A stretch of DNA of 64,000 nt from NCBI GenBank assembly GCA_902798965.1, contig CADBYS010000002.1, positions 124,001 through 188,000 on the forward strand. The letters run 5' to 3'. The DNA comes from an uncultured Bacteroidales bacterium (GTDB taxonomy: Bacteria; Bacteroidota; Bacteroidia; Bacteroidales; Paludibacteraceae). Positions 1-64,000 of the stretch are shown piece by piece (positions within the stretch are counted from its first letter, which is position 1; each line of letters starts with the position of its first letter). The translations under genes and the position numbers were made by a program. The notes below the pieces were generated by a model. The model was not told where the DNA came from, did no database searches, and saw only the letters and a program-made list of their open reading frames with translations.

Positions 1-819
1 GATACTATGTGTGGTGACGCGGACAATCCGAAATATGAAAGCATTATCTTTATCATAGGAAAATTTTTAAAGTTGGGTTCTGTGCTTTGGCCTTTTTTGA
101 TTGTGTTGGTAGGATTGTATATCATTTATGATGTCAAATTCTCATGGTTTAATGTCGGACTCAATTTTGCATTTCTCGGTTATCTCGGCAAATTGCCAGG
201 GAATGGACATCTGTGGTTCCTGACAGTTCTATTAGCATGTTATGTGGAATATGTAATCTTGCGTCATATTCAAGTTCAAAAGCAATGGCTATCATGGTTT
301 CTGTTAATCGGTATGTGTTTTATCATGTTACTGTTGGAGTTGGTGGGAATTCCAGGGAATGCATTTGCAATATTGGGATTGTACGGTTTTGTGTTCTTGC
401 AGGCTAACTGGTTAACATATCTATCCAAATCGTTGAGATTATGGCAGGCTGCTATAGGAATCGTCTCTCTAATAGTATTACTTTGGCTGGATTACAACGG
501 TCTGTATGAGAAATCGCGGATTCTATTTTTCCTATTACATGATTTTGGAGGTCTTATTTTGGTGATAATGTGTTATCGATATATGCCTGAGAAAAACAAT
601 CATGTAGTATCATTGTTGAATAGTTTAGGCTTTGAGATATACATAGTTCACCATACTTTATGCGCGGGACCGTTTGTATGGGTTGCACAGTTGACACAAT
701 ATCATATAATCAATTATGCTATCTTAATCATAAGTTCGTTAGTCCTAGCGTGTATTCTGCATCTCATTGCTAAGAAACTTTATCAATACTTCTCAGCGTT
801 GTTAAAATCCAAATCATAA
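1..819 (+). CDS. Acyltransferase family 3-like membrane protein (5' end outside window)
   Basis: The reading frame is open to the window edge, so the N-terminus is probably missing; the first ATG is at 7. About 270 residues are visible, with eight or so hydrophobic segments. The motif GHLWFLTVLLACY is typical of acyltransferase family 3 (PF01757), integral membrane enzymes that O-acylate surface sugars or peptidoglycan; full members are usually 330-380 residues, which fits a truncated start. The C-terminal half, with its IYIVHHTL stretch, also fits. The nearby wecG-like gene suggests O-acetylation of a capsule or O-antigen, which is inference. Confidence 0.7.
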   Translation, partial: DTMCGDADNPKYESIIFIIGKFLKLGSVLWPFLIVLVGLYIIYDVKFSWFNVGLNFAFLGYLGKLPGNGHLWFLTVLLACYVEYVILRHIQVQKQWLSWFLLIGMCFIMLLLELVGIPGNAFAILGLYGFVFLQANWLTYLSKSLRLWQAAIGIVSLIVLLWLDYNGLYEKSRILFFLLHDFGGLILVIMCYRYMPEKNNHVVSLLNSLGFEIYIVHHTLCAGPFVWVAQLTQYHIINYAILIISSLVLACILHLIAKKLYQYFSALLKSKS

Positions 820-928
820 AAATACACACATATATACTTTCCCTATACCACTTGAACAGATCTCGCATAATCTCCATCGTAAGGTCATCATCTAACCTTG
901 GCTGATAATATGTAATAATATCAATTAT

Positions 929-1936
929 ATGACTAATCCCATTCATAACTCGAGAATAAAGTGGAATGACTATCGCGCTTTGGGAATATACTATATAACT
1001 ATTGTTACCCACGACCACATGCGAGTGCTTGGGGAACTGAATGTTGATGTGCGTGAGCCGCGGGTAATATTGAGTGAATTGGGGCGATATGTGCAGGAGC
1101 AATGGGAACGAATACCGACCGTTCAAGCGGAAAAGGGACGAAAGGTAAGTGTTTTGGGGCAGCAGGTGATGCCGGAGCATTTTCATGGAGTGTTGCGGGT
1201 GGAGGAACCGATGACGGATGGAGTGGGCGAGATCTTGCAGGCATTTAAGGATGCATGTGCGGGAGAATATAGAAGGATATATCGGCCAAGCGGGGCAGAG
1301 GCGTTGTGGGAGGATAGTTGTGGTGTTATTATATACTACCGTAAGGGGCGGTTGGAGAATATATTGCGCTATGTACATGATAATCCGCGGCGAGCGGTGA
1401 TGCGGGCGTTGCAGCCGGATTTCTACCGCAAGCGGTTGCACATAACCATCGCGGGCATCGACTTTGCGGCGTACGGTAATCTGTTCCTGTTGCGCCGACC
1501 ATGGAAAGAGCAGGTGTTCTGCCACCGCTGGCGGATGGAGGGGGACAAGCGGGATTATAGCACGCCGTATGAGACCACCGAGGAGTTCCGCCATCAGCGC
1601 GAAGCGTGGCTGGAAGCCGCGGAGGATGGCGCGGTGCTTGTAACGCCCGGCATCTCCAAGGGCGAACAGCAATTGGTGAAAGATTGCATGGAGCAAGAGT
1701 TGCCGCTCATCCATCTGCAGATGGAGCCAATCACGGAATCATGGCATCCGGACTATCGCCGGTATGAATTGTGCTCGAAGGGCAAGTTGCTCATCCTGTC
1801 GCCTTGGCAGTTGGACGAGCAGGGCGAAGTGAACGGAGTGCCGGCCGACACCTCCTACAGCCGCTTCCACAACCTGAATGCCATCGCTGAGATGCTGTGT
1901 GGCGAGGACTATCTGGAGATGAGAATCAGGCAGTAA
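929..1936 (+). CDS. Y1/HUH (IS200/RAYT-like) transposase with C-terminal extension
   Basis: 335 residues. Residues 1-165 look like a REP-associated or IS200-type tyrosine transposase: the HUH pair is in MPEHFHGVL (His84, His86), and the region LWEDSCG...RYVHDNP holds the likely catalytic tyrosine (Tyr148). Such enzymes cut single-stranded DNA beside hairpins. Residues about 225-335 are an added domain with LVTPGISKGE and GKLLILSPW, which resembles a small Rossmann-like (DprA/SLOG-type) fold; that fold assignment is my inference. No terminal inverted repeats or flanking duplications were recognised, as expected for this class. It sits between polysaccharide genes. The window is rich in hairpin repeats, so it may be a resident mobiliser. 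Confidence 0.75.
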   Translation: MTNPIHNSRIKWNDYRALGIYYITIVTHDHMRVLGELNVDVREPRVILSELGRYVQEQWERIPTVQAEKGRKVSVLGQQVMPEHFHGVLRVEEPMTDGVGEILQAFKDACAGEYRRIYRPSGAEALWEDSCGVIIYYRKGRLENILRYVHDNPRRAVMRALQPDFYRKRLHITIAGIDFAAYGNLFLLRRPWKEQVFCHRWRMEGDKRDYSTPYETTEEFRHQREAWLEAAEDGAVLVTPGISKGEQQLVKDCMEQELPLIHLQMEPITESWHPDYRRYELCSKGKLLILSPWQLDEQGEVNGVPADTSYSRFHNLNAIAEMLCGEDYLEMRIRQ

Positions 1937-1975
1937 TTTAATATAAGAAGTCAGAGATTAGCAGTTAGACATCCG

Positions 1976-2752
1976 ATGTTATCGCTATATGAATTGAACA
2001 TATTGCCGAACAAGGAGGCGTTGAGCGCGTTGCCGCAAGGCAAGTTGCTGATAAATACCATCAATGCGCACTCGTACAATGTGGCGCAGGAGGATTCGCT
2101 GTTTGCCGAGGCGCTCAGGAAGGGGGATGTGCTGACTGCCGATGGCGCGAGCATCGTGCATGCGTGCCGGTGGTTGCATACACCCTCGCAACCCACGGAG
2201 CGCGTGGCAGGGTGGGATGTGTTCATGTACGAAATGACGGCATTGGAGCAGCAGGCTGAGGCGCTGAAAACGCCAAAAACGGTGCTGTTCATGGGTTCAT
2301 TACCCGAGGTGTTGCAACGCATCGTGGAGCGGGCTGCGTTGGACTTTCCGTACTTGAAGATCCTTACATTTTCTCCACCCTACAAACCCGCCTTCACCCC
2401 CGAGGACGATACCGCCATCATCCGCGCCATCAACCGTGCCAACCCTGACTTGCTATGGATAGGCATGACTGCCCCGAAGCAGGAGAAATGGACATACAGC
2501 CATTGGCAGGAATTGAACATCCGCTGCCATGTGGGCACCATAGGCGCAGTATTCGATTTCTATGCCGGCACAGCCAAGCGCGCGCCGCTGTGGTGGCAGC
2601 AGCATTCGCTCGAGTGGCTCTATCGCCTGATTAAGGAGCCACGCCGCATGTGGCGACGATACATCATCGGTAACGCGAAGTTCATCCGAAACATAGTGAG
2701 GGAGAAGTCAGATATCAGAAATCAGAGGTCAGATATCAGCAATCAGAGGTGA
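1976..2752 (+). CDS. WecG/TagA/CpsF family glycosyltransferase
   Basis: 258 residues. This family (GT26) transfers a sugar, typically N-acetylmannosamine or its uronate, onto a lipid-linked saccharide at the inner membrane. Visible signatures are the N-terminal LINTINAHSY and TADGASIV, the central IGMTAPKQEKW, and the C-terminal GAVFDFYAGTAKRAPLWW, EWLYRLIKEP and RMWRRY. The last 15 or so residues (SDIRNQRSDISNQR) are encoded by a spacer-type repeat and were probably gained by repeat expansion. Its TGA stop overlaps the GTG start of the next gene (GTGA), implying translational coupling. The exact sugar cannot be told from sequence. Confidence 0.9.
   Translation: MLSLYELNILPNKEALSALPQGKLLINTINAHSYNVAQEDSLFAEALRKGDVLTADGASIVHACRWLHTPSQPTERVAGWDVFMYEMTALEQQAEALKTPKTVLFMGSLPEVLQRIVERAALDFPYLKILTFSPPYKPAFTPEDDTAIIRAINRANPDLLWIGMTAPKQEKWTYSHWQELNIRCHVGTIGAVFDFYAGTAKRAPLWWQQHSLEWLYRLIKEPRRMWRRYIIGNAKFIRNIVREKSDIRNQRSDISNQR
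2703..2748 (+). repeat. Degenerate TCAGAnATCAG tandem repeat at end of glycosyltransferase gene
   Basis: Repeated units of the type GTCAGATATCAGAAATCAG run through the last codons of the glycosyltransferase and stop just before the next GTG start. The same vocabulary recurs in the spacers at 1946-1971 and 3799-3826. Confidence 0.7.
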
Positions 2753-3798
2753 ATAAGGCGTGGATATATCTGTTGAATTTGCTGCGGGCGGCAATGGGCG
2801 AACAAACCGGCCAACTTGCGCCGTTGTCTCCTGATGAATGGCGAGCGGTGTATCGCTTGGCAAAGAACCACGCGGTGATTGCCGTAGCGTGGAGTGGGGT
2901 GGAAAACCTGCAACTCGCGCATCCTGACCTGTTGCAATCGATGCCGGCAGACGTAACGGGGCGTTGGTTTGCGGATGTGCAGACCATTGTCGCAGCCAAC
3001 CGCTTGCTAACCAAGCAGGCACAAGCCGCACAAACGATGTTGCGCAAAGGCGGCTACGAGTCGCAGGTGTTGAAAGGCGCGGCGCTGGCGGCCTATTACT
3101 CCAAGCCAGAATACAGGCAAGCGACCGATGTGGATCTATGGGTAAGCCCGCGCATAGACGATACCAGTAACAACCTGAAGGCGTTTCGGCAAGAGTTGCT
3201 GACTTTCCTGCGGCAGCAAAGTGAGGTCAAAGTGGGCGAAACGGTGTATCATCACATCGAGACGCAGTGCTTCGGCAACACGGAAATAGAGTTCCATATC
3301 ACGCCTACATGGCTGTGCAACCCGTTGCGTAACCGGCGGCTGCAACAATTATTCTCGAAAGCACAGGTTGATGCACAAACGCAAGGCAATCAGCCAACTC
3401 TCTCGCCCGAAATGCAAGAGTTATATGCCTTGCTGCACGCATTCCGGCACATCTATCACGACGGAATCAGTTTGCGGCACATGATGGATTATTATCTTGT
3501 TTGCCGCCACAACCGCCAGGCAGGAATACTTCAGCCGCAAGCGTTGTACGATTCTCTGGGCTTGATGCGCTTTGCCGAGGCAATGGACGAAGTAGCGGCT
3601 TTCTGCCTGGGCGAGAATAGCCATACTGTGGAAACTAATCAACCGGCACTTTCCAAGCGAGCCACGCATATCTTGCAAGCCTTGCCGGAACGGCAATTAT
3701 CCCATGCAGTACGGTGGGATTATCCCGGGGAAACGCTGTTCAACCTCCCGTGGCGCTGCGTGCATTACCTGTGGCGCAAAAGGAATCACTACGTGTAG
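2749..3798 (+). CDS. Nucleotidyltransferase family protein (NTP_transf_5-like)
   Basis: 349 residues, starting at the GTG overlapping the previous stop. The motif VLKGAALAAYY followed by YRQATDVDLWV matches the minimal nucleotidyltransferase family PF14907 (NTP_transf_5), in which G-x-A, R and the D-x-D pair form the metal and nucleotide site; D-V-D-L-W-V is present. The C-terminal half is helical, with RHIYHDGISLRHMMDYYLVCRH. In Bacteroidota these proteins are often encoded near PqqD-like proteins and exporters in peptide or polysaccharide clusters; a PqqD-like gene lies 5 kb downstream here. The substrate is unknown. Confidence 0.8.
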   Translation: MNKAWIYLLNLLRAAMGEQTGQLAPLSPDEWRAVYRLAKNHAVIAVAWSGVENLQLAHPDLLQSMPADVTGRWFADVQTIVAANRLLTKQAQAAQTMLRKGGYESQVLKGAALAAYYSKPEYRQATDVDLWVSPRIDDTSNNLKAFRQELLTFLRQQSEVKVGETVYHHIETQCFGNTEIEFHITPTWLCNPLRNRRLQQLFSKAQVDAQTQGNQPTLSPEMQELYALLHAFRHIYHDGISLRHMMDYYLVCRHNRQAGILQPQALYDSLGLMRFAEAMDEVAAFCLGENSHTVETNQPALSKRATHILQALPERQLSHAVRWDYPGETLFNLPWRCVHYLWRKRNHYV

Positions 3799-3826
3799 AA
3801 GTCAAATATCAGAAGTCACAAACTGA
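3799..3826 (+). repeat. TCAnATATCAG spacer repeat
   Basis: A short degenerate run (GAAGTCAAATATCAGAAGTC) fills the 33-bp spacer before the ABC exporter gene. It uses the same words as the repeats at 1946-1971 and 2703-2748. Confidence 0.5.
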
Positions 3827-3831
3827 ATATA

Positions 3832-5451
3832 ATGGGTAACAAACCTTCCATAGCGTATTTGCGTCATGCGGCGCGGGCATACAGGCTGCAGATGAGCGTG
3901 AACATCGCGCTGGGCGTGGCGGATGTAGCCGTTAGCCTGGTGGAGGTGTGGCTCACCAAGCGCCTCATTGATGCCGCCACAGCCGGTCGGTCGTGGCAGT
4001 GGAGCGATGGCGGATGGCTGTCGTTGCCTGCTTTGGCTGCGATGCTCGTGGCGTGCATGCTGCTGTCGGTTGGTTTGGCGTACGCTGTGCGATGGCTGCG
4101 CGCCGAACTGAGCGTGCGTTCGCTCAACCGTCTGCAAGCCGGTGAATATGCCCGCCTGCTACAAGCACCCTGGCTCTACTTGCGCAAGCAGCACTCCGGT
4201 ACGCTGACCAACACGCTCATCGAAGATATAGATACTGTCTCGCTCTTCCTCTCCGAACAGCTGCCCGCACTTATCACAGCCGTGCTGCAGTTCATTGGAG
4301 CGTTCGTGTTCCTCGCGGTGCTCAACTGGCGGCTGGCAATCGTGATCGTGGTTGTCACACCCGCCATCGTCGTTGCGGCGCAACTGTATATCCGCAAGAT
4401 GCGCAAGCACCGCCGTCAGGTGCGCGAAGACCAGGCTGCCATCCAAGCCTACTTGCAGGAATCGCTGCAACACACCTTACTGCTCAAGGCACTCAACCGC
4501 ACTGCGTACGCCTCCGCTCTGCTTGACGAACACCACGACGGCTACCAGCGCAGTTTCATGCGCATGACGCGTTACTCGGCTATGGCTACCGTGCTCGTGC
4601 GCACGGCGTTCGTGGCGGGGTATCTGATTGCGTTCTTTTGGGGCACATACAGCCTCTCGGCGGGTGCTATCACCTTCGGCGCGATGATTGCGTTCATCCA
4701 ACTGGTAGGACGCATCCAGCAACCCATGCGCACGCTGATCGGCTATATAGGCACGTTCGTGAATGTGAGCACAGCGGCGGAACGAATAGCGGAAATCAGC
4801 AGCCAGCAATCAGTGGTCAGCAGTCAGCAATCAGCCATCAACACTCAACACTCAACCATCACTATCCGCGACCTCTCCTTCACCTATCCCGACTCCGACG
4901 AACCCGTGCTCTCGCACCTGAATGCCGAAATCCCTCAAGGCTCGCTCACAGCTGTGGTGGGTAAGACGGGCATAGGCAAGACCACATTCGTGCAACTGCT
5001 GCTTGGCCTGTTGCCCGCGGAGGAAGGTACTCTTTCCCTGCCCATCGTAGGGTTTACTTATGTTCCGCAGGGCAACACCCTGCTATCGGGAACGATCCGT
5101 TACAACCTGCTTTTTGGCAACCCGACCGCCACGGATGATGAGATGCTTCGGGCGCTGCGGCTGGCGGATGCAGAGTTTGTGCTGAAAGATGAACGCGGCT
5201 TGGATTACCCCTGTGGTGAGCGTGGCTTGGGATTGAGCGAGGGACAAGCGCAACGCATTGCTATCGCCCGCGCCTTGCTCATCAAAGCCGAAGTGCTGCT
5301 GATGGACGAAGCGTTCTCGGCACTGGATACACAAACAGCCGAGCGCATCCTCACCAACATCCGCGATGCCTATCCGCAACTGACTATCATCTGCATCACG
5401 CACCGCGAGAATCTGCTCGCCAAAGCCGACCAAGTGATACGCCTCGCATAG
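3832..5451 (+). CDS. ABC exporter, fused membrane and ATPase domains
   Basis: 539 residues. Residues 1-320 form a six-helix type-1 exporter domain; 345-539 form the ATPase with Walker A GKTGIGKTT (about 376), Q-loop YVPQGNTLLSG, signature LSEGQAQR (about 468, a variant of LSGGQ), Walker B VLLMDEAFSAL and H-loop ITHREN. There is no C39 peptidase domain, so it would export intact lipids, glycans or leaderless peptides. Residues about 322-342, in the linker between domains, are a repeat-encoded insert rich in S, Q and T. The stop codon lies inside an 11-nt tandem repeat. The context is polysaccharide or modified-peptide export; the substrate is unknown. Confidence 0.85.
   Translation: MGNKPSIAYLRHAARAYRLQMSVNIALGVADVAVSLVEVWLTKRLIDAATAGRSWQWSDGGWLSLPALAAMLVACMLLSVGLAYAVRWLRAELSVRSLNRLQAGEYARLLQAPWLYLRKQHSGTLTNTLIEDIDTVSLFLSEQLPALITAVLQFIGAFVFLAVLNWRLAIVIVVVTPAIVVAAQLYIRKMRKHRRQVREDQAAIQAYLQESLQHTLLLKALNRTAYASALLDEHHDGYQRSFMRMTRYSAMATVLVRTAFVAGYLIAFFWGTYSLSAGAITFGAMIAFIQLVGRIQQPMRTLIGYIGTFVNVSTAAERIAEISSQQSVVSSQQSAINTQHSTITIRDLSFTYPDSDEPVLSHLNAEIPQGSLTAVVGKTGIGKTTFVQLLLGLLPAEEGTLSLPIVGFTYVPQGNTLLSGTIRYNLLFGNPTATDDEMLRALRLADAEFVLKDERGLDYPCGERGLGLSEGQAQRIAIARALLIKAEVLLMDEAFSALDTQTAERILTNIRDAYPQLTIICITHRENLLAKADQVIRLA
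4797..4858 (+). repeat. In-frame CAGCAATCAG-type repeat inside the ABC exporter
   Basis: About 60 nt built of CAGCAGTCAGCAATCAGCCATC and CAACACTC units, in frame, encoding SSQQSVVSSQQSAINTQHST in the linker between the membrane and ATPase domains. It resembles spacer repeats elsewhere in the window, not the neighbouring codons. Confidence 0.85.
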
Positions 5452-5489
5452 GTGTTGCATAGGTATCGCATAGGACTTGCATAGGATTT
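5446..5489 (+). repeat. Four 11-nt units GCATAGGNNNN
   Basis: Four consecutive 11-nt units begin GCATAGG, with variable last four bases (TGTT, TATC, ACTT, ATTT). The first unit supplies the last alanine codon and the TAG stop of the ABC exporter. Confidence 0.9.
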
Positions 5490-5538
5490 GACCACGGTGA
5501 AGTTGCTGAAAAATAGAAAGCGAAAATACTAAAAAACG

Positions 5539-6021
5539 ATGACAGATATACGATTGTTTTTGTGCGATGTAGATGGCACGCTGACCGATGGCGGTATGTA
5601 CTACACTGAGAATGGCGACGAACTCAAGAAGTTCAATACCCGCGATGGCATGGCGCTGCAGATTCTGCATGATCACGGCATCCGCACGGGTATCATCACT
5701 TCCGAAGAGCGTGATCTGGTGGAACGCCGCGCCAAGAAACTGCGCGTGGATTACCTGGTGCTGGGGCAACGCAACGGTGGCAAACGCGCTGTGGCGGAGG
5801 AGATTTGCCGTGAGATGGGCATCACCATGCAGCAGGTCGCATACATCGGCGACGACCTGAACTGCTACGACATTCTTACTGCTGTTGGCTACGCCGCTTG
5901 CCCGAGTGATGCTTGCAAGAAAGTGCTGAACATTCCCAGCATTCATGTCATGACACGCAAGGGTGGAGATGCCGTGGTGCGGGAGTTGGCGGAACAGATG
6001 TTTCCCGAGTGGTTTGAGTGA
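5539..6021 (+). CDS. KdsC-like HAD phosphatase
   Basis: 160 residues, typical of the KdsC/C0-HAD family. Motif I is FLCDVDGTLTDG (aspartates at about 9 and 11), motif II is TSEE, the lysine is in GKRAVAEEI, and motif III/IV is YIGDDLNCYD. Family members remove phosphate from KDO-8-phosphate, or from nonulosonate 9-phosphates such as KDN-9-P, during surface glycan synthesis, acting as cytoplasmic tetramers. Which sugar is used cannot be told from sequence. The upstream glycosyltransferase, nucleotidyltransferase and exporter genes support a role in a surface-sugar pathway. Confidence 0.87.
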   Translation: MTDIRLFLCDVDGTLTDGGMYYTENGDELKKFNTRDGMALQILHDHGIRTGIITSEERDLVERRAKKLRVDYLVLGQRNGGKRAVAEEICREMGITMQQVAYIGDDLNCYDILTAVGYAACPSDACKKVLNIPSIHVMTRKGGDAVVRELAEQMFPEWFE

Positions 6022-6050
6022 GCCGAAACGCCCCGAAGTGCCGCTGTTTG

Positions 6051-6068
6051 TAGCCTGTAGGTCACAAA
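6051..6068 (-). repeat. TTTGTGACCT dispersed repeat, copy 1
   Basis: The minus strand reads TTTGTGACCTACAGGCTA, close to the two plus-strand copies at 15648-15666 and 15683-15701 (TTTGTGACCTTTAGGT). All copies lie 5' of genes for large secreted proteins. Function unknown. Confidence 0.5.
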
Positions 6069-6082
6069 AAAAAGATAATTGC

Positions 6083-6103
6083 ATGCTTTAAAGCATATTT
6101 TTT
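6083..6103 (+). terminator. Palindrome plus T-run after the kdsC-like gene
   Basis: ATGCTTTAAAGCAT is a perfect 14-bp palindrome followed by ATTTTTT. It may terminate the upstream transcript, but the stem is short and AT-rich, so this is tentative. Confidence 0.35.
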
Positions 6104-6112
6104 GGCAGAAGG

Positions 6113-6143
6113 TTGCATATTTCAGAAAAAATGCGTACCTTTG
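6113..6143 (+). promoter_or_regulatory. Bacteroidota promoter TTG-N20-TACCTTTG
   Basis: The -33 TTG is at 6113-6115 and the -7 TACCTTTG at 6136-6143, exactly 20 nt apart. This is the Bacteroidota primary-sigma pattern; it lies about 119 nt before the start of the secreted protein gene. Confidence 0.8.
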
Positions 6144-6261
6144 CTACACAAATCGTTTAGCGCAAGAAAAATTGCGCAAGGTTTGTATTGGATTGCAGCG
6201 AATATGAGTGGCGCTGAATCGCAAAATTGTTGAACAGAATATTGATAAAAACTACATAAGG

Positions 6262-8385
6262 ATGAAAACAAAACAATTGTTTTTCGCTTTGATTATTTCA
6301 GCCTTGTTGCCGATGGCTGCTTTTGCTACAACAGTGACTGATAACTTGGATTATAATGCTTTGGGGCTGACCGATGATAATGGCGAATTTGAGTTGTTCA
6401 GTGGCGTAAGTGATGCGTCGGCTGCGCAGTTTGCAGGCGCGGCTGAAGTCAGCAGTGGAGAGTTGTTCTTTAGCGTCGGTGAGGCTATGTTGGCAACTAC
6501 CGTTTCCGGTGGCTATGTCTCATCTATAACGATTAATTGGAGTTCAACCGAAGCGTTTGATGAAGTTGATGAGGTTACCATCTTTGCCAAAAATAGTGCT
6601 TACACCGGAACAGAAGTAGACGGAGCCGGTACGGAAATTGAGACTATTATATGTGATGGCTCACCCAGCCAAACGTATAATTTCTCAACCAATTATTCGA
6701 ATTTCGCGCTCGTTACAATGTATGAAGCACATATAGCCTCGATAGTAGTAGAGTGGACACTTCGTACAGAGTACTCTATTACAAAGGTTGCCGAACATGG
6801 TACTATTACGGGTGTGGATGGTGCTTATGCCGGAGATGCAGTTAGTTTGACTATGACACGTACCGGCGATTATGCCATGACGGGCTATACGGTGTATAAG
6901 ACAGGAACTCCTGCTACGAAGGTGAAGGATGTATCCTATGCTCCAGCTACGGCAAAGCAAACTATTTCATTTACCATGCCGTCATATGATGTGACGGTAG
7001 AAGGCAAATTTGTGGATGCACCTTCTGTGACCCTTGTGCCGACTGTTGAAGATGAAGGAGGAAATAAGTTGACAGCTCTTTCTTCCATGGTTTCGGGTAC
7101 AACATTGACGTACAATTACTCGGCGCCCTCTGATTATACAGGTGACGTGACTGTATCTTCCACGAATGCCGGTTGTGCGCAGGTATCGTTGGTTAAAACG
7201 AATGCTTATTCAGGGCAGCTGATAATTCGAGTATATAGAAAAGGTACAGGAGTTAGAATTTCTCTGGCGTTTGGTGCGGATACTAAGTATAAAGCTCGTA
7301 CGATTAGTTCAAAAGCAACCACCATCTCTGCCCAAAACATAATTATGGTAACCGAACTCAATGATAAGTATTACGCTGTAACGCGATCCATAGCCGGTGC
7401 TACTGTAGAGGCGCAGGAACTGATAAAACAGGGTAGTAACTATTATTACAAGACAGGCGTAGATGTTAGCGATATAACATGGCAGATGGAATATTTAGGC
7501 TCCGGATATTATATTTCTGATGGCACGAATTATTTATCTATCAAAGCTGCTACCGTATCTTTGGCTGCTTCTCCATTCGAATGGTCGAAGAATGCAAGTA
7601 GCGTGTTAATCACCGACTATCTGACGGGCTTGTGCTATGATGAAGATTTTGCTGCATTTACCGTAAACAACCAGAATGAGTATAAAGCCGCCTCTACCAT
7701 CTCTATGCCTGTGCGTGAAGTGCTTGCTTCCAATGTTTCCGAAGCTACCGAGTACACCCGCGGCCTGACGGATGGCAATTATGCTACAATGTGCTTGCCG
7801 TATAGCGTAAGCCGTAGCGAGACCTTCTTTAGCGGCGTGGACGTATATCGCATCACCGGTAAGTATATGTCCGGCGATAAACTGACGGGCATCGAAATGG
7901 AGGAAGTGGAAGATGCGCTTGAGGCAGGTGTGCCTTATGTCATCCTGGCTAAAGCCTCTACGATGTCAGTATGGCACGGCTCGAACGAAGTGGTAGATCC
8001 GGCTTCTGCCTTAGGTTTGGTTGGCAACCTGAGTGTTGACCCTATCTTTGTGCCGGTAGGTTGCTATGGTATAGCTTCCAACCAACTGCGCCGTGTGGCT
8101 TACGAGAATACAGCCAAGATAGGACAATATAAGGCATATATAGATATTACCGATGTGCCTAATGCTTCTGCCGGAACACCTTCGCCCAAACGTAGAGCCC
8201 TTTATGTGGAGAATGCTTCCTCATCTACCGAAGAAGAGCAGATCGCTACATCCCTTGAGGATCTGCTTGGCAACATGACGCTGATTAACTGGAACGAGCC
8301 TGTGTATAACATGCTTGGCCAGCGCGTTGGCAAAGGCACAACAGGTGTGCTAATCCAGAATGGCCAGAAGTTCATAGTGCAATAA
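6262..8385 (+). CDS. Secreted protein with type IX-like C-terminal tail
   Basis: 707 residues from the ATG at 6262, chosen over an upstream GTG at 6208 because it begins a clear signal peptide (MKTKQLFFALIISALLPMAAFA, cleavage near ATT). The body is low in charged motifs and beta-rich; residues around 190-260 (ITKVAEHGTITGVDG) resemble a divergent InlB-type repeat. The end, PVYNMLGQRVGKGTTGVLIQ followed by a short FIVQ terminus, is the form of type IX secretion sorting tail common in Bacteroidales, matching porU and porV in this window. Surface or extracellular location is inferred; no enzymatic domain was recognised. Confidence 0.75.
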   Translation: MKTKQLFFALIISALLPMAAFATTVTDNLDYNALGLTDDNGEFELFSGVSDASAAQFAGAAEVSSGELFFSVGEAMLATTVSGGYVSSITINWSSTEAFDEVDEVTIFAKNSAYTGTEVDGAGTEIETIICDGSPSQTYNFSTNYSNFALVTMYEAHIASIVVEWTLRTEYSITKVAEHGTITGVDGAYAGDAVSLTMTRTGDYAMTGYTVYKTGTPATKVKDVSYAPATAKQTISFTMPSYDVTVEGKFVDAPSVTLVPTVEDEGGNKLTALSSMVSGTTLTYNYSAPSDYTGDVTVSSTNAGCAQVSLVKTNAYSGQLIIRVYRKGTGVRISLAFGADTKYKARTISSKATTISAQNIIMVTELNDKYYAVTRSIAGATVEAQELIKQGSNYYYKTGVDVSDITWQMEYLGSGYYISDGTNYLSIKAATVSLAASPFEWSKNASSVLITDYLTGLCYDEDFAAFTVNNQNEYKAASTISMPVREVLASNVSEATEYTRGLTDGNYATMCLPYSVSRSETFFSGVDVYRITGKYMSGDKLTGIEMEEVEDALEAGVPYVILAKASTMSVWHGSNEVVDPASALGLVGNLSVDPIFVPVGCYGIASNQLRRVAYENTAKIGQYKAYIDITDVPNASAGTPSPKRRALYVENASSSTEEEQIATSLEDLLGNMTLINWNEPVYNMLGQRVGKGTTGVLIQNGQKFIVQ

Positions 8386-8431
8386 TAAGCAAACAGAAAT
8401 TAGAAATCAGAAAAATAATATACAAAAGGAT

Positions 8432-8623
8432 ATGAAAAAGTTTATAGCACCGGAAGTGAGAGTAGTGCGTTACGATAGCAGCATCTTGTGTGCAAGTGCA
8501 ACTATAGGTGTAGGTGATGATATACCTGCCGATGGACCTATAGTCGATTTCGATGCCCCGCGTCGTCGTAGCATCTTCCAAGATGACGCTGCCGAAACCA
8601 AAACCAATAGCCGCCTTCAATAA
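8432..8623 (+). CDS. Small peptide gene, possible modified-peptide precursor
   Basis: 63 residues, starting MKKFIAPEVRVVRYD and containing LCASATIGVGDDIPADG, then an acidic and Arg-rich tail. The opening K-x-x-x-P-x-V-x-V-V pattern is like small Bacteroidales proteins found beside secreted-protein genes and peptide-modification genes. It lacks a classical signal peptide. It lies 46 nt after the secreted protein and 36 nt before the PqqD-like gene, which suggests one transcript. PqqD-like proteins bind leader peptides, so this could be a precursor; no radical SAM, lanthipeptide or lasso enzyme is visible nearby, so the role remains inference. Confidence 0.6.
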   Translation: MKKFIAPEVRVVRYDSSILCASATIGVGDDIPADGPIVDFDAPRRRSIFQDDAAETKTNSRLQ

Positions 8624-8659
8624 TGCATTGGCACTCTGTGCGGCTTAAAATGCATTAGT

Positions 8660-8941
8660 ATGCGCCTGCGCTACACATTCCGTTTTCAGCAGATGGGCGA
8701 TACATGGCTCGGAGCTGCTGTCGGACAAAATGCCCACCTCTTCAATGGAGTTCTCCAACTGAACGAGGTGGGGCATTTTATTGTCTCGGAACTCGCCGAA
8801 CTGCCCCAATTACCGGAGAGTGAGATTATACTCTCTTTGACAAATCGCCTTACAAAAGAATATGCGGTGGACGAATCCACCGCACAATCCGCAGTCAAAC
8901 AAGTTATTGACTATCTAAAAGCCGAACAAGTAATCGATTGA
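8660..8941 (+). CDS. PqqD-like peptide chaperone domain protein
   Basis: 93 residues matching the PqqD/RRE fold (PF05402): a beta-rich N-terminus (TWLGAAVGQNAHLFNGVLQL), then NEVGHFIVSELAE and a C-terminal helix SAVKQVIDYLKAEQVI. Stand-alone members bind the leader of a ribosomal peptide and present it to modifying enzymes. The 63-residue gene just upstream is the obvious candidate partner. In the same region are an NTP_transf_5 protein and an ABC exporter, a combination seen in Bacteroidota peptide clusters. The stop codon (TGA, 8939-8941) directly abuts the stop of convergent argS with no spacer. Confidence 0.8.
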   Translation: MRLRYTFRFQQMGDTWLGAAVGQNAHLFNGVLQLNEVGHFIVSELAELPQLPESEIILSLTNRLTKEYAVDESTAQSAVKQVIDYLKAEQVID

Positions 8942-10726
8942 TTACATTCTATTCGGCATCTCGATACCAAGCAGCGCCATCGCGTGTTTCAGAACTTTAG
9001 CAACCTCTGCACTCAACAAGAGTCGGAGGTTTTTCTTTTGCTCATCCGGCTCGTTGAGGATCGAATAGTCGTGATAGAACGAGTTGAAATCCTGTGCCAA
9101 GGCGTACGCGTAGTTGCAAATCACAGCCGGGCTGAACTCGTCACCTGCCTGTTTAACCACAGCGGGGTATTCGGTTAGACGTTGAATCAGTGCAATCTCC
9201 TTGTCATTCAATTGCTGATTGCTGATTGCTGATTGCTGATTGCCATTTCCGCTCTTTCGTTGCACACTCTGTATACGCGCGTACGTATATTGTATAAAAG
9301 GTGCGGTGTTGCCGTTGAAGTCAATGCTCTCTTCCGGATTGAACAGCATATTCTTGCGCGGATCAACCTTCAGGATGAAATATTTCAGCGCACCCAAACC
9401 TACCACGCGGGCGATGTTGTCCGCCTCTTCGGGCGTGATGTCGGGTAGGGTATTCACCTTATCCTGACTGATCTTCTTGGCATCCAGAATCATCTGTTCC
9501 ATCAGATCATCGGCATCTACCACTGTTCCTTCGCGGCTCTTCATCTTGCCGTTAGGCAACTCGACCATTCCGTACGAGAAGTGAACCAGCTCTTTGCCGA
9601 ACGGGAAGCCGAGTTTGTCGAGCAGCAGCGACAGTACCTTGAAGTGGTATTCCTGTTCGTTGCCTACGACATACACCATCTTGTCAATCGGGTAATCCTG
9701 ATAGCGGAGCTTGGCTGTTCCTATATCTTGCGTCATATATACAGATGTGCCGTCGCTGCGCAGCAGCAGCTTCTCGTCCAAGCCATCGCCTGTGAGGTTC
9801 GCCCACACCGATCCGTCCTCGCGGCGGTAGAACAGTCCCTCTTTGAGTCCGCGCTCCACTTCTTTCTTGCCCTCCAGGTAGGTGTTCGATTCGTAGTAGA
9901 TTTTGTCGAAACTAACGCCCATCTGCTTGTAGGTCTCGTCAAAGCCGGCATACACCCAATTGTTCATCTTTTCCCACAAGGCACGTACTTCCTTGTCGCC
10001 CTGTTCCCACTTCAGCAGCATTGCTTGCGCCTCTTTCATTAGCGGCGCTTCGCGCTTGGCATCATCCTCACTCATTCCCGTTGCCATCAGTTCGGCAATC
10101 TGCTTGCGGTACTCCTTGTCGAAGCGAACATAGTAATCGCCGATGAGGTGGTCACCTTTCTTGCCGGACGACTCGGGTGTCTCGCCGTTGCCAAACTTCA
10201 GCCATGCGAGCATCGATTTGCAGATATGTATGCCGCGGTCGTTGACGATGTTCGTCTTCACCACCTTCCAGCCGTTCGCCTCCTGAATACGCGCGATGCT
10301 TGAGCCAAGCAGGTTGTTACGCACATGACCCAAGTGCAGCGGCTTGTTGGTGTTCGGCGACGAGTACTCGACCATCATAAGCTGATTGCGCTCTGCCTGC
10401 TCGCCGTATTGCGGGTTGGCTGCAATGGCCTCGAGTTGTTCAATCCAGAACGTGTCGCTGATGCTCATGTTCAGAAACCCTTGCACAGCGTTGTACTTGG
10501 CGATCAGCTGTTGGCTGTTGCCCATTAACCATTGCCCTATCTCGTCGGCCACCATAGCGGGTGCTTTCCTCGCCAGCTTGACGAACGGGAACACCACGAG
10601 CGTGATGTTGCCTTCAAACTCCGGGCGAGTCTTCTGCAGTTGTATCTGTTTGTCATCAGCATCAATGCCATATAGCGCTTTAACGGCTGCTTTGGCTTGT
10701 TGCTTGAGTGTTTCTTCCAGTGTCAT
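8942..10726 (-). CDS. argS: Arginyl-tRNA synthetase
   Basis: 594 residues, the usual size. This class I synthetase charges tRNA-Arg in the cytoplasm. The HIGH-type motif is in SSPNTNKPLHLGHVRNN, and the KMSKS loop is degenerate (NGKMKSREGTVVDADD), as is normal for many ArgS. The C-terminal helical anticodon domain ends with ALLGIEMPNRM. Residues about 493-505 (GNGNQQSAISNQQ) are encoded by an ATTGCTG heptanucleotide repeat inserted at the start of that domain. It is the last gene of a nadC-pepP-argS operon, with 1 bp between pepP and argS. No T-box or other leader is visible. Confidence 0.97.
   Translation of the reverse strand: MTLEETLKQQAKAAVKALYGIDADDKQIQLQKTRPEFEGNITLVVFPFVKLARKAPAMVADEIGQWLMGNSQQLIAKYNAVQGFLNMSISDTFWIEQLEAIAANPQYGEQAERNQLMMVEYSSPNTNKPLHLGHVRNNLLGSSIARIQEANGWKVVKTNIVNDRGIHICKSMLAWLKFGNGETPESSGKKGDHLIGDYYVRFDKEYRKQIAELMATGMSEDDAKREAPLMKEAQAMLLKWEQGDKEVRALWEKMNNWVYAGFDETYKQMGVSFDKIYYESNTYLEGKKEVERGLKEGLFYRREDGSVWANLTGDGLDEKLLLRSDGTSVYMTQDIGTAKLRYQDYPIDKMVYVVGNEQEYHFKVLSLLLDKLGFPFGKELVHFSYGMVELPNGKMKSREGTVVDADDLMEQMILDAKKISQDKVNTLPDITPEEADNIARVVGLGALKYFILKVDPRKNMLFNPEESIDFNGNTAPFIQYTYARIQSVQRKSGNGNQQSAISNQQLNDKEIALIQRLTEYPAVVKQAGDEFSPAVICNYAYALAQDFNSFYHDYSILNEPDEQKKNLRLLLSAEVAKVLKHAMALLGIEMPNRM
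9211..9244 (-). repeat. In-frame heptanucleotide repeat inside argS
   Basis: Four exact copies of ATTGCTG plus a fifth partial copy (plus-strand reading), a 34-nt run inside argS. Read on the coding strand it gives NQQSAISNQQ. Confidence 0.95.
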
Positions 10727-10727
10727 A

Positions 10728-12530
10728 TTATATTGCTTTACATTTTTCTTTTAACCATTCTGCTTCCTCGGCGCTGAGTAGCGGACTCACGCGGCGATAA
10801 ACCTCGGCGTGGTAGTCGTTGATCCATTGGCGCTCCTGATCGGTCAGCAGCGTGAAGTCGATGAGCGTGGTGTCGTAGGGACACAAGGTTAGCGTTTCCC
10901 ACGTCAGCCACTCATCCTCGGTCGTTGCCTGCTCGGTGCTCTCCACGGGCGTTACGGCTACCAGATTCTCCGTACGAATACCCCATTTGCCTGTGCGGTA
11001 GATGCCCGGTTCGTCGGAGCATATCTGCCCGGCTTCCAGCACCGTGGGATTCATATCCGTGCGGATGTTCTGCGGCCCTTCGTGGCAACTGAGGAAATGT
11101 CCCACGCCATGACCTGTGCCATGACCATAGGTTATACCTGCCTGCCACATGTACTGCTTGGCGAGCGCGTCAAGCTGGTTGCCTCGTGTGCCACGCGGCC
11201 AACGTATATGACCAAGCATCAAGTGCCCTTTCAGCACGTAGGTATAGTCGCGTTTGGCTTGTGCAGGGATCTCTCCTCCCAGCCACACGGTGCGCGTGAT
11301 GTCGGTTGTGCCATCCAGATACTGACCGCCTGAGTCGAGCAGCAGCATATCTTTCGGATAAACGGTGGCAGCATTCTCTTTCGTGGCAGCGTAGTGCACG
11401 ATCGCTCCGTTGCCGCGGTAGCCGGCTATGGTACCGAAACTCTCCTCGATGAATCGTTTGCCCATCATTCGGAACTCGCGCAACTTCACCATCAGATCCC
11501 ACTCGCTCACCCTGCCAGCTGCCATGTGCGTGCGTGTAGCATCGCTTTCCAGCCAGCGGAAGAATCGCGTCAGTGCCACGCCATCTTGCTCCATCGCGCG
11601 GCGCACTCCTGCCAACTCAATGTCGTTCTTGTGCGACTTGGCAACCCGGATCGGCGACTTGCTGTTCACCTTCTTGGCAGTCGGGTTGATGGCTTCGTAC
11701 AGTGCCTCGTTAACCTTCGCACCATCGAAGAGAATCGTGCCGCCCAGGTACTTCAGGTAACTGAACACCTCTTCGTATCCCTTGATTTCCACGCCGTTAG
11801 CGCTGAGGTAAGCGGTCACTTCCCGCGTCACCTTCTCCGGCAAAACGAATAGCGTGCACTTCTCCTTCTCCAGTACAAGATAACTGATTACTACGGGGTT
11901 GTACTCCACGTCGTTGCCGCGGATGTTCAGCAGCCAGGCTATCTCGTCCAGCGCGCTGACAACCATCGCGTCGGCTTGCTTCTCGCTCATCTTCGTGCGG
12001 ATTCGCGCAAACTTGCTTTGCAGACTCTCACCGGCATAACGCGTGTCGAACTCATAGAACGTGTCGGTAGGTATAGCCGGACGACCGTCTATCCATAGCG
12101 GACGAATCAGGTCAACGGACTTGAGGCCGATGCCGGCTTCTTGCATCTTGTCGCGCAACTTCTTGTAGCCGTCCACGCTCCACATCTCGGGGTTGACGCC
12201 CACCGTTTTTCCGCTTTCCAGGTTGTCGCACAGCCACTCCTCTATCTTCGGGCAGTCGATGTCCGACTCGCGCATCAAGCTGACGGTTGTGCCTTCGAGT
12301 TGTATGCCTGCTTGCAGGTAGTAGCGGCTGTCAGTCCACAGCAGCGCCTTGTCGAGCGTGACTACGGCTGTTCCGGCTTCGCCGGTGAACGACGTGAGCC
12401 AGCAGACCTCCGTCCAGTGGCTTGCCATATATTCCGATGCGTGCGGGTCGGTGCTCGGCACAATATATGCCGTCAGCCCTTCGCGTTGCATCAATCCGCG
12501 CAGTAATGCTAATTTCTCTTGTACTTCCAT
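10728..12530 (-). CDS. pepP: Xaa-Pro aminopeptidase (M24B)
   Basis: 600 residues, the long form with two N-terminal creatinase-like domains (1-300) and a C-terminal pita-bread catalytic domain. It removes N-terminal residues preceding proline. Metal ligands are visible: the Asp pair in LLLDSGGQYLDGTTDITRT, His in YGHGTGHGVGHFLSCHEGP, and Glu in ICSDEPGIYRTG and GIRTENLV. There is no signal peptide, so it is cytoplasmic. It lies 3 bp after nadC and 1 bp before argS in one operon. The gene symbol is by family; long forms are sometimes named differently. Confidence 0.92.
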   Translation of the reverse strand: MEVQEKLALLRGLMQREGLTAYIVPSTDPHASEYMASHWTEVCWLTSFTGEAGTAVVTLDKALLWTDSRYYLQAGIQLEGTTVSLMRESDIDCPKIEEWLCDNLESGKTVGVNPEMWSVDGYKKLRDKMQEAGIGLKSVDLIRPLWIDGRPAIPTDTFYEFDTRYAGESLQSKFARIRTKMSEKQADAMVVSALDEIAWLLNIRGNDVEYNPVVISYLVLEKEKCTLFVLPEKVTREVTAYLSANGVEIKGYEEVFSYLKYLGGTILFDGAKVNEALYEAINPTAKKVNSKSPIRVAKSHKNDIELAGVRRAMEQDGVALTRFFRWLESDATRTHMAAGRVSEWDLMVKLREFRMMGKRFIEESFGTIAGYRGNGAIVHYAATKENAATVYPKDMLLLDSGGQYLDGTTDITRTVWLGGEIPAQAKRDYTYVLKGHLMLGHIRWPRGTRGNQLDALAKQYMWQAGITYGHGTGHGVGHFLSCHEGPQNIRTDMNPTVLEAGQICSDEPGIYRTGKWGIRTENLVAVTPVESTEQATTEDEWLTWETLTLCPYDTTLIDFTLLTDQERQWINDYHAEVYRRVSPLLSAEEAEWLKEKCKAI

Positions 12531-12533
12531 GGT

Positions 12534-13400
12534 TTATGCTTTGAATGCTTTGAAAGACATATCTAATGATTTATAGGAATGGGTGAGTGCCCCTACGCTC
12601 ACGAAATCCACACCGGTTAGGGCGTAGTCGCGCAGCGTGTCGATGGTTATACCGCCCGAACTCTCGATCTCCATCTTGCGGTGAGTCTTCTCCCACTCGC
12701 GGATGGTCTTTACGGCTTCGCGCGTACGCTCCGGCGTATAGTTGTCGAGCATGATGCGGTCGGGTATTCCCGTGGCGAGTGCCTCGTTAAGCTCCTCGTC
12801 GTTGCGCACCTCAATCTCGATCTTGAGGTCTTTGCCTTTCGCCTTGCAGTAGTCGCGCGCACGGGTCAGCGCAGCGGTTATGCCGCCGGCAAAGTCCACG
12901 TGGTTGTCCTTGAGCAGAATCATGTCGAACAGACCGATACGGTGGTTCATACCGCCGCCCATAGCCACAGCTTCTTTCTCCAGATACCGCAATCCCGGAG
13001 TCGTCTTGCGCGTGTCGAGCACATGGCAACCGGTATCGGCAATCCGACTCTGATAGCGATGTGCGGTTGTGGCAACGCCCGACATCCGCTGCATCACGTT
13101 GAGCATCGTGCGCTCTATCTGCAACAGACTCAGCTCCTTACCATATACGCGGAAGGCGATGTCGCCTTTCTTTACGGCATCGCCATCGTGCAAGAACTGC
13201 TCGAAACGGCAACTCGGATCGAAGTAATGGACGATCTCCTTGGCCACTTCCACACCCGCAAGGATGCCTTCCTCCTTGATGATGAGCTGCTGGCAACCCT
13301 CGGCATCGGCAGGTATACAACTGAGCGAGGTGTGGTCACCGTCGCGGATATCCTCATCGAACCAAGTCGCGATGAGTTTGGTCAATCTCTCTTTTTCCAT
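12534..13400 (-). CDS. nadC: Nicotinate-nucleotide pyrophosphorylase
   Basis: 288 residues. It makes nicotinate mononucleotide from quinolinate and PRPP in de novo NAD synthesis. Signatures are EDIRDGDHTS near the N-terminus, QRMSGVAT, DTRKTTPGLRYLEKEAVAMG with the conserved Arg and Lys, LLKDNH, and SSGGI near the C-terminus. It is the first gene of nadC-pepP-argS. The groEL terminator lies 18 bp before its start. No nadA or nadB is nearby. No -33/-7 promoter was recognised in the short upstream gap. Confidence 0.96.
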   Translation of the reverse strand: MEKERLTKLIATWFDEDIRDGDHTSLSCIPADAEGCQQLIIKEEGILAGVEVAKEIVHYFDPSCRFEQFLHDGDAVKKGDIAFRVYGKELSLLQIERTMLNVMQRMSGVATTAHRYQSRIADTGCHVLDTRKTTPGLRYLEKEAVAMGGGMNHRIGLFDMILLKDNHVDFAGGITAALTRARDYCKAKGKDLKIEIEVRNDEELNEALATGIPDRIMLDNYTPERTREAVKTIREWEKTHRKMEIESSGGITIDTLRDYALTGVDFVSVGALTHSYKSLDMSFKAFKA

Positions 13401-13417
13401 AATTATATTGAATAAAA

Positions 13418-13448
13418 CCGGACAATATAGTCGACCTATATTGCCCGG
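13418..13448 (-). terminator. groESL terminator
   Basis: A 13-bp stem (CCGG, a wobble, then CAATATAG) with loop GTCGA, followed on the minus strand by TTTTATTC. It lies 10 bp after the groEL stop and 18 bp before nadC. Confidence 0.8.
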
Positions 13449-13458
13449 AATGAATGCC

Positions 13459-15446
<1,988 letters not shown>

Positions 15447-15523
15447 AGTATATTTTGATTTTTATATTAGTCATAGGAGGAATCCGGTAGCCATTGCTAA
15501 GCCGTTTTCCGTTAAAATGATGA

Positions 15524-15538
15524 GCAAAATCTATGCCA
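15524..15538 (-). promoter_or_regulatory. Sigma-54-type promoter of groESL
   Basis: The minus strand reads TGGCATAGATTTTGC: GG and GC separated by exactly 10 nt, the -24/-12 pattern of RpoN promoters. Predicted transcription start is near 15512, giving a leader of about 65 nt. No TAnnTTTG promoter was found in this gap for groES. Confidence 0.6.
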
Positions 15539-15560
15539 AAACCTACGTTCTTGCGCAATC

Positions 15561-15596
15561 TGTCAGTCTGCCATTGCTTTTTCTGCCAATTTGTCA
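15561..15596 (-). promoter_or_regulatory. Paired TGNCA-N3-TGNCA boxes upstream of groESL
   Basis: Two boxes, TGTCAGTCTGCCA (15561-15573) and TGCCAATTTGTCA (15584-15596), lie 23 nt apart, upstream of the -24 element. The same box precedes the htpG promoter. They are candidate sites for an RpoN activator; this is inference from the shared pattern. Confidence 0.5.
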
Positions 15597-15647
15597 CTCA
15601 TTCCCTCTAAAACTCTATCTTTTGCCCGCAATGGCTTACTGCCGTTG

Positions 15648-15701
15648 TTTGTGACCTTTAGGTAGCAATTTATCCCCCATATTTTGTGACCTTTAGGTGA
15701 C
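15648..15701 (+). repeat. Two direct copies of TTTGTGACCTTTAGGT
   Basis: Copies at 15648-15666 and 15683-15701, 35 nt apart, related to an inverted copy at 6051-6068. They lie upstream of the giant secreted protein. Function unknown. Confidence 0.65.
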
Positions 15702-15768
15702 GAGTAGTACGAATTTTATGATTAGGTTGCACTAAATTATTCATGTATGCATTTTAATGCCAAAAAAC

Positions 15769-15799
15769 TTGCAAAATTGAAAGATTATTATTAACTTTG
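15769..15799 (+). promoter_or_regulatory. Bacteroidota promoter TTG-N20-TAACTTTG
   Basis: TTG at 15769-15771 and TAACTTTG at 15792-15799, 20 nt apart. It should drive the giant secreted protein gene, with a leader of about 100 nt. Confidence 0.82.
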
Positions 15800-15904
15800 T
15801 ACGCTTTTTTGGGGCTATTCATTGCCAATTCTTACGATTCATCTTAAAAATCGGCAATTTTGCCCTGCCAAATAGCAACATTGGAAAATAATGAGATAAA
15901 AAAT

Positions 15905-18900
15905 ATGAAAAAGATTAACAACATCAAACAATTTTTATTAGTTCTTCTCGCCTTTGCCTTTATTGGCGTCAACCAGGCGTGGGGATATGCTACTTCCGGT
16001 TCTGCTGTTAAGCAGGTCAACGGTACGTATTATGTACTTTATGAAACCTCGGAGTCCAATTTCTCTACTATTAGTAGCAAGGAATATGAGTTGAAGGGTC
16101 CGGGTGCGCAAGTTTATTACGATGCAAAGCGTGTGCCCATCCTTGGCTTTTCGGGTGGTGATTTGAAACTGGCGCAAAAGGTTAGCGGTAGTTATGGTGA
16201 CGCTTTGTATAGTGCAGAGCCCCCTAAAAACAGTTATAAGAGTTATGGACCGGTAAGTATTGATAGTAAAGCTACGAATATCAAACTTTATACCGAAACC
16301 GGTGCGACAGGTAAAAAGTACATGAAGAATGTGTTTGTTACCATGGCGCAGTATGTTGATGAGGCCTCCGCTTCATCCATTGCGTTCGGTAGTGGTTATG
16401 TAAATGCTGCCAATACAAGCAAAACCGTTACGGTTGCCTGGTGCAACGTGCCGGCTATGACTTATTCTATAACCGGAGCAGACAAGGACAAATTCTCCGT
16501 TTCTGTCTCGAACAACGCTTCTGCCGGTAAGTGGGGAACAGCCACGTTCACGGTATCCTACAAGCACACCGCAGCCGGCAATCACAATGCCAAATTGGTG
16601 ATAACCGATACTTATAACGACTATTCCTACGAGGTTTCCTTGTCAGGTACGACAGATAAGAACCCCAACTCTATCACATGGAATGCTGATGAGGCTACAT
16701 GGAAAGACTGGAACGAGACATTGGATCTGAATGCTACAGCCAAGAATACTGATTATACGAATACGCCCATTGTATATACAAGCGGCAATAACGATTATGC
16801 ATCCATCGCAGATGGCGTTGTAACCTTCCATGAGGCCGGCGCAGGCAAAGAGATTACCGTCACCGCCACTCAGGATGAGACGGATGCTTATCTTGGAGCT
16901 TCTGCCACCAAGACGTTCCACATCCTCAATGCACAGACTGTTGCTTGGGATCCTACGGTTGTAAACACAACGCTGCGTCTGGGAACAACACGTGACATCT
17001 CTGCATATACGATTGCTACACCGGAAGGTTCGCGGGCGATTACGTATAGCAGTTCTGATCCGAGTGTCATCGAGGTACACGAAGATGGCGTAACCATCGA
17101 AGGAAAGTCAATCGGAACAGCTGTATTGACAGCTACGCTTGCCGGTGACGGCCAATACCGTCAGGCTACGACCACCAAAGAGTTTGAGGTGAAAGATAAA
17201 GAGGTCGCTGTCATTTCATTGGGTGAACTTATCCTGAATGAAAACGAAGAGGTAAACATCTATATCGGTGAGAACTCCGGTGCACTGAGTTCCACGAACA
17301 CGGCATCGGCTCTCTCCTGCCAAATCACGGATGAGAGCGTAGTAAGCTATAATGCCGAGACGCATCAGTTTGAGTCGCAGCAATTGGGCTCGACAACCGT
17401 AGTTATATCGCAAGAAGGCAACGACGAATACCCTGCCGTTAATCGTACCATAACCATCCATGTAATTCGTTATCAAACCGTCATAACTGCCAATCCGGAA
17501 GAGGTGACCTTGTTCGTAGGCGAAGATACAACTGTTCAGTTTGCTTCGAATCGTGAGAACGACGAGATTGCTATCGAAAGTTCGAACGCCGATGTTGCCA
17601 TCTATCAAGAGGGTAAGATTGTCGCAGTCGGTGAAGGAACGGCAAATATTATCTTCAGTCAAGCTGAGACCGATACCTGGTCTGCTGCAGAGAAGAAAGT
17701 ATTTGTGACCGTTAACAGACGTGCGGCATCGCTGTCTGTCAAGATTAACGGAGTAAGCCAAACGAGCATCAGTATATATCAAGGTGAGAGTGTTCCTGTT
17801 AACTTTGATAAGATCTCGGATGCAGAGGTCGCCGTCGAGCAAATAGGCGGAGAGGCGTTCGCTTCGTATTCCAATGGTTCGCTGAAGGCAACAAACGAAA
17901 TAGGTACAGCGTATTTCCGTGCCGTATTGCCTCAAACGCAACAGTACAACAGTGCGACTGTAGAGTTTAACGTAACGGTGCTCAAAGACGCTCGTCACTT
18001 GCCTATTACTATGAATAGCAGCTTGTGGAGTAACAGCAACTTCGTAGTTTCTACTGAAGGAACAACTTCGTGGGACAACTCAAAGGGTATAACACTCGGC
18101 GCTACCGATGGCGCTACCAACTGGGATGACAAATCGGTGATCTTGCACTTTGAGGGTATACCTGACAAACTTACATTCGACATCGCTACCGATGCTACAG
18201 GAGCAGGCTCATGGTTCGGCGGTGCAACAAATGTTGAATGGTATATTCAGGAGAGTACTTCCAAAACGATGAGTGGTGCCAAGATCTGGACACAATCTGC
18301 CGATGGAACGGACTTTACTTCGTACACCGTGCAGCTCGATCCTTCTACCCGTTACGTCAAGTTGTGTTATTCGGGAAACTTCGGCGGTCACTTCCGTAAT
18401 GTGAAAATCAGTGAGTTGAAATATGTTCAAGACCCGACACCCGCTACCATCAATTTTGGTAAGGCTGTAATCAACTCCGGCGAGGTATCCAAAACAACTA
18501 CTGTCAACTGGTGTAATGTTGCTCCGATGACCGTAACATGCGACAACCCGCGTTTCACTGTCACGCCTGCCACGTTTGGCGATTATGAGCAAATGAACTC
18601 CGAGGAACTGACGATTAGCTATACCCATGGTAGTGAGGTCGGATTGAACGAGGCCACGATTACCATTGGCAACGGTGACGAACAATATGACAAGATCATT
18701 CATGTTAGTGCAGAAACAACCAAACGTCCGCAGACCATTATATGGCATGCAGAATTGGTAGCCACTAACTATGCAATGAACGTTGGTGAGCAATATCCGG
18801 ACGATGCAATCAGCTATGTAGCTACCACTCCCAGTGCCGGAAAAGTAATCTTGACGTCAAGCAATACTGATATCATTGAAGTTATTGCCGATACAACTCT

Positions 18901-21340
18901 GTTGGCTAAAGCCGATGGTAAAGTGAAGATTTATGCATATCAAGCCGGTGATGCTGAATACGAAGAAGTTACCGACTCCGTTGAGTTTACGGTAACTACG
19001 CTTCAGAAGCAGACTATCACCTGGAATCAAAATCTCTTTGGTTTGCTTACAACCAGCGCTCCCATGGAACTGACAGCTACTGCAACCAGTGGCATGGATA
19101 TTACATATACATCTGCTAACGAGGCGGTAGTACGTATTGAGGGTAACATGCTTATCGTCACCGGTGAAGGCGAAACGACCATAACGGCAAAGCAAACCGG
19201 TGGTGTGGATAGCACCGGAGTAGAATGGCTTGAAATTTCGCAAGTTAATTATGTTATCGTTCGCAATCCGGCTTCGCAATGTAATGGAATGTCGTTGTCG
19301 GTTAGTTCGCTTACGTTGACACATACCAATAGCTTTGTGAAGGAATATGCCTTGGAGGGCATTCCTACCACGTTGACGTTCTCTGCCAAACATGGCACGA
19401 AGCCCAATGGAGACTGGGGACAGAGCCCGACGTATGCCGCATTGATGGTGGATGAGTACACAAAGATTGACGGTGTTTGGGGATGGAAGAACATCTATAA
19501 CAAGGTAGTAGGTACCTCCGAAACCACTCCTGATAATCCGCTTGTATTGGATAGCATAGCAACCAAAGTGCGTTTCCGTACATCAGAAACAGGCACAGAC
19601 CATACAATTACCAACATTCGTGTTCCACGCAAGAAATTCATGACTTCGGACGTAAAAGCGGTCAATCTTGATATTGAGAGCAATGCTATTTGGGAGAAAA
19701 CCATCACCGTCAGTCACTCCAACATCGACCTGATGACCGTTACTGCCAAGCAAGGCCTGCTCAACCTGAGCACTTCTACACTTGGTGAGGGCTGTGGCAG
19801 CTACGGTGATGATGCATTTGTGGCTTCCTTCACTCCGATGCAGAAGTATGTAGATTACTACGATACAATCGTTATCACCGACGGTAAGGCTCAGCCTTCC
19901 ACCATCGAGATTCCGGTACATCTCTATTCCAAGGGCTTGAACCAAGCTATCGCAGGATTTGAAGTACCCGAAACGGCTTGGACAACCGATCAGATTCCGG
20001 CTTTCCACGCTACTGCATCCAGCGAACTGCCTGTGACCTACGCTACTTCCGACGAGAACGTTGCACGCATCGTTAACGACAATGTTCTGGAAATCGTTAC
20101 GGAAGGTACAATACAAGTATATGCTATTCAGGCCGGTAACGATCGTTACGACTCTACGGCTATCGAACGTACAATCGTTATCAGCAAGGTTGCTTCGCAT
20201 ATCACTACTATACCGGTTGCCTCCGAAGTACCGGTTGGCCAGACGCTCGCTGAGAGCTTTCTTTCCGGTGGTGCGGCAGACGTAGAGGGTGAGTTCACGT
20301 GGGCTAACCCGTCGATTGTTGCTGACGAGGAAGGCGAACATACCTACGAGGTTATCTTCATCCCTGCTAACGAAGCTTGGTATGAGCGCGCTGTATGTGA
20401 TGTAACTGTTTCAACGACCAAAACTCCGGCTATTCTTGAAACTGCTCCTGTTGCTATCGAGGGACTGGAATATGACGGTGAGGAACATGCACTTGTTGAA
20501 GCCGGCAGTGCCCTCTATGGCGAACTGCAGTACTCGCTTGACGGCGAGAACTACTCTGCAGAGCTGCCTGTTGCAACCAATGCCGGTGACTATACGATTT
20601 ACTATCGTGTTGTTGGTGACGAATCGCACAGTAGCATTGCTGCCGAAACAATCGCTGCAAGCATTGCCAAGATTGACCCCGAATTGACTCTTGCACCTAA
20701 GGGCATTGCGCAACTTGAATATGCAGATAGCGCACTTGTGCTTATTGAGGCCGGTGAGGTGGTTGGCGGCACGATTGAGTACTCGCTCGACGCTGAGAAC
20801 TGGTCGGAAGAACTGCCCACAGCTATCGAAGCAGGCGAATACACCGTTTATTACCGCATCGTTGGCGATGCTAACCATAACAGTCTTGACGGTGATGCTA
20901 TCAGCGTAACCATCGTGATTCCGGAAGAGGCCAAAGAGTCTCAGTACATCACTTGGGAAGATGAGTTGGACGAGGTAGATGCTGCCGACGGAATGATCTT
21001 TATTAATGCTTTGGCATCCTCCGGTCTGCCTGTAAGCTTCACCAGCTCCGACAGTACCATCGCTTATGTTGAGGAACTTGACGGATTCTACTTCCTCTAT
21101 CTCTTGAAGGGCGGTGAAGTAACTATTACTGCTCATCAAGACGGTAACGATACCTATTCGGCTGCCGAACCGGTTGCCAAGGTAATCAATGTCATCGACG
21201 AAGAGGAGGATCCGGAAACCCCGACCGCTGTCGAGGATGCACAGACTGCCATCAAGGTTCAGAAGATCATCCGCGACAATCAGGTACTCATCATCCGCGA
21301 AGGTCGCACGTACACCACTACAGGCTTGCTCGTTGAGTAA
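15905..21340 (+). CDS. Giant secreted protein with bacterial Ig-like repeats
   Basis: 1811 residues from the ATG at 15905, which opens a signal peptide (MKKINNIKQFLLVLLAFAFI...AWG). Most of the length is a chain of beta-sandwich repeats of the Ig-like/BIG2 kind, marked by recurring ITWN, YTSSN, VTATQ and Y-A-QAGN patterns. Near residues 1509-1578 and 1598-1668 are two near-identical YDG/MBG-like repeats (LQYSLDGENY... and IEYSLDAENW...). The tail VQKIIRDNQVLIIREGRTYT resembles the type IX sorting tail also seen in the LRR protein at 59-61 kb. It is probably surface-displayed, adhesive or structural; no catalytic domain was seen. A strong terminator follows. Confidence 0.85.
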   Translation: MKKINNIKQFLLVLLAFAFIGVNQAWGYATSGSAVKQVNGTYYVLYETSESNFSTISSKEYELKGPGAQVYYDAKRVPILGFSGGDLKLAQKVSGSYGDALYSAEPPKNSYKSYGPVSIDSKATNIKLYTETGATGKKYMKNVFVTMAQYVDEASASSIAFGSGYVNAANTSKTVTVAWCNVPAMTYSITGADKDKFSVSVSNNASAGKWGTATFTVSYKHTAAGNHNAKLVITDTYNDYSYEVSLSGTTDKNPNSITWNADEATWKDWNETLDLNATAKNTDYTNTPIVYTSGNNDYASIADGVVTFHEAGAGKEITVTATQDETDAYLGASATKTFHILNAQTVAWDPTVVNTTLRLGTTRDISAYTIATPEGSRAITYSSSDPSVIEVHEDGVTIEGKSIGTAVLTATLAGDGQYRQATTTKEFEVKDKEVAVISLGELILNENEEVNIYIGENSGALSSTNTASALSCQITDESVVSYNAETHQFESQQLGSTTVVISQEGNDEYPAVNRTITIHVIRYQTVITANPEEVTLFVGEDTTVQFASNRENDEIAIESSNADVAIYQEGKIVAVGEGTANIIFSQAETDTWSAAEKKVFVTVNRRAASLSVKINGVSQTSISIYQGESVPVNFDKISDAEVAVEQIGGEAFASYSNGSLKATNEIGTAYFRAVLPQTQQYNSATVEFNVTVLKDARHLPITMNSSLWSNSNFVVSTEGTTSWDNSKGITLGATDGATNWDDKSVILHFEGIPDKLTFDIATDATGAGSWFGGATNVEWYIQESTSKTMSGAKIWTQSADGTDFTSYTVQLDPSTRYVKLCYSGNFGGHFRNVKISELKYVQDPTPATINFGKAVINSGEVSKTTTVNWCNVAPMTVTCDNPRFTVTPATFGDYEQMNSEELTISYTHGSEVGLNEATITIGNGDEQYDKIIHVSAETTKRPQTIIWHAELVATNYAMNVGEQYPDDAISYVATTPSAGKVILTSSNTDIIEVIADTTLLAKADGKVKIYAYQAGDAEYEEVTDSVEFTVTTLQKQTITWNQNLFGLLTTSAPMELTATATSGMDITYTSANEAVVRIEGNMLIVTGEGETTITAKQTGGVDSTGVEWLEISQVNYVIVRNPASQCNGMSLSVSSLTLTHTNSFVKEYALEGIPTTLTFSAKHGTKPNGDWGQSPTYAALMVDEYTKIDGVWGWKNIYNKVVGTSETTPDNPLVLDSIATKVRFRTSETGTDHTITNIRVPRKKFMTSDVKAVNLDIESNAIWEKTITVSHSNIDLMTVTAKQGLLNLSTSTLGEGCGSYGDDAFVASFTPMQKYVDYYDTIVITDGKAQPSTIEIPVHLYSKGLNQAIAGFEVPETAWTTDQIPAFHATASSELPVTYATSDENVARIVNDNVLEIVTEGTIQVYAIQAGNDRYDSTAIERTIVISKVASHITTIPVASEVPVGQTLAESFLSGGAADVEGEFTWANPSIVADEEGEHTYEVIFIPANEAWYERAVCDVTVSTTKTPAILETAPVAIEGLEYDGEEHALVEAGSALYGELQYSLDGENYSAELPVATNAGDYTIYYRVVGDESHSSIAAETIAASIAKIDPELTLAPKGIAQLEYADSALVLIEAGEVVGGTIEYSLDAENWSEELPTAIEAGEYTVYYRIVGDANHNSLDGDAISVTIVIPEEAKESQYITWEDELDEVDAADGMIFINALASSGLPVSFTSSDSTIAYVEELDGFYFLYLLKGGEVTITAHQDGNDTYSAAEPVAKVINVIDEEEDPETPTAVEDAQTAIKVQKIIRDNQVLIIREGRTYTTTGLLVE

Positions 21341-21374
21341 GCCCGTAGTGCGAAACGTGCACAGATAGGCACAC

Positions 21375-21410
21375 AAAAATAAGGATGCAACCACTTGCAT
21401 CCTTATTTTT
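21375..21410. terminator. Strong bidirectional terminator
   Basis: A perfect 16-bp stem, AAAAATAAGGATGCAA and its complement, with loop CCAC, ending in T-runs on both strands. It serves the giant gene (plus) and hpf (minus). Confidence 0.92.
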
Positions 21411-21478
21411 TAGCTTTCCGCCACTCAGTGCTTTCAATTGTCAGTATTTTCGCGGCTTGCAATGGGGTTTTATTAGGC

Positions 21479-21512
21479 TATTAACACGCGATTAACATGT
21501 GATTAACACGCG
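21479..21512. repeat. Three 11-nt units ATTAACACGCG
   Basis: ATTAACACGCG, ATTAACATGTG, ATTAACACGCG in tandem, then a partial unit, in the gap between the terminator and the hpf stop. Confidence 0.85.
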
Positions 21513-21533
21513 ATTCAATATATATGTCACTGA

Positions 21534-21812
21534 TTATGCGTTCTCTTTGCGTTTCTCGATACGTGCATCCAGTGCATCCAATGCCTCTGAAATGGCTTGC
21601 TCAAACGTGTCGCAGGTCTTCGATGCAAACAAATCGCCTACGCGTACGTCAGCTTGCTTGTTCAGATTCGTAGCCGGCTTAACCACCGACAAACGGATGC
21701 TCAACTCGTCGTCCTCGCGAAGATGACGACCAAAACGGGAAGTTTTCTTGGCAATGAAATCATCGAGCTGCTTTGCAATCTCGAAGTTGATAGCTTGAAC
21801 GTTCAGTTTCAT
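21534..21812 (-). CDS. hpf: Ribosome hibernation-promoting factor, short form
   Basis: 92 residues, the RaiA/short-HPF fold: beta strand MKLNVQAINFEI, helix LDDFIAKKTSRFGRHL, strand LSIRLSVVKP, KQADVRVGDLFA and a C-terminal helix AISEALDALDARIEKRK. It binds the 30S decoding site and stores ribosomes when growth slows. The long C-terminal dimerisation domain is absent. It is divergent from htpG, across a 288-bp gap holding the htpG promoter. No own promoter was recognised. Confidence 0.9.
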   Translation of the reverse strand: MKLNVQAINFEIAKQLDDFIAKKTSRFGRHLREDDELSIRLSVVKPATNLNKQADVRVGDLFASKTCDTFEQAISEALDALDARIEKRKENA

Positions 21813-21893
21813 GATACTATATTTTTTAATTGTTTTTTGTTTTAGAATTTACTTGATTGTTGTTTTTATATACTTTTTTTACTACAAAAATTA

Positions 21894-21935
21894 TGCCAAA
21901 ATGTCAGTCTGAAGCGCTTTGGAACAATATTTGCA
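21894..21935 (+). promoter_or_regulatory. Sigma-54-type promoter of htpG with TGNCA box
   Basis: The box TGCCAAAATGTCA (21894-21906) precedes TTGGAACAATATTTGCA; GG (21921-21922) and GC (21933-21934) are 10 nt apart. The arrangement parallels groESL. Start of transcription is predicted near 21946, so the leader would contain the hairpin repeats at 21951-22068. Confidence 0.58.
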
Positions 21936-21950
21936 CAACAATTAGTAGAA

Positions 21951-22068
21951 AGACCGCTGCGCTGAAGGAGTAAGGACCGCTACGCTGAAGGAGTAAAGAC
22001 GAATTACATTAGTCGCAGGCATTGATGTCTTTAATCCTTATTCCTTTAGCGAGCGAAGCGAGCGGTCT
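21951..22068. repeat. GGTCT hairpin-family repeats in the htpG leader
   Basis: Two tandem minus-strand units (each TTACTCCTTCAGCG, then T or C, then AGCGGTC) face one plus-strand unit ending TTTAGCGAGCGAAGCGAGCGGTCT-like sequence at 22066. The two arms are imperfectly complementary, so the leader RNA could fold into a long hairpin. Confidence 0.75.
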
Positions 22069-22100
22069 ATATAGTCCGAATAACTAAAACAACTACACAT

Positions 22101-24158
22101 ATGAACAAAGGTAACATTGGGGTAACATCAGATAACATCTTCCCCGTCATCAAGAAATTTCTTTACTCGGATCACGAGATTTTCCTGCGTGAGCTCATCA
22201 GCAATGCTGTAGATGCTACGCAGAAGCTCAAGACACTCTCTACCGCCGGTACATTCAAGGGCGAATTAGGCGACTTGCGCGTACGCGTACGTATAGATAA
22301 GGATAAGAAGACCCTCACCGTCAGCGATCACGGTATAGGTATGTCGGCCGAGGAGGTCGATCGCTTCATCAACCAGATAGCTTTCTCCGGCGCAGAAGAG
22401 TTCGTCAACCAATACAAGGATAAAGCCGAAGCTATCATTGGTCACTTCGGTCTTGGCTTCTATTCTGCCTTCATGGTAGCCGATAAGGTCGAGATCTTCT
22501 CGCAAAGCTACGACGAGAACGCCAAAGCCGTACACTGGTCGTGCGAGGGTAACCCTGAATACCAGATGGAGGAAACCATCAAAGCCGAGCGCGGAACAGA
22601 TGTCGTACTCCACATCAACGACGAGTTCAGCCAGTACCTCGAAGACGCAACCATCGAAGGTCTGCTTAAGAAGTACTGCAAGTTCCTGCCCGTGGAGATC
22701 GCTTTCGGCATGAAAAAGGAGTGGAAAGACGGCAAGCAGGTTGATACCGGCGAGGAGAACATCGTTAACAATACCAACCCTGCTTGGACACGCAAACCCG
22801 CCGACCTCAAGGAGGAGGATTACGAGAAGTTCTACCACGAACTATATCCCATGCAGTTCGATGAGCCGCTCTTCCATATTCACTTGAACGTCGACTATCC
22901 TTTCCATCTGACAGGTATCCTCTACTTCCCGAAGATCAAGAACAACCTCGACGTGCACCGCAACAAGATTCAGCTCTACTGCAACCAGGTGTTCGTCACC
23001 GACGAGGTTGCCAACATTGTGCCGGAGTACCTGACACTGCTCCACGGCGTGATTGACAGCCCGGATATCCCGCTGAATGTCAGCCGTTCGTACCTGCAGT
23101 CGGACAATAACGTCAAGAAGATCTCTTCGCACATCACCAAGAAGGTGGCTGACAAATTGGCAGAACTGTTCAAGAACGATCGTGCTGACTTCGAAAAGAA
23201 ATGGGACGACATCAAGCTCTTCATCCAGTTCGGTATGCTCAGCGACGAGAAGTTCTACGACCGCGCCATCGGTTTTGCCCTGCTCAAGAACATCGATAAG
23301 CAGTACTTCACCCTCGAGGAGTACAAAGCCAAAGTAAAAGACGCCCAGACGGACAAGAACGGCGACCTTATCCTCCTGTACACCCACGATGCTGATGCTA
23401 CGTACACTTACATCCAGCGTGCGAAGGAGAAAGGCTACGATGTGCTACTCATGGATGGTGAGATTGATGTACACGCCATGAGCCAGTTCGAGCAGAAAGC
23501 TATGGACGATGGCGGAGAAGAGAAACACGCGCTGCGTTTCGTTCGCGTGGACTCCGATGTTATCGAGAACCTGATCGTCAAGGAGGACAAAGCAGCCGTC
23601 AACCTCACCACTGAAGAGGAAGATGCACTCCGCTATTCCTTCGAAGGCCTGCTGCCCAAGAACGAAAAAGCCAACTATGTAGTCAGCCTCGAGAATGTCA
23701 GCGCCGATGCACTGCCAGTATTCCTCACCCAAAGCGAGTGGATGCGACGCATGAAAGAGATGTCGGCTCATCAGCAAGGCATGTCGTTCTACGGCAATAT
23801 GCCCGACTCCTACAACCTCGTTGTCAACATCGCTCACCCGAAGGTACAAGCTTTGCTTGCCGAAATCAAAGAGGCAACAGGCAACTCGCTGGATGAACTG
23901 AACCAACAGGTTGAAGTCCTCCGCAAAGAGGAACAGGCTGCGAAAGACAAGAAAGACGAGCCTAAGGAAGGCGAAGAGAAACGCGACTTCCCCAAAGAGA
24001 TAGCCGCGCTCCGTGAACAGATCAAGCAGCATTACACCGAAGGTGCCAAGGCCAACGACAAGGTTAGCCAACTGCTTGATATAGCGTTCCTTGCTTCCGG
24101 ATTGCTGAAAGGCGAAGCACTCGCCAAGTTCGTCAACCGTAGCGTAGAACTGCTGTAA
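22101..24158 (+). CDS. htpG: Hsp90 chaperone HtpG
   Basis: 685 residues. ATP-dependent cytoplasmic chaperone. The GHKL ATPase domain shows LRELISNAVDA, DHGIGMSAEEV and GHFGLGFYSAFMVAD; the middle and C-terminal dimer domains follow. Residues around 605-640 are a charged Lys/Glu-rich stretch (KDKKDEPKEGEEKRD), common in this phylum. It lies 155 nt after a predicted sigma-54-type start and is transcribed alone; it converges on ispE with only 3 bp between stops. Confidence 0.98.
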   Translation: MNKGNIGVTSDNIFPVIKKFLYSDHEIFLRELISNAVDATQKLKTLSTAGTFKGELGDLRVRVRIDKDKKTLTVSDHGIGMSAEEVDRFINQIAFSGAEEFVNQYKDKAEAIIGHFGLGFYSAFMVADKVEIFSQSYDENAKAVHWSCEGNPEYQMEETIKAERGTDVVLHINDEFSQYLEDATIEGLLKKYCKFLPVEIAFGMKKEWKDGKQVDTGEENIVNNTNPAWTRKPADLKEEDYEKFYHELYPMQFDEPLFHIHLNVDYPFHLTGILYFPKIKNNLDVHRNKIQLYCNQVFVTDEVANIVPEYLTLLHGVIDSPDIPLNVSRSYLQSDNNVKKISSHITKKVADKLAELFKNDRADFEKKWDDIKLFIQFGMLSDEKFYDRAIGFALLKNIDKQYFTLEEYKAKVKDAQTDKNGDLILLYTHDADATYTYIQRAKEKGYDVLLMDGEIDVHAMSQFEQKAMDDGGEEKHALRFVRVDSDVIENLIVKEDKAAVNLTTEEEDALRYSFEGLLPKNEKANYVVSLENVSADALPVFLTQSEWMRRMKEMSAHQQGMSFYGNMPDSYNLVVNIAHPKVQALLAEIKEATGNSLDELNQQVEVLRKEEQAAKDKKDEPKEGEEKRDFPKEIAALREQIKQHYTEGAKANDKVSQLLDIAFLASGLLKGEALAKFVNRSVELL

Positions 24159-24161
24159 TGC

Positions 24162-25013
24162 TTATTCGAGTGTATCGTTGAAGATGACTGTGGATGCCAA
24201 ATCCTCCAGATTGTAATCGGCGAGCGTTGTTTGCTCCGCGTCATCTTCAAACAAAGCATACACCGTTGAACCGCTGCCGCTCATGGCAGCATAGAAAGCG
24301 CCTGCGTCTTGTAGGCGCTTTTTGATGCTCGCCAGTTCGGGATGCAAGGGGAAGACGGTACACTCAAAGTCGTTGTACAGTATATCGCCGTGACGAACCA
24401 GATCAATGGGCGTTACTCCTTGCTTTACCAAGGCAGCCAGCGAAGGTTTGTCGCCTGACAGACGTATACCCGAATATGCTTCGCGTGTGCTGACATGAAT
24501 GTCGGGTTTGAGCATCAACAAGTGCAAGCCGCCCAAGGAGAACGGTATAGGTGTCAGTCGCTCGCCTATTCCTTCTGCCAGGCAGGGAGTGTTATAGATA
24601 AAGAATGCACAATCTGCCCCCAGCGGACTAACCTCATCCGCCAACTGCTCACGGGTAAGATTCAGACTGAACAGCTCGTTCAATGCGATTGCCATATGGG
24701 CAGCATCGCTCGATCCGCCGCCAAGACCCGCACCGAACGGGATGCGTTTCTCGAAGCGAATCTGCACGTTGCCTATCTGTGGATAACGTGCCTGCATCCG
24801 GCGGTAACACTTCAGAATCAGATTGTCTTCTGCATCGCAATCCACAGCCAGACCTGTTTGCTCAAAGCGGAAATCGGCTGCGGCTGTAACCATCAATACA
24901 TCGTATAGTCCCATTACGGGGTAGAAGATCGTCTCCAGGTTGTGATAACCGTCATCGCGTTTGCTGATAATGCGCAAACCGACATTAATCTTGCAGTTGG
25001 GGTAAAGTATCAT
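24162..25013 (-). CDS. ispE: 4-diphosphocytidyl-2-C-methyl-D-erythritol kinase
   Basis: 283 residues of the GHMP kinase family. It phosphorylates CDP-ME in the MEP isoprenoid pathway, whose ispF is also in this window (41.4 kb). Signatures are YPNCKINVGLRI, the GHMP glycine loop FGAGLGGGSSDAAH, and AAMSGSGSTVYALF near the C-terminus. Its start overlaps the end of trmN6 by 4 bp, so the two are probably co-transcribed. Confidence 0.96.
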   Translation of the reverse strand: MILYPNCKINVGLRIISKRDDGYHNLETIFYPVMGLYDVLMVTAAADFRFEQTGLAVDCDAEDNLILKCYRRMQARYPQIGNVQIRFEKRIPFGAGLGGGSSDAAHMAIALNELFSLNLTREQLADEVSPLGADCAFFIYNTPCLAEGIGERLTPIPFSLGGLHLLMLKPDIHVSTREAYSGIRLSGDKPSLAALVKQGVTPIDLVRHGDILYNDFECTVFPLHPELASIKKRLQDAGAFYAAMSGSGSTVYALFEDDAEQTTLADYNLEDLASTVIFNDTLE

Positions 25014-25807
25014 AAGTAAAAATCTTTTGTCAGTTGTTGATATGCCTCACTTCGTCCGCCATGTTCATTCTCTAATATCAATTTTTCATACGGAGCAAAC
25101 GAATTTCCTGAGGCTGAATGCTGCCATGCATATAGCACGCGTTTCGTGGGGAATCCCGGTTTGGAATGTACTTTACAATTCTTAATACATGTTAGTTGGT
25201 TTTCCTCGGCCAAACCGATTAGCAGTTGTTCTGCCTCAATCGGTGCGATGATCGAGAGTATTCCGTCGGGCGCAAGCCGTTTGGTGCTTTCCGACATCAA
25301 TTCATCGAAAGGCAGTGAGTCGGTATGTCGCGCCATGCATCTTCTCGCATCGGGGTTCTTGAGACTGTTCACGAAGTACGGCGGATTGCTGACAATCAAG
25401 TCATAGTCTTTCCCTTCCCATTCTTGCAGCGCGCATTGAGTTGCATGCAGTCGGTCAGTCCATGGCGAAACGGCAAAGTTATCGCGTGCCTGCATGTAGG
25501 CGGCTTCATCTATATCAATGGCATCAATCTGCGCTTCTGCACAACGCTGCGCCAGCATCAAGGCAATCAATCCGCAGCCCGTTCCTACATCCAGAATCTT
25601 ATATATTGGGGTCCCCGACACAACATGTGTTGTGGTGGGGAGAGCGGAGGCATTGCCGCCTTTTATGCCGTTTTCGGCATCTGTGGCGGTAATTGCCGAA
25701 CGCGTAGGTGCCCACGCGCCAAGCAGCACCCCATCGGTGCCCACCTTCATCGCACACAGGTCGTGACGGACAAAGAACTGCTTGAAGCGAAACCCCTCAT
25801 TACTCAT
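25010..25807 (-). CDS. trmN6: tRNA1(Val) A37 N6-methyltransferase with in-frame element insertion
   Basis: 265 residues of the TrmN6/YfiC family. It methylates A37 of a tRNA using S-adenosylmethionine. The N-terminus FRFKQFFVRHDLCAMKVGTDGVLLGAW, SAM motif ILDVGTGCGLIAL and catalytic IVSNPPYFVN are intact. Residues about 34-67, between GAWA and KILDVG, are encoded by a structured repeat (25606-25706) also found at 52961-53092; relatives have only a short linker there. The frame is kept, so the enzyme may still work. It overlaps the upstream permease gene by 8 bp. Confidence 0.9.
   Translation of the reverse strand: MSNEGFRFKQFFVRHDLCAMKVGTDGVLLGAWAPTRSAITATDAENGIKGGNASALPTTTHVVSGTPIYKILDVGTGCGLIALMLAQRCAEAQIDAIDIDEAAYMQARDNFAVSPWTDRLHATQCALQEWEGKDYDLIVSNPPYFVNSLKNPDARRCMARHTDSLPFDELMSESTKRLAPDGILSIIAPIEAEQLLIGLAEENQLTCIKNCKVHSKPGFPTKRVLYAWQHSASGNSFAPYEKLILENEHGGRSEAYQQLTKDFYL
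25606..25706. repeat. GGGGTCCCC structured element, copy A (inside trmN6)
   Basis: It starts TTGGGGTCCCCGACACAA and ends TTGCCGAACGCGT. Predicted folds are an ACAACA/TGTTGT stem closing near CCCC/GGGG, and ATTGCCGCC pairing with GGCGGTAAT around an inner hairpin ATGCCG-TTTT-CGGCAT. Shared blocks with copy B include GCGGAGGCA and CGGCATCTGT. Confidence 0.88.
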
Positions 25808-26525
25808 GATGCAACCACTCTATATGATGGTGATGATGATGCTCGTGCTCGTGATGATGCAGGGTTTCGAAGCACATATATATACCTAACGCCAGGAATA
25901 GCACTGCACAAATCATCCGGAACCACTTCTCGAAGGTGTGCAGCTTGTTGGTCAGATTGCCGATACTAACCGCACTATAGCTTACCAGCCACGCAATAAG
26001 CATTATAGGCAGACCTGTTCCCAAACCGAACACTACGGGCAGTACCCAGTTCCATGTGGCCGGCAGCGAAATAGTGATGTCAATCATCGTGATGAAATAT
26101 ACCAGGCGGTGCGGACAAAAAGCGATGGCAAAGAATATACCCAACATGAACGACCAGAGCCAACTGCTCTCATTGCCCACACTCTGTAGCCAGCGGCTCA
26201 TACCGTGGTCGTGATTGTGGTGATGATGCCCGCTGATGAGCAGAACAATACCGCAAACAACCATAAACACGCCCAAGATAGGTTCGCCGTAGTGCTCAAG
26301 GATATGTTGTATGCCTTCGGTCTGTGCACCCATGATGAACGGAATCGACAACAATACGTATGTGGCAAGCTTGCCCAAAACGAACATCAAACCATTTAAT
26401 AGTACCTTGCGTTTATTCGCCAACTCACGATCGATGTAACTGATAGCCGTGATGCTTGTGAACAGGGTGCAAGGGTCTAAAATTGTCAACAAACCCAATA
26501 ATAATGCCGTAAATAGTGCAGCCAT
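25800..26525 (-). CDS. CcdA/DsbD-like membrane permease (ArsG-type) with His-rich loops
   Basis: 241 residues with about six membrane helices. The first has the motif LLTILDPCTLFTSITAISYI, and a later one FFAIAFCPHRLVYF; both match the CcdA/DsbD-like family that includes proteins annotated as ArsG-type efflux permeases. A cytosolic or periplasmic loop has HHHHNHDHG, and the C-terminus has HHHEHEHHHHHHIEWLHHE, suggesting binding of a divalent metal such as zinc or nickel. Whether it moves electrons or a solute is unclear. It is the first gene of a permease-trmN6-ispE operon, driven by the symmetric promoter at 26566-26601. Confidence 0.68.
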   Translation of the reverse strand: MAALFTALLLGLLTILDPCTLFTSITAISYIDRELANKRKVLLNGLMFVLGKLATYVLLSIPFIMGAQTEGIQHILEHYGEPILGVFMVVCGIVLLISGHHHHNHDHGMSRWLQSVGNESSWLWSFMLGIFFAIAFCPHRLVYFITMIDITISLPATWNWVLPVVFGLGTGLPIMLIAWLVSYSAVSIGNLTNKLHTFEKWFRMICAVLFLALGIYMCFETLHHHEHEHHHHHHIEWLHHE

Positions 26526-26566
26526 ATAGAATTTTTCAGTTTTTTTGCAAATTTATTCGATTTTTC

Positions 26567-26597
26567 TTGCAAAGTTACGATTTTTTTTGTAACTTTG
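26567..26597 (+). promoter_or_regulatory. Plus-strand half of a symmetric divergent promoter
   Basis: TTG (26567-26569), 20 nt, TAACTTTG (26590-26597). The start codon of the sensor kinase is at 26607, so the message would have a leader of only a few nucleotides. Arms CTTGCAAAGTTAC (26566-26578) and GTAACTTTGCAAG (26589-26601) are perfect inverted repeats. Confidence 0.85.
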
Positions 26598-26600
26598 CAA
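26570..26600 (-). promoter_or_regulatory. Minus-strand half of a symmetric divergent promoter
   Basis: On the minus strand, TTG (26600-26598), 20 nt, then TAACTTTG (26577-26570). It drives the His-rich permease operon. It is the mirror image of the plus-strand promoter at 26567-26597. Confidence 0.85.
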
Positions 26601-26606
26601 GCGGAA

Positions 26607-28859
26607 ATGAAAAAACTGCTAAAAATAGTAGCCTTTGTTGTGTGGTTTGGCGTGTTGAGTGTACTTTTTAGTGCATGTCACACCCTTTCGTCGGATGGCA
26701 GAAGCATTCAGCGCACCTTACAAGAGCAGCAGACCGAAGTGCTCGGCTTGTTGGATGTGTTGCGTCCGATGTTGGAACTGAATCACCTCGATTCGTTGTT
26801 GCTTGTGGCGCACGCACACCCCAATATAGTCTTCTATGTATATAACAGCCAGGAGATGATCTTTTGGTCGCACAACTGGCTGGTGGCTAACGGCTTGTAC
26901 CGCGTGCGCTACGATGAGTGGTGGTTAGGACGTTTCGATAACTGCGTAGGTATAGGCCGATGGACGCAGATGGGCAACTATTCCGTTTGCACGATCATTC
27001 CTCTCAAGTTCCAGTTCGCTCAGTACAGCGAACGTCTGCCAAATGACTTTATTGCCCCCTTCCGTGCCGACAACCGTTGGCTGATTCGCCGGCAACGGGT
27101 GAACGACGGCTGTTATCCCGTCATGGCGGATGACGGTACGTACCTCTTCTCTCTTGTTCCGCCGGAGATGGAACCCGAAGAGCAGTTACCCGCCTTGTCG
27201 GCCGATAGTTTCTCATATGGATCGCTCTTTGCATCCACATCTCACGGTTTGTCGCGATACCATCTGGTGATAGGTATAGTGCTGCTTATCTTCCTGATTG
27301 TGCTCACTGCGTTTGGCATTAACCTGTGGCGTAGTCGCGGATGGCGGAACATGAAGATGTACACCAAGGTGCAATACCTGGTTGTAACATTGGTGTTGGC
27401 GGGATTTGTATATGTGCTGTTCATGTCCACGTCTTATGTACGCACGCGCTACGAGCAACGTCAACAGTCGAAGCAGCAAGCCAAGGCACGATACATACAG
27501 GCCTCGCTGCGCGACTTGTACTTCTGGGATATGAGCATCTCAGCGCTGAACACCCAAGGTCTGAATACCGATCTCCGCGACATGAGTTATACCTACGAGA
27601 CGGATATCCTCGTTTACGACACCAATGGCCGTTTGGTCGGTTCGTCAGTGCCGCAACTCTTGGAATCGGGCATCATATCGCCCATCATTGCTCCCGAACC
27701 CTTCTTTACCGATAGTGTGGACAGGGTCTGCTACGAGCAGATAGGCTCTGTTCCCTATTTGACTGTTTATACGCCGTTTGTGAACGGAAATATGTTGCCT
27801 ATCGGCTACATAGCTGTTCCCTGTTATGTCTCCTCGCCTCAGGTGGAGCAAGAGGTGACCGAGTATATCGGCCGATTCTTGCCGCCGTACGTGTTCTTGC
27901 TCATTTTAGCGTTCATAATAGCCGTGTTCGTTACGCAACGCTTGACGCGAAACATGCGTAGCATGGCGGATACCATGCAACGCTTCCAACTCGGTAAGGA
28001 CAACTATATCCATTACGAGGGCAATGACGAACTGGGTGAACTGATCCGTCAGTACAACGAGATGGTTAAGCAACTCGAGCAGTCAACCACCAAACTGGCG
28101 CAGACCGAACGTGAATCGGCTTGGCGAACCATGGCACGGCAGATAGCCCATGAGATCAATAACTCCCTTACCCCGATGAAACTCAGCATCCAACAGCTGC
28201 AACGCATCAAAGGAACAGAGTACTTCGACGAACGCTTTGACCGCGCTGCTACGCTTCTGTTGGAGCAGTTCGACGACTTGGGACGTATAGCAACCTCCTT
28301 CTCCGACTTTGCAAAGATGCCCGAGGTGCGCCCAACAGAGGTAGATATAGCAGAAAAACTGTTCTCGGCCGTCACCTTGATGCGCATGAACGAACCGTCT
28401 ATACCTATCCGCTACGTAGGGCAGGAGAGTGGTGTGATGGCGTACGCCGATGCCGAACAGGTGGCACATGTGTTCACCAACATCATCAAGAATGCACTGC
28501 AGGCATTGCAGCCCTTAGCCAACAGCCATTGGGCATTGGATGCCAACGGCCAAAAGCCAAAAGCCAAAAACCAGCCGGACATCATCGTCGTGCTCAAGGA
28601 TGCAAATAAGGATACGATGATTAGGCGACAACTGCCCGCTACCTTCCAGTGGATAGAAATATCCATCTCTGACAACGGAGCAGGTATACCCGAATCGGTG
28701 CAAGACAAAATATTTGTGCCCAACTTCACAACCAAATCCACCGGTATGGGCTTGGGCTTGGCTATCACCAAGAACATCGTGGACGGGTCGGAAGGATTCA
28801 TTACCTTCGAGACCTCCTCCAAAGGCACGACGTTCTATATCTACTTCAAGAAACTGTAA
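26607..28859 (+). CDS. NtrY-like sensor histidine kinase
   Basis: 750 residues from the ATG at 26607. It has an N-terminal membrane anchor with a FSAC sequence, a sensor segment, a second pair of helices (about 205-280), a further extracytoplasmic region and a helix near 430-450, then HAMP-like sequence, the H-box RQIAHEINNSLTPMK (His near 515), N-box VFTNIIKNALQAL and ATP motifs DNGAGIP and TGMGLGLAI. The H-box form is that of NtrY-type kinases. Residues about 646-657 (NGQKPKAKNQP) come from an AAAGCCA repeat. No response regulator lies next to it, so the partner is unknown. It is divergent from the His-rich permease. Confidence 0.88.
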   Translation: MKKLLKIVAFVVWFGVLSVLFSACHTLSSDGRSIQRTLQEQQTEVLGLLDVLRPMLELNHLDSLLLVAHAHPNIVFYVYNSQEMIFWSHNWLVANGLYRVRYDEWWLGRFDNCVGIGRWTQMGNYSVCTIIPLKFQFAQYSERLPNDFIAPFRADNRWLIRRQRVNDGCYPVMADDGTYLFSLVPPEMEPEEQLPALSADSFSYGSLFASTSHGLSRYHLVIGIVLLIFLIVLTAFGINLWRSRGWRNMKMYTKVQYLVVTLVLAGFVYVLFMSTSYVRTRYEQRQQSKQQAKARYIQASLRDLYFWDMSISALNTQGLNTDLRDMSYTYETDILVYDTNGRLVGSSVPQLLESGIISPIIAPEPFFTDSVDRVCYEQIGSVPYLTVYTPFVNGNMLPIGYIAVPCYVSSPQVEQEVTEYIGRFLPPYVFLLILAFIIAVFVTQRLTRNMRSMADTMQRFQLGKDNYIHYEGNDELGELIRQYNEMVKQLEQSTTKLAQTERESAWRTMARQIAHEINNSLTPMKLSIQQLQRIKGTEYFDERFDRAATLLLEQFDDLGRIATSFSDFAKMPEVRPTEVDIAEKLFSAVTLMRMNEPSIPIRYVGQESGVMAYADAEQVAHVFTNIIKNALQALQPLANSHWALDANGQKPKAKNQPDIIVVLKDANKDTMIRRQLPATFQWIEISISDNGAGIPESVQDKIFVPNFTTKSTGMGLGLAITKNIVDGSEGFITFETSSKGTTFYIYFKKL
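28548..28572 (+). repeat. In-frame AAAGCCA repeat inside the sensor kinase
   Basis: GGCCAAAAGCCAAAAGCC and a further AAAAACC, a 7-nt period run, in frame between the N-box and the ATP-binding D-box, where kinases tolerate loop length changes. Confidence 0.85.
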
Positions 28860-28913
28860 AAATCAAACAATAACAATACAAATTACAAACAACATAACAA
28901 TTTATAAATCAAT

Positions 28914-30257
28914 ATGAAAACACAAGAAATTATGCAGCGACTTGCTGCCAAGCACCCGGGTGAAGCCGAGTATTTACAGGCTGTTCAAGAGGTTCTCGAA
29001 TCCATTGAAGAGACCTACAACCAGCATCCTGAGTTCGAACGTGCACAAATCATCGAACGGATGGTTGAGCCCGATCGTATCTTCACGTTCCGTGTTACAT
29101 GGGTAGATGATGAGGGTAAGGTGCAAACCAACCTCGGCTATCGCGTGCAGTTCAATGCAGCCATTGGCCCGTACAAAGGCGGCTTGCGTTTCCACAAGGC
29201 TGTTACGCCTTCGATGCTCAAGTTCCTGGGCTTTGAGCAGACCTTCAAGAACGCGCTGACCACGCTGCCTATGGGCGGTGCCAAGGGCGGCTCGGATTTT
29301 GATCCCGTTGGCAAATCCGACGACGAGATTATGCGTTTCTGCCAGGCATTCATGCTTGAACTCTGGCGTTGCATTGGCCCGGATCAGGATATCCCGGCAG
29401 GCGATGTAGGCGTAGGCGGACGCGAGATCGGCTTCCTGAACGGCATGTATCAGAAGCTCGCGCGCGAGTACCACACTGGTGTGTTGACCGGTAAGGGAAT
29501 GACCTGGGGCGGTTCGATCCTTCGTCCGGAGGCAACAGGCTTCGGTGCGTTGTACTTCACCCAGCACCTGCTGCACACTGCAGGCAAATCCATCGAAGGT
29601 AAGAAGATTGCTATCTCCGGCTTCGGCAACGTAGCTTGGGGCGCTGCTACCAAGGCCAAACAACTGGGCGCTAAAGTGGTAGCCATCAGTGGCCCGGATG
29701 GCGTAGTGGAGATTCCGGAAGGTATCACCGACGAGATGATCGATTACATGCTCGTGATGCGTGCCTCGAACCGCAACCGCGTAGAAGATATGGCTACCAA
29801 GTTCCCCGGTAAGGTTCACTTCACAGCCGGTAAGAAAGCCTGGTCGATCCCTTGCGATATAGCTCTGCCGTGTGCCTTCCAGAACGAGCTGAGCGAGGAT
29901 GATGCCAAGGAACTCAAGGCTAATGGTTGCTGGTGCTGCTGCGAGGTTAGTAACATGGGTTGCCAACCCGGCGCTATCCACTACTTCCAGCACAACGGTG
30001 TGCTCTTCGCTCCGGGTAAGGCTGTCAACGCCGGCGGCGTAGCTACCTCGGGCTTGGAGATGACGCAGAATGCTGAACACCTCTCATGGAAAGCCGAAGA
30101 GGTTGACGAGCGTCTGCATCATATCATGCAGTCCATCCACGAACAGTGCGTGAAGTTCGGCACACAAAAAGACGGTACGATTGATTACGTCAAGGGTGCC
30201 AACATTGCCGGCTTTATGAAGGTCGCAACAGCGATGCTCGAGCAGGGCATTATCTAA
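28914..30257 (+). CDS. gdhA: Glutamate dehydrogenase
   Basis: 447 residues, the hexameric bacterial type. It interconverts 2-oxoglutarate plus ammonia and glutamate, probably with NADP. Signatures are GPYKGGLRFH, LPMGGAKGGSDFDP with the catalytic lysine region, PAGDVGVGGREIGFL, and the nucleotide motif ISGFGNVAWG. An A-rich 54-bp leader precedes it. Its last codons (EQGII, stop) form the first part of a 44-nt unit repeated downstream. A bidirectional terminator follows at 30366. Confidence 0.97.
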   Translation: MKTQEIMQRLAAKHPGEAEYLQAVQEVLESIEETYNQHPEFERAQIIERMVEPDRIFTFRVTWVDDEGKVQTNLGYRVQFNAAIGPYKGGLRFHKAVTPSMLKFLGFEQTFKNALTTLPMGGAKGGSDFDPVGKSDDEIMRFCQAFMLELWRCIGPDQDIPAGDVGVGGREIGFLNGMYQKLAREYHTGVLTGKGMTWGGSILRPEATGFGALYFTQHLLHTAGKSIEGKKIAISGFGNVAWGAATKAKQLGAKVVAISGPDGVVEIPEGITDEMIDYMLVMRASNRNRVEDMATKFPGKVHFTAGKKAWSIPCDIALPCAFQNELSEDDAKELKANGCWCCCEVSNMGCQPGAIHYFQHNGVLFAPGKAVNAGGVATSGLEMTQNAEHLSWKAEEVDERLHHIMQSIHEQCVKFGTQKDGTIDYVKGANIAGFMKVATAMLEQGII

Positions 30258-30345
30258 GGCACTGCTCAAGGTCTTTGGCCTTGGAGCAGGGCATTATCTA
30301 AAGCACTGCTCAAAGTCTTTAGCCTTGGAGCAGGGCATTATTTAA
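30240..30345 (+). repeat. 44-nt tandem repeat seeded by the 3' end of gdhA
   Basis: GAGCAGGGCATTATCTAA occurs at 30240, 30284 and 30328 (last copy with TTTAA), a strict 44-nt period. Each interval contains CTGCTCAAGGTC...GCCTTGGAGCAG, which can fold into a hairpin. Two full units and a partial one are present; unit 1 includes the gdhA stop. Confidence 0.95.
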
Positions 30346-30365
30346 CATCCGGTGAAGGATGAGAC

Positions 30366-30400
30366 AAAAAAGGGATGTATCGCAGTGATACATCCCTTTT
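30366..30400. terminator. Bidirectional terminator between gdhA and pspC-like gene
   Basis: A perfect 14-bp stem (AAAAGGGATGTATC and complement) with loop GCAGT and A/T runs on both sides, between converging genes. Confidence 0.92.
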
Positions 30401-30410
30401 CTGTTGACGA

Positions 30411-30611
30411 TTAATAGATTTCCGGACTCTTGGGAATCATTAGCAAGAGGATCAGGTAAATCAACAAACCGGGGAAGGCGGCGGTAAAGAACGTGAGAAT
30501 CACATAGATGACACGAATAACCGTCGGGTCAACCTCGCAGTATTCACCAATGCCTGCGAGTACTCCACCTAACACCTTGTTGGTGGCCGAACGATAAAGT
30601 TTCTTTTCCAT
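30411..30611 (-). CDS. PspC domain protein
   Basis: 66 residues, essentially one PspC domain (PF04024): KKLYRSATNKVLGGVLAGIGEYCEVDPTVIR, then a hydrophobic helix ending LLMIPKSPE. Members are small inner-membrane proteins linked to envelope stress. It is the last gene of the marC operon, 59 bp after the fecCD gene; a link in function is not evident. Confidence 0.88.
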   Translation of the reverse strand: MEKKLYRSATNKVLGGVLAGIGEYCEVDPTVIRVIYVILTFFTAAFPGLLIYLILLLMIPKSPEIY

Positions 30612-30670
30612 ATATTACTAAATCTAAATTATAAGATGAAACAATTAGTACTTGTATTATAAAATCTTTT

Positions 30671-31669
30671 TTATAACTTCAGTATCACATAAATAATTAT
30701 TGGTGCTGCGATGAGCGATGAGAGTGTGGATATAGGCAGCGACAGACTCATCCCGTACGAAGCGATGGATACCATGCAATCGCATAGCAGCAACAAGTTC
30801 GCTCCGAGCAGCGCGCAAGCGGGAACGGTCAGCCGGTGGTTGGAGCTGTGCATCAGCCCGCGTGCCAAGTGAGGCACAGCCACGCCGATGAACGCTATGG
30901 GGCCGCACCAGGCAGTAACACCTCCCGCTAACAATGAAGTAGCAAGAACTATGCCAAGACGTGTGCGTCGGATATTTATTCCTAAGGAACGTGCATAATT
31001 TTCGCCCAAGAGCAAGCCGTTGAGGGGCTTAAGGAGCATGGTTACCATCAGTGCACCGAAGAGTAGCACACCCGTCATGACCTGCAGCTCTTGCCATCCG
31101 ACCGAGGAGAGTGATCCCAACGTCCAAACGATGAACAGCTTTAGAGCATCAGGGTTGGCTATATTTTGCATGATGTTTACCAGTGCTCCGACTATGGCAC
31201 CGACCATCATACCTACAATCAGCAGACTCACATTATCCTTTACCTTGCCGGCTACGCTCATCACGAGTAGCAACACCAGTGTGGAACCGATGATGGCCGA
31301 AGTAGCTATCGTTCCCGCGCCTGCCGTAACCATGCCGAACAACGAGGTACACATCACCACAAACGCTACACCGAGGCTGGCACCCGAGCTGACACCCAGT
31401 ATATACGGACCTGCCAACGGATTGCGGAACAGCGTTTGCATCAGTATGCCGCTCACGCTCAGCGCACTGCCTGCCAGGATAGCAGTCAGCGCCTTGGGCA
31501 GACGGATGTTGAGCAGTATATGGTGATAGATGCTGCCATCCTCGGCAGCGTGTTGCCACAGGGTACGCGGAGAAAAAAGTGTGCTGCCCAAGCACAGGTC
31601 GAGCAAGAACAACACAGCCAAACTCAGCGTGAGCAAGGCAAAGAAAAATATGTCTCTGTTTCGTTTCAT
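30671..31669 (-). CDS. FecCD/BtuC-family ABC transporter permease
   Basis: 332 residues, about ten membrane helices. The family imports iron-siderophore, haem or cobalamin with a periplasmic binding protein and an ATPase. Typical stretches are IRLPKALTAILAGSALSVSGILMQTLFRNPLAGPYILGVSSGASLG near the start and GPIAFIGVAVPHLAR near 260. No binding protein or ATPase gene lies next to it, so the substrate cannot be told and partners are probably elsewhere. Confidence 0.9.
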   Translation of the reverse strand: MKRNRDIFFFALLTLSLAVLFLLDLCLGSTLFSPRTLWQHAAEDGSIYHHILLNIRLPKALTAILAGSALSVSGILMQTLFRNPLAGPYILGVSSGASLGVAFVVMCTSLFGMVTAGAGTIATSAIIGSTLVLLLVMSVAGKVKDNVSLLIVGMMVGAIVGALVNIMQNIANPDALKLFIVWTLGSLSSVGWQELQVMTGVLLFGALMVTMLLKPLNGLLLGENYARSLGINIRRTRLGIVLATSLLAGGVTAWCGPIAFIGVAVPHLARGLMHSSNHRLTVPACALLGANLLLLCDCMVSIASYGMSLSLPISTLSSLIAAPIIIYVILKL

Positions 31670-31699
31670 GTATAGGCGGACATGCGCCCGCTGCTCTGC

Positions 31700-32146
31700 T
31701 TAGTGGCAGGCAATCTTGTTTACGCGGCGTTCGTGACGGCCACCCTCAAAATCCGTGGCAAAGAACGTGCGTACCATCTCCAGGGCTTTCTCCTTGGTGA
31801 TGAAGTTTGCCGGCAATCCAAGAACATTGGCGTTGTTGTGCTGGCGAGCCAGTTCAACCAAGGGCACATCCCAGCACAGCGCAGCGCGTACGCCCTGATG
31901 TTTGTTGGCAGTCATGCATATACCGTTGCCCGTCGAGCAGATAACGATACCCAGAGGTTGCTCGCCTTTTTCGATGGCTTCTGCCAGCGGGTGGGCATAA
32001 TCGGGATAGTCGCAACTCTCGGTGGAGTAGCAGCCGTAGTCCTTGACTTGTGCACCTTGGCTCTCGAGCCATGCGCGCACGTCTTGCTTGAGGTTATAGC
32101 CGGCATGATCACTTGCCATGGCTATGGTTAATCCTTTCAGTTCCAT
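31700..32146 (-). CDS. rpiB: Ribose 5-phosphate isomerase B
   Basis: 148 residues, normal for RpiB/LacAB. It interconverts ribulose 5-phosphate and ribose 5-phosphate in the pentose phosphate pathway. It shows MASDHAGYNLK at the phosphate site, GIVICSTGNGICMTANK with the catalytic cysteine, and HNNANVLGLPAN. It is in the middle of the minus-strand operon from marC. Confidence 0.95.
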   Translation of the reverse strand: MELKGLTIAMASDHAGYNLKQDVRAWLESQGAQVKDYGCYSTESCDYPDYAHPLAEAIEKGEQPLGIVICSTGNGICMTANKHQGVRAALCWDVPLVELARQHNNANVLGLPANFITKEKALEMVRTFFATDFEGGRHERRVNKIACH

Positions 32147-32209
32147 ATGTTTGAGTATTCAGTATTCTTATTTCACTTTCGTTCAAACGATGATTTCCGC
32201 TGTCAGCAA

Positions 32210-33268
32210 TCAGAGCAGACGTTTCAACTCTTTCTCTATTTGCTTGAAGTCGCCGTCGTAACGTCCGCATACTTGTCCTTTCCTGTCGAGCAGGAACAGA
32301 GTAGGCACAGCTCCTACGTTGTACGTGATGAGTGGAGCCGTCGTCTCGGTGCGCACACATGTCCATGGCAGGTTCCGCACCCAACTTTCCCAATAGAGCT
32401 TAACAGGATCAATGCTCACGGAATAGATATCCAAGCCCCGTTTGTGGTACTTGTTGTCCAGTTCGCGCAGCGCGAGCACGTACGCATTACCTTGTTCCAT
32501 CTGCGAGGAGGAGAAGTCGAGTAGGATCACTTTGCCCCGATGCTCGCTCAGCCGGCATGTATCGCCGTAGATGTTCGGCAACGCTATATCCAGAAACGCC
32601 GATTCGCTCTCCTCGATATATTGGCGCATCATCATGTCGTTTTGTGCCTTACGCTCTGCGTTCATGGCATCCAGCACCTGCGCATACAAGGTGGTAGTTC
32701 GCACGTAATCAGGCATCCAGACGTGCATTGATGTGGCTACTACCTGATAGTACTTGCGTTGCTGCGGCTCGTACATGTCGAATACGGGCACTCCCTGTTT
32801 GCTTTGGAACACAGCGTAGTATGCTACCATGGACTGCGGGTGAGCCATAATAATCTCTTGTGCAAACTGTCGGTGTGCGTCGATCGGCTGGTTACGCAGT
32901 GAGTTACGCAGTTGGGCGACCAGCACACTCTGCTCTGAGCCGGTGAACTGCTCTGTAACAGGCAGACTGTCAAGCGTGGTATGGAGCGCGATATGATCGA
33001 GTGAGTCGATGACCAATACGGCATATTTCTGCCCTATACGCAAGCGGTAGAAATCAGGGTACTCAGGCGCAGTACCGTGCAAGGTATAATTGCCGTCGGC
33101 ATTGAGTACGCACGAGTCGATAATGTCGGTTTGCATCAGAGCGGTATGCTCCAGATACAGGGTCTCGCCATCAGCGCCGGTAATCGTGCCTGTCACCTCG
33201 AATTGTGGGGTATGATTGCAAGCTGTCAGGAGCAGGCACAACGCGAAAAATATTCCTATACGTTTCAT
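32210..33268 (-). CDS. DUF4369/thioredoxin-like lipoprotein lacking the CxxC pair
   Basis: 352 residues. A lipoprotein signal (MKRIGIFFALCLLLTAC, Cys17) is followed by a DUF4369-like domain (FEVTGTITGADGETLYLEH, about 23-120), a helical middle and a TlpA/AhpC-like thioredoxin fold from about 215. The strand VILLDFSSSQMEQGNAY lies where the redox motif W-C-x-x-C belongs, but neither cysteine is present; the cis-proline region GAVPTLFLLD is kept. It is therefore likely not a thiol oxidoreductase, perhaps a binding or scaffold protein. It is 12 bp after marC. Confidence 0.8.
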   Translation of the reverse strand: MKRIGIFFALCLLLTACNHTPQFEVTGTITGADGETLYLEHTALMQTDIIDSCVLNADGNYTLHGTAPEYPDFYRLRIGQKYAVLVIDSLDHIALHTTLDSLPVTEQFTGSEQSVLVAQLRNSLRNQPIDAHRQFAQEIIMAHPQSMVAYYAVFQSKQGVPVFDMYEPQQRKYYQVVATSMHVWMPDYVRTTTLYAQVLDAMNAERKAQNDMMMRQYIEESESAFLDIALPNIYGDTCRLSEHRGKVILLDFSSSQMEQGNAYVLALRELDNKYHKRGLDIYSVSIDPVKLYWESWVRNLPWTCVRTETTAPLITYNVGAVPTLFLLDRKGQVCGRYDGDFKQIEKELKRLL

Positions 33269-33280
33269 GTTTACAGTGAA

Positions 33281-33880
33281 TTAGAATATTTGTGCCAGGT
33301 TGCCGAACATCAGCTGGCAGGCAATAGCCAACACGATGATACCAAAGAATTTGCGTGCGATGTACAGGGTGTTCTTACCCATGTACTTCATCAGCCAGTT
33401 CGTGCCGAGCAGCACAAAGAACAAAATGATGATACATACAAACACGGCTACTACCAGATTGATTACAGAATAATCAACCGTCATAGCCAGAAGTGCCGTA
33501 AAGGCTCCCGGACCTGCATACATGGGGAAGGCCAGCGGTACAAGATTGCCGTTCCCCTCTACGTCCGCCTTGAAGATGACGATATCCAGAATCATCTCCA
33601 GTGCCATCAGGAAGATAATGAATCCGCCTGCTACGGCAAAGTATTCAATCTTGATGCCGAACATGGTCATCAGCTGGTCGCCAAGCAGCAAGAAGGCTAT
33701 AAGAATAAGTGCCGATGCACCGCATACTGCCCAAGGATTGATCTTGGTTCCCTGGCGTTGCATATTAATCGTTACAGGTATGTTGCCCAACGGATCAATG
33801 ATGGCTATCAGGAAGAACGAGGCAGCCACGATTTGTTTCAAGTCCAACGACTGAAAGAGAGATACTATTTGTTCCCACAT
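33281..33880 (-). CDS. MarC-family integral membrane protein
   Basis: 199 residues, six membrane helices, UPF0056/MarC family. FFLIAIIDPLGNIPV near residue 22 and PLAFPMYAGPGA near 115 are the two family repeats. The function of MarC proteins is unsettled, and the original link to multiple antibiotic resistance has not held. It is the first gene of marC-(DUF4369)-rpiB-fecCD-pspC, with a clear promoter 59 bp upstream. Confidence 0.9.
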   Translation of the reverse strand: MWEQIVSLFQSLDLKQIVAASFFLIAIIDPLGNIPVTINMQRQGTKINPWAVCGASALILIAFLLLGDQLMTMFGIKIEYFAVAGGFIIFLMALEMILDIVIFKADVEGNGNLVPLAFPMYAGPGAFTALLAMTVDYSVINLVVAVFVCIIILFFVLLGTNWLMKYMGKNTLYIARKFFGIIVLAIACQLMFGNLAQIF

Positions 33881-33938
33881 AATTTGAGTGATTTTTGACT
33901 TTTTAGTTCCTTCTTTGGCGTTTTTGCCAATTTGCCTA

Positions 33939-33969
33939 CAAAGTTACGAATTTTTTTTCATATTTGCAA
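33939..33969 (-). promoter_or_regulatory. Promoter of the marC operon
   Basis: Minus strand: TTG (33969-33967), 20 nt, TAACTTTG (33946-33939). Confidence 0.83.
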
Positions 33970-34027
33970 GTCAAATACGTAAAAAGTGTTAAAATTTTAT
34001 GATTTGATTATTTTTTGCCCTCAAAAT

Positions 34028-34058
34028 TTGCAAATTTGGGATTTTTTTTGTAAATTTG
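34028..34058 (+). promoter_or_regulatory. Promoter of efp
   Basis: TTG (34028-34030), 20 nt, TAAATTTG (34051-34058), 67 bp before the efp start. Confidence 0.8.
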
Positions 34059-34124
34059 TGCGTTTTTTGCGTGCTTAGGCACGAGATAGCGAAAATTGTT
34101 ATTTAAATAAATAGATTAAAGTTT

Positions 34125-34688
34125 ATGATTAACTCACAAGACATCAAGAACGGCGTTTGCATCCGTATGGACGGCCGTTTGTATTTCGTAATCGAATTTC
34201 TGCATGTGAAACCCGGTAAGGGCAATACCATCATGCGCGTTAAATTTAAAGATGTAGTGGATGGCCGCGTATTGGAGCGTCGCTTCAATATCGGTGAGAA
34301 GCTCGAGGATGTACGCGTAGAGCGTCGTCCGTATCAGTTCCTGTACAAGGAGGGTGATGATTACATCTTCATGAACCAGGAGACCTACGAGCAAGTGCCT
34401 ATCGCTCACGACCTTATCACAGGTGTTGACTACCTGAAGGAAGGCTTCGTAGTGGATGTTGTTTCCGACGCATCGACCGATACTATCCTCTTCGCTGAGT
34501 TGCCTGCCAAGGTTGAGTTGGCTATAGCTTATACGGAGCCGGGTCTGCGTGGTGATACCGCCACTAACACCCTGAAGCCCGCTAAGCTGGAGACTGGTGC
34601 TGAGATCCGCGTGCCTCTGTTCATCAACGAGGGTGAGATCGTTCGCGTAGATACACGCGACGGCAGTTACTGCGAGCGCGTGAAGTAA
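34125..34688 (+). CDS. efp: Elongation factor P
   Basis: 187 residues in three beta-barrel domains. It relieves ribosome stalling at polyproline. The tip loop at residues 28-34 reads KPGKGNT, where the lysine (or the residue in its place) is modified in many bacteria; no modification gene such as epmA is nearby. It ends VDTRDGSYCERVK, as is typical. An 11-bp hairpin follows before der. Confidence 0.97.
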   Translation: MINSQDIKNGVCIRMDGRLYFVIEFLHVKPGKGNTIMRVKFKDVVDGRVLERRFNIGEKLEDVRVERRPYQFLYKEGDDYIFMNQETYEQVPIAHDLITGVDYLKEGFVVDVVSDASTDTILFAELPAKVELAIAYTEPGLRGDTATNTLKPAKLETGAEIRVPLFINEGEIVRVDTRDGSYCERVK

Positions 34689-34714
34689 GCGCAGGCTGCA
34701 ACGCTATATCAAGC

Positions 34715-34740
34715 AGGAGTGCCGCTCAGGCGGCACTCCT
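34715..34740 (+). terminator. Hairpin between efp and der
   Basis: AGGAGTGCCGC-TCAG-GCGGCACTCCT, a perfect 11-bp stem. The T-run is missing, so it may be a partial terminator or a processing site. Confidence 0.55.
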
Positions 34741-34793
34741 ATACAAACAAGCTCCTCTCGGTGAGGGGCATAAACTATGATAACAAGAAGACT

Positions 34794-36107
34794 ATGGCAA
34801 ATATTTTAGCGATAGTGGGGCGTCCCAATGTCGGGAAATCGACCCTGTTCAACCGCTTGACGGGCACACGACGTGCTATCGTCAACAATGCAGCCGGCAC
34901 AACGCGCGACCGCCAATACGGTAAGGCTGAGTGGTGCGGCAAGGAGTTCAGTGTGATTGACACCGGCGGCTGGGTGGTGAACTCCGATGATACGTTTGAG
35001 AGTGAGATCAACCGTCAGGTCAACCTGGCCATCCGCGAGGCAGACGTTGTGCTGCTCGTGGTGGATGTCAACGAAGGTGTGACGCAGTTCGATCAAGAAG
35101 TAGCTCACCTGCTTCGCCAAGCCGGTAAACCTACCGTGTTGGCGGTGAATAAGATTGATACATTCGAGCAGCAATACGGCGCACCCGAGTTCTACAAGCT
35201 CGGTTTGGGCGAGCCGTATATCCTTTCCGCCGAGAATGGCTTGGGTACGGGTGACCTGCTCGACGAGATATGTTCGCGCTTCAAGTCTGATACGGGCGAA
35301 GAGGAGGTGGATGACCTGCCCAGGTTTGCTATCGTGGGGCGGCCTAATGCCGGCAAGTCAAGTATCCTGAATGCGTTTATCGGCGAGGAGCGCACGATTG
35401 TGACGGATATACCCGGCACAACGCGCGATAGTATCTATACGCGCTATAACAAGTTTGGCAAGGAGTTTTACTTGGTGGATACCGCCGGTATTCGCAAGAA
35501 AGCCAAGGTTAACGAAGACCTGGAGTACTACAGCGTAGTGCGTTCCATCCGAGCCATTGAGAACTCCGACGTGTGCATCCTGATGCTCGATGCTACGCGT
35601 GGCATAGAGGCGCAAGACCTAAATATCTTCTCGCTCATCCAAAAGAACAAGAAGGGACTGGTAGTGTGCGTGAATAAATGGGATCTGATAGAGAGCAAGA
35701 CGAATCAGGATATCAAGGGTTATGAGAATGCTATCCGTGAGCGTCTGGCTCCGTTCACAGATTTCCCGATCATCTTCACCTCGGCTGTTACCAAGCAGCG
35801 TATATTCAAGGTGATGGAAACAGCCCTTCACGTGTATGAGAACAAGTGCCGCAAGGTGCCCACAGCTAAGCTCAACGAGAACTTCCTGCCCCTGATCGAG
35901 AACTATCCGCCTCCTGCTACCAAGGGTAAGTACATCAAGATCAAGTATTGCACGCAGTTGCCGAACACGCAGATACCTACCTTCGTGTTTTTCGCTAACT
36001 TGCCGCAATACGTCAAGGAGCCTTACCGTCGTTTCCTGGAGAACAAACTGCGCGAGTGGTGGGACTTCTGCGGCACGCCGGTGCAACTGTTCATCCGAGC
36101 CAAGTAA
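34794..36107 (+). CDS. der: Ribosome assembly GTPase Der (EngA)
   Basis: 437 residues from the ATG at 34794, which begins [17 protein letters not shown]; the upstream extension is unrelated spacer. Two tandem GTPase domains carry P-loops GRPNVGKST and [10 protein letters not shown]3 motifs DTGG and DTAG, and NKID and NKWD. A C-terminal KH-like domain follows. It is needed for 50S subunit maturation. The next gene begins 3 bp after its stop. Confidence 0.98.
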
Positions 36108-36110
36108 CAG

Positions 36111-36689
36111 GTGAAGATCATAGGTCTGACATATTGCGATGGCGAACAGAGGCTGGTGCTCAAGAGCGATTCGTCGCTGCTGGTGAACCGCAAACCGCTG
36201 TTCGTACCGGATAAGATAACCGAGTTGCATGCCTTGCCCTGTTGGGTGCTGCGCGTATCGCGCCTGGGGCGTTGCATAGCGCCAAAGTTCGCTCAGCGAT
36301 ACTACGATGCTGTTGCACCCGGAGTGGACTTTTACAGTGCAGACCTGCTCCGTGAGGCCAAGCAGTCAGGCAAACCCTGGACAGAGGCTATAGCTTTTGA
36401 GAACTCGCTGGCAGTAGGCGCATGGCAAGAGCTAAACGGCCTGCAAGCAGCGGAACAGACTCAGTGGTCGGTGCAGCGCGACGGACAACGCATAGAGTGG
36501 ATGACCGCCTCGCTCGAGCAGTGGCAAGAACAGATGGATAGGGCTGTAGCACAGGCAAGCGAGCTGCTAACCATCCGACAAGGAGACTTGATATACATCA
36601 CTGCGCAACAACCAAAACTGCTGCAAACCGAAGATATACTGCGGTGCGAGAACAATGATAAAGAACAATTATTCTGCAAGATAAAATGA
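36111..36689 (+). CDS. FAH-family (fumarylacetoacetate hydrolase-like) protein
   Basis: 192 residues from the GTG at 36111. The centre, RLGRCIAPKFAQRYYDAVAPGVDFYSADLL, and SGKPWTEAIAFENSLAVGAW resemble the Bacteroidota branch of FAH-like isomerase/hydrolase proteins, normally about 200 residues. The metal-binding acidic residues of classical FAH enzymes are hard to recognise, so it may be divergent or inactive. Its stop overlaps the porU start (ATGA), implying translational coupling to type IX secretion, a pairing whose meaning is unclear. Confidence 0.65.
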   Translation: MKIIGLTYCDGEQRLVLKSDSSLLVNRKPLFVPDKITELHALPCWVLRVSRLGRCIAPKFAQRYYDAVAPGVDFYSADLLREAKQSGKPWTEAIAFENSLAVGAWQELNGLQAAEQTQWSVQRDGQRIEWMTASLEQWQEQMDRAVAQASELLTIRQGDLIYITAQQPKLLQTEDILRCENNDKEQLFCKIK

Positions 36690-39600
36690 AGAGATTAGTA
36701 AGCATACTCAGTGTTATATTGCTTGTCACAGCAAGCAGCGTAGCGCATACATATACCGATACATCCGTGCTTGCTACGGGCAAGTGGGTGAAGATACGTG
36801 TGTCGGAAACGGGCATTCATTGTCTCACCTACGACGAGCTTCGCAATGCCGGACTCAACCCCGACAATGTGCGTATCTACGGTTACGGAGGAGCCATGCT
36901 CAGCCAGAACTTCCGTCTTGCAAAGATTGATGACCTGCCGTCTGTCGCCTTATATATGCACAAGGGTGATGATGGTGTGTTCAATTCCGGTGACTATATC
37001 TTGTTCTATGCACAAGGAGTAGATAGTTGGGATTATTCCAACCGTCATTTCGTGCACACACGCAACCCATATAGCAAATACGGATATTATTTCTTATCAG
37101 ACGATGCCGGAGTGCAAACCCTTATTCCCACAGCCCAAGAACTGAGTTCCTATGCCTATAGAGCTGATACCTATACGGCTTACATGGTGCACGATCTGGA
37201 TTCGGTCAACCTGGTTGACGTGTCCGGCAAGGCGGGTGGAGGTCGTACGTTCTATGGCGAACAGCTCAACAGTGCGCGCCCAAGCATGCAAGTGCCCTTC
37301 CCCTTCGAGGATGTGGTAAGCGGTACATCCCTGGATATACGTTGCCGTGTGGCTGCGGCTTCCGGCGAACAAAGTGTTTTCACCATGTCGGTCGGCAGTA
37401 ACTCACGTCAGTCGATCACTGAGAAGATTCTTGTGTCCGACTTCTACACCGAGGCCACGACCAACGAACTAAGTGATCGTTTCACTCTGCCCGCCAACGG
37501 AACAGGTTCGCAGGTCTTCAAGTTGAGTTTTTCCAATTCCGCCATGGGTAGCCGTGGTTACCTGGATTTCATTGAGATGGCGGCAACCTGCCAAATGAAT
37601 ATGCATGGACAAGAGATGCGGATCGTGAATGTGGAGAATCTCAATCAGTCAGGCAATACGCAATACACACTCAGTAATGCCGACGCTTCCGTGCAACTGT
37701 GGGATATAACTGTTCCTACGGCCATCAAGCGCATCCCCGCTACATTGTCCGGCAACAAGCTCACCTTCATCGGCTATAACAACACCTGCCAGACTATTCT
37801 GGCTGTCAAGCCGACGCTGGCTACTGGTTGGCGCAAACCCGTAGTAGTCGGAACTGTACCCAACCAGAACCTGCATGTTTTGCAAGATATCGATCTGGTC
37901 ATCATCTGCCCTGAGGACTTCACGAATGCAGCGCGTATCGTAGCCGATGCCCACGAGATGTACGATGCCATTACCACGGCTGTCGTTACCGACCAACAGG
38001 TATACAACGAGTTCTCATCGGGCGCGCCCGATGCCACCGCTTACCGATGGATCATGAAGATGTTGTACGACCGCGCAGAGGCAGGTATGGGTGCCAAACC
38101 CAAATCGCTCTTACTCTTTGGCGACGGTACGTACGACAACCGCAAACTTTTGCCCAACTCCGGCGCGAACATCCTGCTCACCTACCAGGCTGTCAATAGC
38201 GAAGTGGAAACAAAAGCCTATGCTACCGACGATTACTTCGGATTCTTAGATGATTCGGAAGGTATGTCGGACATCAGCGGCAGGATGGATATAGGAGTGG
38301 GACGTCTGCCGTGCGTAACAGCGGCATCGGCCGAGGCTGTGGCGGAGAAGATAGCCAGGTACATACGCAACGAGAACCCGGGTAAGTGGCATCAGCAGTT
38401 GCTCTTTGTGGCGGACGATGGCGACAGTAACCTCCATACCCGTATCACCGATCTTGCTGCCGAACGTGTGCGCACGCACAACCAGGCATTCGTGGTAAAT
38501 AAGGTTTACCTCGATGCCTACGCACAAGAGGTCAGCGCTTCCGGCGAGAGCTATCCGCTGGCTAAGACGCGTTTCTCCAACCTGCTCAACGAAGGAGTTC
38601 TCTTTTTCGACTATTCTGGACACGGAGGCTATAACAATATTACCTCTGAATATATACTCTCCATGCGTGACTGCAAAACCATGACCAACCGCAACCAGGG
38701 TTTCTGGCTGTTGGCTACGTGCGGTTTTGCACATTTTGATGCTTGTGACCAAAGCGCGAGTGAAGAGGCAGTGCTCAATCCCGATGGTGGAGCTATTGCC
38801 GTCATGTCGGCTTGCCGAACGGTGTATGCCAGTCAGAATAAGGAAATTAACAAGAACGTCTGCGATACCTTGTTCGGGCATAGCAACGACTTCTCGTATC
38901 ATATGACCATCGGCGAGGCGGTACGTATAGGCAAGAACATGACAGGCAGCGATGAAAACAAACTGCCATACATCCTGCTTGGCGACCCCGCCATCCGTCT
39001 GCATTATCCTACCGATTACCGCGTACGTACCGGCATGGCTTCCGATACGCTCAATGCCCTGACTATCCATACCTTCGACGGTTGGGTGGAGACTGAGAAC
39101 GGCGACACGGCACGCGACTTCAACGGGGAGGTGAACATCACCATCATGGATAAGCTGCAGCAGATAACCACGCTCGATAACGATCATGCCGACGAGAGCG
39201 ACAAGGTAAGATATACCTACAACGATTACCCCAATACCTTATATCAAGGGCGCGCGCGCGTAAAGGACGGACAATTCTCCTACACCTTCATGATGCCTAA
39301 GGATATACGGTACAACTTCGGCAACGGACGCGTGACATATCATGCCATCGATAGCGTCAACGGCGAAGGTATAGGCCACTTTGAGGATTTCGTGATCGGA
39401 GGAACATCTCCGGTGGAATTAATTGATACCCTGCCGCCGTTCATCAACATATATCTCAATTCATCCAGCTTCGTGGATGGCGACAAAACGACCGAACAGC
39501 CGCATTTCTTTGCCAATATCTACGATGAGCACGGTATAAATACCGTCGGCTCGGGTATCGGACATGACTTGCTCCTTACCATCGACGACGATCCCAAGCA

Positions 39601-40069
39601 GATGTATGTGGTCAACGATTATTATACATCCAGCGGTACATTCCAGTCGGGACAAGTCAGCTACCGCCTGAGCAACCTTACCGAAGGCAAGCACAGACTC
39701 ACCTTCCGCGCATGGGACTTGTTCAACAACAGTGCAACAGCGTCGTTGAACTTCGAGGTAGTCAAGGATCTCGAACCAACGATGTATTCCGTCATCAGTT
39801 ATCCTAACCCGCTGAAGGTCAGCGAAACGCTGCACTTCACCATCGATTATGACCAACCCGACGAACTCATGCAGATGGATGTGGATGTCTATGCTCCTAC
39901 AGGGCAACAGGTTTACCACATCTCGCGCAAGGGAACGGAGCAGTTTACCTTTGCCATCGATAATGCCAATCTTACGCCCGGCGTATATATGTACCGCGTA
40001 GCGCTTACTACCACCGCCGGTGACATGACAAGCAAATCCGGCAAACTGATTGTGATTGAAAATAAATAA
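36686..40069 (+). CDS. porU: Type IX secretion C-terminal signal peptidase PorU
   Basis: 1127 residues. PorU is the outer-membrane cysteine peptidase that cuts off the C-terminal signal of type IX cargo and attaches cargo to anionic lipopolysaccharide. It has a signal peptide (VILLVTASSVAHT), then a long beta-rich N-terminus and a gingipain-like C25 domain with His646 in YSGHGG and Cys679 in LLATCGFAHFD. It ends with a type-A-like C-terminal domain (YPNPLKVSETL...GVYMYRV). Partner gene porV follows after 120 bp, and the cargo-type proteins in this window match. Confidence 0.95.
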   Translation: MKRLVSILSVILLVTASSVAHTYTDTSVLATGKWVKIRVSETGIHCLTYDELRNAGLNPDNVRIYGYGGAMLSQNFRLAKIDDLPSVALYMHKGDDGVFNSGDYILFYAQGVDSWDYSNRHFVHTRNPYSKYGYYFLSDDAGVQTLIPTAQELSSYAYRADTYTAYMVHDLDSVNLVDVSGKAGGGRTFYGEQLNSARPSMQVPFPFEDVVSGTSLDIRCRVAAASGEQSVFTMSVGSNSRQSITEKILVSDFYTEATTNELSDRFTLPANGTGSQVFKLSFSNSAMGSRGYLDFIEMAATCQMNMHGQEMRIVNVENLNQSGNTQYTLSNADASVQLWDITVPTAIKRIPATLSGNKLTFIGYNNTCQTILAVKPTLATGWRKPVVVGTVPNQNLHVLQDIDLVIICPEDFTNAARIVADAHEMYDAITTAVVTDQQVYNEFSSGAPDATAYRWIMKMLYDRAEAGMGAKPKSLLLFGDGTYDNRKLLPNSGANILLTYQAVNSEVETKAYATDDYFGFLDDSEGMSDISGRMDIGVGRLPCVTAASAEAVAEKIARYIRNENPGKWHQQLLFVADDGDSNLHTRITDLAAERVRTHNQAFVVNKVYLDAYAQEVSASGESYPLAKTRFSNLLNEGVLFFDYSGHGGYNNITSEYILSMRDCKTMTNRNQGFWLLATCGFAHFDACDQSASEEAVLNPDGGAIAVMSACRTVYASQNKEINKNVCDTLFGHSNDFSYHMTIGEAVRIGKNMTGSDENKLPYILLGDPAIRLHYPTDYRVRTGMASDTLNALTIHTFDGWVETENGDTARDFNGEVNITIMDKLQQITTLDNDHADESDKVRYTYNDYPNTLYQGRARVKDGQFSYTFMMPKDIRYNFGNGRVTYHAIDSVNGEGIGHFEDFVIGGTSPVELIDTLPPFINIYLNSSSFVDGDKTTEQPHFFANIYDEHGINTVGSGIGHDLLLTIDDDPKQMYVVNDYYTSSGTFQSGQVSYRLSNLTEGKHRLTFRAWDLFNNSATASLNFEVVKDLEPTMYSVISYPNPLKVSETLHFTIDYDQPDELMQMDVDVYAPTGQQVYHISRKGTEQFTFAIDNANLTPGVYMYRVALTTTAGDMTSKSGKLIVIENK

Positions 40070-40136
40070 CCAAATAGTAAACGATTAAAAGTAAATAATT
40101 TTGCCTATGAAGCAACTTTAAGAAAATCGAACAAGC

Positions 40137-40156
40137 ATCAGCCATGCTTGGCTGAT
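40137..40156 (+). other. Hairpin upstream of porV
   Basis: ATCAGCCA-TGCT-TGGCTGAT, 8-bp stem, 33 bp before porV. It overlaps an alternative pairing of CAAGCA (40133-40138) with TGCTTG (40145-40150), so two exclusive folds are possible. The same stem recurs at 46376. Confidence 0.65.
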
Positions 40157-40189
40157 ATTAACAACGAAATAATTAACAAACAATAAAAA

Positions 40190-41401
40190 ATGAAAAAATC
40201 TTTTTTAGTTATCGTCGCATCGTTGCTGGCAGTTATGCCGGCTGTTGCGCAATTCCCTACTGATTACAACAACCCGATTATTACAGGTCAACCCTCATTA
40301 AGTATCACTCCTGATGCCCGTGGTGCAGCCATGGGTGATGCAGGTGTGGCAACTAATCCGGATATGAACTCGCAGTATTGGAACCCTGCCAAGTATGCCT
40401 TTATGGATATGCGCGGTGGTATCAATGCGTCCTACACGCCGTGGTTGCGTAAGTTAGGAGTAACTGATATCGACCTGGCTTACATCTCAGGTTTCTACAA
40501 GTGGGATGACGTGCAGGCTGTAGCTATGTCGTTGACTTACTTCTCAATGGGTGAGGTGGCAATGACCGACCAGGAGGCACGTCTGCTGGGGCAGGCACAT
40601 CCTCACGAGTTCTCGCTCGATGCATCGTACTCGCGCAAACTGCATGAGTATGTATCCATGGGTGTCGCACTGCGCCTTATCTATTCCGACCTCACCAACG
40701 GTATGAAATCTTCCACCAGCGGTGATGCTACCGATTACCATCCCGCCGTTACCGCTGCGGCTGATGTGTCGGTTTACTACAAGCAACCGATCACCTTGCC
40801 TATGGGCGAGAGTTATGTCAGCGCAGGCTTGAACCTGCAGAACCTCGGTGGTAAGTTGAGCTATAACAATGTCACGCACAACTTCATCCCCGCTACCTTG
40901 CGTATCGGTGCTGCGTACGAGTTGCCGTTCGATGACTACAACCGCTTGCAGATGACCGTGGAGGCACGCAAACTCATGGTTCCTTCCAAGAAATCAAGAT
41001 ATGCGCCTACTTTCGATCCTAACGATCCGGCTAACGCAACTACCAACCAGTATTCCACCGAGGATTATTCCAACCTCACATCCGTCAAGGGTATCTTCCA
41101 GTCGTTTGGCGATGCGCCGTTCGGCGCTGCCGAGGAGTTCAAGGAAGTAGGATGGGGTATAGGTGCTGAGTACTCCTACAACCGCCAGTTCTTTGCGCGC
41201 TTGGGTTACTCCCACGAGGACTTTATCAAGGGTAACCGTCGTCTGGTACAGGTTGGTGCAGGTTTCCACCTCTCCATCTTCATGCTCGACTTCGCATACA
41301 CCATTGCTACTGCTCCTACCAACCCTCTCGATCAGACGATGCGCTTCACGCTCGGCTTTGACCTGGCAGGTATCAAGGATCTGGTTAACAACAAGAAATA
41401 A
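40190..41401 (+). CDS. porV: Type IX secretion outer-membrane protein PorV
   Basis: 403 residues. PorV is a 14-stranded FadL-like barrel that shuttles cargo from the translocon to PorU. The signal peptide ends VMPAVAQ; ITPDARGAAMGDAGVATNPDMNSQYWNPAKYAFM is the family hallmark, and alternating strands end in FTLGFDLAGIKDL. The A-rich leader after the hairpin is typical of highly expressed Bacteroidota genes. Confidence 0.96.
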   Translation: MKKSFLVIVASLLAVMPAVAQFPTDYNNPIITGQPSLSITPDARGAAMGDAGVATNPDMNSQYWNPAKYAFMDMRGGINASYTPWLRKLGVTDIDLAYISGFYKWDDVQAVAMSLTYFSMGEVAMTDQEARLLGQAHPHEFSLDASYSRKLHEYVSMGVALRLIYSDLTNGMKSSTSGDATDYHPAVTAAADVSVYYKQPITLPMGESYVSAGLNLQNLGGKLSYNNVTHNFIPATLRIGAAYELPFDDYNRLQMTVEARKLMVPSKKSRYAPTFDPNDPANATTNQYSTEDYSNLTSVKGIFQSFGDAPFGAAEEFKEVGWGIGAEYSYNRQFFARLGYSHEDFIKGNRRLVQVGAGFHLSIFMLDFAYTIATAPTNPLDQTMRFTLGFDLAGIKDLVNNKK

Positions 41402-41407
41402 TTAGGC

Positions 41408-41435
41408 TTTCGACTTTCGACTTTTGTCTTTCGAC
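41408..41435 (+). repeat. TTTCGAC heptanucleotide repeat before ispF
   Basis: Four 7-nt units (TTTCGAC, TTTCGAC, TTTTGTC, TTTCGAC) fill the porV-ispF gap and end 1 nt before the ispF ATG. Confidence 0.95.
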
Positions 41436-41436
41436 T

Positions 41437-41985
41437 ATGCGAATAGGCTTTGGATATGATGTGCACGCTTTTGCCCCTAACCGCGAATTGTGGTTAGGGG
41501 GCATTCGCGTGCCCTGTGAATTTGGCTTGCTCGGTCACTCCGATGCTGACGTGCTCATTCATGCTCTGTGCGATGCCATACTCGGTGCTGCGGCTATGCG
41601 CGATATAGGCTATCACTTTCCGGATACTAAAGGCAATGAGTATGAGGGCATTGACTCCAAGATCCTCTTGCGCCGCGTGATGGCTATGGTGCGTGAGGCG
41701 GGCTACGAACTCTCGAACTGCGACTGCACCGTGTGTGCGCAAGCCCCCAAACTCCTGCCATACATCCCCGATATGCAGCACTGCTTGGCTGAGGTCATGG
41801 GCGTTAGCGACAATCAGGTCAGCGTCAAAGCCACTACCACCGAACATCTCGGATTCGTCGGACGAAAAGAGGGCATAGCTGCCTACGCAGTGGCACTCCT
41901 CACTGAGCAACAGTCCAACAGCGAAGCGATCTCACAGCGCAGCGGTCTCACAGTGAAACGGTCTAACAGCGAAGCGGTCTCATAG
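41437..41985 (+). CDS. ispF: 2-C-methyl-D-erythritol 2,4-cyclodiphosphate synthase with repeat-made tail
   Basis: 182 residues; the family normally ends near 157-160. It cyclises CDP-ME-2-phosphate in the MEP pathway. The zinc site is in GYDVHAF (Asp8, His10) and LLGHSDADVLIHALCDAI (His near 42). DCTVCAQAPKL and VSVKATTTEHLGFVGR close the core. The last 22 or so residues (SNSEAISQRSGLTVKRSNSE) come from a 16-nt tandem repeat. The TAG stop is inside unit 5, sharing its G with the GTG start of the next gene. Confidence 0.95.
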   Translation: MRIGFGYDVHAFAPNRELWLGGIRVPCEFGLLGHSDADVLIHALCDAILGAAAMRDIGYHFPDTKGNEYEGIDSKILLRRVMAMVREAGYELSNCDCTVCAQAPKLLPYIPDMQHCLAEVMGVSDNQVSVKATTTEHLGFVGRKEGIAAYAVALLTEQQSNSEAISQRSGLTVKRSNSEAVS

Positions 41986-41998
41986 TGAAACGGTCTCT
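41919..41998 (+). repeat. Five 16-nt hairpin units across the ispF stop
   Basis: CAGCGAAGCGATCTCA, CAGCGCAGCGGTCTCA, CAGTGAAACGGTCTAA, CAGCGAAGCGGTCTCA, TAGTGAAACGGTCTCT. Each has a tiny stem (GC/GC or GT/AC) followed by (G/A)TCT. They make the ispF tail and stop, and give the next gene its start. Confidence 0.95.
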
Positions 41999-42386
41999 TA
42001 TCATATGGATACTCTTCCTGCTCTTCTGCTATTCGCTCAAGGCGCAGGATATGCCCAACTACCGCAGAACAACAATGCTGCCTGAGCAGTATTTGTATCT
42101 TGCCGGAACAGATTTGCATGTGAAAAATCGCGGAGAGATGTATCAATATACGTTGGCAGAAAATTCCTATGCCTATGTGTACTTGTTTCCTTCGCTCGAT
42201 TCAGTTATACTTATTCGTACGCAATGTGCACCTATGTGTTGCTCGTATGTGCAAGTGTGTGACAGAGAGTGGAATGTGTTGCGCACTATCCCTGCTCCCG
42301 ACAGCATTGTGATGCCTGATGCCTATGTGCTCGATGGGCAGTTGATTTGGCGTGAGAATTTCGTGGAAGACGAATCCCCGAAATAG
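41985..42386 (+). CDS. Hypothetical secreted protein
   Basis: 133 residues, starting at a GTG supplied by the fifth repeat unit: M-K-R-S, then a hydrophobic signal segment LIIWILFLLFCYSLKA and a cleavage site near QDM. The mature part has several cysteines (QCAPMCCSYVQVC) that could form disulfides, and a mixed strand pattern. I do not recognise the family. Since no other start is in frame before the signal peptide, the repeat must have supplied or replaced its start. It lies between ispF and aroK. Confidence 0.65.
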   Translation: MKRSLIIWILFLLFCYSLKAQDMPNYRRTTMLPEQYLYLAGTDLHVKNRGEMYQYTLAENSYAYVYLFPSLDSVILIRTQCAPMCCSYVQVCDREWNVLRTIPAPDSIVMPDAYVLDGQLIWRENFVEDESPK

Positions 42387-42421
42387 CTTTTGTCTTTTGT
42401 CTTTTGTCTTTTGTCTTTTGT
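42387..42421 (+). repeat. Five CTTTTGT units before aroK
   Basis: Five exact 7-nt units ending 5 nt before the aroK ATG. Confidence 0.95.
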
Positions 42422-42426
42422 GTATT

Positions 42427-42990
42427 ATGCTGACATATCCGATATATCTGATAGGTTACATGGGAGCAGGCAAGACTACTGTTGGTCGCCTGCTCGCTCA
42501 GCGTTTGGGCTGGCACTTTGTCGATCTTGACGAGGCTTTTCATGAGATTCATGGTCTTAGCCCTGCCGATTACATCCGTACCTATGGTATCGAGGCTTTT
42601 CGCCGTAAGGAGAAGTATGTGCTTGAGGATCTTGCTGAACTGCCTGTGGATAAGGTCGTGTATGCTACCGGAGGCGGCTACCCTTGCTGGGAAGATAACA
42701 TGGAGTGTCTCAAGGAGTTGGGCACTTCGTTCTATCTGCGTTGGCAACCGCATCACCTCGCTCAGCGCCTGGCACTAACTAATCTTGACGAACGCCCGTT
42801 GCTGCATGGCAAGGATGCCGAGGAAATCCTAAGTGTCATTCTGCCGCAACTCGAGGCACGCAGCCCCTTCTACGAGCAAGCCGACTTCATTCTTGATGCA
42901 CCCGTCCAAGATGATGGCACCATCAACGGATCTGAAGACGAACAACTCGCTCTGCAACTTTATAATATGATTGCTAATGATGACTATTAA
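42427..42990 (+). CDS. aroK: Shikimate kinase
   Basis: 187 residues from the ATG at 42427; the upstream in-frame extension is translated repeat. It phosphorylates shikimate for aromatic amino acids. It has Walker A GYMGAGKTTVG, the shikimate site DLDEAFHEIHG and FRRKEK, GGGYPCWED, and the lid DERPLLHG. Its end overlaps the sufE-like start by about 11 bp. Confidence 0.95.
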   Translation: MLTYPIYLIGYMGAGKTTVGRLLAQRLGWHFVDLDEAFHEIHGLSPADYIRTYGIEAFRRKEKYVLEDLAELPVDKVVYATGGGYPCWEDNMECLKELGTSFYLRWQPHHLAQRLALTNLDERPLLHGKDAEEILSVILPQLEARSPFYEQADFILDAPVQDDGTINGSEDEQLALQLYNMIANDDY

Positions 42991-43399
42991 TTCCATACAA
43001 GACGAGATCATCGATGAGTTCAGCATGGTTGACGACTGGCTCGACCGATACACCATGCTCATCGATTACGGCAAAGACCTGCCGCCGTTTCCTGCCGAAC
43101 TGCGCACACCGCAGAACCTGATTGACGGTTGTCAGTCACAGGTATGGTTCACTGCCGAACTACGCGATGGCTGTGTGTTCTACCGGGCAGATAGCGACGC
43201 ACTGCTCGTCAAGGGCATTGTGGCATTGCTGCTGCGCGTACTCAGCGGACAACCCGCTAAGCAGATCGTAGATGCCGATTTGTATTTTATCGAACGCATA
43301 GGGCTCAAGGAGCATCTCTCACCCACGCGCAGCAACGGACTAAACGCCATGCTCCATCAGATGAGACTCTATGCCCTCGCCCTCTCCGCCAAATCATAA
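42980..43399 (+). CDS. sufE: SufE-family cysteine desulfurase partner
   Basis: About 139 residues from the second of two adjacent ATGs (42977 and 42980). SufE accepts sulfur from SufS for iron-sulfur cluster building. The active cysteine is in PQNLIDGCQSQVWF; the helical N-terminus (IIDEFSMVDDWLDRYTMLIDYGKDLPP) is typical. It overlaps the end of aroK. No sufS, sufB or sufC lies in the window. Confidence 0.92.
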   Translation: MTINSIQDEIIDEFSMVDDWLDRYTMLIDYGKDLPPFPAELRTPQNLIDGCQSQVWFTAELRDGCVFYRADSDALLVKGIVALLLRVLSGQPAKQIVDADLYFIERIGLKEHLSPTRSNGLNAMLHQMRLYALALSAKS

Positions 43400-43400
43400 A

Positions 43401-43437
43401 TCGTCAATCGTCAATCGTAAATTGTCAAATCGTCAAT
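43401..43437 (+). repeat. TCGTCAA heptanucleotide repeat
   Basis: Five near-identical 7- to 8-nt units fill the sufE-WYL gene gap. Confidence 0.92.
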
Positions 43438-43443
43438 ATTTTC

Positions 43444-44373
43444 ATGAGCCCCGCACAAGTATTCAAGGTATATATATGGATGGTCGATACCATTTCTTCC
43501 GGTCGATTGACCAAGGAGGATATCGATCGTCGTTGGGCACATTCCGCTGTCAATACGTACGGTGAACCGGATTTCCCAAAACGCAAATTCCATCGGTACA
43601 AGGAGGATATACTCACCCTTTTCGGTATCAACATTAAGTGTAACAGACGTAATGGCTATTACTATATCGATAATGATGAAGATACGAGGCTCTGGGGAGG
43701 TATGCAGCAGTATATTACTACAACGTTCTCCTTGAAGGCTACCATCGACGAGTCTGATGGTTTGGATGAATCCTTGTTGCTCGAGTCTATCCCCCAAGGA
43801 GCGAAGTATCTGACTACCATCATGCGCGCTATTCATGCACGCAAACAACTGCTCGTCACCTATCATTCTTACGACCGCAACAGCGATTACGATATGTTTT
43901 TCTCCCCCTATTGTCTGCGCGTGTTCAAGCAGCGCTGGTACATGGTCGGAGAGGCATCTACCCATCCACGGGAGATACGTGTGTATGCACTTGATCGCGT
44001 GATGGATATGCATGCACTTGATAACGATTACTATATTCCCGAAGGATTCAATCCCAAGTTGTTCTTTAAGGATTATTACGGGGTGTTCTTGAACGCCAAA
44101 CCTTGTCTGCTACGTATTGAGGTCACGCCACATGCAGCTTTGTTCCTGCGTTCTTTGCCCCTCCATCACTCGCAGCGCGAACTGTCACCCGAAGAGGCGG
44201 CGCCTTATCTTACTACACCCGGCAATGTGGTCATGGAGTACTTCGTTGCGCCTACCTTCGATTTCATACAACAGCTCCGCACCTTTGGCGCTGAACTGCG
44301 CGTGTTGGCACCGCTCAGCCTGGCCAAGCAAATGAGGCAAGATGCCGAACAACTCCTCGCACGCTACAGCTAA
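43444..44373 (+). CDS. WYL-domain transcriptional regulator
   Basis: 309 residues. Residues 1-110 are a helix-turn-helix-like N-terminus; 125-225 the WYL domain, with ISPYCLRVFKQRWYMVGE-type core (SPYCLRVFKQRWYMVGE); the rest is the C-terminal WCX extension. Such proteins control stress, defence or metabolic genes, often by sensing nucleotides or single-stranded DNA. The ABC efflux genes 33 bp downstream are possible targets, which is inference from position. Confidence 0.87.
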   Translation: MSPAQVFKVYIWMVDTISSGRLTKEDIDRRWAHSAVNTYGEPDFPKRKFHRYKEDILTLFGINIKCNRRNGYYYIDNDEDTRLWGGMQQYITTTFSLKATIDESDGLDESLLLESIPQGAKYLTTIMRAIHARKQLLVTYHSYDRNSDYDMFFSPYCLRVFKQRWYMVGEASTHPREIRVYALDRVMDMHALDNDYYIPEGFNPKLFFKDYYGVFLNAKPCLLRIEVTPHAALFLRSLPLHHSQRELSPEEAAPYLTTPGNVVMEYFVAPTFDFIQQLRTFGAELRVLAPLSLAKQMRQDAEQLLARYS

Positions 44374-44406
44374 CTGATTGCTGATCACTATAAACTGATT
44401 GCTTAA

Positions 44407-45069
44407 ATGATTGATCTTCACAACATCCATAAGTCCTACAATCTGGGCAAACCCAACGAGTTGCACGTACTCAAGGGCATCGACCTCACAATCGGTGACG
44501 GTGAGTTCGTAAGTATCATGGGTGCTTCCGGTAGCGGCAAGAGTACTTTGCTCAATATCCTGGGCATACTTGATAACTATGATCAGGGCGAGTACTATCT
44601 TGCCGGTCGGCTTATCAAGTCGCAGTCGGAGACCGAGGCAGCCAAGCTTCGTAACGAACTCATCGGCTTCGTTTTTCAGTCGTTTAACCTGCTTAACTAC
44701 AAGTCCGCACTGGATAATGTGGCGTTACCCTTGTACTATAAAGGGGTAGGGCGCAAGGAACGTAACCGCCGGGCTATGGAGGAACTGGAGCGAATGGGTT
44801 TGGCAGCTTGGGCGGAGCACCTGCCCAGCGAGATGTCAGGCGGTCAACGTCAGCGTGTGGCTATCGCGCGAGCTATCGTCAGCAACCCCAAGATCCTCCT
44901 TGCCGACGAACCCACCGGAGCGCTCGACTCCAAAACGACCGTTGAAGTGATGGATATTTTCAAGCAACTCAATGCCGAAGGCATAACCACCATCATCGTT
45001 ACCCACGAGCAATCCGTGGCCGATACCACCCGCCGCATCATCCGCATCAAGGACGGACTCATCGTCTAA
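44407..45069 (+). CDS. MacB/LolD-type ABC transporter ATPase
   Basis: 220 residues. Walker A GASGSGKST, Q-loop FVFQSFNL, signature MSGGQRQRVAIARA, Walker B ILLADEPTGALD and H-loop VTHEQ. This subfamily powers tripartite efflux or lipoprotein release. It heads a five-gene set: ATPase, two FtsX-type permeases, HlyD-like adaptor, TolC-like channel. Confidence 0.95.
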   Translation: MIDLHNIHKSYNLGKPNELHVLKGIDLTIGDGEFVSIMGASGSGKSTLLNILGILDNYDQGEYYLAGRLIKSQSETEAAKLRNELIGFVFQSFNLLNYKSALDNVALPLYYKGVGRKERNRRAMEELERMGLAAWAEHLPSEMSGGQRQRVAIARAIVSNPKILLADEPTGALDSKTTVEVMDIFKQLNAEGITTIIVTHEQSVADTTRRIIRIKDGLIV

Positions 45070-45120
45070 ATCACAAATCACCAAACACAAATCACCAATC
45101 ACAAATCACAAATAACAAAT
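45069..45120 (+). repeat. AATCACA heptanucleotide repeat
   Basis: Seven degenerate units (AATCACA, AATCACC, AACACA, AATAACA) fill the gap up to the TTG start of the first permease. Confidence 0.92.
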
Positions 45121-45122
45121 CC

Positions 45123-46373
45123 TTGGCCATCCTCTCAGAAATATGGAGCAGCATCAGCAACAACCGTTTTCGCACGGCGATGACGGGGTTTGCTATTGCC
45201 TGGGGCATATTCATCCTCGTCGTGTTGCTTGGTGCCAGCAATGGCCTGCAAAACGGCATTCAGGAGGGCTTTGGCGACAAAGCCAGCAATGCCGTGGAGA
45301 TCACTGCCGGATGGACGCAGCTGCCGTACAAAGGACTGCCCAAGGATCGCGAACTCTACTTCACCTTGCGCGATGTCAATACCGTGCGCGCCTTGCCTGA
45401 GATTGATCTCTTCGCCGCAGTGGTGCAAAAGAACAACACCGTCAACTACGGCACTGCCTATACATCCGTGCGTGTCTTGGGGGTCAGCGGCGATTACCAG
45501 CAGATATTGCGCAAGCAGATCAGCGCCGGACGATTCCTCAACCGCCACGACGATAGCGAACGAGCCAAGGTCTGCGTGCTCGACAAACGCACCGTCGAGG
45601 AACTGGGTAACCAGGATCTGCTCGGCAAATATATCCACATAGGCGATGTGCCGTTCTTGGTGATAGGTATCTGTGCCAACGGCGACCGATGGGAAGGAGC
45701 ATCCGTGCACATACCCATCTCTACCTGCATGGCTATCTTTGCTACCGACAAACATATCCAGAAACTCTTCGTCACCACCGATGCCGATACCCGCACGCCG
45801 AAGACGAGCGGCAGACAGCGTCCGTGGGAACGACCGCCAAGCCCCTTTGAGCAGAAACTTCGCAACACCCTCGCACCTTCCATGCAGTTCGATCCCAAGG
45901 ACGACGGCGCACTATGGGTGTGGAGTCAGGCGGAGCGACTTGAAGATACCAACGGCGCGATGTCGGCCATCCGGCTCTTCGTGCTTATCATTGGTATATG
46001 TACGCTTATCTCCGGTGCGGTAGGCGTGAGCAACATCATGCTCGTCAGCGTACGCGAACGAACGAAGGAGTTCGGCATCCGCAAGGCTATCGGCGCGCCG
46101 CCGCGGATCATCCTCCTCACCGTGGTGGGCGAGAGTGTGCTTATCACCGCAATGTTCGGCTACATAGGTATGTTCGTCGGTATTGCTGTGATGGAGGCTA
46201 TCAACATGTTGGTGCCCGAGGGCGACTTCCCCTTCCGCAACCCAACGGTGGATATACCCGCCGTCAGCATCGCTACGTTCATCCTCGTCATCGTGGGAGT
46301 GATCGCCGGTGCTATCCCCGCCGTTCGCGCCATGCGCATCAAACCCATCGAAGCATTGAACTACGAAAAATAA
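45123..46373 (+). CDS. MacB-type ABC permease (first)
   Basis: 416 residues, FtsX/MacB fold: one N-terminal helix (GFAIAWGIFILVVLLGASNG), a large periplasmic domain (about 50-280), then three helices with VRERTKEFGIRKAIGAPP. The start is a TTG directly after a repeat; alignment with its paralogue (MDFFSEIWQTISKN versus AILSEIWSSISNN) puts the start here, so the repeat may have displaced an ATG. Pairs with the permease encoded next to it, which is 30 bp downstream. Confidence 0.9.
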   Translation: MAILSEIWSSISNNRFRTAMTGFAIAWGIFILVVLLGASNGLQNGIQEGFGDKASNAVEITAGWTQLPYKGLPKDRELYFTLRDVNTVRALPEIDLFAAVVQKNNTVNYGTAYTSVRVLGVSGDYQQILRKQISAGRFLNRHDDSERAKVCVLDKRTVEELGNQDLLGKYIHIGDVPFLVIGICANGDRWEGASVHIPISTCMAIFATDKHIQKLFVTTDADTRTPKTSGRQRPWERPPSPFEQKLRNTLAPSMQFDPKDDGALWVWSQAERLEDTNGAMSAIRLFVLIIGICTLISGAVGVSNIMLVSVRERTKEFGIRKAIGAPPRIILLTVVGESVLITAMFGYIGMFVGIAVMEAINMLVPEGDFPFRNPTVDIPAVSIATFILVIVGVIAGAIPAVRAMRIKPIEALNYEK

Positions 46374-46375
46374 GC

Positions 46376-46395
46376 ATCAGCCAATCTTGGCTGAT
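46376..46395 (+). other. Hairpin before the second permease gene
   Basis: ATCAGCCA-ATCT-TGGCTGAT, 8-bp stem, 8 bp before the ATG and 2 bp after the previous stop. Matches the hairpin before porV; loop ATCT also matches the one at the end of groES. Confidence 0.7.
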
Positions 46396-46403
46396 AAACA
46401 ACA

Positions 46404-47639
46404 ATGGATTTCTTTAGCGAAATATGGCAAACCATCAGCAAGAACCGCTCCCGCTCCTTGCTTACCGCTTTTGGCGTGTTCTGGGGCATGCTGATGCTTA
46501 TCGTGCTCATCGGGCTCGGTAACGCGCTATCCGGCGGCATATATTCCCAGATCAGCGGTTTTGCCATGAACTCGTGTACCATGGGTGCTGCGCAAACAGG
46601 CAAGCCGTACAAGGGCTTCCAGCGCGGTCGCCAGTGGGAGATCCAACTCAGCGACCTCGATGTCGTCCGTCAGCGCGTCGATGACATCGAAGGGCTATCG
46701 CCGATGGTGTTCACGGGCTCAAAAACGATCTCGCGTGGCGAGTACCATGGCGATTACGACCTGGTGGGCGTTACGCCCGACTATACCAAGGTGCTCGTCT
46801 CACCGCTTCTATACGGACGCTTCATCAACGAGATCGACATGCGCGAACGGCGCAAGGTCTGCGTGCTTGGTATCGAGGCCTATCGCAAGCTCTTCCCTTT
46901 GGGCGGCAACCCCATAGGCGAGCGTATCTTCTGCGGTAGTATTCAGTTCACCATCGTGGGTGTGCGCAAGCAGAATGAGAATAGTATATATATCGGCGGC
47001 GACCCCGACAAGATGGTGCAAGCACCTGTCACAACCATCCAGAAAGCTTATAACCTCGGCGAAACGGTGCATATCCTCATGGCGGTTGCCAAACCCAACG
47101 TACCCGTCTCCGAGATCGAGAAAGGCATCAAGGATGTGCTCAAAGAGCGCCATCAGATTGCCCCGGACGACGACAAGGCACTCTGGGGATTCAATGCCGA
47201 GGAAGAGATGAAAGCCTTGGGTTACCTGACCATGGGTCTGACAGCGCTCATATGGCTCATCGGCTTGGGAACACTCATCTCCGGCGCTATCGGTGTTACG
47301 AACATCATGCTCGTCACCGTGCGCGAACGAACCAAAGAGATCGGCATCCGCCGGGCTATAGGCGCATCGCCATGGGTGATCATGCGCCAGATCGTAGCCG
47401 AGAGCCTCGTGCTCACAGCCATGGCAGGCTTGGCGGGAATAATGGCAGGTGTGGGAGTTGTGCTCCTGACAGGCAAGATCCTCGAGCACTCGGATACCTT
47501 CCTCAAAGCACCCAACGTCAGCTTCGGCGTAGCCGTCAGCTGCCTGGTCATCATTATCATCATCGGCATCCTTGCAGGCTTACTCCCTGCCATCCGTGCC
47601 CTGAACATCAAACCAATAGAAGCATTAAGTGAAGAGTAA
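46404..47639 (+). CDS. MacB-type ABC permease (second)
   Basis: 411 residues, same architecture as its neighbour: helix GVFWGMLMLIVLIGLGNAL, periplasmic MacB_PCD domain, and C-terminal helices with VRERTKEIGIRRAIGASP. Two distinct permeases with one ATPase suggest a heterodimer, common in Bacteroidota. The adaptor gene begins 1 bp after its stop. Confidence 0.92.
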   Translation: MDFFSEIWQTISKNRSRSLLTAFGVFWGMLMLIVLIGLGNALSGGIYSQISGFAMNSCTMGAAQTGKPYKGFQRGRQWEIQLSDLDVVRQRVDDIEGLSPMVFTGSKTISRGEYHGDYDLVGVTPDYTKVLVSPLLYGRFINEIDMRERRKVCVLGIEAYRKLFPLGGNPIGERIFCGSIQFTIVGVRKQNENSIYIGGDPDKMVQAPVTTIQKAYNLGETVHILMAVAKPNVPVSEIEKGIKDVLKERHQIAPDDDKALWGFNAEEEMKALGYLTMGLTALIWLIGLGTLISGAIGVTNIMLVTVRERTKEIGIRRAIGASPWVIMRQIVAESLVLTAMAGLAGIMAGVGVVLLTGKILEHSDTFLKAPNVSFGVAVSCLVIIIIIGILAGLLPAIRALNIKPIEALSEE

Positions 47640-47640
47640 T

Positions 47641-48762
47641 ATGAAAAAAGTTTTTCATTGGATCATCATCATCCTGCTTATAGCAGGCGTAGTTGGCACT
47701 TTTGTTGTGTTGTGGAAACGTCAGCAACCCAAACCCGTGCAATACGAGCAGCTGCGTGTGGAGCGCGGTAACCTGGAGAAGCGCACCATCGTCACCGGCA
47801 AGGTCGAACCCCGCGACGAGGTAGCTGTCAAGGCGCAGATACAAGGTATCATCGCCGAGCTCTACAAGGAAGCCGGACAACCCGTACGCAAGGGCGAAGC
47901 GATCGCTACTATCCGCGTCGTGCCCGAGATGCAGGCACTCAGCAGTGCCGAGTCGCGTCTGCGTCTGGCGGAAGTCAGTCTGCGTAATGTGCGACATGTG
48001 TATGAGCGCGACTCCGTGCTCTATGCCCAGAAAGTCATCTCCCTCGAGGATTACGATAAATCCGAACTCCAATACGCCAAAGCTATCGAGGAGCTGCAGA
48101 ATGCGCAGGATAACCTCAGCATCGTCAAGGAGGGTGTAACGGCTGCCACCAAGGAGTCCGGCAACACCATCGTCCGTTCCAGCATCTCCGGCACAATCCT
48201 CGAGATTCCCGTCAAGGTCGGCAACTCCGTACAATCTGTCGGCGCCTTCAGCGAAGGTACAACCATCGCTACCGTGGCGGATATGTCCGATATGCTCTTC
48301 GTGGGCAAGATGGATGAGACTGAGGTCGGCAAGCTCCGCGAAGGCATGCCGATGGATCTGATCATTGGTGCACTCAACGACCAACGCTTCGCCGCTACGC
48401 TCGAGTATATTGCCCCCAAAGGTACGGAATCCAACGGCGCGATGATGTTCGAGATCCGTGCCGCAGCGCGTATCCCCGACAGCATTCAGGTACGTGCCGG
48501 CTACAGCGCCAATGCCGAGATCGTCCTCGCCGCCCGTTACGATGTGCTCACACTCGCTGAGGCGGCTGTGCACATGACCGCCGACAGTACCTACGTCGAG
48601 CTCCTCAACGATTCCATCCCGGACAACGTAACCCGCACGCTCGTCACCACAGGCATGTCCGACGGCATACGTGTTGAGATCACCTCCGGTCTCGCCGAAG
48701 GCGACCTCGTTCGCGGCAACGAAATAACCGAACAACCCGCCGGCATGATGCCCGGCAAGTAA
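47641..48762 (+). CDS. HlyD/MacA-type periplasmic adaptor
   Basis: 373 residues. An N-terminal anchor (VFHWIIIILLIAGVVGTFVVLW) is followed by a split biotinyl-lipoyl domain (VKAQIQGIIAELYKEAGQPVRKGE), a helical hairpin (about 100-160) that docks with TolC, and beta-barrel domains. It links the two permeases to the TolC-like channel. The exported compound is unknown. Confidence 0.93.
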   Translation: MKKVFHWIIIILLIAGVVGTFVVLWKRQQPKPVQYEQLRVERGNLEKRTIVTGKVEPRDEVAVKAQIQGIIAELYKEAGQPVRKGEAIATIRVVPEMQALSSAESRLRLAEVSLRNVRHVYERDSVLYAQKVISLEDYDKSELQYAKAIEELQNAQDNLSIVKEGVTAATKESGNTIVRSSISGTILEIPVKVGNSVQSVGAFSEGTTIATVADMSDMLFVGKMDETEVGKLREGMPMDLIIGALNDQRFAATLEYIAPKGTESNGAMMFEIRAAARIPDSIQVRAGYSANAEIVLAARYDVLTLAEAAVHMTADSTYVELLNDSIPDNVTRTLVTTGMSDGIRVEITSGLAEGDLVRGNEITEQPAGMMPGK

Positions 48763-48768
48763 CATTGC

Positions 48769-48895
48769 ATTCGTTTAATTCGCTTAATTCGTGAACACTA
48801 GGTTTTCCCCGACAAACGGGGAAAACCGCCACGGGGAAAGGGGCTAATTCGTTTAATTCGTTTAATTCGTTTAATTCGCTTAATTCGTGAACAGA
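48769..48895 (+). repeat. 9-nt TTTAATTCG repeats around a perfect hairpin
   Basis: Blocks of TTTAATTCG or CTTAATTCG units on both sides, each ending TTCGTGAACA, flank GGTTTTCCCCG-ACAAA-CGGGGAAAACC (48801-48827), an 11-bp perfect stem. The whole adaptor-to-tolC spacer is repeat. Confidence 0.93.
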
Positions 48896-48897
48896 AT

Positions 48898-50196
48898 ATG
48901 CGCAAAGTTTTAACCTTCATAGTGGCTTTCGTGACCCTCGCGGCATCCGCCGAGACCTTCACGCTGCAGCAGTGCCTCGACACCGCCATAGCGAACAACA
49001 TCGCGCTCATGCAGCAAAAGAACGCCTACGCCTCATCGTCCATCCAGTACAAGCAGTCGCTCACCAACCTCTCGCCGTCAGTCTCAGCCGGCGCGTCGCA
49101 GATGTGGTCGTTCGGCCGCTCTACAGGTGCGAATAATATGATTACCAGCACTAACTCCGCTTCCACCTCCTTCAACCTCAATGCCTCGCTCCTGCTCTTC
49201 GATGGCTTGGGTATGAAGTTCGCCATCGATCAGGCACGCGCATCCATGCAATCATCCGAGGCATCCGTGCAGGCTTCCGAACTGCAACTGCGGCTTAACA
49301 TCTCATCCATGTACCTGCAGGTGCTGCTCAACAAGCAACTCTTGCTCGTAGCTGAGGAGCAGGCTAACGAAACGCGCCGCACCCTGCACAAGGACTCCCT
49401 GCTCATGCTCGCCAACCGCCTGGCGGAAGGGGAGGTCTATGCCATCATCGCACAGCTCGGAAACGAACAGCTGCAGGTAGTGCAGGCGGAGAACAATGTC
49501 CGCATCGCCCTCATGAACCTCGCGCAAGCCATGAACATCGATCCGCTGGATTTCGATATCGTGGAAATCCCGCTTGCCGAACTCCAGGAAGGTGCTGTGC
49601 TACCCTCGCGCGACGATGTGCTCGCACTCGCTTTGGAACAACGCCCCGAGATACGTGCCCGGCAATATGCCATTGATGCGCAGCAAGCCATGCTCAAGCA
49701 GCGCAAAGCGGCTTATTCGCCCACACTATCCGCCAATGCCGGTATGGGAACAGGCTACTATAGCACAACCAACAAAGCTTTTGGCGACCAACTCGGCGAA
49801 AACCTCCAGGGAACCGTAGGCCTTACGCTCTCTATCCCTATCTACGACAAGATGCAGACGCCCTACGCCATCAAGCGCCAGCAGATTGCTCTGGAAGATG
49901 CCAAACTCAGCCTCGAGCAGCAGAAACTCGATATACGCAAGGAAGTCGAGCAGGCATACTATAACGCACTCAATGCCCTCACCGAGGCGCAAGCCGCCGA
50001 ACAGGCGCTCGCCAATGCGCGCATAGCACTCGACTACCAGCAGCGCAAGTACGAAGCCGGGCGCTCTTCGTCCTACGAGTACACAACGGCCAAGACCAAT
50101 TTTGCCAAAGCCGAGCAGTCCCTCCTGCAATCGCAATACAACTACCTCTTCCGCCTGCGTATACTGCATTACTATGCAGGTACGGGCTTACTCTAA
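48898..50196 (+). CDS. TolC-family outer membrane efflux channel
   Basis: 432 residues with a signal peptide (MRKVLTFIVAFVTLAASA) and two OEP repeats. FTLQQCLDTAIANN and the long helical stretches with heptad-like LALEQRPEIRARQYAI support the TolC fold. It supplies the outer-membrane duct for the upstream adaptor-ABC pump. rlmD starts 13 bp downstream. Confidence 0.93.
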   Translation: MRKVLTFIVAFVTLAASAETFTLQQCLDTAIANNIALMQQKNAYASSSIQYKQSLTNLSPSVSAGASQMWSFGRSTGANNMITSTNSASTSFNLNASLLLFDGLGMKFAIDQARASMQSSEASVQASELQLRLNISSMYLQVLLNKQLLLVAEEQANETRRTLHKDSLLMLANRLAEGEVYAIIAQLGNEQLQVVQAENNVRIALMNLAQAMNIDPLDFDIVEIPLAELQEGAVLPSRDDVLALALEQRPEIRARQYAIDAQQAMLKQRKAAYSPTLSANAGMGTGYYSTTNKAFGDQLGENLQGTVGLTLSIPIYDKMQTPYAIKRQQIALEDAKLSLEQQKLDIRKEVEQAYYNALNALTEAQAAEQALANARIALDYQQRKYEAGRSSSYEYTTAKTNFAKAEQSLLQSQYNYLFRLRILHYYAGTGLL

Positions 50197-50209
50197 TCTC
50201 TTCTGCTAT

Positions 50210-51658
50210 ATGAAAAAAAAGAATCTACCTCTCCTTCCCTCGGTCACCATCACTGGTATCGGTGCGGAAGGTAAAGCGATAACACGAGTTCCTATGCCCA
50301 ACGGCGAAGGTGGCACAAGCGATATCGTTTGCTTCGTCCCCTATTGTGTCCCTGGCGATGTGGTGGACTTGCAAGTCACCAAAAAGAAACACTCGTTCAT
50401 GGAAGCGCGTGTCGAGCGGTTCGTCTCCTATTCCGATAAGCGCTGCGAACCCGTCTGCCCCCACTACGGCGAGTGCGGAGGGTGCAAGTGGCAGATCCTG
50501 CCGTATGAGGAGCAACTGCGCTACAAGCAGCAGCAGGTCTTTGACAACCTCACGCGCATCGGCAAGGTCGAACTGCCTGAGTTTATGCCTATTCTCGGCA
50601 GCAAGCATATCTATGCCTACCGCAACAAACTCGAGTTCTCATGTGCCGACCGCAAGTGGCTCTCGTGGGATACTATCCATGCTGCCGGAGGATTGGACAA
50701 GATTGATACCTCCTACGGCATCGGCTTCCACATCCCCAATTGCTTCGACAAGGTGCTTGATATAGAGGATTGTCATCTCATGCCCGATATCAACAACCGT
50801 ATCCGCAACGGTGTGCGCACCTTTGCACGCGAGCACGGTCTCACCTTCTATAACGAACATACCCACCAGGGCATGCTTCGTACGCTCATCCTCCGTACCA
50901 ACCACCGCGGCGAGATTATGCTCATCGTCGTCTTTGGTGAGCCAATCACCAATCACAAATCACAAATAACAAATCTGCTCGAGTTCCTCCACACCGAGTT
51001 CCCCGAGATCATCTCGCTGCTCTATGTCGAGAACCTCAAGATGAACGACACCATTGCCGATCAGGATATCCATGTCTATTTCGGGCAGGATCATATCATC
51101 GAGCAGATGGAGGATCTGCAGTTCAAGGTCGGTCCCAAGTCGTTCTATCAGACCAACACCGAGCAGGCATACGAACTCTACAAGGTTGCCCGTGAGTTTG
51201 CGCAACTGACAGGCGACGAACTGGTATATGACTTATATACAGGCACGGGAACGATAGCGAACTTCGTGGCGAGAAAAGCAAAGCAAGTTATTGGTATAGA
51301 GTATGTTCCGGAGGCAATAGAGGACGCCAAAGTGAACTCGGAGATTAACGGGATAACGAATACGTTGTTCTATGCGGGCGACATGAAAGATGTGCTCAAC
51401 GATGCCTTCCTCGCCGAACATGGTCGCCCTGATATCATCATTACCGATCCCCCGCGCGCCGGTATGCACGAGGATGTGGTGGCTACTATCCTCCGTGCCG
51501 AACCAAAACGGATTGTCTATGTCAGTTGCAACCCTGCGACCCAGGCGCGCGATCTCGCCATGCTCGACGAACGTTACCGCGTCACACGCGTCCAACCCGT
51601 CGATATGTTTCCCCATACCCAACACGTAGAGAACGTTGTACAACTTACTCTACGCTAA
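50210..51658 (+). CDS. rlmD: 23S rRNA (uracil-C5)-methyltransferase, RlmD/RumA type
   Basis: 482 residues from the ATG at 50210 (an upstream frame is only an extension into tolC). TRAM domain at the N-terminus, four clustered cysteines (CEPVCPHYGECGGC) for a 4Fe-4S cluster, SAM motif YDLYTGTGTIANFVA, and catalytic Cys in VYVSCNPATQARDLAML. It methylates a 23S rRNA uracil; the exact position (747 or 1939 type) is uncertain, so the symbol is by family. Residues about 245-255 (ITNHKSQITN) are a repeat-made insert. Confidence 0.88.
   Translation: MKKKNLPLLPSVTITGIGAEGKAITRVPMPNGEGGTSDIVCFVPYCVPGDVVDLQVTKKKHSFMEARVERFVSYSDKRCEPVCPHYGECGGCKWQILPYEEQLRYKQQQVFDNLTRIGKVELPEFMPILGSKHIYAYRNKLEFSCADRKWLSWDTIHAAGGLDKIDTSYGIGFHIPNCFDKVLDIEDCHLMPDINNRIRNGVRTFAREHGLTFYNEHTHQGMLRTLILRTNHRGEIMLIVVFGEPITNHKSQITNLLEFLHTEFPEIISLLYVENLKMNDTIADQDIHVYFGQDHIIEQMEDLQFKVGPKSFYQTNTEQAYELYKVAREFAQLTGDELVYDLYTGTGTIANFVARKAKQVIGIEYVPEAIEDAKVNSEINGITNTLFYAGDMKDVLNDAFLAEHGRPDIIITDPPRAGMHEDVVATILRAEPKRIVYVSCNPATQARDLAMLDERYRVTRVQPVDMFPHTQHVENVVQLTLR
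50944..50975 (+). repeat. In-frame AATCACA repeat inside rlmD
   Basis: CAATCACCAATCACAAATCA and the following CAAATAACAAAT are the same words as the spacer repeat at 45069-45120, here inside a conserved gene, in frame. Confidence 0.93.
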
Positions 51659-51702
51659 AGGCAAGTGTATCGGCTAATAATCAAAACGTATAGGTAAAAT
51701 CG

Positions 51703-52950
51703 TTAGCGAATAACAGCCAGAATCTGCTCGGCAATCTGCTCTTTGGCTGCCAATGGCAGACGATGGCTCTCAACATCCGTCGGCTGACAGTTGTCGGCCG
51801 TATGCTTATATACAGTCACGCTGTTGGTATCCGTGCCGAAGCCAGCGCCTTGCTCGCGCAGACTGTTCATTACAATATAATCAAGGTGTTTGGTTTGTAG
51901 TTTCTTGAGCGCATTCTGCTGCTCGTTGTCGGTCTCCAAAGCGAAACCGACCAGTGTTTGTCCGGGGCGTTTGCTTTCCCCCAGACTGCGGGCTATATCC
52001 TTCGTCTCTTTCAGGGTGATGACGTTCGTCAGGTCTTGCCCTTTTTTCATCTTGTGGTCAGCAACCGTGGCAGGTGTCATATCCGCCACTGCTGCGGCTA
52101 AGATAGCCATATCCGCCTCTTGCCATGCAGCCATCGTCGCCTCGTACATCTGTTGTGCGGATACGACATCGATGCGTCTGCACGAGCCTACGCCCTGCAT
52201 AGCAGGGTGGTACAGTACAGGCGACCAGTGTTCGGTCGTTACGCCCATCACCAGCGTCACGTCTGCGCCGTGATGCATCCACGCCTTAGCCAACGCTATG
52301 CCCATCTTCCCCGACGAGTGGTTGCTAATGAACCGCACAGGGTCGATAGCTTCACGCGTAGCACCGGCTGTGATCAACACATGCCTTCCAAGTTTGTCTT
52401 TCGGTGTCAGCGCAGCCTCCACAGCATCCAGCAGCACCTCGGGCTCTTGCATCCTTCCTCGGCCGTTCGTGCCGCATGCCAGGAACCCTTCTGCGCAATC
52501 TAACACATCTACGTTCGGCCGTTGTGCCAACGTCCGCATCGCCTCTTGCAACGCATCGCCGCTGTACATCTGATCGTTCATCGCCGGCGCTATCACCACA
52601 GGCTTGCGCATCGCTGCCAGTGTTGTGGTCAGCGCGTCGTCGGCTATGCCGGCTGCGTACTTGCATATCACATCGTGCGTGGCGGGGGCTACAATCATCG
52701 CATCCGCCCACACCGGCAAGGATATATGCTCGGTCGAGTGGTCATTGATGGCGGCAAACACATCGCTATATACCTTGTTTCCGCTCAGCGTCTGCAAGGT
52801 CAGGTCGGTCACGAACTCCAAAGCATGCTTTGTGGTCGTGACTTTCACTTCCGCTCCGCGCTTGCGAAGCAGACGAATAAGTTCGGGAATCTTGTATGCC
52901 GCAATTCCCGAACCTATACCTATTACTATATGCTTGCCGTTTATGTTCAT
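51703..52950 (-). CDS. coaBC: Bifunctional phosphopantothenoylcysteine decarboxylase/synthase
   Basis: 415 residues from MNINGKHIVIGIGSGIAAYK (52950); an upstream in-frame ATG at 53010 lies within a repeat element and is rejected. CoaC domain: active His in HISLPVWAD, the PAMN-like APAMNDQMY and the Cys-bearing flap. CoaB domain: TAGATREAIDPVRFISNHSSGKMG. Together they make 4-phosphopantetheine from 4-phosphopantothenate for coenzyme A. It follows rpoZ and bamD, the usual Bacteroidota order. Confidence 0.96.
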   Translation of the reverse strand: MNINGKHIVIGIGSGIAAYKIPELIRLLRKRGAEVKVTTTKHALEFVTDLTLQTLSGNKVYSDVFAAINDHSTEHISLPVWADAMIVAPATHDVICKYAAGIADDALTTTLAAMRKPVVIAPAMNDQMYSGDALQEAMRTLAQRPNVDVLDCAEGFLACGTNGRGRMQEPEVLLDAVEAALTPKDKLGRHVLITAGATREAIDPVRFISNHSSGKMGIALAKAWMHHGADVTLVMGVTTEHWSPVLYHPAMQGVGSCRRIDVVSAQQMYEATMAAWQEADMAILAAAVADMTPATVADHKMKKGQDLTNVITLKETKDIARSLGESKRPGQTLVGFALETDNEQQNALKKLQTKHLDYIVMNSLREQGAGFGTDTNSVTVYKHTADNCQPTDVESHRLPLAAKEQIAEQILAVIR

Positions 52951-52960
52951 GTTGGCTTTT

Positions 52961-53092
52961 TTGGGGTCCCCGACACAAAATAATCGACATCGCTCACGAT
53001 GGAGAACCATTTATTTTGTGGTGGGGGGAGCGGAGGCAATCGTGCGCTTTATGCCGCAAGGCGGCATCTGTTAGCGCGATTTGCCGAACGCG
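52961..53092. repeat. GGGGTCCCC structured element, copy B
   Basis: It starts TTGGGGTCCCCGACACAA and ends TTGCCGAACGCGT. The arms AATCGTGCGC and GCGCGATT pair around ATGCCG-CAAGG-CGGCAT; ACAAAATAA pairs with TTATTTTGT. It fills the gap between the rpoZ stop and coaBC, about 30 nt longer than copy A. Confidence 0.88.
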
Positions 53093-53443
53093 TCAGCGCA
53101 ACATCTCGTCACGATTGCCGTTGTTGCAAACGATCTGATTGTCAATCAGCTCTTGCGTGGCAATCAACGTAGCCTTAGGTAGAATCTCGTACGAACGCGA
53201 GATCTCGATCTGCTCCTTGTTCTCGAATGTCTCTTCGATATCGCCGCGGTCAACACTGAAGTCTTGCAGCTTGTTGTCCAACTCCTTTTTCAGCGATGCG
53301 CTGATCTGATTGGCGCGCTTGCCGATGATAGCTACAGCCTCATATACGTTGCCCACGCGGCTGGCCAAATCGTTCATGTCACGTGTGATGGTCGTCTTTG
53401 GAGCTTTGCTCTTCTTGTAATCCAAATTAAATGATGGAATCAT
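53093..53443 (-). CDS. rpoZ: RNA polymerase omega subunit (Rpb6-like)
   Basis: 116 residues of the Bacteroidota omega type: LDYKKSKAPKTTITRDMNDLASRVGNVYEAVAIIGKRANQIS, then a helical, acidic tail. Omega aids RNA polymerase assembly. Its position between bamD and coaBC is the standard one. The stop codon lies against the repeat element downstream. Confidence 0.88.
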   Translation of the reverse strand: MIPSFNLDYKKSKAPKTTITRDMNDLASRVGNVYEAVAIIGKRANQISASLKKELDNKLQDFSVDRGDIEETFENKEQIEISRSYEILPKATLIATQELIDNQIVCNNGNRDEMLR

Positions 53444-53481
53444 GTTATTTACGTTTTTATTATTTTCGATTATAGTTGTTC

Positions 53482-54315
53482 CTACCTGAGCACCTTGTCG
53501 ATATCTTTCTTTAGGCGGTCGGCAGCTTGCCGGTGCTTGGAGGTCGGGAAGTCGGTGATGAAATTGTAGTATTCGTCCTCCGCACTGCGTGCGCGCTCGG
53601 CTTTCTTGTCCTCAAACGAGTTAACCATCTGCTGGTACTTGGCCTGTAGGATGATCCAACTCAGCTCTTCGGTATAACTGTTGCCCGGGTAGTTCTTGAT
53701 AGCGTTCTTGGCTACAATCTCTGCCGACAGATAGTTGTTGCCCAGGTATGTGCCCAGATTGTAATACAGCTCTGCGCTGAAATATTCCTTTTGCGCCAGG
53801 CGGTCGTACATCTCGTCAATCTGCTTGTACGCATCGGCTGCGTAGGGGCTTTCCGGAAACATCTCCACGAACTCTGTCAACCATCGGATAGCTTTCTGCG
53901 TTATCTGCTGGTCAAGTCGTGCATCCGGCGCATCGATATAGTAGCAATGGCCGATCTGATAACGCGCCTCCATGATGTACTTGCCTTTCGGGTAGTTGCG
54001 CGCATACGCCTCATAGTACTCAGCAGCCGTCTCATAATCCTTGTTGCCCATGTAGCAGCGAGCCATATAGCATACGATATCCTCGTTGCGCTCTGTACCT
54101 TTGTAGTACGTCGCCACATCCTCCAGCAGCGACTGTGCACGCACATACTGCCCTTCGTTGAAGTACTGCAACGCTGCCTCGTATTTCAATTGTGGGTCTT
54201 TGGATTTCAGTAGTTTCTGGTACTCTCCGCAACCCGCAAACAACACAACAACGATTGCCATAACAACAACCATCGCTGCGCGATGTACTCTATATCTATC
54301 GGTTTGATTTCGCAT
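53482..54315 (-). CDS. bamD: Outer membrane assembly lipoprotein BamD
   Basis: 277 residues from the ATG at 54315. A basic leader, hydrophobic run MVVVMAIVVVLFAG and lipobox Cys (AGCGEY) give an outer-membrane lipoprotein; tetratricopeptide-like repeats follow (ALQYFNEGQYVRAQSLLEDV, AAEYYEAYARNYPKGKY). BamD is an essential part of the BAM complex. A promoter lies 65 bp upstream, heading bamD-rpoZ-coaBC. The longer in-frame ATG at 54366 would sit at the promoter and is rejected. Confidence 0.93.
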   Translation of the reverse strand: MRNQTDRYRVHRAAMVVVMAIVVVLFAGCGEYQKLLKSKDPQLKYEAALQYFNEGQYVRAQSLLEDVATYYKGTERNEDIVCYMARCYMGNKDYETAAEYYEAYARNYPKGKYIMEARYQIGHCYYIDAPDARLDQQITQKAIRWLTEFVEMFPESPYAADAYKQIDEMYDRLAQKEYFSAELYYNLGTYLGNNYLSAEIVAKNAIKNYPGNSYTEELSWIILQAKYQQMVNSFEDKKAERARSAEDEYYNFITDFPTSKHRQAADRLKKDIDKVLR

Positions 54316-54379
54316 GTATTTCTGCGCTTTACGTGCGTAGGAGCGTGCGTCACATGGCACGCGCACACGAAAAAGCCTA

Positions 54380-54410
54380 CAAAGTTACAACTTTTTTTTC
54401 AATTTTGCAA
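54380..54410 (-). promoter_or_regulatory. Promoter of bamD-rpoZ-coaBC
   Basis: Minus strand: TTG (54410-54408), 20 nt, TAACTTTG (54387-54380). Confidence 0.83.
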
Positions 54411-54457
54411 ATAATTCTGCAATATTTCGTCATTTTGCTATTACGACCTGTCAGCCG

Positions 54458-54519
54458 CAACCCATAACCCATCACCCGTAACCCATAACCCATAACCCAT
54501 AACCTCTAACCCATAACCC
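54458..54519 (-). repeat. CATAACC heptanucleotide repeat between era and bamD
   Basis: About nine units of CATAACC or variants (CATCACC, CGTAACC, CTCTAACC) up to the era stop codon. Confidence 0.95.
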
Positions 54520-54520
54520 C

Positions 54521-55477
54521 TTAACTCAGGTCATAGCCGTAATGCTTGAGCCGCCCTACGTTGCTTCGCCAGTCCTTATCAACCTTCACGAACAACTCGA
54601 GGAACACCGGTTTGTCAAAAAATGCCTCTATGTCCTTGCGCGCCAGCATACCCACTTTCTTTAGTGCTGCTCCCTGATGCCCTATGATGATGCCTTTCTG
54701 ACTCTCGCGCTCCACGTATATAGTTGCCTGAATGCGTATCATCGTGTTCGATGTCGGGCTTTCGACTTTCGACTTTCGACTTTCGACTCTCTGCTCTCGC
54801 CTTTCGACTTCTTTAAACGAATCCACCTCTACCTCAGTCGAGTAGGGGATCTCCTTGTCGTAGCATAGCAGAATCTTCTCGCGGATGATCTCGTTCACAA
54901 AGAATCGCGACGATTTGTCGGTCAACTGGTCTTTCGGAAAGAAAGGCGGACACTCCGGCAAGGCCTCCTTGATCGCCGCAAACAGCTGGTCGATACCAAA
55001 CCGCTCCTTGGCTGACAGCGGGAAGATCGTTGCTTCCGGCAGCTCTTTCTGCCAGTAGGCCACCAGGTTGTCCAGCGTCTCGGGCGTAGTCAGGTCTATC
55101 TTGTTAATCAGCAGAAATACCTTCGTCTGCTGTTTAGTTGAAGCGGCTATTGCTTTCACCTTTTTCAGGAACTCGGCGTTCTTGTCGGGCGTGTCCTGTA
55201 CATCCGTCACATATAGCAGCACATCGGCATCCACCAGCGCACCCTGACTGAACTCCAACATCTGTTCTTGCAGTTTGTAGTTCGGCTTGAGCACACCCGG
55301 GGTATCGGAGTACACAATCTGAAAATCCTCACCGTTCACGATGCCCATGATTCTGTGCCGTGTGGTTTGCGCCTTGCTTGTAATAATACTCAGCCGCTCG
55401 CCAACCAGCGCGTTCATCAGCGTCGATTTCCCCACATTCGGGTTGCCTACTATATTTACAAATCCGCTTCTGTGCAT
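54521..55477 (-). CDS. era: GTPase Era with repeat insertion
   Basis: 318 residues, where relatives have about 295. Era helps 16S rRNA maturation. It has G1 GNPNVGKST, G3 DTPG, G4 NKID, and the KH domain with GHQG. Residues about 222-241 (ERREQRVESRKSKVESPTSN), at the GTPase-KH junction, are encoded by a TTTCGAC repeat in frame. Upstream of it in the same direction are tdh and serS, separated by another TTTCGAC repeat. Confidence 0.95.
   Translation of the reverse strand: MHRSGFVNIVGNPNVGKSTLMNALVGERLSIITSKAQTTRHRIMGIVNGEDFQIVYSDTPGVLKPNYKLQEQMLEFSQGALVDADVLLYVTDVQDTPDKNAEFLKKVKAIAASTKQQTKVFLLINKIDLTTPETLDNLVAYWQKELPEATIFPLSAKERFGIDQLFAAIKEALPECPPFFPKDQLTDKSSRFFVNEIIREKILLCYDKEIPYSTEVEVDSFKEVERREQRVESRKSKVESPTSNTMIRIQATIYVERESQKGIIIGHQGAALKKVGMLARKDIEAFFDKPVFLELFVKVDKDWRSNVGRLKHYGYDLS
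54756..54810 (-). repeat. In-frame TTTCGAC repeat inside era
   Basis: Four exact TTTCGAC units (54760-54787), a degenerate stretch and one more unit. Same word as the repeats at 41408 and 55489. Confidence 0.96.
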
Positions 55478-55488
55478 TTCTTATTTTC

Positions 55489-55516
55489 TTTCGACTTTTG
55501 ACTTTCGACTTTCGAC
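55489..55516 (-). repeat. TTTCGAC repeat between tdh and era
   Basis: Four units: TTTCGAC, TTTTGAC, TTTCGAC, TTTCGAC, ending 2 nt from the tdh stop. Confidence 0.95.
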
Positions 55517-55518
55517 TC

Positions 55519-56544
55519 TTATAACTCCAGTATCACTTTCCCGCACTGCCCGCTTACCATCACATCGAAGCCTTTCTGGAAGTCATCGAACGCAAAGTGG
55601 TGCGTGATCACCGGACTCAGATCCAAGCCGCCGAGTAACATCTGTTCCATCTGGTACCATGTCTCCCACATCCTTCTGCCCGTGATGCCCTTGATGGTCA
55701 GTGCGTTGAAGATCACGTCGCTCCAGTTCACCTGCGTATCTTTCGGCAATATGCCCAACTGCGCGATGTTCGCTCCCTTGTACATGTGGGCAATCATGTC
55801 GTTGAACGCTGCCGGTGCGCCCGACATTTCTAGGCCTACGTCGAAGCCCCTGATACCTAATTGTTTCATCGCCTGTTCCACTGTTTCGCCTTTGCTGCCG
55901 TCCACGGTGACGGTGGCACCCATCTTCTTGGCTATCTCCAGTCGCAGCGGGTTGATATCGGTCACCACGATGTTCTTGGCACCCGCGTAGCGGCATATAC
56001 CTGCTGCCATTGTACCTATCAAACCTGCGCCGGTGATCAGCACATCCTCGCCCAGCAGCGGGAAAGCCAATGCGGTATGTGTGGCATTGCCGAACGGATC
56101 CATGATCGCAGCAAAGTCGTCGGGGATCTCGGGGCGAAGCTTCACCACATTGCTCTCGGGAATCGTCACGAACTCCGCAAACGCACCGTCCTTGCCGAAT
56201 ATACCTACCGACAACGAGTGTTCGCACACGTGTCCCATACCTCGGCGGCAGTTGCGGCATTGCCCGCACACGATATGTCCCTCGGCGGTCACACGCTCGC
56301 CTATCTTGATGTTCCTCACACCCGAACCTACATACACCACTTCGCCAACAAACTCGTGACCCATGGTGTAGGGTGGTTTGCAGTGCGCCTGACTCCACGC
56401 ATCCCACTTGTACATGTGCAGGTCTGTGCCGCAGATGGCGGCTTTCTTTACCTTGATCAGTACATCGTTCACGCCTACCTCAGGGATGGGTACATCCTCC
56501 ATCCATATTCCGGGCTTTGCATATCGCTTAACTAATGCTTTCAT
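55519..56544 (-). CDS. tdh: L-threonine 3-dehydrogenase
   Basis: 341 residues, medium-chain zinc dehydrogenase. It oxidises threonine to 2-amino-3-ketobutyrate with NAD. Catalytic zinc: Cys38 in AAICGTDLHMYKWD and His/Glu in GHEFVGEV; structural zinc: CGQCRNCRRGMGHVC; Rossmann GAGLIGTMA; C-terminal HHFAFDDFQKGFD. The C-terminal motifs favour Tdh over other family members. A kbl partner gene is not seen in the window. Confidence 0.92.
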   Translation of the reverse strand: MKALVKRYAKPGIWMEDVPIPEVGVNDVLIKVKKAAICGTDLHMYKWDAWSQAHCKPPYTMGHEFVGEVVYVGSGVRNIKIGERVTAEGHIVCGQCRNCRRGMGHVCEHSLSVGIFGKDGAFAEFVTIPESNVVKLRPEIPDDFAAIMDPFGNATHTALAFPLLGEDVLITGAGLIGTMAAGICRYAGAKNIVVTDINPLRLEIAKKMGATVTVDGSKGETVEQAMKQLGIRGFDVGLEMSGAPAAFNDMIAHMYKGANIAQLGILPKDTQVNWSDVIFNALTIKGITGRRMWETWYQMEQMLLGGLDLSPVITHHFAFDDFQKGFDVMVSGQCGKVILEL

Positions 56545-56583
56545 GATTGACAGGTTAAAGGGTGAAACAGTGGCAAGCCTTTT

Positions 56584-57951
56584 TTAGCGAATCATATCGT
56601 CGCCGAAGTAAGGCTGCAATGCTGCAGGGATCTTGATGCCGTCCTCTGTCTGGTTGTTCTCGAGCAATGCGGCCACGATGCGCGGCAATGCCAGAGCCGA
56701 ACCGTTCAGCGTGTGGCACAATGTCACTTTCTTGTCCTCGTTGCGGCGGTAACGGCATTTCAAGCGGTTAGCCTGATACGTGTCGAAGTTACTCGTCGAG
56801 CTTACTTCCAACCAGCGGTGTTGTGCTTCGCTGTAAACCTCAAAGTCGTAGCACAGTGCAGCCGTGAAGCTCATGTCGCCGCCAGACAGGCGCAATATGC
56901 GATACGGCAACTCCAGTTTCTTGAGCAGACCCTCTACATGCGCCAGCATCTCTTTGTGCGATGCGTCGGAGTGCTCCGGCGTGTCAATGCGAACGATCTC
57001 GATCTTCGAGAACTCGTGCAGACGGTTCAAACCGCGTACATCCTTGCCGTAGCTGCCGGCCTCGCGACGGAAACACTCCGTGTATGCGCAGTTCTTGATG
57101 GGCAGCTTGTCCTCGTCGATGATCACGTCGCGGTACAGGTTCGTCACGGGCACCTCTGCCGTAGGAATCAGATACAGGTCATCCACCTCGCAGTGGTACA
57201 TCTGTCCCTCCTTGTCAGGCAATTGTCCCGTACCGTAACCCGAAGCGGCGTTTACAACCGTCGGCGGCATAATCTCCGTGTAACCGGCTTTGTTGGCCTC
57301 TGCCAGGAAGAAGTTGATCAGCGCGCGTTGCAGACGTGCACCCTGACCGATATATACAGGGAAACCTGCGCCCGAGATCTTCACACCCAGGTCAAAATCT
57401 ATGAGATTGTACTTCTTTGCCAGTTCCCAGTGCGGCAACTTCTCGCTCTTGGCGATGCGCTCGGCAGCAATAGTCTCGTCGGTCGCAGCATCCCAGTTCT
57501 TTAGAGCCACAGCGCCGTCCTTGGCGATAGCATCAATCATCGGCTGGTTAGGCCAGTTGCCGATGGTTACAGCCAAGTTGTCCTCTGCCGACGCGCCTTC
57601 AGGAACGATAGCGTAGGGTACATTAGGGATAGTGAGCAGCAATTTGGTCAGTGCCTCTTCGGCCTCTGCCATTTGTGCTTCGTACTTTGCTACTTTGTCC
57701 TTTAATTCGCCTGTCTGTGCCTTGGCGGCATTCGCCTCGTCCTTCTTGCCCTGAGCCATCAGCGCACCGATGGATTTGCTTATCTTGTTCATCTCGGCGG
57801 AAGCGTTGTCTTTCTTTTGCTGTGCAGTTTTGCGCTCGCCGTCGATGGTCATCACGCGGTTGATCGTCTCTTCCGCATTGGCGAAATGTTTCTTTTGCAA
57901 GCCCGCAATGATTCCTTCCGGGCTGTCATAAATCTGTTTTAACGTTAACAT
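56584..57951 (-). CDS. serS: Seryl-tRNA synthetase
   Basis: 455 residues, somewhat longer than the usual 425. N-terminal coiled-coil arm (about 30-105, AEMNKISKSIGALMAQGKKDEANAAKAQ), then class II motif 1, motif 2 (ECFRREAGSYGKDVRGLNRLHEFSKIE) and motif 3 (LNGSALALPRIVAALLENNQ). It charges tRNA-Ser and tRNA-Sec. It likely heads serS-tdh-era; the spacer to tdh is 39 bp. Confidence 0.96.
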   Translation of the reverse strand: MLTLKQIYDSPEGIIAGLQKKHFANAEETINRVMTIDGERKTAQQKKDNASAEMNKISKSIGALMAQGKKDEANAAKAQTGELKDKVAKYEAQMAEAEEALTKLLLTIPNVPYAIVPEGASAEDNLAVTIGNWPNQPMIDAIAKDGAVALKNWDAATDETIAAERIAKSEKLPHWELAKKYNLIDFDLGVKISGAGFPVYIGQGARLQRALINFFLAEANKAGYTEIMPPTVVNAASGYGTGQLPDKEGQMYHCEVDDLYLIPTAEVPVTNLYRDVIIDEDKLPIKNCAYTECFRREAGSYGKDVRGLNRLHEFSKIEIVRIDTPEHSDASHKEMLAHVEGLLKKLELPYRILRLSGGDMSFTAALCYDFEVYSEAQHRWLEVSSTSNFDTYQANRLKCRYRRNEDKKVTLCHTLNGSALALPRIVAALLENNQTEDGIKIPAALQPYFGDDMIR

Positions 57952-57955
57952 ATTC

Positions 57956-58018
57956 AGTCTTTATTCTTTTAGCAGCCATACATGGCTGCGGTCTTTACTC
58001 TTTTAGCGTAAGCGGTCT
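57956..58018. repeat. GGTCT hairpin-family repeats before serS
   Basis: Two units: GCAGCCA-TACA-TGGCTGC then GGTCT (57972-57994), and GC-GTAA-GC then GGTCT (58007-58018), joined by TTACTCTTTTA. They lie in the leader region of serS. Confidence 0.85.
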
Positions 58019-58027
58019 AACAAACAA

Positions 58028-58066
58028 AAATCTCCTACCCAAAGCCGAAGCCTCGGTAGGAGATTT
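58028..58066 (-). terminator. Terminator of rplU-rpmA
   Basis: A 12-bp stem, AAATCTCCTACC with GGTAGGAGATTT, loop of 15 nt that can itself pair (AGGC/GCCT-like), followed on the minus strand by TTTTTG. Confidence 0.88.
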
Positions 58067-58086
58067 GCTGTGTTGTCTCCGCCGAT

Positions 58087-58353
58087 TTATGCTTCAGCAG
58101 CTATCGGCTGGATAGATACATACGACTTGTTGTCGCGTTTGCGTGTGAAGCTTACGATACCATCAGCCAATGCGTACAACGTGTGGTCCGAACCCATACC
58201 CATGTTTGCACCGGGTTTGTGTACCGTACCGCGCTGACGTACGATGATGTTACCTGCCTTTGCGATTTGTCCACCCCAGATTTTTACACCAAGGCGCTTG
58301 CTTTCTGATTCACGGCCGTTCTTAGAACTACCGACACCTTTCTTATGTGCCAT
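58087..58353 (-). CDS. rpmA: 50S ribosomal protein L27
   Basis: 88 residues. [24 protein letters not shown], then [30 protein letters not shown]. There is no removable N-terminal prepeptide. Follows rplU after 25 bp. Confidence 0.98.
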
Positions 58354-58378
58354 ACTCTTTTACGGATTTTAATGGGGT

Positions 58379-58693
58379 TTAACAAACGATTTCTTTTACT
58401 ACGAGGTTGGTCAGATCCTGACGGTGACCGTTCAACTTGCGATAACCTTTGCGGCGTTTCTTGTGGAATACAAGAATCTTCTCGCCACGGCTCTCGTTGT
58501 CGATGATCTCGCATACTACTTTGGCTCCCTTGACGTACGGCGCACCCACTTTTACAGCGCCGTCCTTGTCTACTAACAGAACCTTCTCAAACTCAACCGT
58601 TGCACCGGCCTCGGTGTCCATGCGGTTGATAAATAATTTCTTGCCGGCCTCTACACGAAACTGCTGGCCTTGCATTTCTACAATTGCGTACAT
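58379..58693 (-). CDS. rplU: 50S ribosomal protein L21
   Basis: 104 residues: [20 protein letters not shown], a short strand-rich core, and the C-terminal [18 protein letters not shown] that contacts 23S rRNA. First gene of rplU-rpmA; promoter at 58819-58849, so the leader is about 120 nt. Bacterial L21 leader RNA motifs are known in other phyla; no clear one was recognised here. Confidence 0.98.
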
Positions 58694-58818
58694 TGTACTG
58701 TTTTAATTTAAATTACACGAGCCGGGCGGCTGGATAGATCCTACACGCTGCTAATAACTTGCGTCATCTCATGCGTTGTCTATGGCGACTTTCGGAGCCC
58801 GAACCCGAAAAAAGCATG

Positions 58819-58849
58819 CAAAGGTACAACAAATATTTCATATTTGCAA
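58819..58849 (-). promoter_or_regulatory. Promoter of rplU-rpmA
   Basis: Minus strand: TTG (58849-58847), 20 nt, TACCTTTG (58826-58819). Confidence 0.85.
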
Positions 58850-58968
58850 ATCCCGCCACTCCTTACCGCATAATTTCCCTGAATAAAATCATCGTTGCAA
58901 CCTTTGGAGTGCAAAACCGAGTTAGACTCACTTGTTTCGCGCAATCTGTGAAAACCGACACACTAAAG

Positions 58969-58997
58969 GCGCGAGACCTCAGTTTGGGGTCTCGCGC
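58969..58997 (-). terminator. Likely terminator of the LRR protein gene
   Basis: GCGCGAGACC and GGTCTCGCGC, a perfect 10-bp stem with 9-nt loop, 69 bp after the stop. The T-run is weak (CTTTAG). Confidence 0.7.
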
Positions 58998-59065
58998 TTG
59001 GTATGCTTGGTGGAAGCATTCGTGCCGTTAAGCTAAGTATAGCACCGAGGAGTGAACAGCAGCGG

Positions 59066-61156
59066 TTACTTTGCTTCTTGACCGTGGATGGTGTAGGTCT
59101 TGCCATCGCGGAGGATGAAGAGCTGACCGTTGCGGATGAACTTGGTCGGGGGGTAAGTGGTGGTTACGTTATTCACAGCATCGAATAGTTCATCGTTACC
59201 GATGATGTTCATTTCGCCCCAAAGCGGATCAGCTTTGTAGGCGTTGACACTATTTGTTGGCACATAAACCGGCATTTCGCGGCTGATTTGCTCGAATGTC
59301 TTACTTGCGATTGACGGCGGCACAATGGCACGTACGCGCATCTCTTGCATGCGGGAGCAGAGGGCGAAGGCATTGTCTCCGATGGATTGAACAGAGGCAG
59401 GGAGAGATACTTCTAGAAGGTAGGCGCAACCATAGAACGCGGCTTTGCCAATTTCCGTTACGCCTTCCGGGATAGCGAGGCTTTGCAGTTCATGGCAGTT
59501 GTAGAATGCCCAGTTGCCGATGGTAGTCAAACTGCTATTGGCGGCAATAGTAACCTGAGAAAGACTGCGGCAATCCTCAAACGAACTCTCGCCGATAGTG
59601 ATCAACGATGCAGGCAAAGCGATTGTTTCCAAGTAATGCAAACCGTTGAAGTTGTATGCAATAATAGATGTTGCTCCCTCCTCGAATAGTAGTGTCCGTA
59701 CTTTGGATATAGGAAGAGACCCACCAAAGTATTCACGTCTGGTCATTTCGCCGCTGCCTGTTACGGTGATTTGGTTCTTGTCAGCCTCGAATGACCAGTA
59801 AAGGTGTTCGCCTAACTTGCCGCCTTCCTCACCTTTGGCAAAGATGGCATAAAGCGTTAAATCCGAGTCAATATTGAACCATCTGTAACCTCTTTCATCA
59901 CCGTCGCTCCATTCAACGAAGTGATAGCCCTCATCAGGTATAGCACTTATCTCAAAACTATTGGCACATGAACTGACCTCACCGACGATTTCGTTACTCA
60001 AATGACCATGTTCGCCAGCTGTGATGCTTACTTGGTAGGTTTCAATGCCTGTGTAGCCGGCAGTAATCGTTGTATCACTGGTGATTTGAATATTGCGGTA
60101 GGTTTCCATTGAACCGTCACTCCAACCGGTAAATGTACCGCAATCAGTAATAGCGCGGAAATAAATATTCGATCCTTCCAACACCTCGCCTGACCAATTT
60201 GGACCACTATATGAGCCATTGCTATACTCCATGAAAGAAATACCGGAAAGACTAACATGGAAATAAGTCGTTGACTGTTCGAATTGTGCCGTAACGGATT
60301 TGTCGGATGTCAGCACAATTGCACGCGGGTTGTCTGTATTACCATCGCTCCAACCGGTAAAATGGTAACCGGCATCAGCTGTTGCCTCAATAACTACGGT
60401 ATTAGCAGCGCAAACGCTGGTCGTTATACGTGCAGATCCGCCTTCTGCAGCGTTGAGTGTGAAGTTGTAATCCAAATAGCCCATAATATTCAAGAACTGC
60501 CAAATAGGTGCACTCTGATAAGTGCTGACGCTATTGCATGGCACATGAACAACGACATTTGACTTAAATGAACTATTCGTAATTGTTGCTGGGGTAGAAG
60601 ATTCCATATACACATCATTGCATTCACTTAATGCTAATTCCCCAATTGTTGTGATTGACGTGGGAATCACAATGGAGTTTAACTCATAACAACAATAAAA
60701 GACGTAGTTGCTTAAAGTATGCAAGTTATTCGATAAAGTTACTGATCCCAATTCTAAATTATTGCAAAACGCCTCAGCCCCAATTTCTGTAACACTATTT
60801 GGAAAAACTAATGATTTAAAACCTGCACTATAAAAAGCATAAGAACCAATTGAAGTCAAAGATGATGGCAAGTCTATAGTGGTCAAATTATAACAACCAT
60901 TAAATGCTCTTGAACCAATACGTGTAAGATCATCGGGCAATGATACAGAGGTAATAGTACCCGACACTGTTTGCCATGGACATTGGCGCTCTTCATAATC
61001 AAAGTCCCACATATCTCCACTACCGGAGATAACAAGCGAGTGGTTGTTGGTGTCATACTGCCACGTAAGATTGTCGCCACATGTGCCGGAAATAACATTG
61101 GCACGAAGCATTGTAAGGCTCATCAGAGCAATACATAATAGAGTAAACTTTTTCAT
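59066..61156 (-). CDS. BspA-like LRR surface protein with type IX-like tail
   Basis: 696 residues from the ATG at 61156 (signal peptide MKKFTLLCIALMSLTMLRA). It has LRR_5/BspA repeats at about 60-195 and 450-620, with signatures such as GYHFTGWSDGN in between (three InlB-type repeats at about 235-440). LRR marks are LPSSLTSIGSYAFYSAG and IPEGVTEIGKAAFYGC. The tail PPTKFIRNGQLFILRDGKTY matches the giant protein, so type IX export is likely. BspA-like proteins bind fibronectin or other surfaces in oral bacteria; the ligand here is unknown. Confidence 0.88.
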   Translation of the reverse strand: MKKFTLLCIALMSLTMLRANVISGTCGDNLTWQYDTNNHSLVISGSGDMWDFDYEERQCPWQTVSGTITSVSLPDDLTRIGSRAFNGCYNLTTIDLPSSLTSIGSYAFYSAGFKSLVFPNSVTEIGAEAFCNNLELGSVTLSNNLHTLSNYVFYCCYELNSIVIPTSITTIGELALSECNDVYMESSTPATITNSSFKSNVVVHVPCNSVSTYQSAPIWQFLNIMGYLDYNFTLNAAEGGSARITTSVCAANTVVIEATADAGYHFTGWSDGNTDNPRAIVLTSDKSVTAQFEQSTTYFHVSLSGISFMEYSNGSYSGPNWSGEVLEGSNIYFRAITDCGTFTGWSDGSMETYRNIQITSDTTITAGYTGIETYQVSITAGEHGHLSNEIVGEVSSCANSFEISAIPDEGYHFVEWSDGDERGYRWFNIDSDLTLYAIFAKGEEGGKLGEHLYWSFEADKNQITVTGSGEMTRREYFGGSLPISKVRTLLFEEGATSIIAYNFNGLHYLETIALPASLITIGESSFEDCRSLSQVTIAANSSLTTIGNWAFYNCHELQSLAIPEGVTEIGKAAFYGCAYLLEVSLPASVQSIGDNAFALCSRMQEMRVRAIVPPSIASKTFEQISREMPVYVPTNSVNAYKADPLWGEMNIIGNDELFDAVNNVTTTYPPTKFIRNGQLFILRDGKTYTIHGQEAK

Positions 61157-61222
61157 ATTGATTTGATTTATTGTTAGTTTGTGCACATGACATAAAAAGA
61201 GCGTGAACTTTCGTCCGCTTCA

Positions 61223-61359
61223 TTTGAGTTTTTGAGGTCTTCGACTACCTGTATCTATCAAATTCTACGCAAAAGCCCACGCCAAAAGCGCGAGCGTCAC
61301 GAAGCTTTTGCTTGATAGATAAAAAAGTTTTGAAGTTGTCGAAGTTTCAAAAACTCAAG
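61223..61359. repeat. Long imperfect palindrome, about 136 bp
   Basis: Nested pairs: TTGAGTTTTTGA/TCAAAAACTCAA (12 bp), CTTCGAC/GTCGAAG, ATCTATCAA/TTGATAGAT, GCAAAAGC/GCTTTTGC and a short ACGC/GCGT inner stem. It lies 5' of the LRR gene. No protein code seen; could be a mobile palindrome or structured RNA. Confidence 0.8.
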
Positions 61360-61490
61360 TTTGGCTTATAACGCTTTATTCTGGCGCTTGCTTGCGCCAT
61401 TATGTCTTTCCCGATAGTAACGTCGTCGGGAGCGACGCACCGATTAACGCTTCGGTGAGAGCGACTTACTTTGTTATCCGCAAGCGATGA
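61360..61490. other. Gene-free stretch of short hairpins
   Basis: Contains GGCGC-TTGCTT-GCGCC (61383-61398), a CGTCG/CGACG pair and ACCGA/TCGGT. No promoter or coding region recognised. Attributes are unexplained. Confidence 0.5.
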
Positions 61491-62117
61491 TTATTCTATG
61501 TATTCCTCATCGGGCTTAACATCGTAGCCTATACGGCGACGAGGTTTTTGCAATCTTTTCTGCATTTGTAGCTCTGAGAGGGCTATACTGATAGCTTCCA
61601 GTTGCATGCGATGTGCTTCATTGATATCGTTTTGGTCGTGCATCACATCCTCAATATATAAATTTAAGCGCTCAATCTTTTCATTCAACAATTCAATCTT
61701 GGCTTCTGTTGCTGCCATAGCTGTTAACGCTTGTCGCATTGCAACAAAAGCTCGGGTGATTTGCACGCTCATTCTAATAGCAATGTCACTGCGTAGCAGC
61801 GATGCAAGCATCACAAAACCGTGCTCCGTGAAAGCATAAGGCAGAGCTGATAAAGGCCGTTTCTGCGGTGATGTCATCACATTTTGTGATGTCATATCTG
61901 AAGAGGATGTCATCACAATTTGTGATGAGATATCCTGCCACTCTTCTTGAGTAAGTTGGAACATAAAGTCGTCCGGGAAACGTTCCTTATTGCGCTTAAC
62001 AGATTGATTTTACACACGTGTCTCAACTTGATACAAGACTGCCAAATCACGGTCAAGAATAACTTTCTGACCACGAACTTCATATATCTTTCTCTGGATT
62101 ATTGCTATATCGCTCAT
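61491..62117 (-). pseudogene. ORF6N-domain protein broken by a nonsense codon
   Basis: The frame opens at the ATG at 62117 (MSDIAIIQRKIYEVRGQKVIL) and is typical of ORF6N/KilA-N-like DNA-binding proteins, but a TAA at 62012-62010 interrupts the conserved ETRV-x-NQ stretch; the next residues NQSVKRNKERFPDDFMFQLT are intact. TTA to TAA is the simplest single change. The downstream part (61964 onward) is a possible restart of 157 residues with a C-terminal coiled-coil. ORF6N proteins are common in mobile elements and phages; function unknown. Confidence 0.8.
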
Positions 62118-62160
62118 AATCTTAAGTGTTCATGATGCCAATTTGGCATCTTGAAGGCCG

Positions 62161-62409
62161 TTACTTCTTACTGTTCTTGCGGCGATTTTGAAAAAAACGG
62201 AACACAGTCATCACAAATGGAGCAATCACTTTCAGCCGTGACAAACCGGTGCGGATGCTGTTCACACCACGGACAATAGGGGCATAGTCCTCCTTGATCG
62301 ACTCAATGTCCTGACGAACTTTGCGCTCCTCTTTAGCAGCTTTGGCAAGCAAACGGTTGCGCTGCTGCTCCAGATCGCGCATGTTGCGGATGGTACTCAG
62401 TTCACTCAT
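62161..62409 (-). CDS. Small hypothetical protein, membrane-linked
   Basis: 82 residues from MSELSTIRNMRDLEQQRNRLL (62409). A basic helical coiled-coil N-terminus, a short hydrophobic segment (LKVIAPFVMTVFRFF) and an Arg/Lys-rich tail. The family is not recognised. Its start overlaps the end of the holin-like gene by 8 bp, and the trio here (YtxH-like, holin-like, this) is a recurring Bacteroidota arrangement. Confidence 0.7.
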   Translation of the reverse strand: MSELSTIRNMRDLEQQRNRLLAKAAKEERKVRQDIESIKEDYAPIVRGVNSIRTGLSRLKVIAPFVMTVFRFFQNRRKNSKK

Positions 62410-62803
62410 GGCGCACCTCCTTTTCTGTAAGTACAACATCCTTGCTCTGCTGCGGCTGCTTGTCTTTCGGCTCGAACAGAATCGAACTGATGGCAGCCAA
62501 TATCGGGTAGATAAATAGCTGGTTGCGGAACACAATAGCACCTGTCATAATCAACAGCCACAGCCCCACAACAATCAGAGTCGATGCCCACATTGGCAGC
62601 GTTTGACCGATTGCAAAGATCAGCGCAAGGCAGCCGAATGAGATGACGGCAAACAGCAATAAGATGATTGCTAACGCAAACAATATGAGTCCGACAATCC
62701 GTGCAGCTTTCTCCAGGAAGTCGATCTTCAACAGATCGAACTTCGTGGAGGCAAACTGCTTGATGTCAGCCCATGTCTGCTGATATTTCTCAGAATCAAA
62801 CAT
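62402..62803 (-). CDS. Holin-like (PF07332-type) membrane protein
   Basis: 133 residues. An N-terminal helix, two pairs of hydrophobic segments (IVGLILFALAIILLLFAVISFGCLALIFAI and STLIVVGLWLLIMTGAIVF) in the pattern of phage-holin-family proteins, which are also common in non-phage envelope loci. No lysin is nearby, so a chromosomal envelope role is more likely than a phage one. Confidence 0.75.
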   Translation of the reverse strand: MFDSEKYQQTWADIKQFASTKFDLLKIDFLEKAARIVGLILFALAIILLLFAVISFGCLALIFAIGQTLPMWASTLIVVGLWLLIMTGAIVFRNQLFIYPILAAISSILFEPKDKQPQQSKDVVLTEKEVRHE

Positions 62804-62814
62804 GGTGTAGGGGA

Positions 62815-63081
62815 TTAAGCTTTGGCACCTTCGGCGATAGCTTGCTCAACTACCTCTTCGATCTCCTCTTTGCTAAAGTAGTCGCGCACGCGTGCGATTA
62901 CCTTATTTACTAACTCCTCGAGCTCCTCTTTGTTCAGGTGCTCGGCTTTCTCTTTGGCGATGCGTACTACATCTGCGCGGAGTTCTTGTCCTGACTTAGG
63001 AGCGAACAGCAAGGCTGCCATAGCTCCAACAATTGCGCCGCCTAACAGCGCAGCAATGATTGAACCGGTGTTGTTTGCCAT
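62815..63081 (-). CDS. YtxH-domain protein
   Basis: 88 residues. A glycine-rich membrane helix (SIIAALLGGAIVGAMAALLFAPKSGQELR) then a charged helix with EELVNKVIARVRDYFSKEEIEEVVEQAI. It is the first gene of a three-gene envelope set; YtxH proteins are linked to general stress in other phyla. Confidence 0.85.
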   Translation of the reverse strand: MANNTGSIIAALLGGAIVGAMAALLFAPKSGQELRADVVRIAKEKAEHLNKEELEELVNKVIARVRDYFSKEEIEEVVEQAIAEGAKA

Positions 63082-63110
63082 AGTTGTTAGAATTTTAATT
63101 GTTTATAATA

Positions 63111-63189
63111 AGACCGTTCGTCAGGCTTTTGTCTTTGAGTAGCCGTAGGCTACGGTCTTTTGTCTTTGAGCAGCCGAAGGCTGCGGTCT
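63111..63189. repeat. GGTCT hairpin-family repeats with compensatory stems
   Basis: GTAGCC-GTA-GGCTAC then GGTCT, and 31 nt later GCAGCC-GAA-GGCTGC then GGTCT, joined by TTTGTCTTTGA. The T-A to C-G change preserves pairing. Lies between the gamma-carbonic anhydrase and YtxH genes. Confidence 0.92.
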
Positions 63190-63190
63190 A

Positions 63191-63715
63191 TTAATTATAC
63201 CAACTCGCGTACATCGCGTAGTTGTGAGCGATCTTTTTGTTGATCTCGGCTGTCTGCTCGGGCTCAGCTTTCTTAATGAACTTTGCCGGCACGCCGCCCC
63301 AGATCTCGTTCTCGCCGATCTGTGTGCCTTTCAGCACCAACGCTCCGGCTGCCACTATCGCACCTTTGCCGACATGTGCGCCGTCGAGTAGGGTAGCGCC
63401 CATTCCTATCAGAGCGTAGTCATCCACATCTGCACCGTGAATCGTCACGTTATGCCCTACCGACACGTAGTCGCCGAGCGTGATCGTGGATTTCTGGTAC
63501 AAGGTGTGCAGCACACTGCCATCCTGAATATTACAATGCTTGCCGATGGTGATCGTGTTCACATCGCCTCTCAGCACCGCATTGAACCACACAGACGAAC
63601 CTTCGCCGATCGTGACCTCACCCACCACAGTTGCATTCTCTGCCAGGAAGACATCCTCTGCAATCTGTGGGGTGAGAGTCAATCCGTCACGTTTAATACT
63701 TCTTACTAAAGCCAT
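63191..63715 (-). CDS. Gamma-carbonic-anhydrase-like hexapeptide protein
   Basis: 174 residues, a left-handed beta-helix of hexapeptide repeats (GEVTIGEGSSVWFNAVLRGDVNTITIGKHCNIQDGSVLH). Histidines of the metal site are in VLHTLY and VSVGHNVTIHGA. Related to the PaaY/YrdA group, which may hydrate CO2 or act as a thioester-linked or unknown enzyme. Follows tpiA after a repeat-filled 42-bp gap. Confidence 0.88.
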   Translation of the reverse strand: MALVRSIKRDGLTLTPQIAEDVFLAENATVVGEVTIGEGSSVWFNAVLRGDVNTITIGKHCNIQDGSVLHTLYQKSTITLGDYVSVGHNVTIHGADVDDYALIGMGATLLDGAHVGKGAIVAAGALVLKGTQIGENEIWGGVPAKFIKKAEPEQTAEINKKIAHNYAMYASWYN

Positions 63716-63721
63716 TTAATC

Positions 63722-63757
63722 TTTTGTCTTTTGTCTTTCAGCGCGCAGCGCGGTCTA
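63722..63757. repeat. TTTTGTC repeat and GGTCT hairpin after tpiA
   Basis: Two TTTTGTC units, TTTCA, then GCGC-GCA-GCGC and GGTCT, ending 1 nt before the tpiA stop. Confidence 0.9.
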
Positions 63758-64000
63758 TTACCGTGCCGCGATAATAGCCTCAAACTTCTCAGCTACCAGT
63801 GCAGCGCCGCCGATCAGACCACCGTCGATGTCCGGGCAAGCGAACAGCTCAGCTGCGTTCTTCTCGTTGCAGCTACCGCCGTACAGGATCGTCGTGTCCT
63901 CAGCTACCTGCTTGCCGAACTTCTCGGCTACCAAGCCGCGGATGAAAGCGTGGATCTCCTGTGCCTGCTCAGGAGTAGCCGTCAGACCCGTGCCGATAGC
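63758..64000 (-). CDS. tpiA: Triosephosphate isomerase, C-terminal part
   Basis: 80 codons to the window edge. Visible features are [49 protein letters not shown] and the C-terminal end. This glycolytic enzyme interconverts the triose phosphates; the rest is outside. It precedes the gamma-carbonic anhydrase in the same direction. Confidence 0.93.

Follow-up and report, generated by a model that had tools for sequence, protein, structure and literature searches.

A dispersed two-hairpin repeat of a Bacteroidales genus, read in frame within trmN6 and often flush at one end with tRNAs, promoters and codons

Palindromic repeats that code for protein are known in Rickettsia and Wolbachia. In the passages of the papers drawn on here, the Rickettsia palindromic elements are described as structured sequences of ~100-150 bp that occupy spacers, lie in frame in conserved protein genes and occur inside two RNA genes (PMC2229807, PMC3767692, PMC10969869); the excerpted description of one source gives them a long stem-loop and terminal inverted repeats, of 12 bp in its table (PMC2229807). 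REP and the GTAG- and CGTC-tagged repeats form hairpins that are mostly transcribed and frequently lie near ORF 3' ends or, in some cases, within ORFs; a GTAG end often provides the stop codon, and the closeness of REP to stop codons is already published (PMC3733652). A further set, ERIC, RUP and Correia/NEMIS, consists of small non-autonomous elements with terminal inverted repeats and target duplications, some of them fused to ORFs according to the same kind of excerpt (PMC2229807). Among openly licensed papers, no repeat such as the one presented here was found described in Bacteroidales, nor any repeats flush with tRNA ends.

The locus lies in a window of 64,000 nucleotides, the whole stretch of DNA that was analysed. 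A sequence-only reading had placed a 101-bp structured repeat at 25606..25706, inserted in frame into trmN6, and a second copy at 52961-53092. The sequence is present at both places, with the conserved units trimmed to 25608-25704 (97 nt) and 52963-53092. The covariance model R1, of 107 positions, detects these two strong copies (A and B) in the window and one other match at E 1.3. The features are listed below in window coordinates.

25010..25807, minus strand: trmN6-like methyltransferase ORF, 265 aa, with copy A in its linker (NCBIfam TrmN, Pfam MTS)
25608..25704, plus strand: element copy A (GGGG..CGCG), two hairpins (R1 96.7 bits, E 6.9e-20)
25612..25641, plus strand: hairpin 1 of copy A, CCCC-GA-CACAAC / GTTGTG-GT-GGGG, the coordinates taking in one flanking base per side (inverted repeat, fold, covariation helix 1)
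25644..25704, plus strand: hairpin 2 of copy A (fold, covariation helices 2-5)
51703..52950, minus strand: ORF downstream of copy B, with a deduced start (ORF table); product presumably CoaBC-like
52963..53092, plus strand: element copy B, 130 nt, longer hairpin 1 (R1 107.8 bits, E 2.5e-22)
53093..53443, minus strand: 116-aa ORF (ORF table); product which we take to be RNA polymerase omega-like

Read from the GGGGTCCCC end, the element opens with hairpin 1, composed of CCCC, variable arms and GGGG, and continues with AGAGCGGAGGC, variable arms, an inner loop, a top stem and finally TGCCGAACGCG. The ends are GGGGTCCCC on one side and CGAACGCG(A) on the other, and the length is mostly ~95-130 nt. 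In copy A, which is read in frame on the minus strand within trmN6, the base of hairpin 2 (GCG-GA-GGC / GCC-GAA-CGC) is conserved and the arms are variable. On the plus strand both copies fold better than 200/200 shuffles, with z of -5.1 for A and -4.2 for B; on the minus strand the values are -6.6 and -3.4, and 2/200 shuffles equal copy B. The CGCG end of copy B (53092) directly adjoins the stop codon (53093-53095) of the 53093-53443 ORF. The mechanical ORF for the gene on its other side begins at 53010, inside copy B, and the GGGG end is 12 nt away from the likely start, the ATG at 52950. A longer form of the element, in which extra sequence separates hairpin 1 from hairpin 2, occurs at loci L041 and L284, and the contig end cuts L285. 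An Rfam identity for the element was rejected: neither the window nor the element in eight loci has a family match that reaches the gathering score, and around copy A there is none at E<=1.

The source genome holds 37 R1 matches at E<=1, 30 of them at E<1e-9, well beyond the two copies first noticed; with the covariation described below, these matches led to the rejection of chance similarity between two loci. In the genus sample, 30/37 genomes (the source genome included) match at E<=0.01 and 7/37 are without any match, and two copy-rich relatives, G001 and G034, give 34 and 24 matches from assemblies that, like the others, are fragmented. None of 24 genomes from other families matches at E<=0.01. 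An order sample of 198 genomes partly repeats those 24 and includes two genomes of other genera of the family; there the source genome alone matches at 1e-4 (0/197 others), under strict filters that give 19 matches in it instead of 37. A pattern scan of a species collection yielded at least 119 stretches, and the 80 titles among the matches listed read Bacteroidales, Bacteroidia, Paludibacteraceae and, for one assembly, Prevotellaceae, many of them from rumen or gut; these assemblies presumably belong to the same genus as the genus-sample genomes. Across these searches the repeat family is seen in one Bacteroidales genus only, and its public relatives are rumen or gut assemblies, many labelled Paludibacteraceae. 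A viral collection gave one match (L259:8426-8501), in a 10-kb contig that may be a true phage.

The arms of the copies had been said to differ in sequence while keeping their pairing, and this covariation is borne out by wider alignments. Across 16 copies from the source genome, 92.7% of cells are paired vs 77.5% when shuffled, with 0/500 shuffles as high; changes on both sides occur in 18/31 pairs and amount to 61 double-change cells, and sliding the partners by 1-3 columns leaves 34-46% paired. An alignment of 94 distinct copies (80 loci of relatives) is 89.2% paired, with double changes in 28/31 pairs and 680 cells; having been fitted to the model it leans towards it, and slid controls of 35-46% show the margin. 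Paired changes of this kind could stem from mutation rather than selection if template switching copied changes from arm to arm, and the arms do differ blockwise among copies with pairing kept. We consider this origin rather unlikely, given that a T-G wobble is kept at one pair in 8/16 copies and that the inner loops are conserved; wobble counts, moreover, give no clear pointer to one strand.

The in-frame insertion of a structured repeat in trmN6 stands, on the strength of the genome-wide copies, the covariation, insert-free relatives and further open frames. With its insert the protein scores 221.8 bits against NCBIfam TrmN, under the cut-off of 350, and matches Pfam MTS. A match to the protein is present in 41/41 genus genomes, where some matches may be related methyltransferases. 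The stretch from MKVGTD to DVGTG spans 58 residues here; among 27 relatives parsed by script, of 29 loci tried, it spans 26-42 residues in 26 and 52 in one, which corresponds to a net gain of 16-32 residues vs the 26 and of 6 vs the remaining one. The inserted residues are absent from these relatives. Of the initial reading, ~34 extra residues against a short linker, the insertion is real, but the linker of the relatives is itself hypervariable. The closest relative found (G001) carries a GCATTTT tandem repeat at the same linker point. Since the linker varies widely among relatives, the insert occupies a loop in which very different sequences are accommodated.

Most copies of the family lie outside proteins. 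A set of 186 non-identical copies was assembled from 30 in the source genome, 24 from relatives' loci L073-L101 and 132 from contigs picked by element sequence, not by flanks; source-genome matches beyond 30 of the 37, L097-L101 and two of 44 matches cut at a contig end were left out, and exact duplicates were merged. A mechanical screen of this set found 30 frames that stay open through the copy and for 40 codons or more to either side, a count that includes chance frames over tRNAs and second frames of one copy. All ten open-frame proteins chosen from it (10/10) have a Pfam match at E<=1e-5. The open-frame proteins are TrmN6, the Era GTPase, DapB (two genomes), an RND permease, an FAD-dependent protein, HypB/CobW, D-Ala-D-Ala ligase and DUF3987 (two genomes), the last a weaker case in that the domain match lies solely downstream of the copy. 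One DUF3987-type gene region (L177:638-2842) has two element copies in its reading frames. NCBIfam scores stay above the cut-off despite the insert for Era (352.1 vs 237), HypB (214.7 vs 121.2) and Ddl (258.4 vs 245.65); they fall below it for DapB (102.9 and 94.5 vs 122) and for the RND permease under its subfamily cut-offs, and no NCBIfam family matches the FAD-dependent or DUF3987 proteins at 1e-10. An insert-free orthologue was observed only in the cases of TrmN6, Era and the FAD-dependent protein, and in the latter two the bases by the left junction also differ in the insert-free orthologues. In the frames used, the element would read as an open peptide that is probably surface-exposed. 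RNA is interrupted as well: in the source genome, at L052:1412-1701, a copy lies within a cobalamin riboswitch aptamer, right after the conserved CUGUAA stretch, and Rfam still matches the riboswitch end to end (71.9 bits vs 31.5).

In 94/186 copies the CGAACGCG end lies flush against a functional boundary, and the other (GGGG) end does so in 7/186. The boundary classes were defined after inspection of the flanks, and controls under identical rules, in which the right flank was read 8, 15, 25, 40, 60 and 100 nt further, gave 8, 6, 7, 10, 1 and 2 of 186. The 94 comprise the following classes, in which one copy may count twice and a few members are due to chance, such as a start codon within the tRNA at L095.

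tRNA 5' end: 31
promoter box: 22
stop codon: 18
start codon: 14
tRNA 3' end: 7
rRNA-type leader box: 5

The other 92/186 copies fall in no boundary class; five of these, not added to the count, are flush by eye (two at tRNAs cut by a contig end, two at tmRNA ends and one at a possible TTG start). When similar right flanks are merged, 68/155 clusters are flush, and the source genome taken separately gives 17/30 copies. Where a tRNA 5' end is the nearest on the right within 300 nt, the gap is 0-3 nt in 31/31 copies with 16 anticodons; for tRNA 3' ends under the same limit it is 0-2 nt in 6/8, with 6 and 78 nt in the rest. Among nine tRNAs on the left of the element, the closest is 21 nt away. 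In the source genome, 9/40 tRNA genes have a copy that ends 0-3 nt upstream on the same strand. The promoter box CAAAnnTA stands exactly 4 nt off in 17/30 copies that have one within 60 nt, and on the left of the element it is spread across 10-52 nt. We take this box to be the Bacteroidetes -7 element, which would place the transcription start at the element edge, and the rRNA-type leader box GTTCTTTGA is presumably boxA. At a tmRNA 3' end, the end of copy L066 and the Rfam match share 3 nt.

The type of arm and the context of a copy are weakly associated (73/2000 shuffles as high; 177/186 copies typed). A subfamily with a near-constant hairpin 2 lies 0-2 nt ahead of the start codons of unrelated genes in 10/27 ATCGGT-arm copies, a count that excludes L163 with its possible TTG start. 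Its loci are L086, L128, L138, L140, L159, L162, L163, L167, L169, L215 and L218, and four of the listed copies have a common CCCTC...GGCAT stretch upstream. This subfamily might control translation. At L268, L286, L271, L278 and L279 only a piece of the 3' end is present, in the shortest case 11 nt (TGCCGAACGCG), and these pieces are truncated insertions or remnants of lost copies; the fragments of the CGCG end at L268 and L286 stand 2-3 nt upstream of a tRNA.

Filled and empty sites, paired by flank similarity, bear on how the flush position arises. At tRNA-Gln(ctg), the leader from promoter box to tRNA is 45 nt in both the filled (L095) and the empty (L130) genome, and these equal leaders indicate that the copy was inserted exactly between leader and tRNA; this is the cleanest empty site and shows insertion at the leader/tRNA junction. 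Other leaders measure, filled and empty, 52 and 53 nt at tRNA-Thr(cgt), 26 and 30 nt at tRNA-Gln(ttg), and 53 and 55 nt at an rRNA-type leader. Erosion after insertion, as a cause of flushness, is unlikely at L095/L130, L135/L088, L193/L209 and L203/L024, where leaders differ by 0-4 nt. It is possible at L069 and L149, two further filled tRNA-Gln(ctg) leaders of 36 and 40 nt vs 45 nt empty (9 and 5 nt shorter), and at L209/L193, L181/L215, L187/L161 and L162/L181, where the spacer differs. At several other sites the boundary spacer is different or shorter in the filled genome, as if replaced and not only interrupted, and these sites cannot tell insertion from replacement. Several of the element-free spacers (L181, L218, L176, L222), and the trmN6 linker of relatives, are filled with simple tandem repeats, for example of AATTTTTAA or GCATTTT, as if spacer sequence turned over fast in the genus.

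No target-site duplication was found in 181 copies, in which left/right matches of 2-8 nt are no more than 200 shuffles give. A terminal inverted repeat is likewise absent, the terminal 12 nt of the same number of copies having 40% inverted identity. In an alignment of flanks from 145 copies, positions -2 to -4 on the left are rich in A/T and -1 is T or C in 81%, and the right flank has A at +1 in 77%.

Leader, element and tRNA were folded together at the 31 tRNA 5' ends. The acceptor stem has a mean probability of 0.73 when the element stands as found, 0.44 when it is reversed and 0.76 when it is left out (28/31 informative), and the found orientation is better than the reversed in 20 and worse in 4. 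A first version of the test, in which five tRNAs were zero throughout, probably from too strict an indexing of the stem, gave means of 0.62 found, 0.43 reversed and 0.62 without the element; compared with the reversed element the found orientation did better in 19 cases and worse in 4, and compared with a shuffled one it did better in 23/31 and worse in 1. With the element shifted into the leader by 5-30 nt the means are 0.62-0.76 vs 0.73; for the shift of 10 nt, 13 of the 28 cases favour the flush position and 7 the shifted one. The folding model would thus fit the orientation and leaves the flush position unexplained; the idea that flushness comes from better tRNA folding is not supported, orientation alone being favoured.

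The exact flush position would reflect either target choice or a very strict selective filter. The insertion machinery may itself choose the position, an enzyme or guide recognising a boundary, be it the foot of a stem, the edge of a bubble or the place where an RNA-DNA hybrid stops, for instance; we give this somewhat less than an even chance. It would account for the narrow gaps at tRNA 5' and 3' ends and the fixed distance to CAAAnnTA, the best empty-site pair keeps its full leader length, and folding scarcely favours flushness. Weighing against it, start and stop codons, promoters, the leader box and the riboswitch are without a common DNA feature that was found, right flanks sharing A at +1 only, and later trimming is conceivable where leaders are shorter or spacers replaced. 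It is a tentative and more doubtful proposal that the machinery finds the edges of functional units by structure or by an RNA-DNA boundary, not by sequence, and so leaves its end 0-3 nt from tRNA 5' ends and a few nt from tRNA 3' ends, transcription starts and start or stop codons.

Placement next to tRNA 5' ends, start codons and the box of rRNA-type leaders would also suit a functional cis-acting RNA, a leader, insulator or regulator recruited at many genes rather than a selfish repeat, and the strong covariation and the near-constant-hairpin-2 subfamily ahead of start codons agree with such a role. The copies nevertheless occur in both orientations, in frames through proteins and in the aptamer of a cobalamin riboswitch, orthologous sites exist free of the element, and the genus includes genomes without a match; we hold this account to be improbable. 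Dispersed copies, arms that change in pairs, presence and absence at orthologous sites, the lack of a target duplication, open frames in conserved protein genes and a CGCG end flush in about half of the copies make it probable that the family consists of small, non-autonomous, structured mobile repeats. Some machinery would insert element DNA, and selection would retain those copies that cause little damage. A compact fold would be of use here, as it would sit beside an RNA without misfolding its partner, better in one orientation.

The mobiliser was sought in two ways, a search for PF01797 in 41 genus genomes and an inspection of 15 right-end places, and no mobilising gene was identified by either. 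PF01797 occurs in 17/41 genus genomes (13 over the cut-off) and is absent from G001 and G034, the genomes being incomplete; in this sample the presence of the domain does not seem to track copy number, and a Y1 transposase as the mobiliser has no clear link to the repeats. The search for an autonomous parent found the exact right end at 32 places and the reversed pattern at 5. The 15 of the 32 that were inspected include the extended or cut form (L284, L285), several likely chance occurrences in coding sequence and about five 3'-end fragments, and no carrier gene is obvious in the ~185 bases around them. The repeats would be REP-type elements if an IS200/IS605-like transposase (RAYT, Y1) mobilised them as single-stranded hairpins, and the hairpins, the many copies, the asymmetric ends and the A/T-rich left flank agree with this. 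We think it improbable, since PF01797 does not seem to follow copy number and the 16 aligned copies end in GGGGTCCCC and CGAACGCG, or near variants of them, with no GTAG or CGTC tag.

Of the REP, GTAG and CGTC repeats (RPE-4 and RPE-6 among them), REPs are palindromes of 20-40 bp with a tag at one end, whereas the element here has ~100 nt, no tag and an end flush with tRNAs. Prokaryotic MITEs resemble it in being small and non-autonomous, but neither a terminal inverted repeat nor a target duplication was found here. The likeness to Rickettsia palindromic elements drawn by the sequence-only reading extends to size, structure, dispersal in spacers and genes, and in-frame presence in conserved protein genes. 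It does not extend to the architecture of RPE-1 to RPE-3 and others, in place of which there are two separate hairpins and no terminal inverted repeat, nor to the host, which belongs to an unrelated phylum, nor to the end that lies flush with tRNA ends, promoters, and start and stop codons. The element works like Rickettsia palindromic elements but is not filed as a member, because it fails the description by a long stem-loop and terminal inverted repeats.

The family looks like an independent Bacteroidales case of such repeats, with many related genomes at hand, in which the question of how they enter working genes becomes testable through empty vs filled sites. The flush end points either to target choice of a new kind or to selection among insertions, of which it would give a striking measure of fineness. 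The tRNA leaders, start codons and riboswitches that bear this bulky fold are natural experiments.
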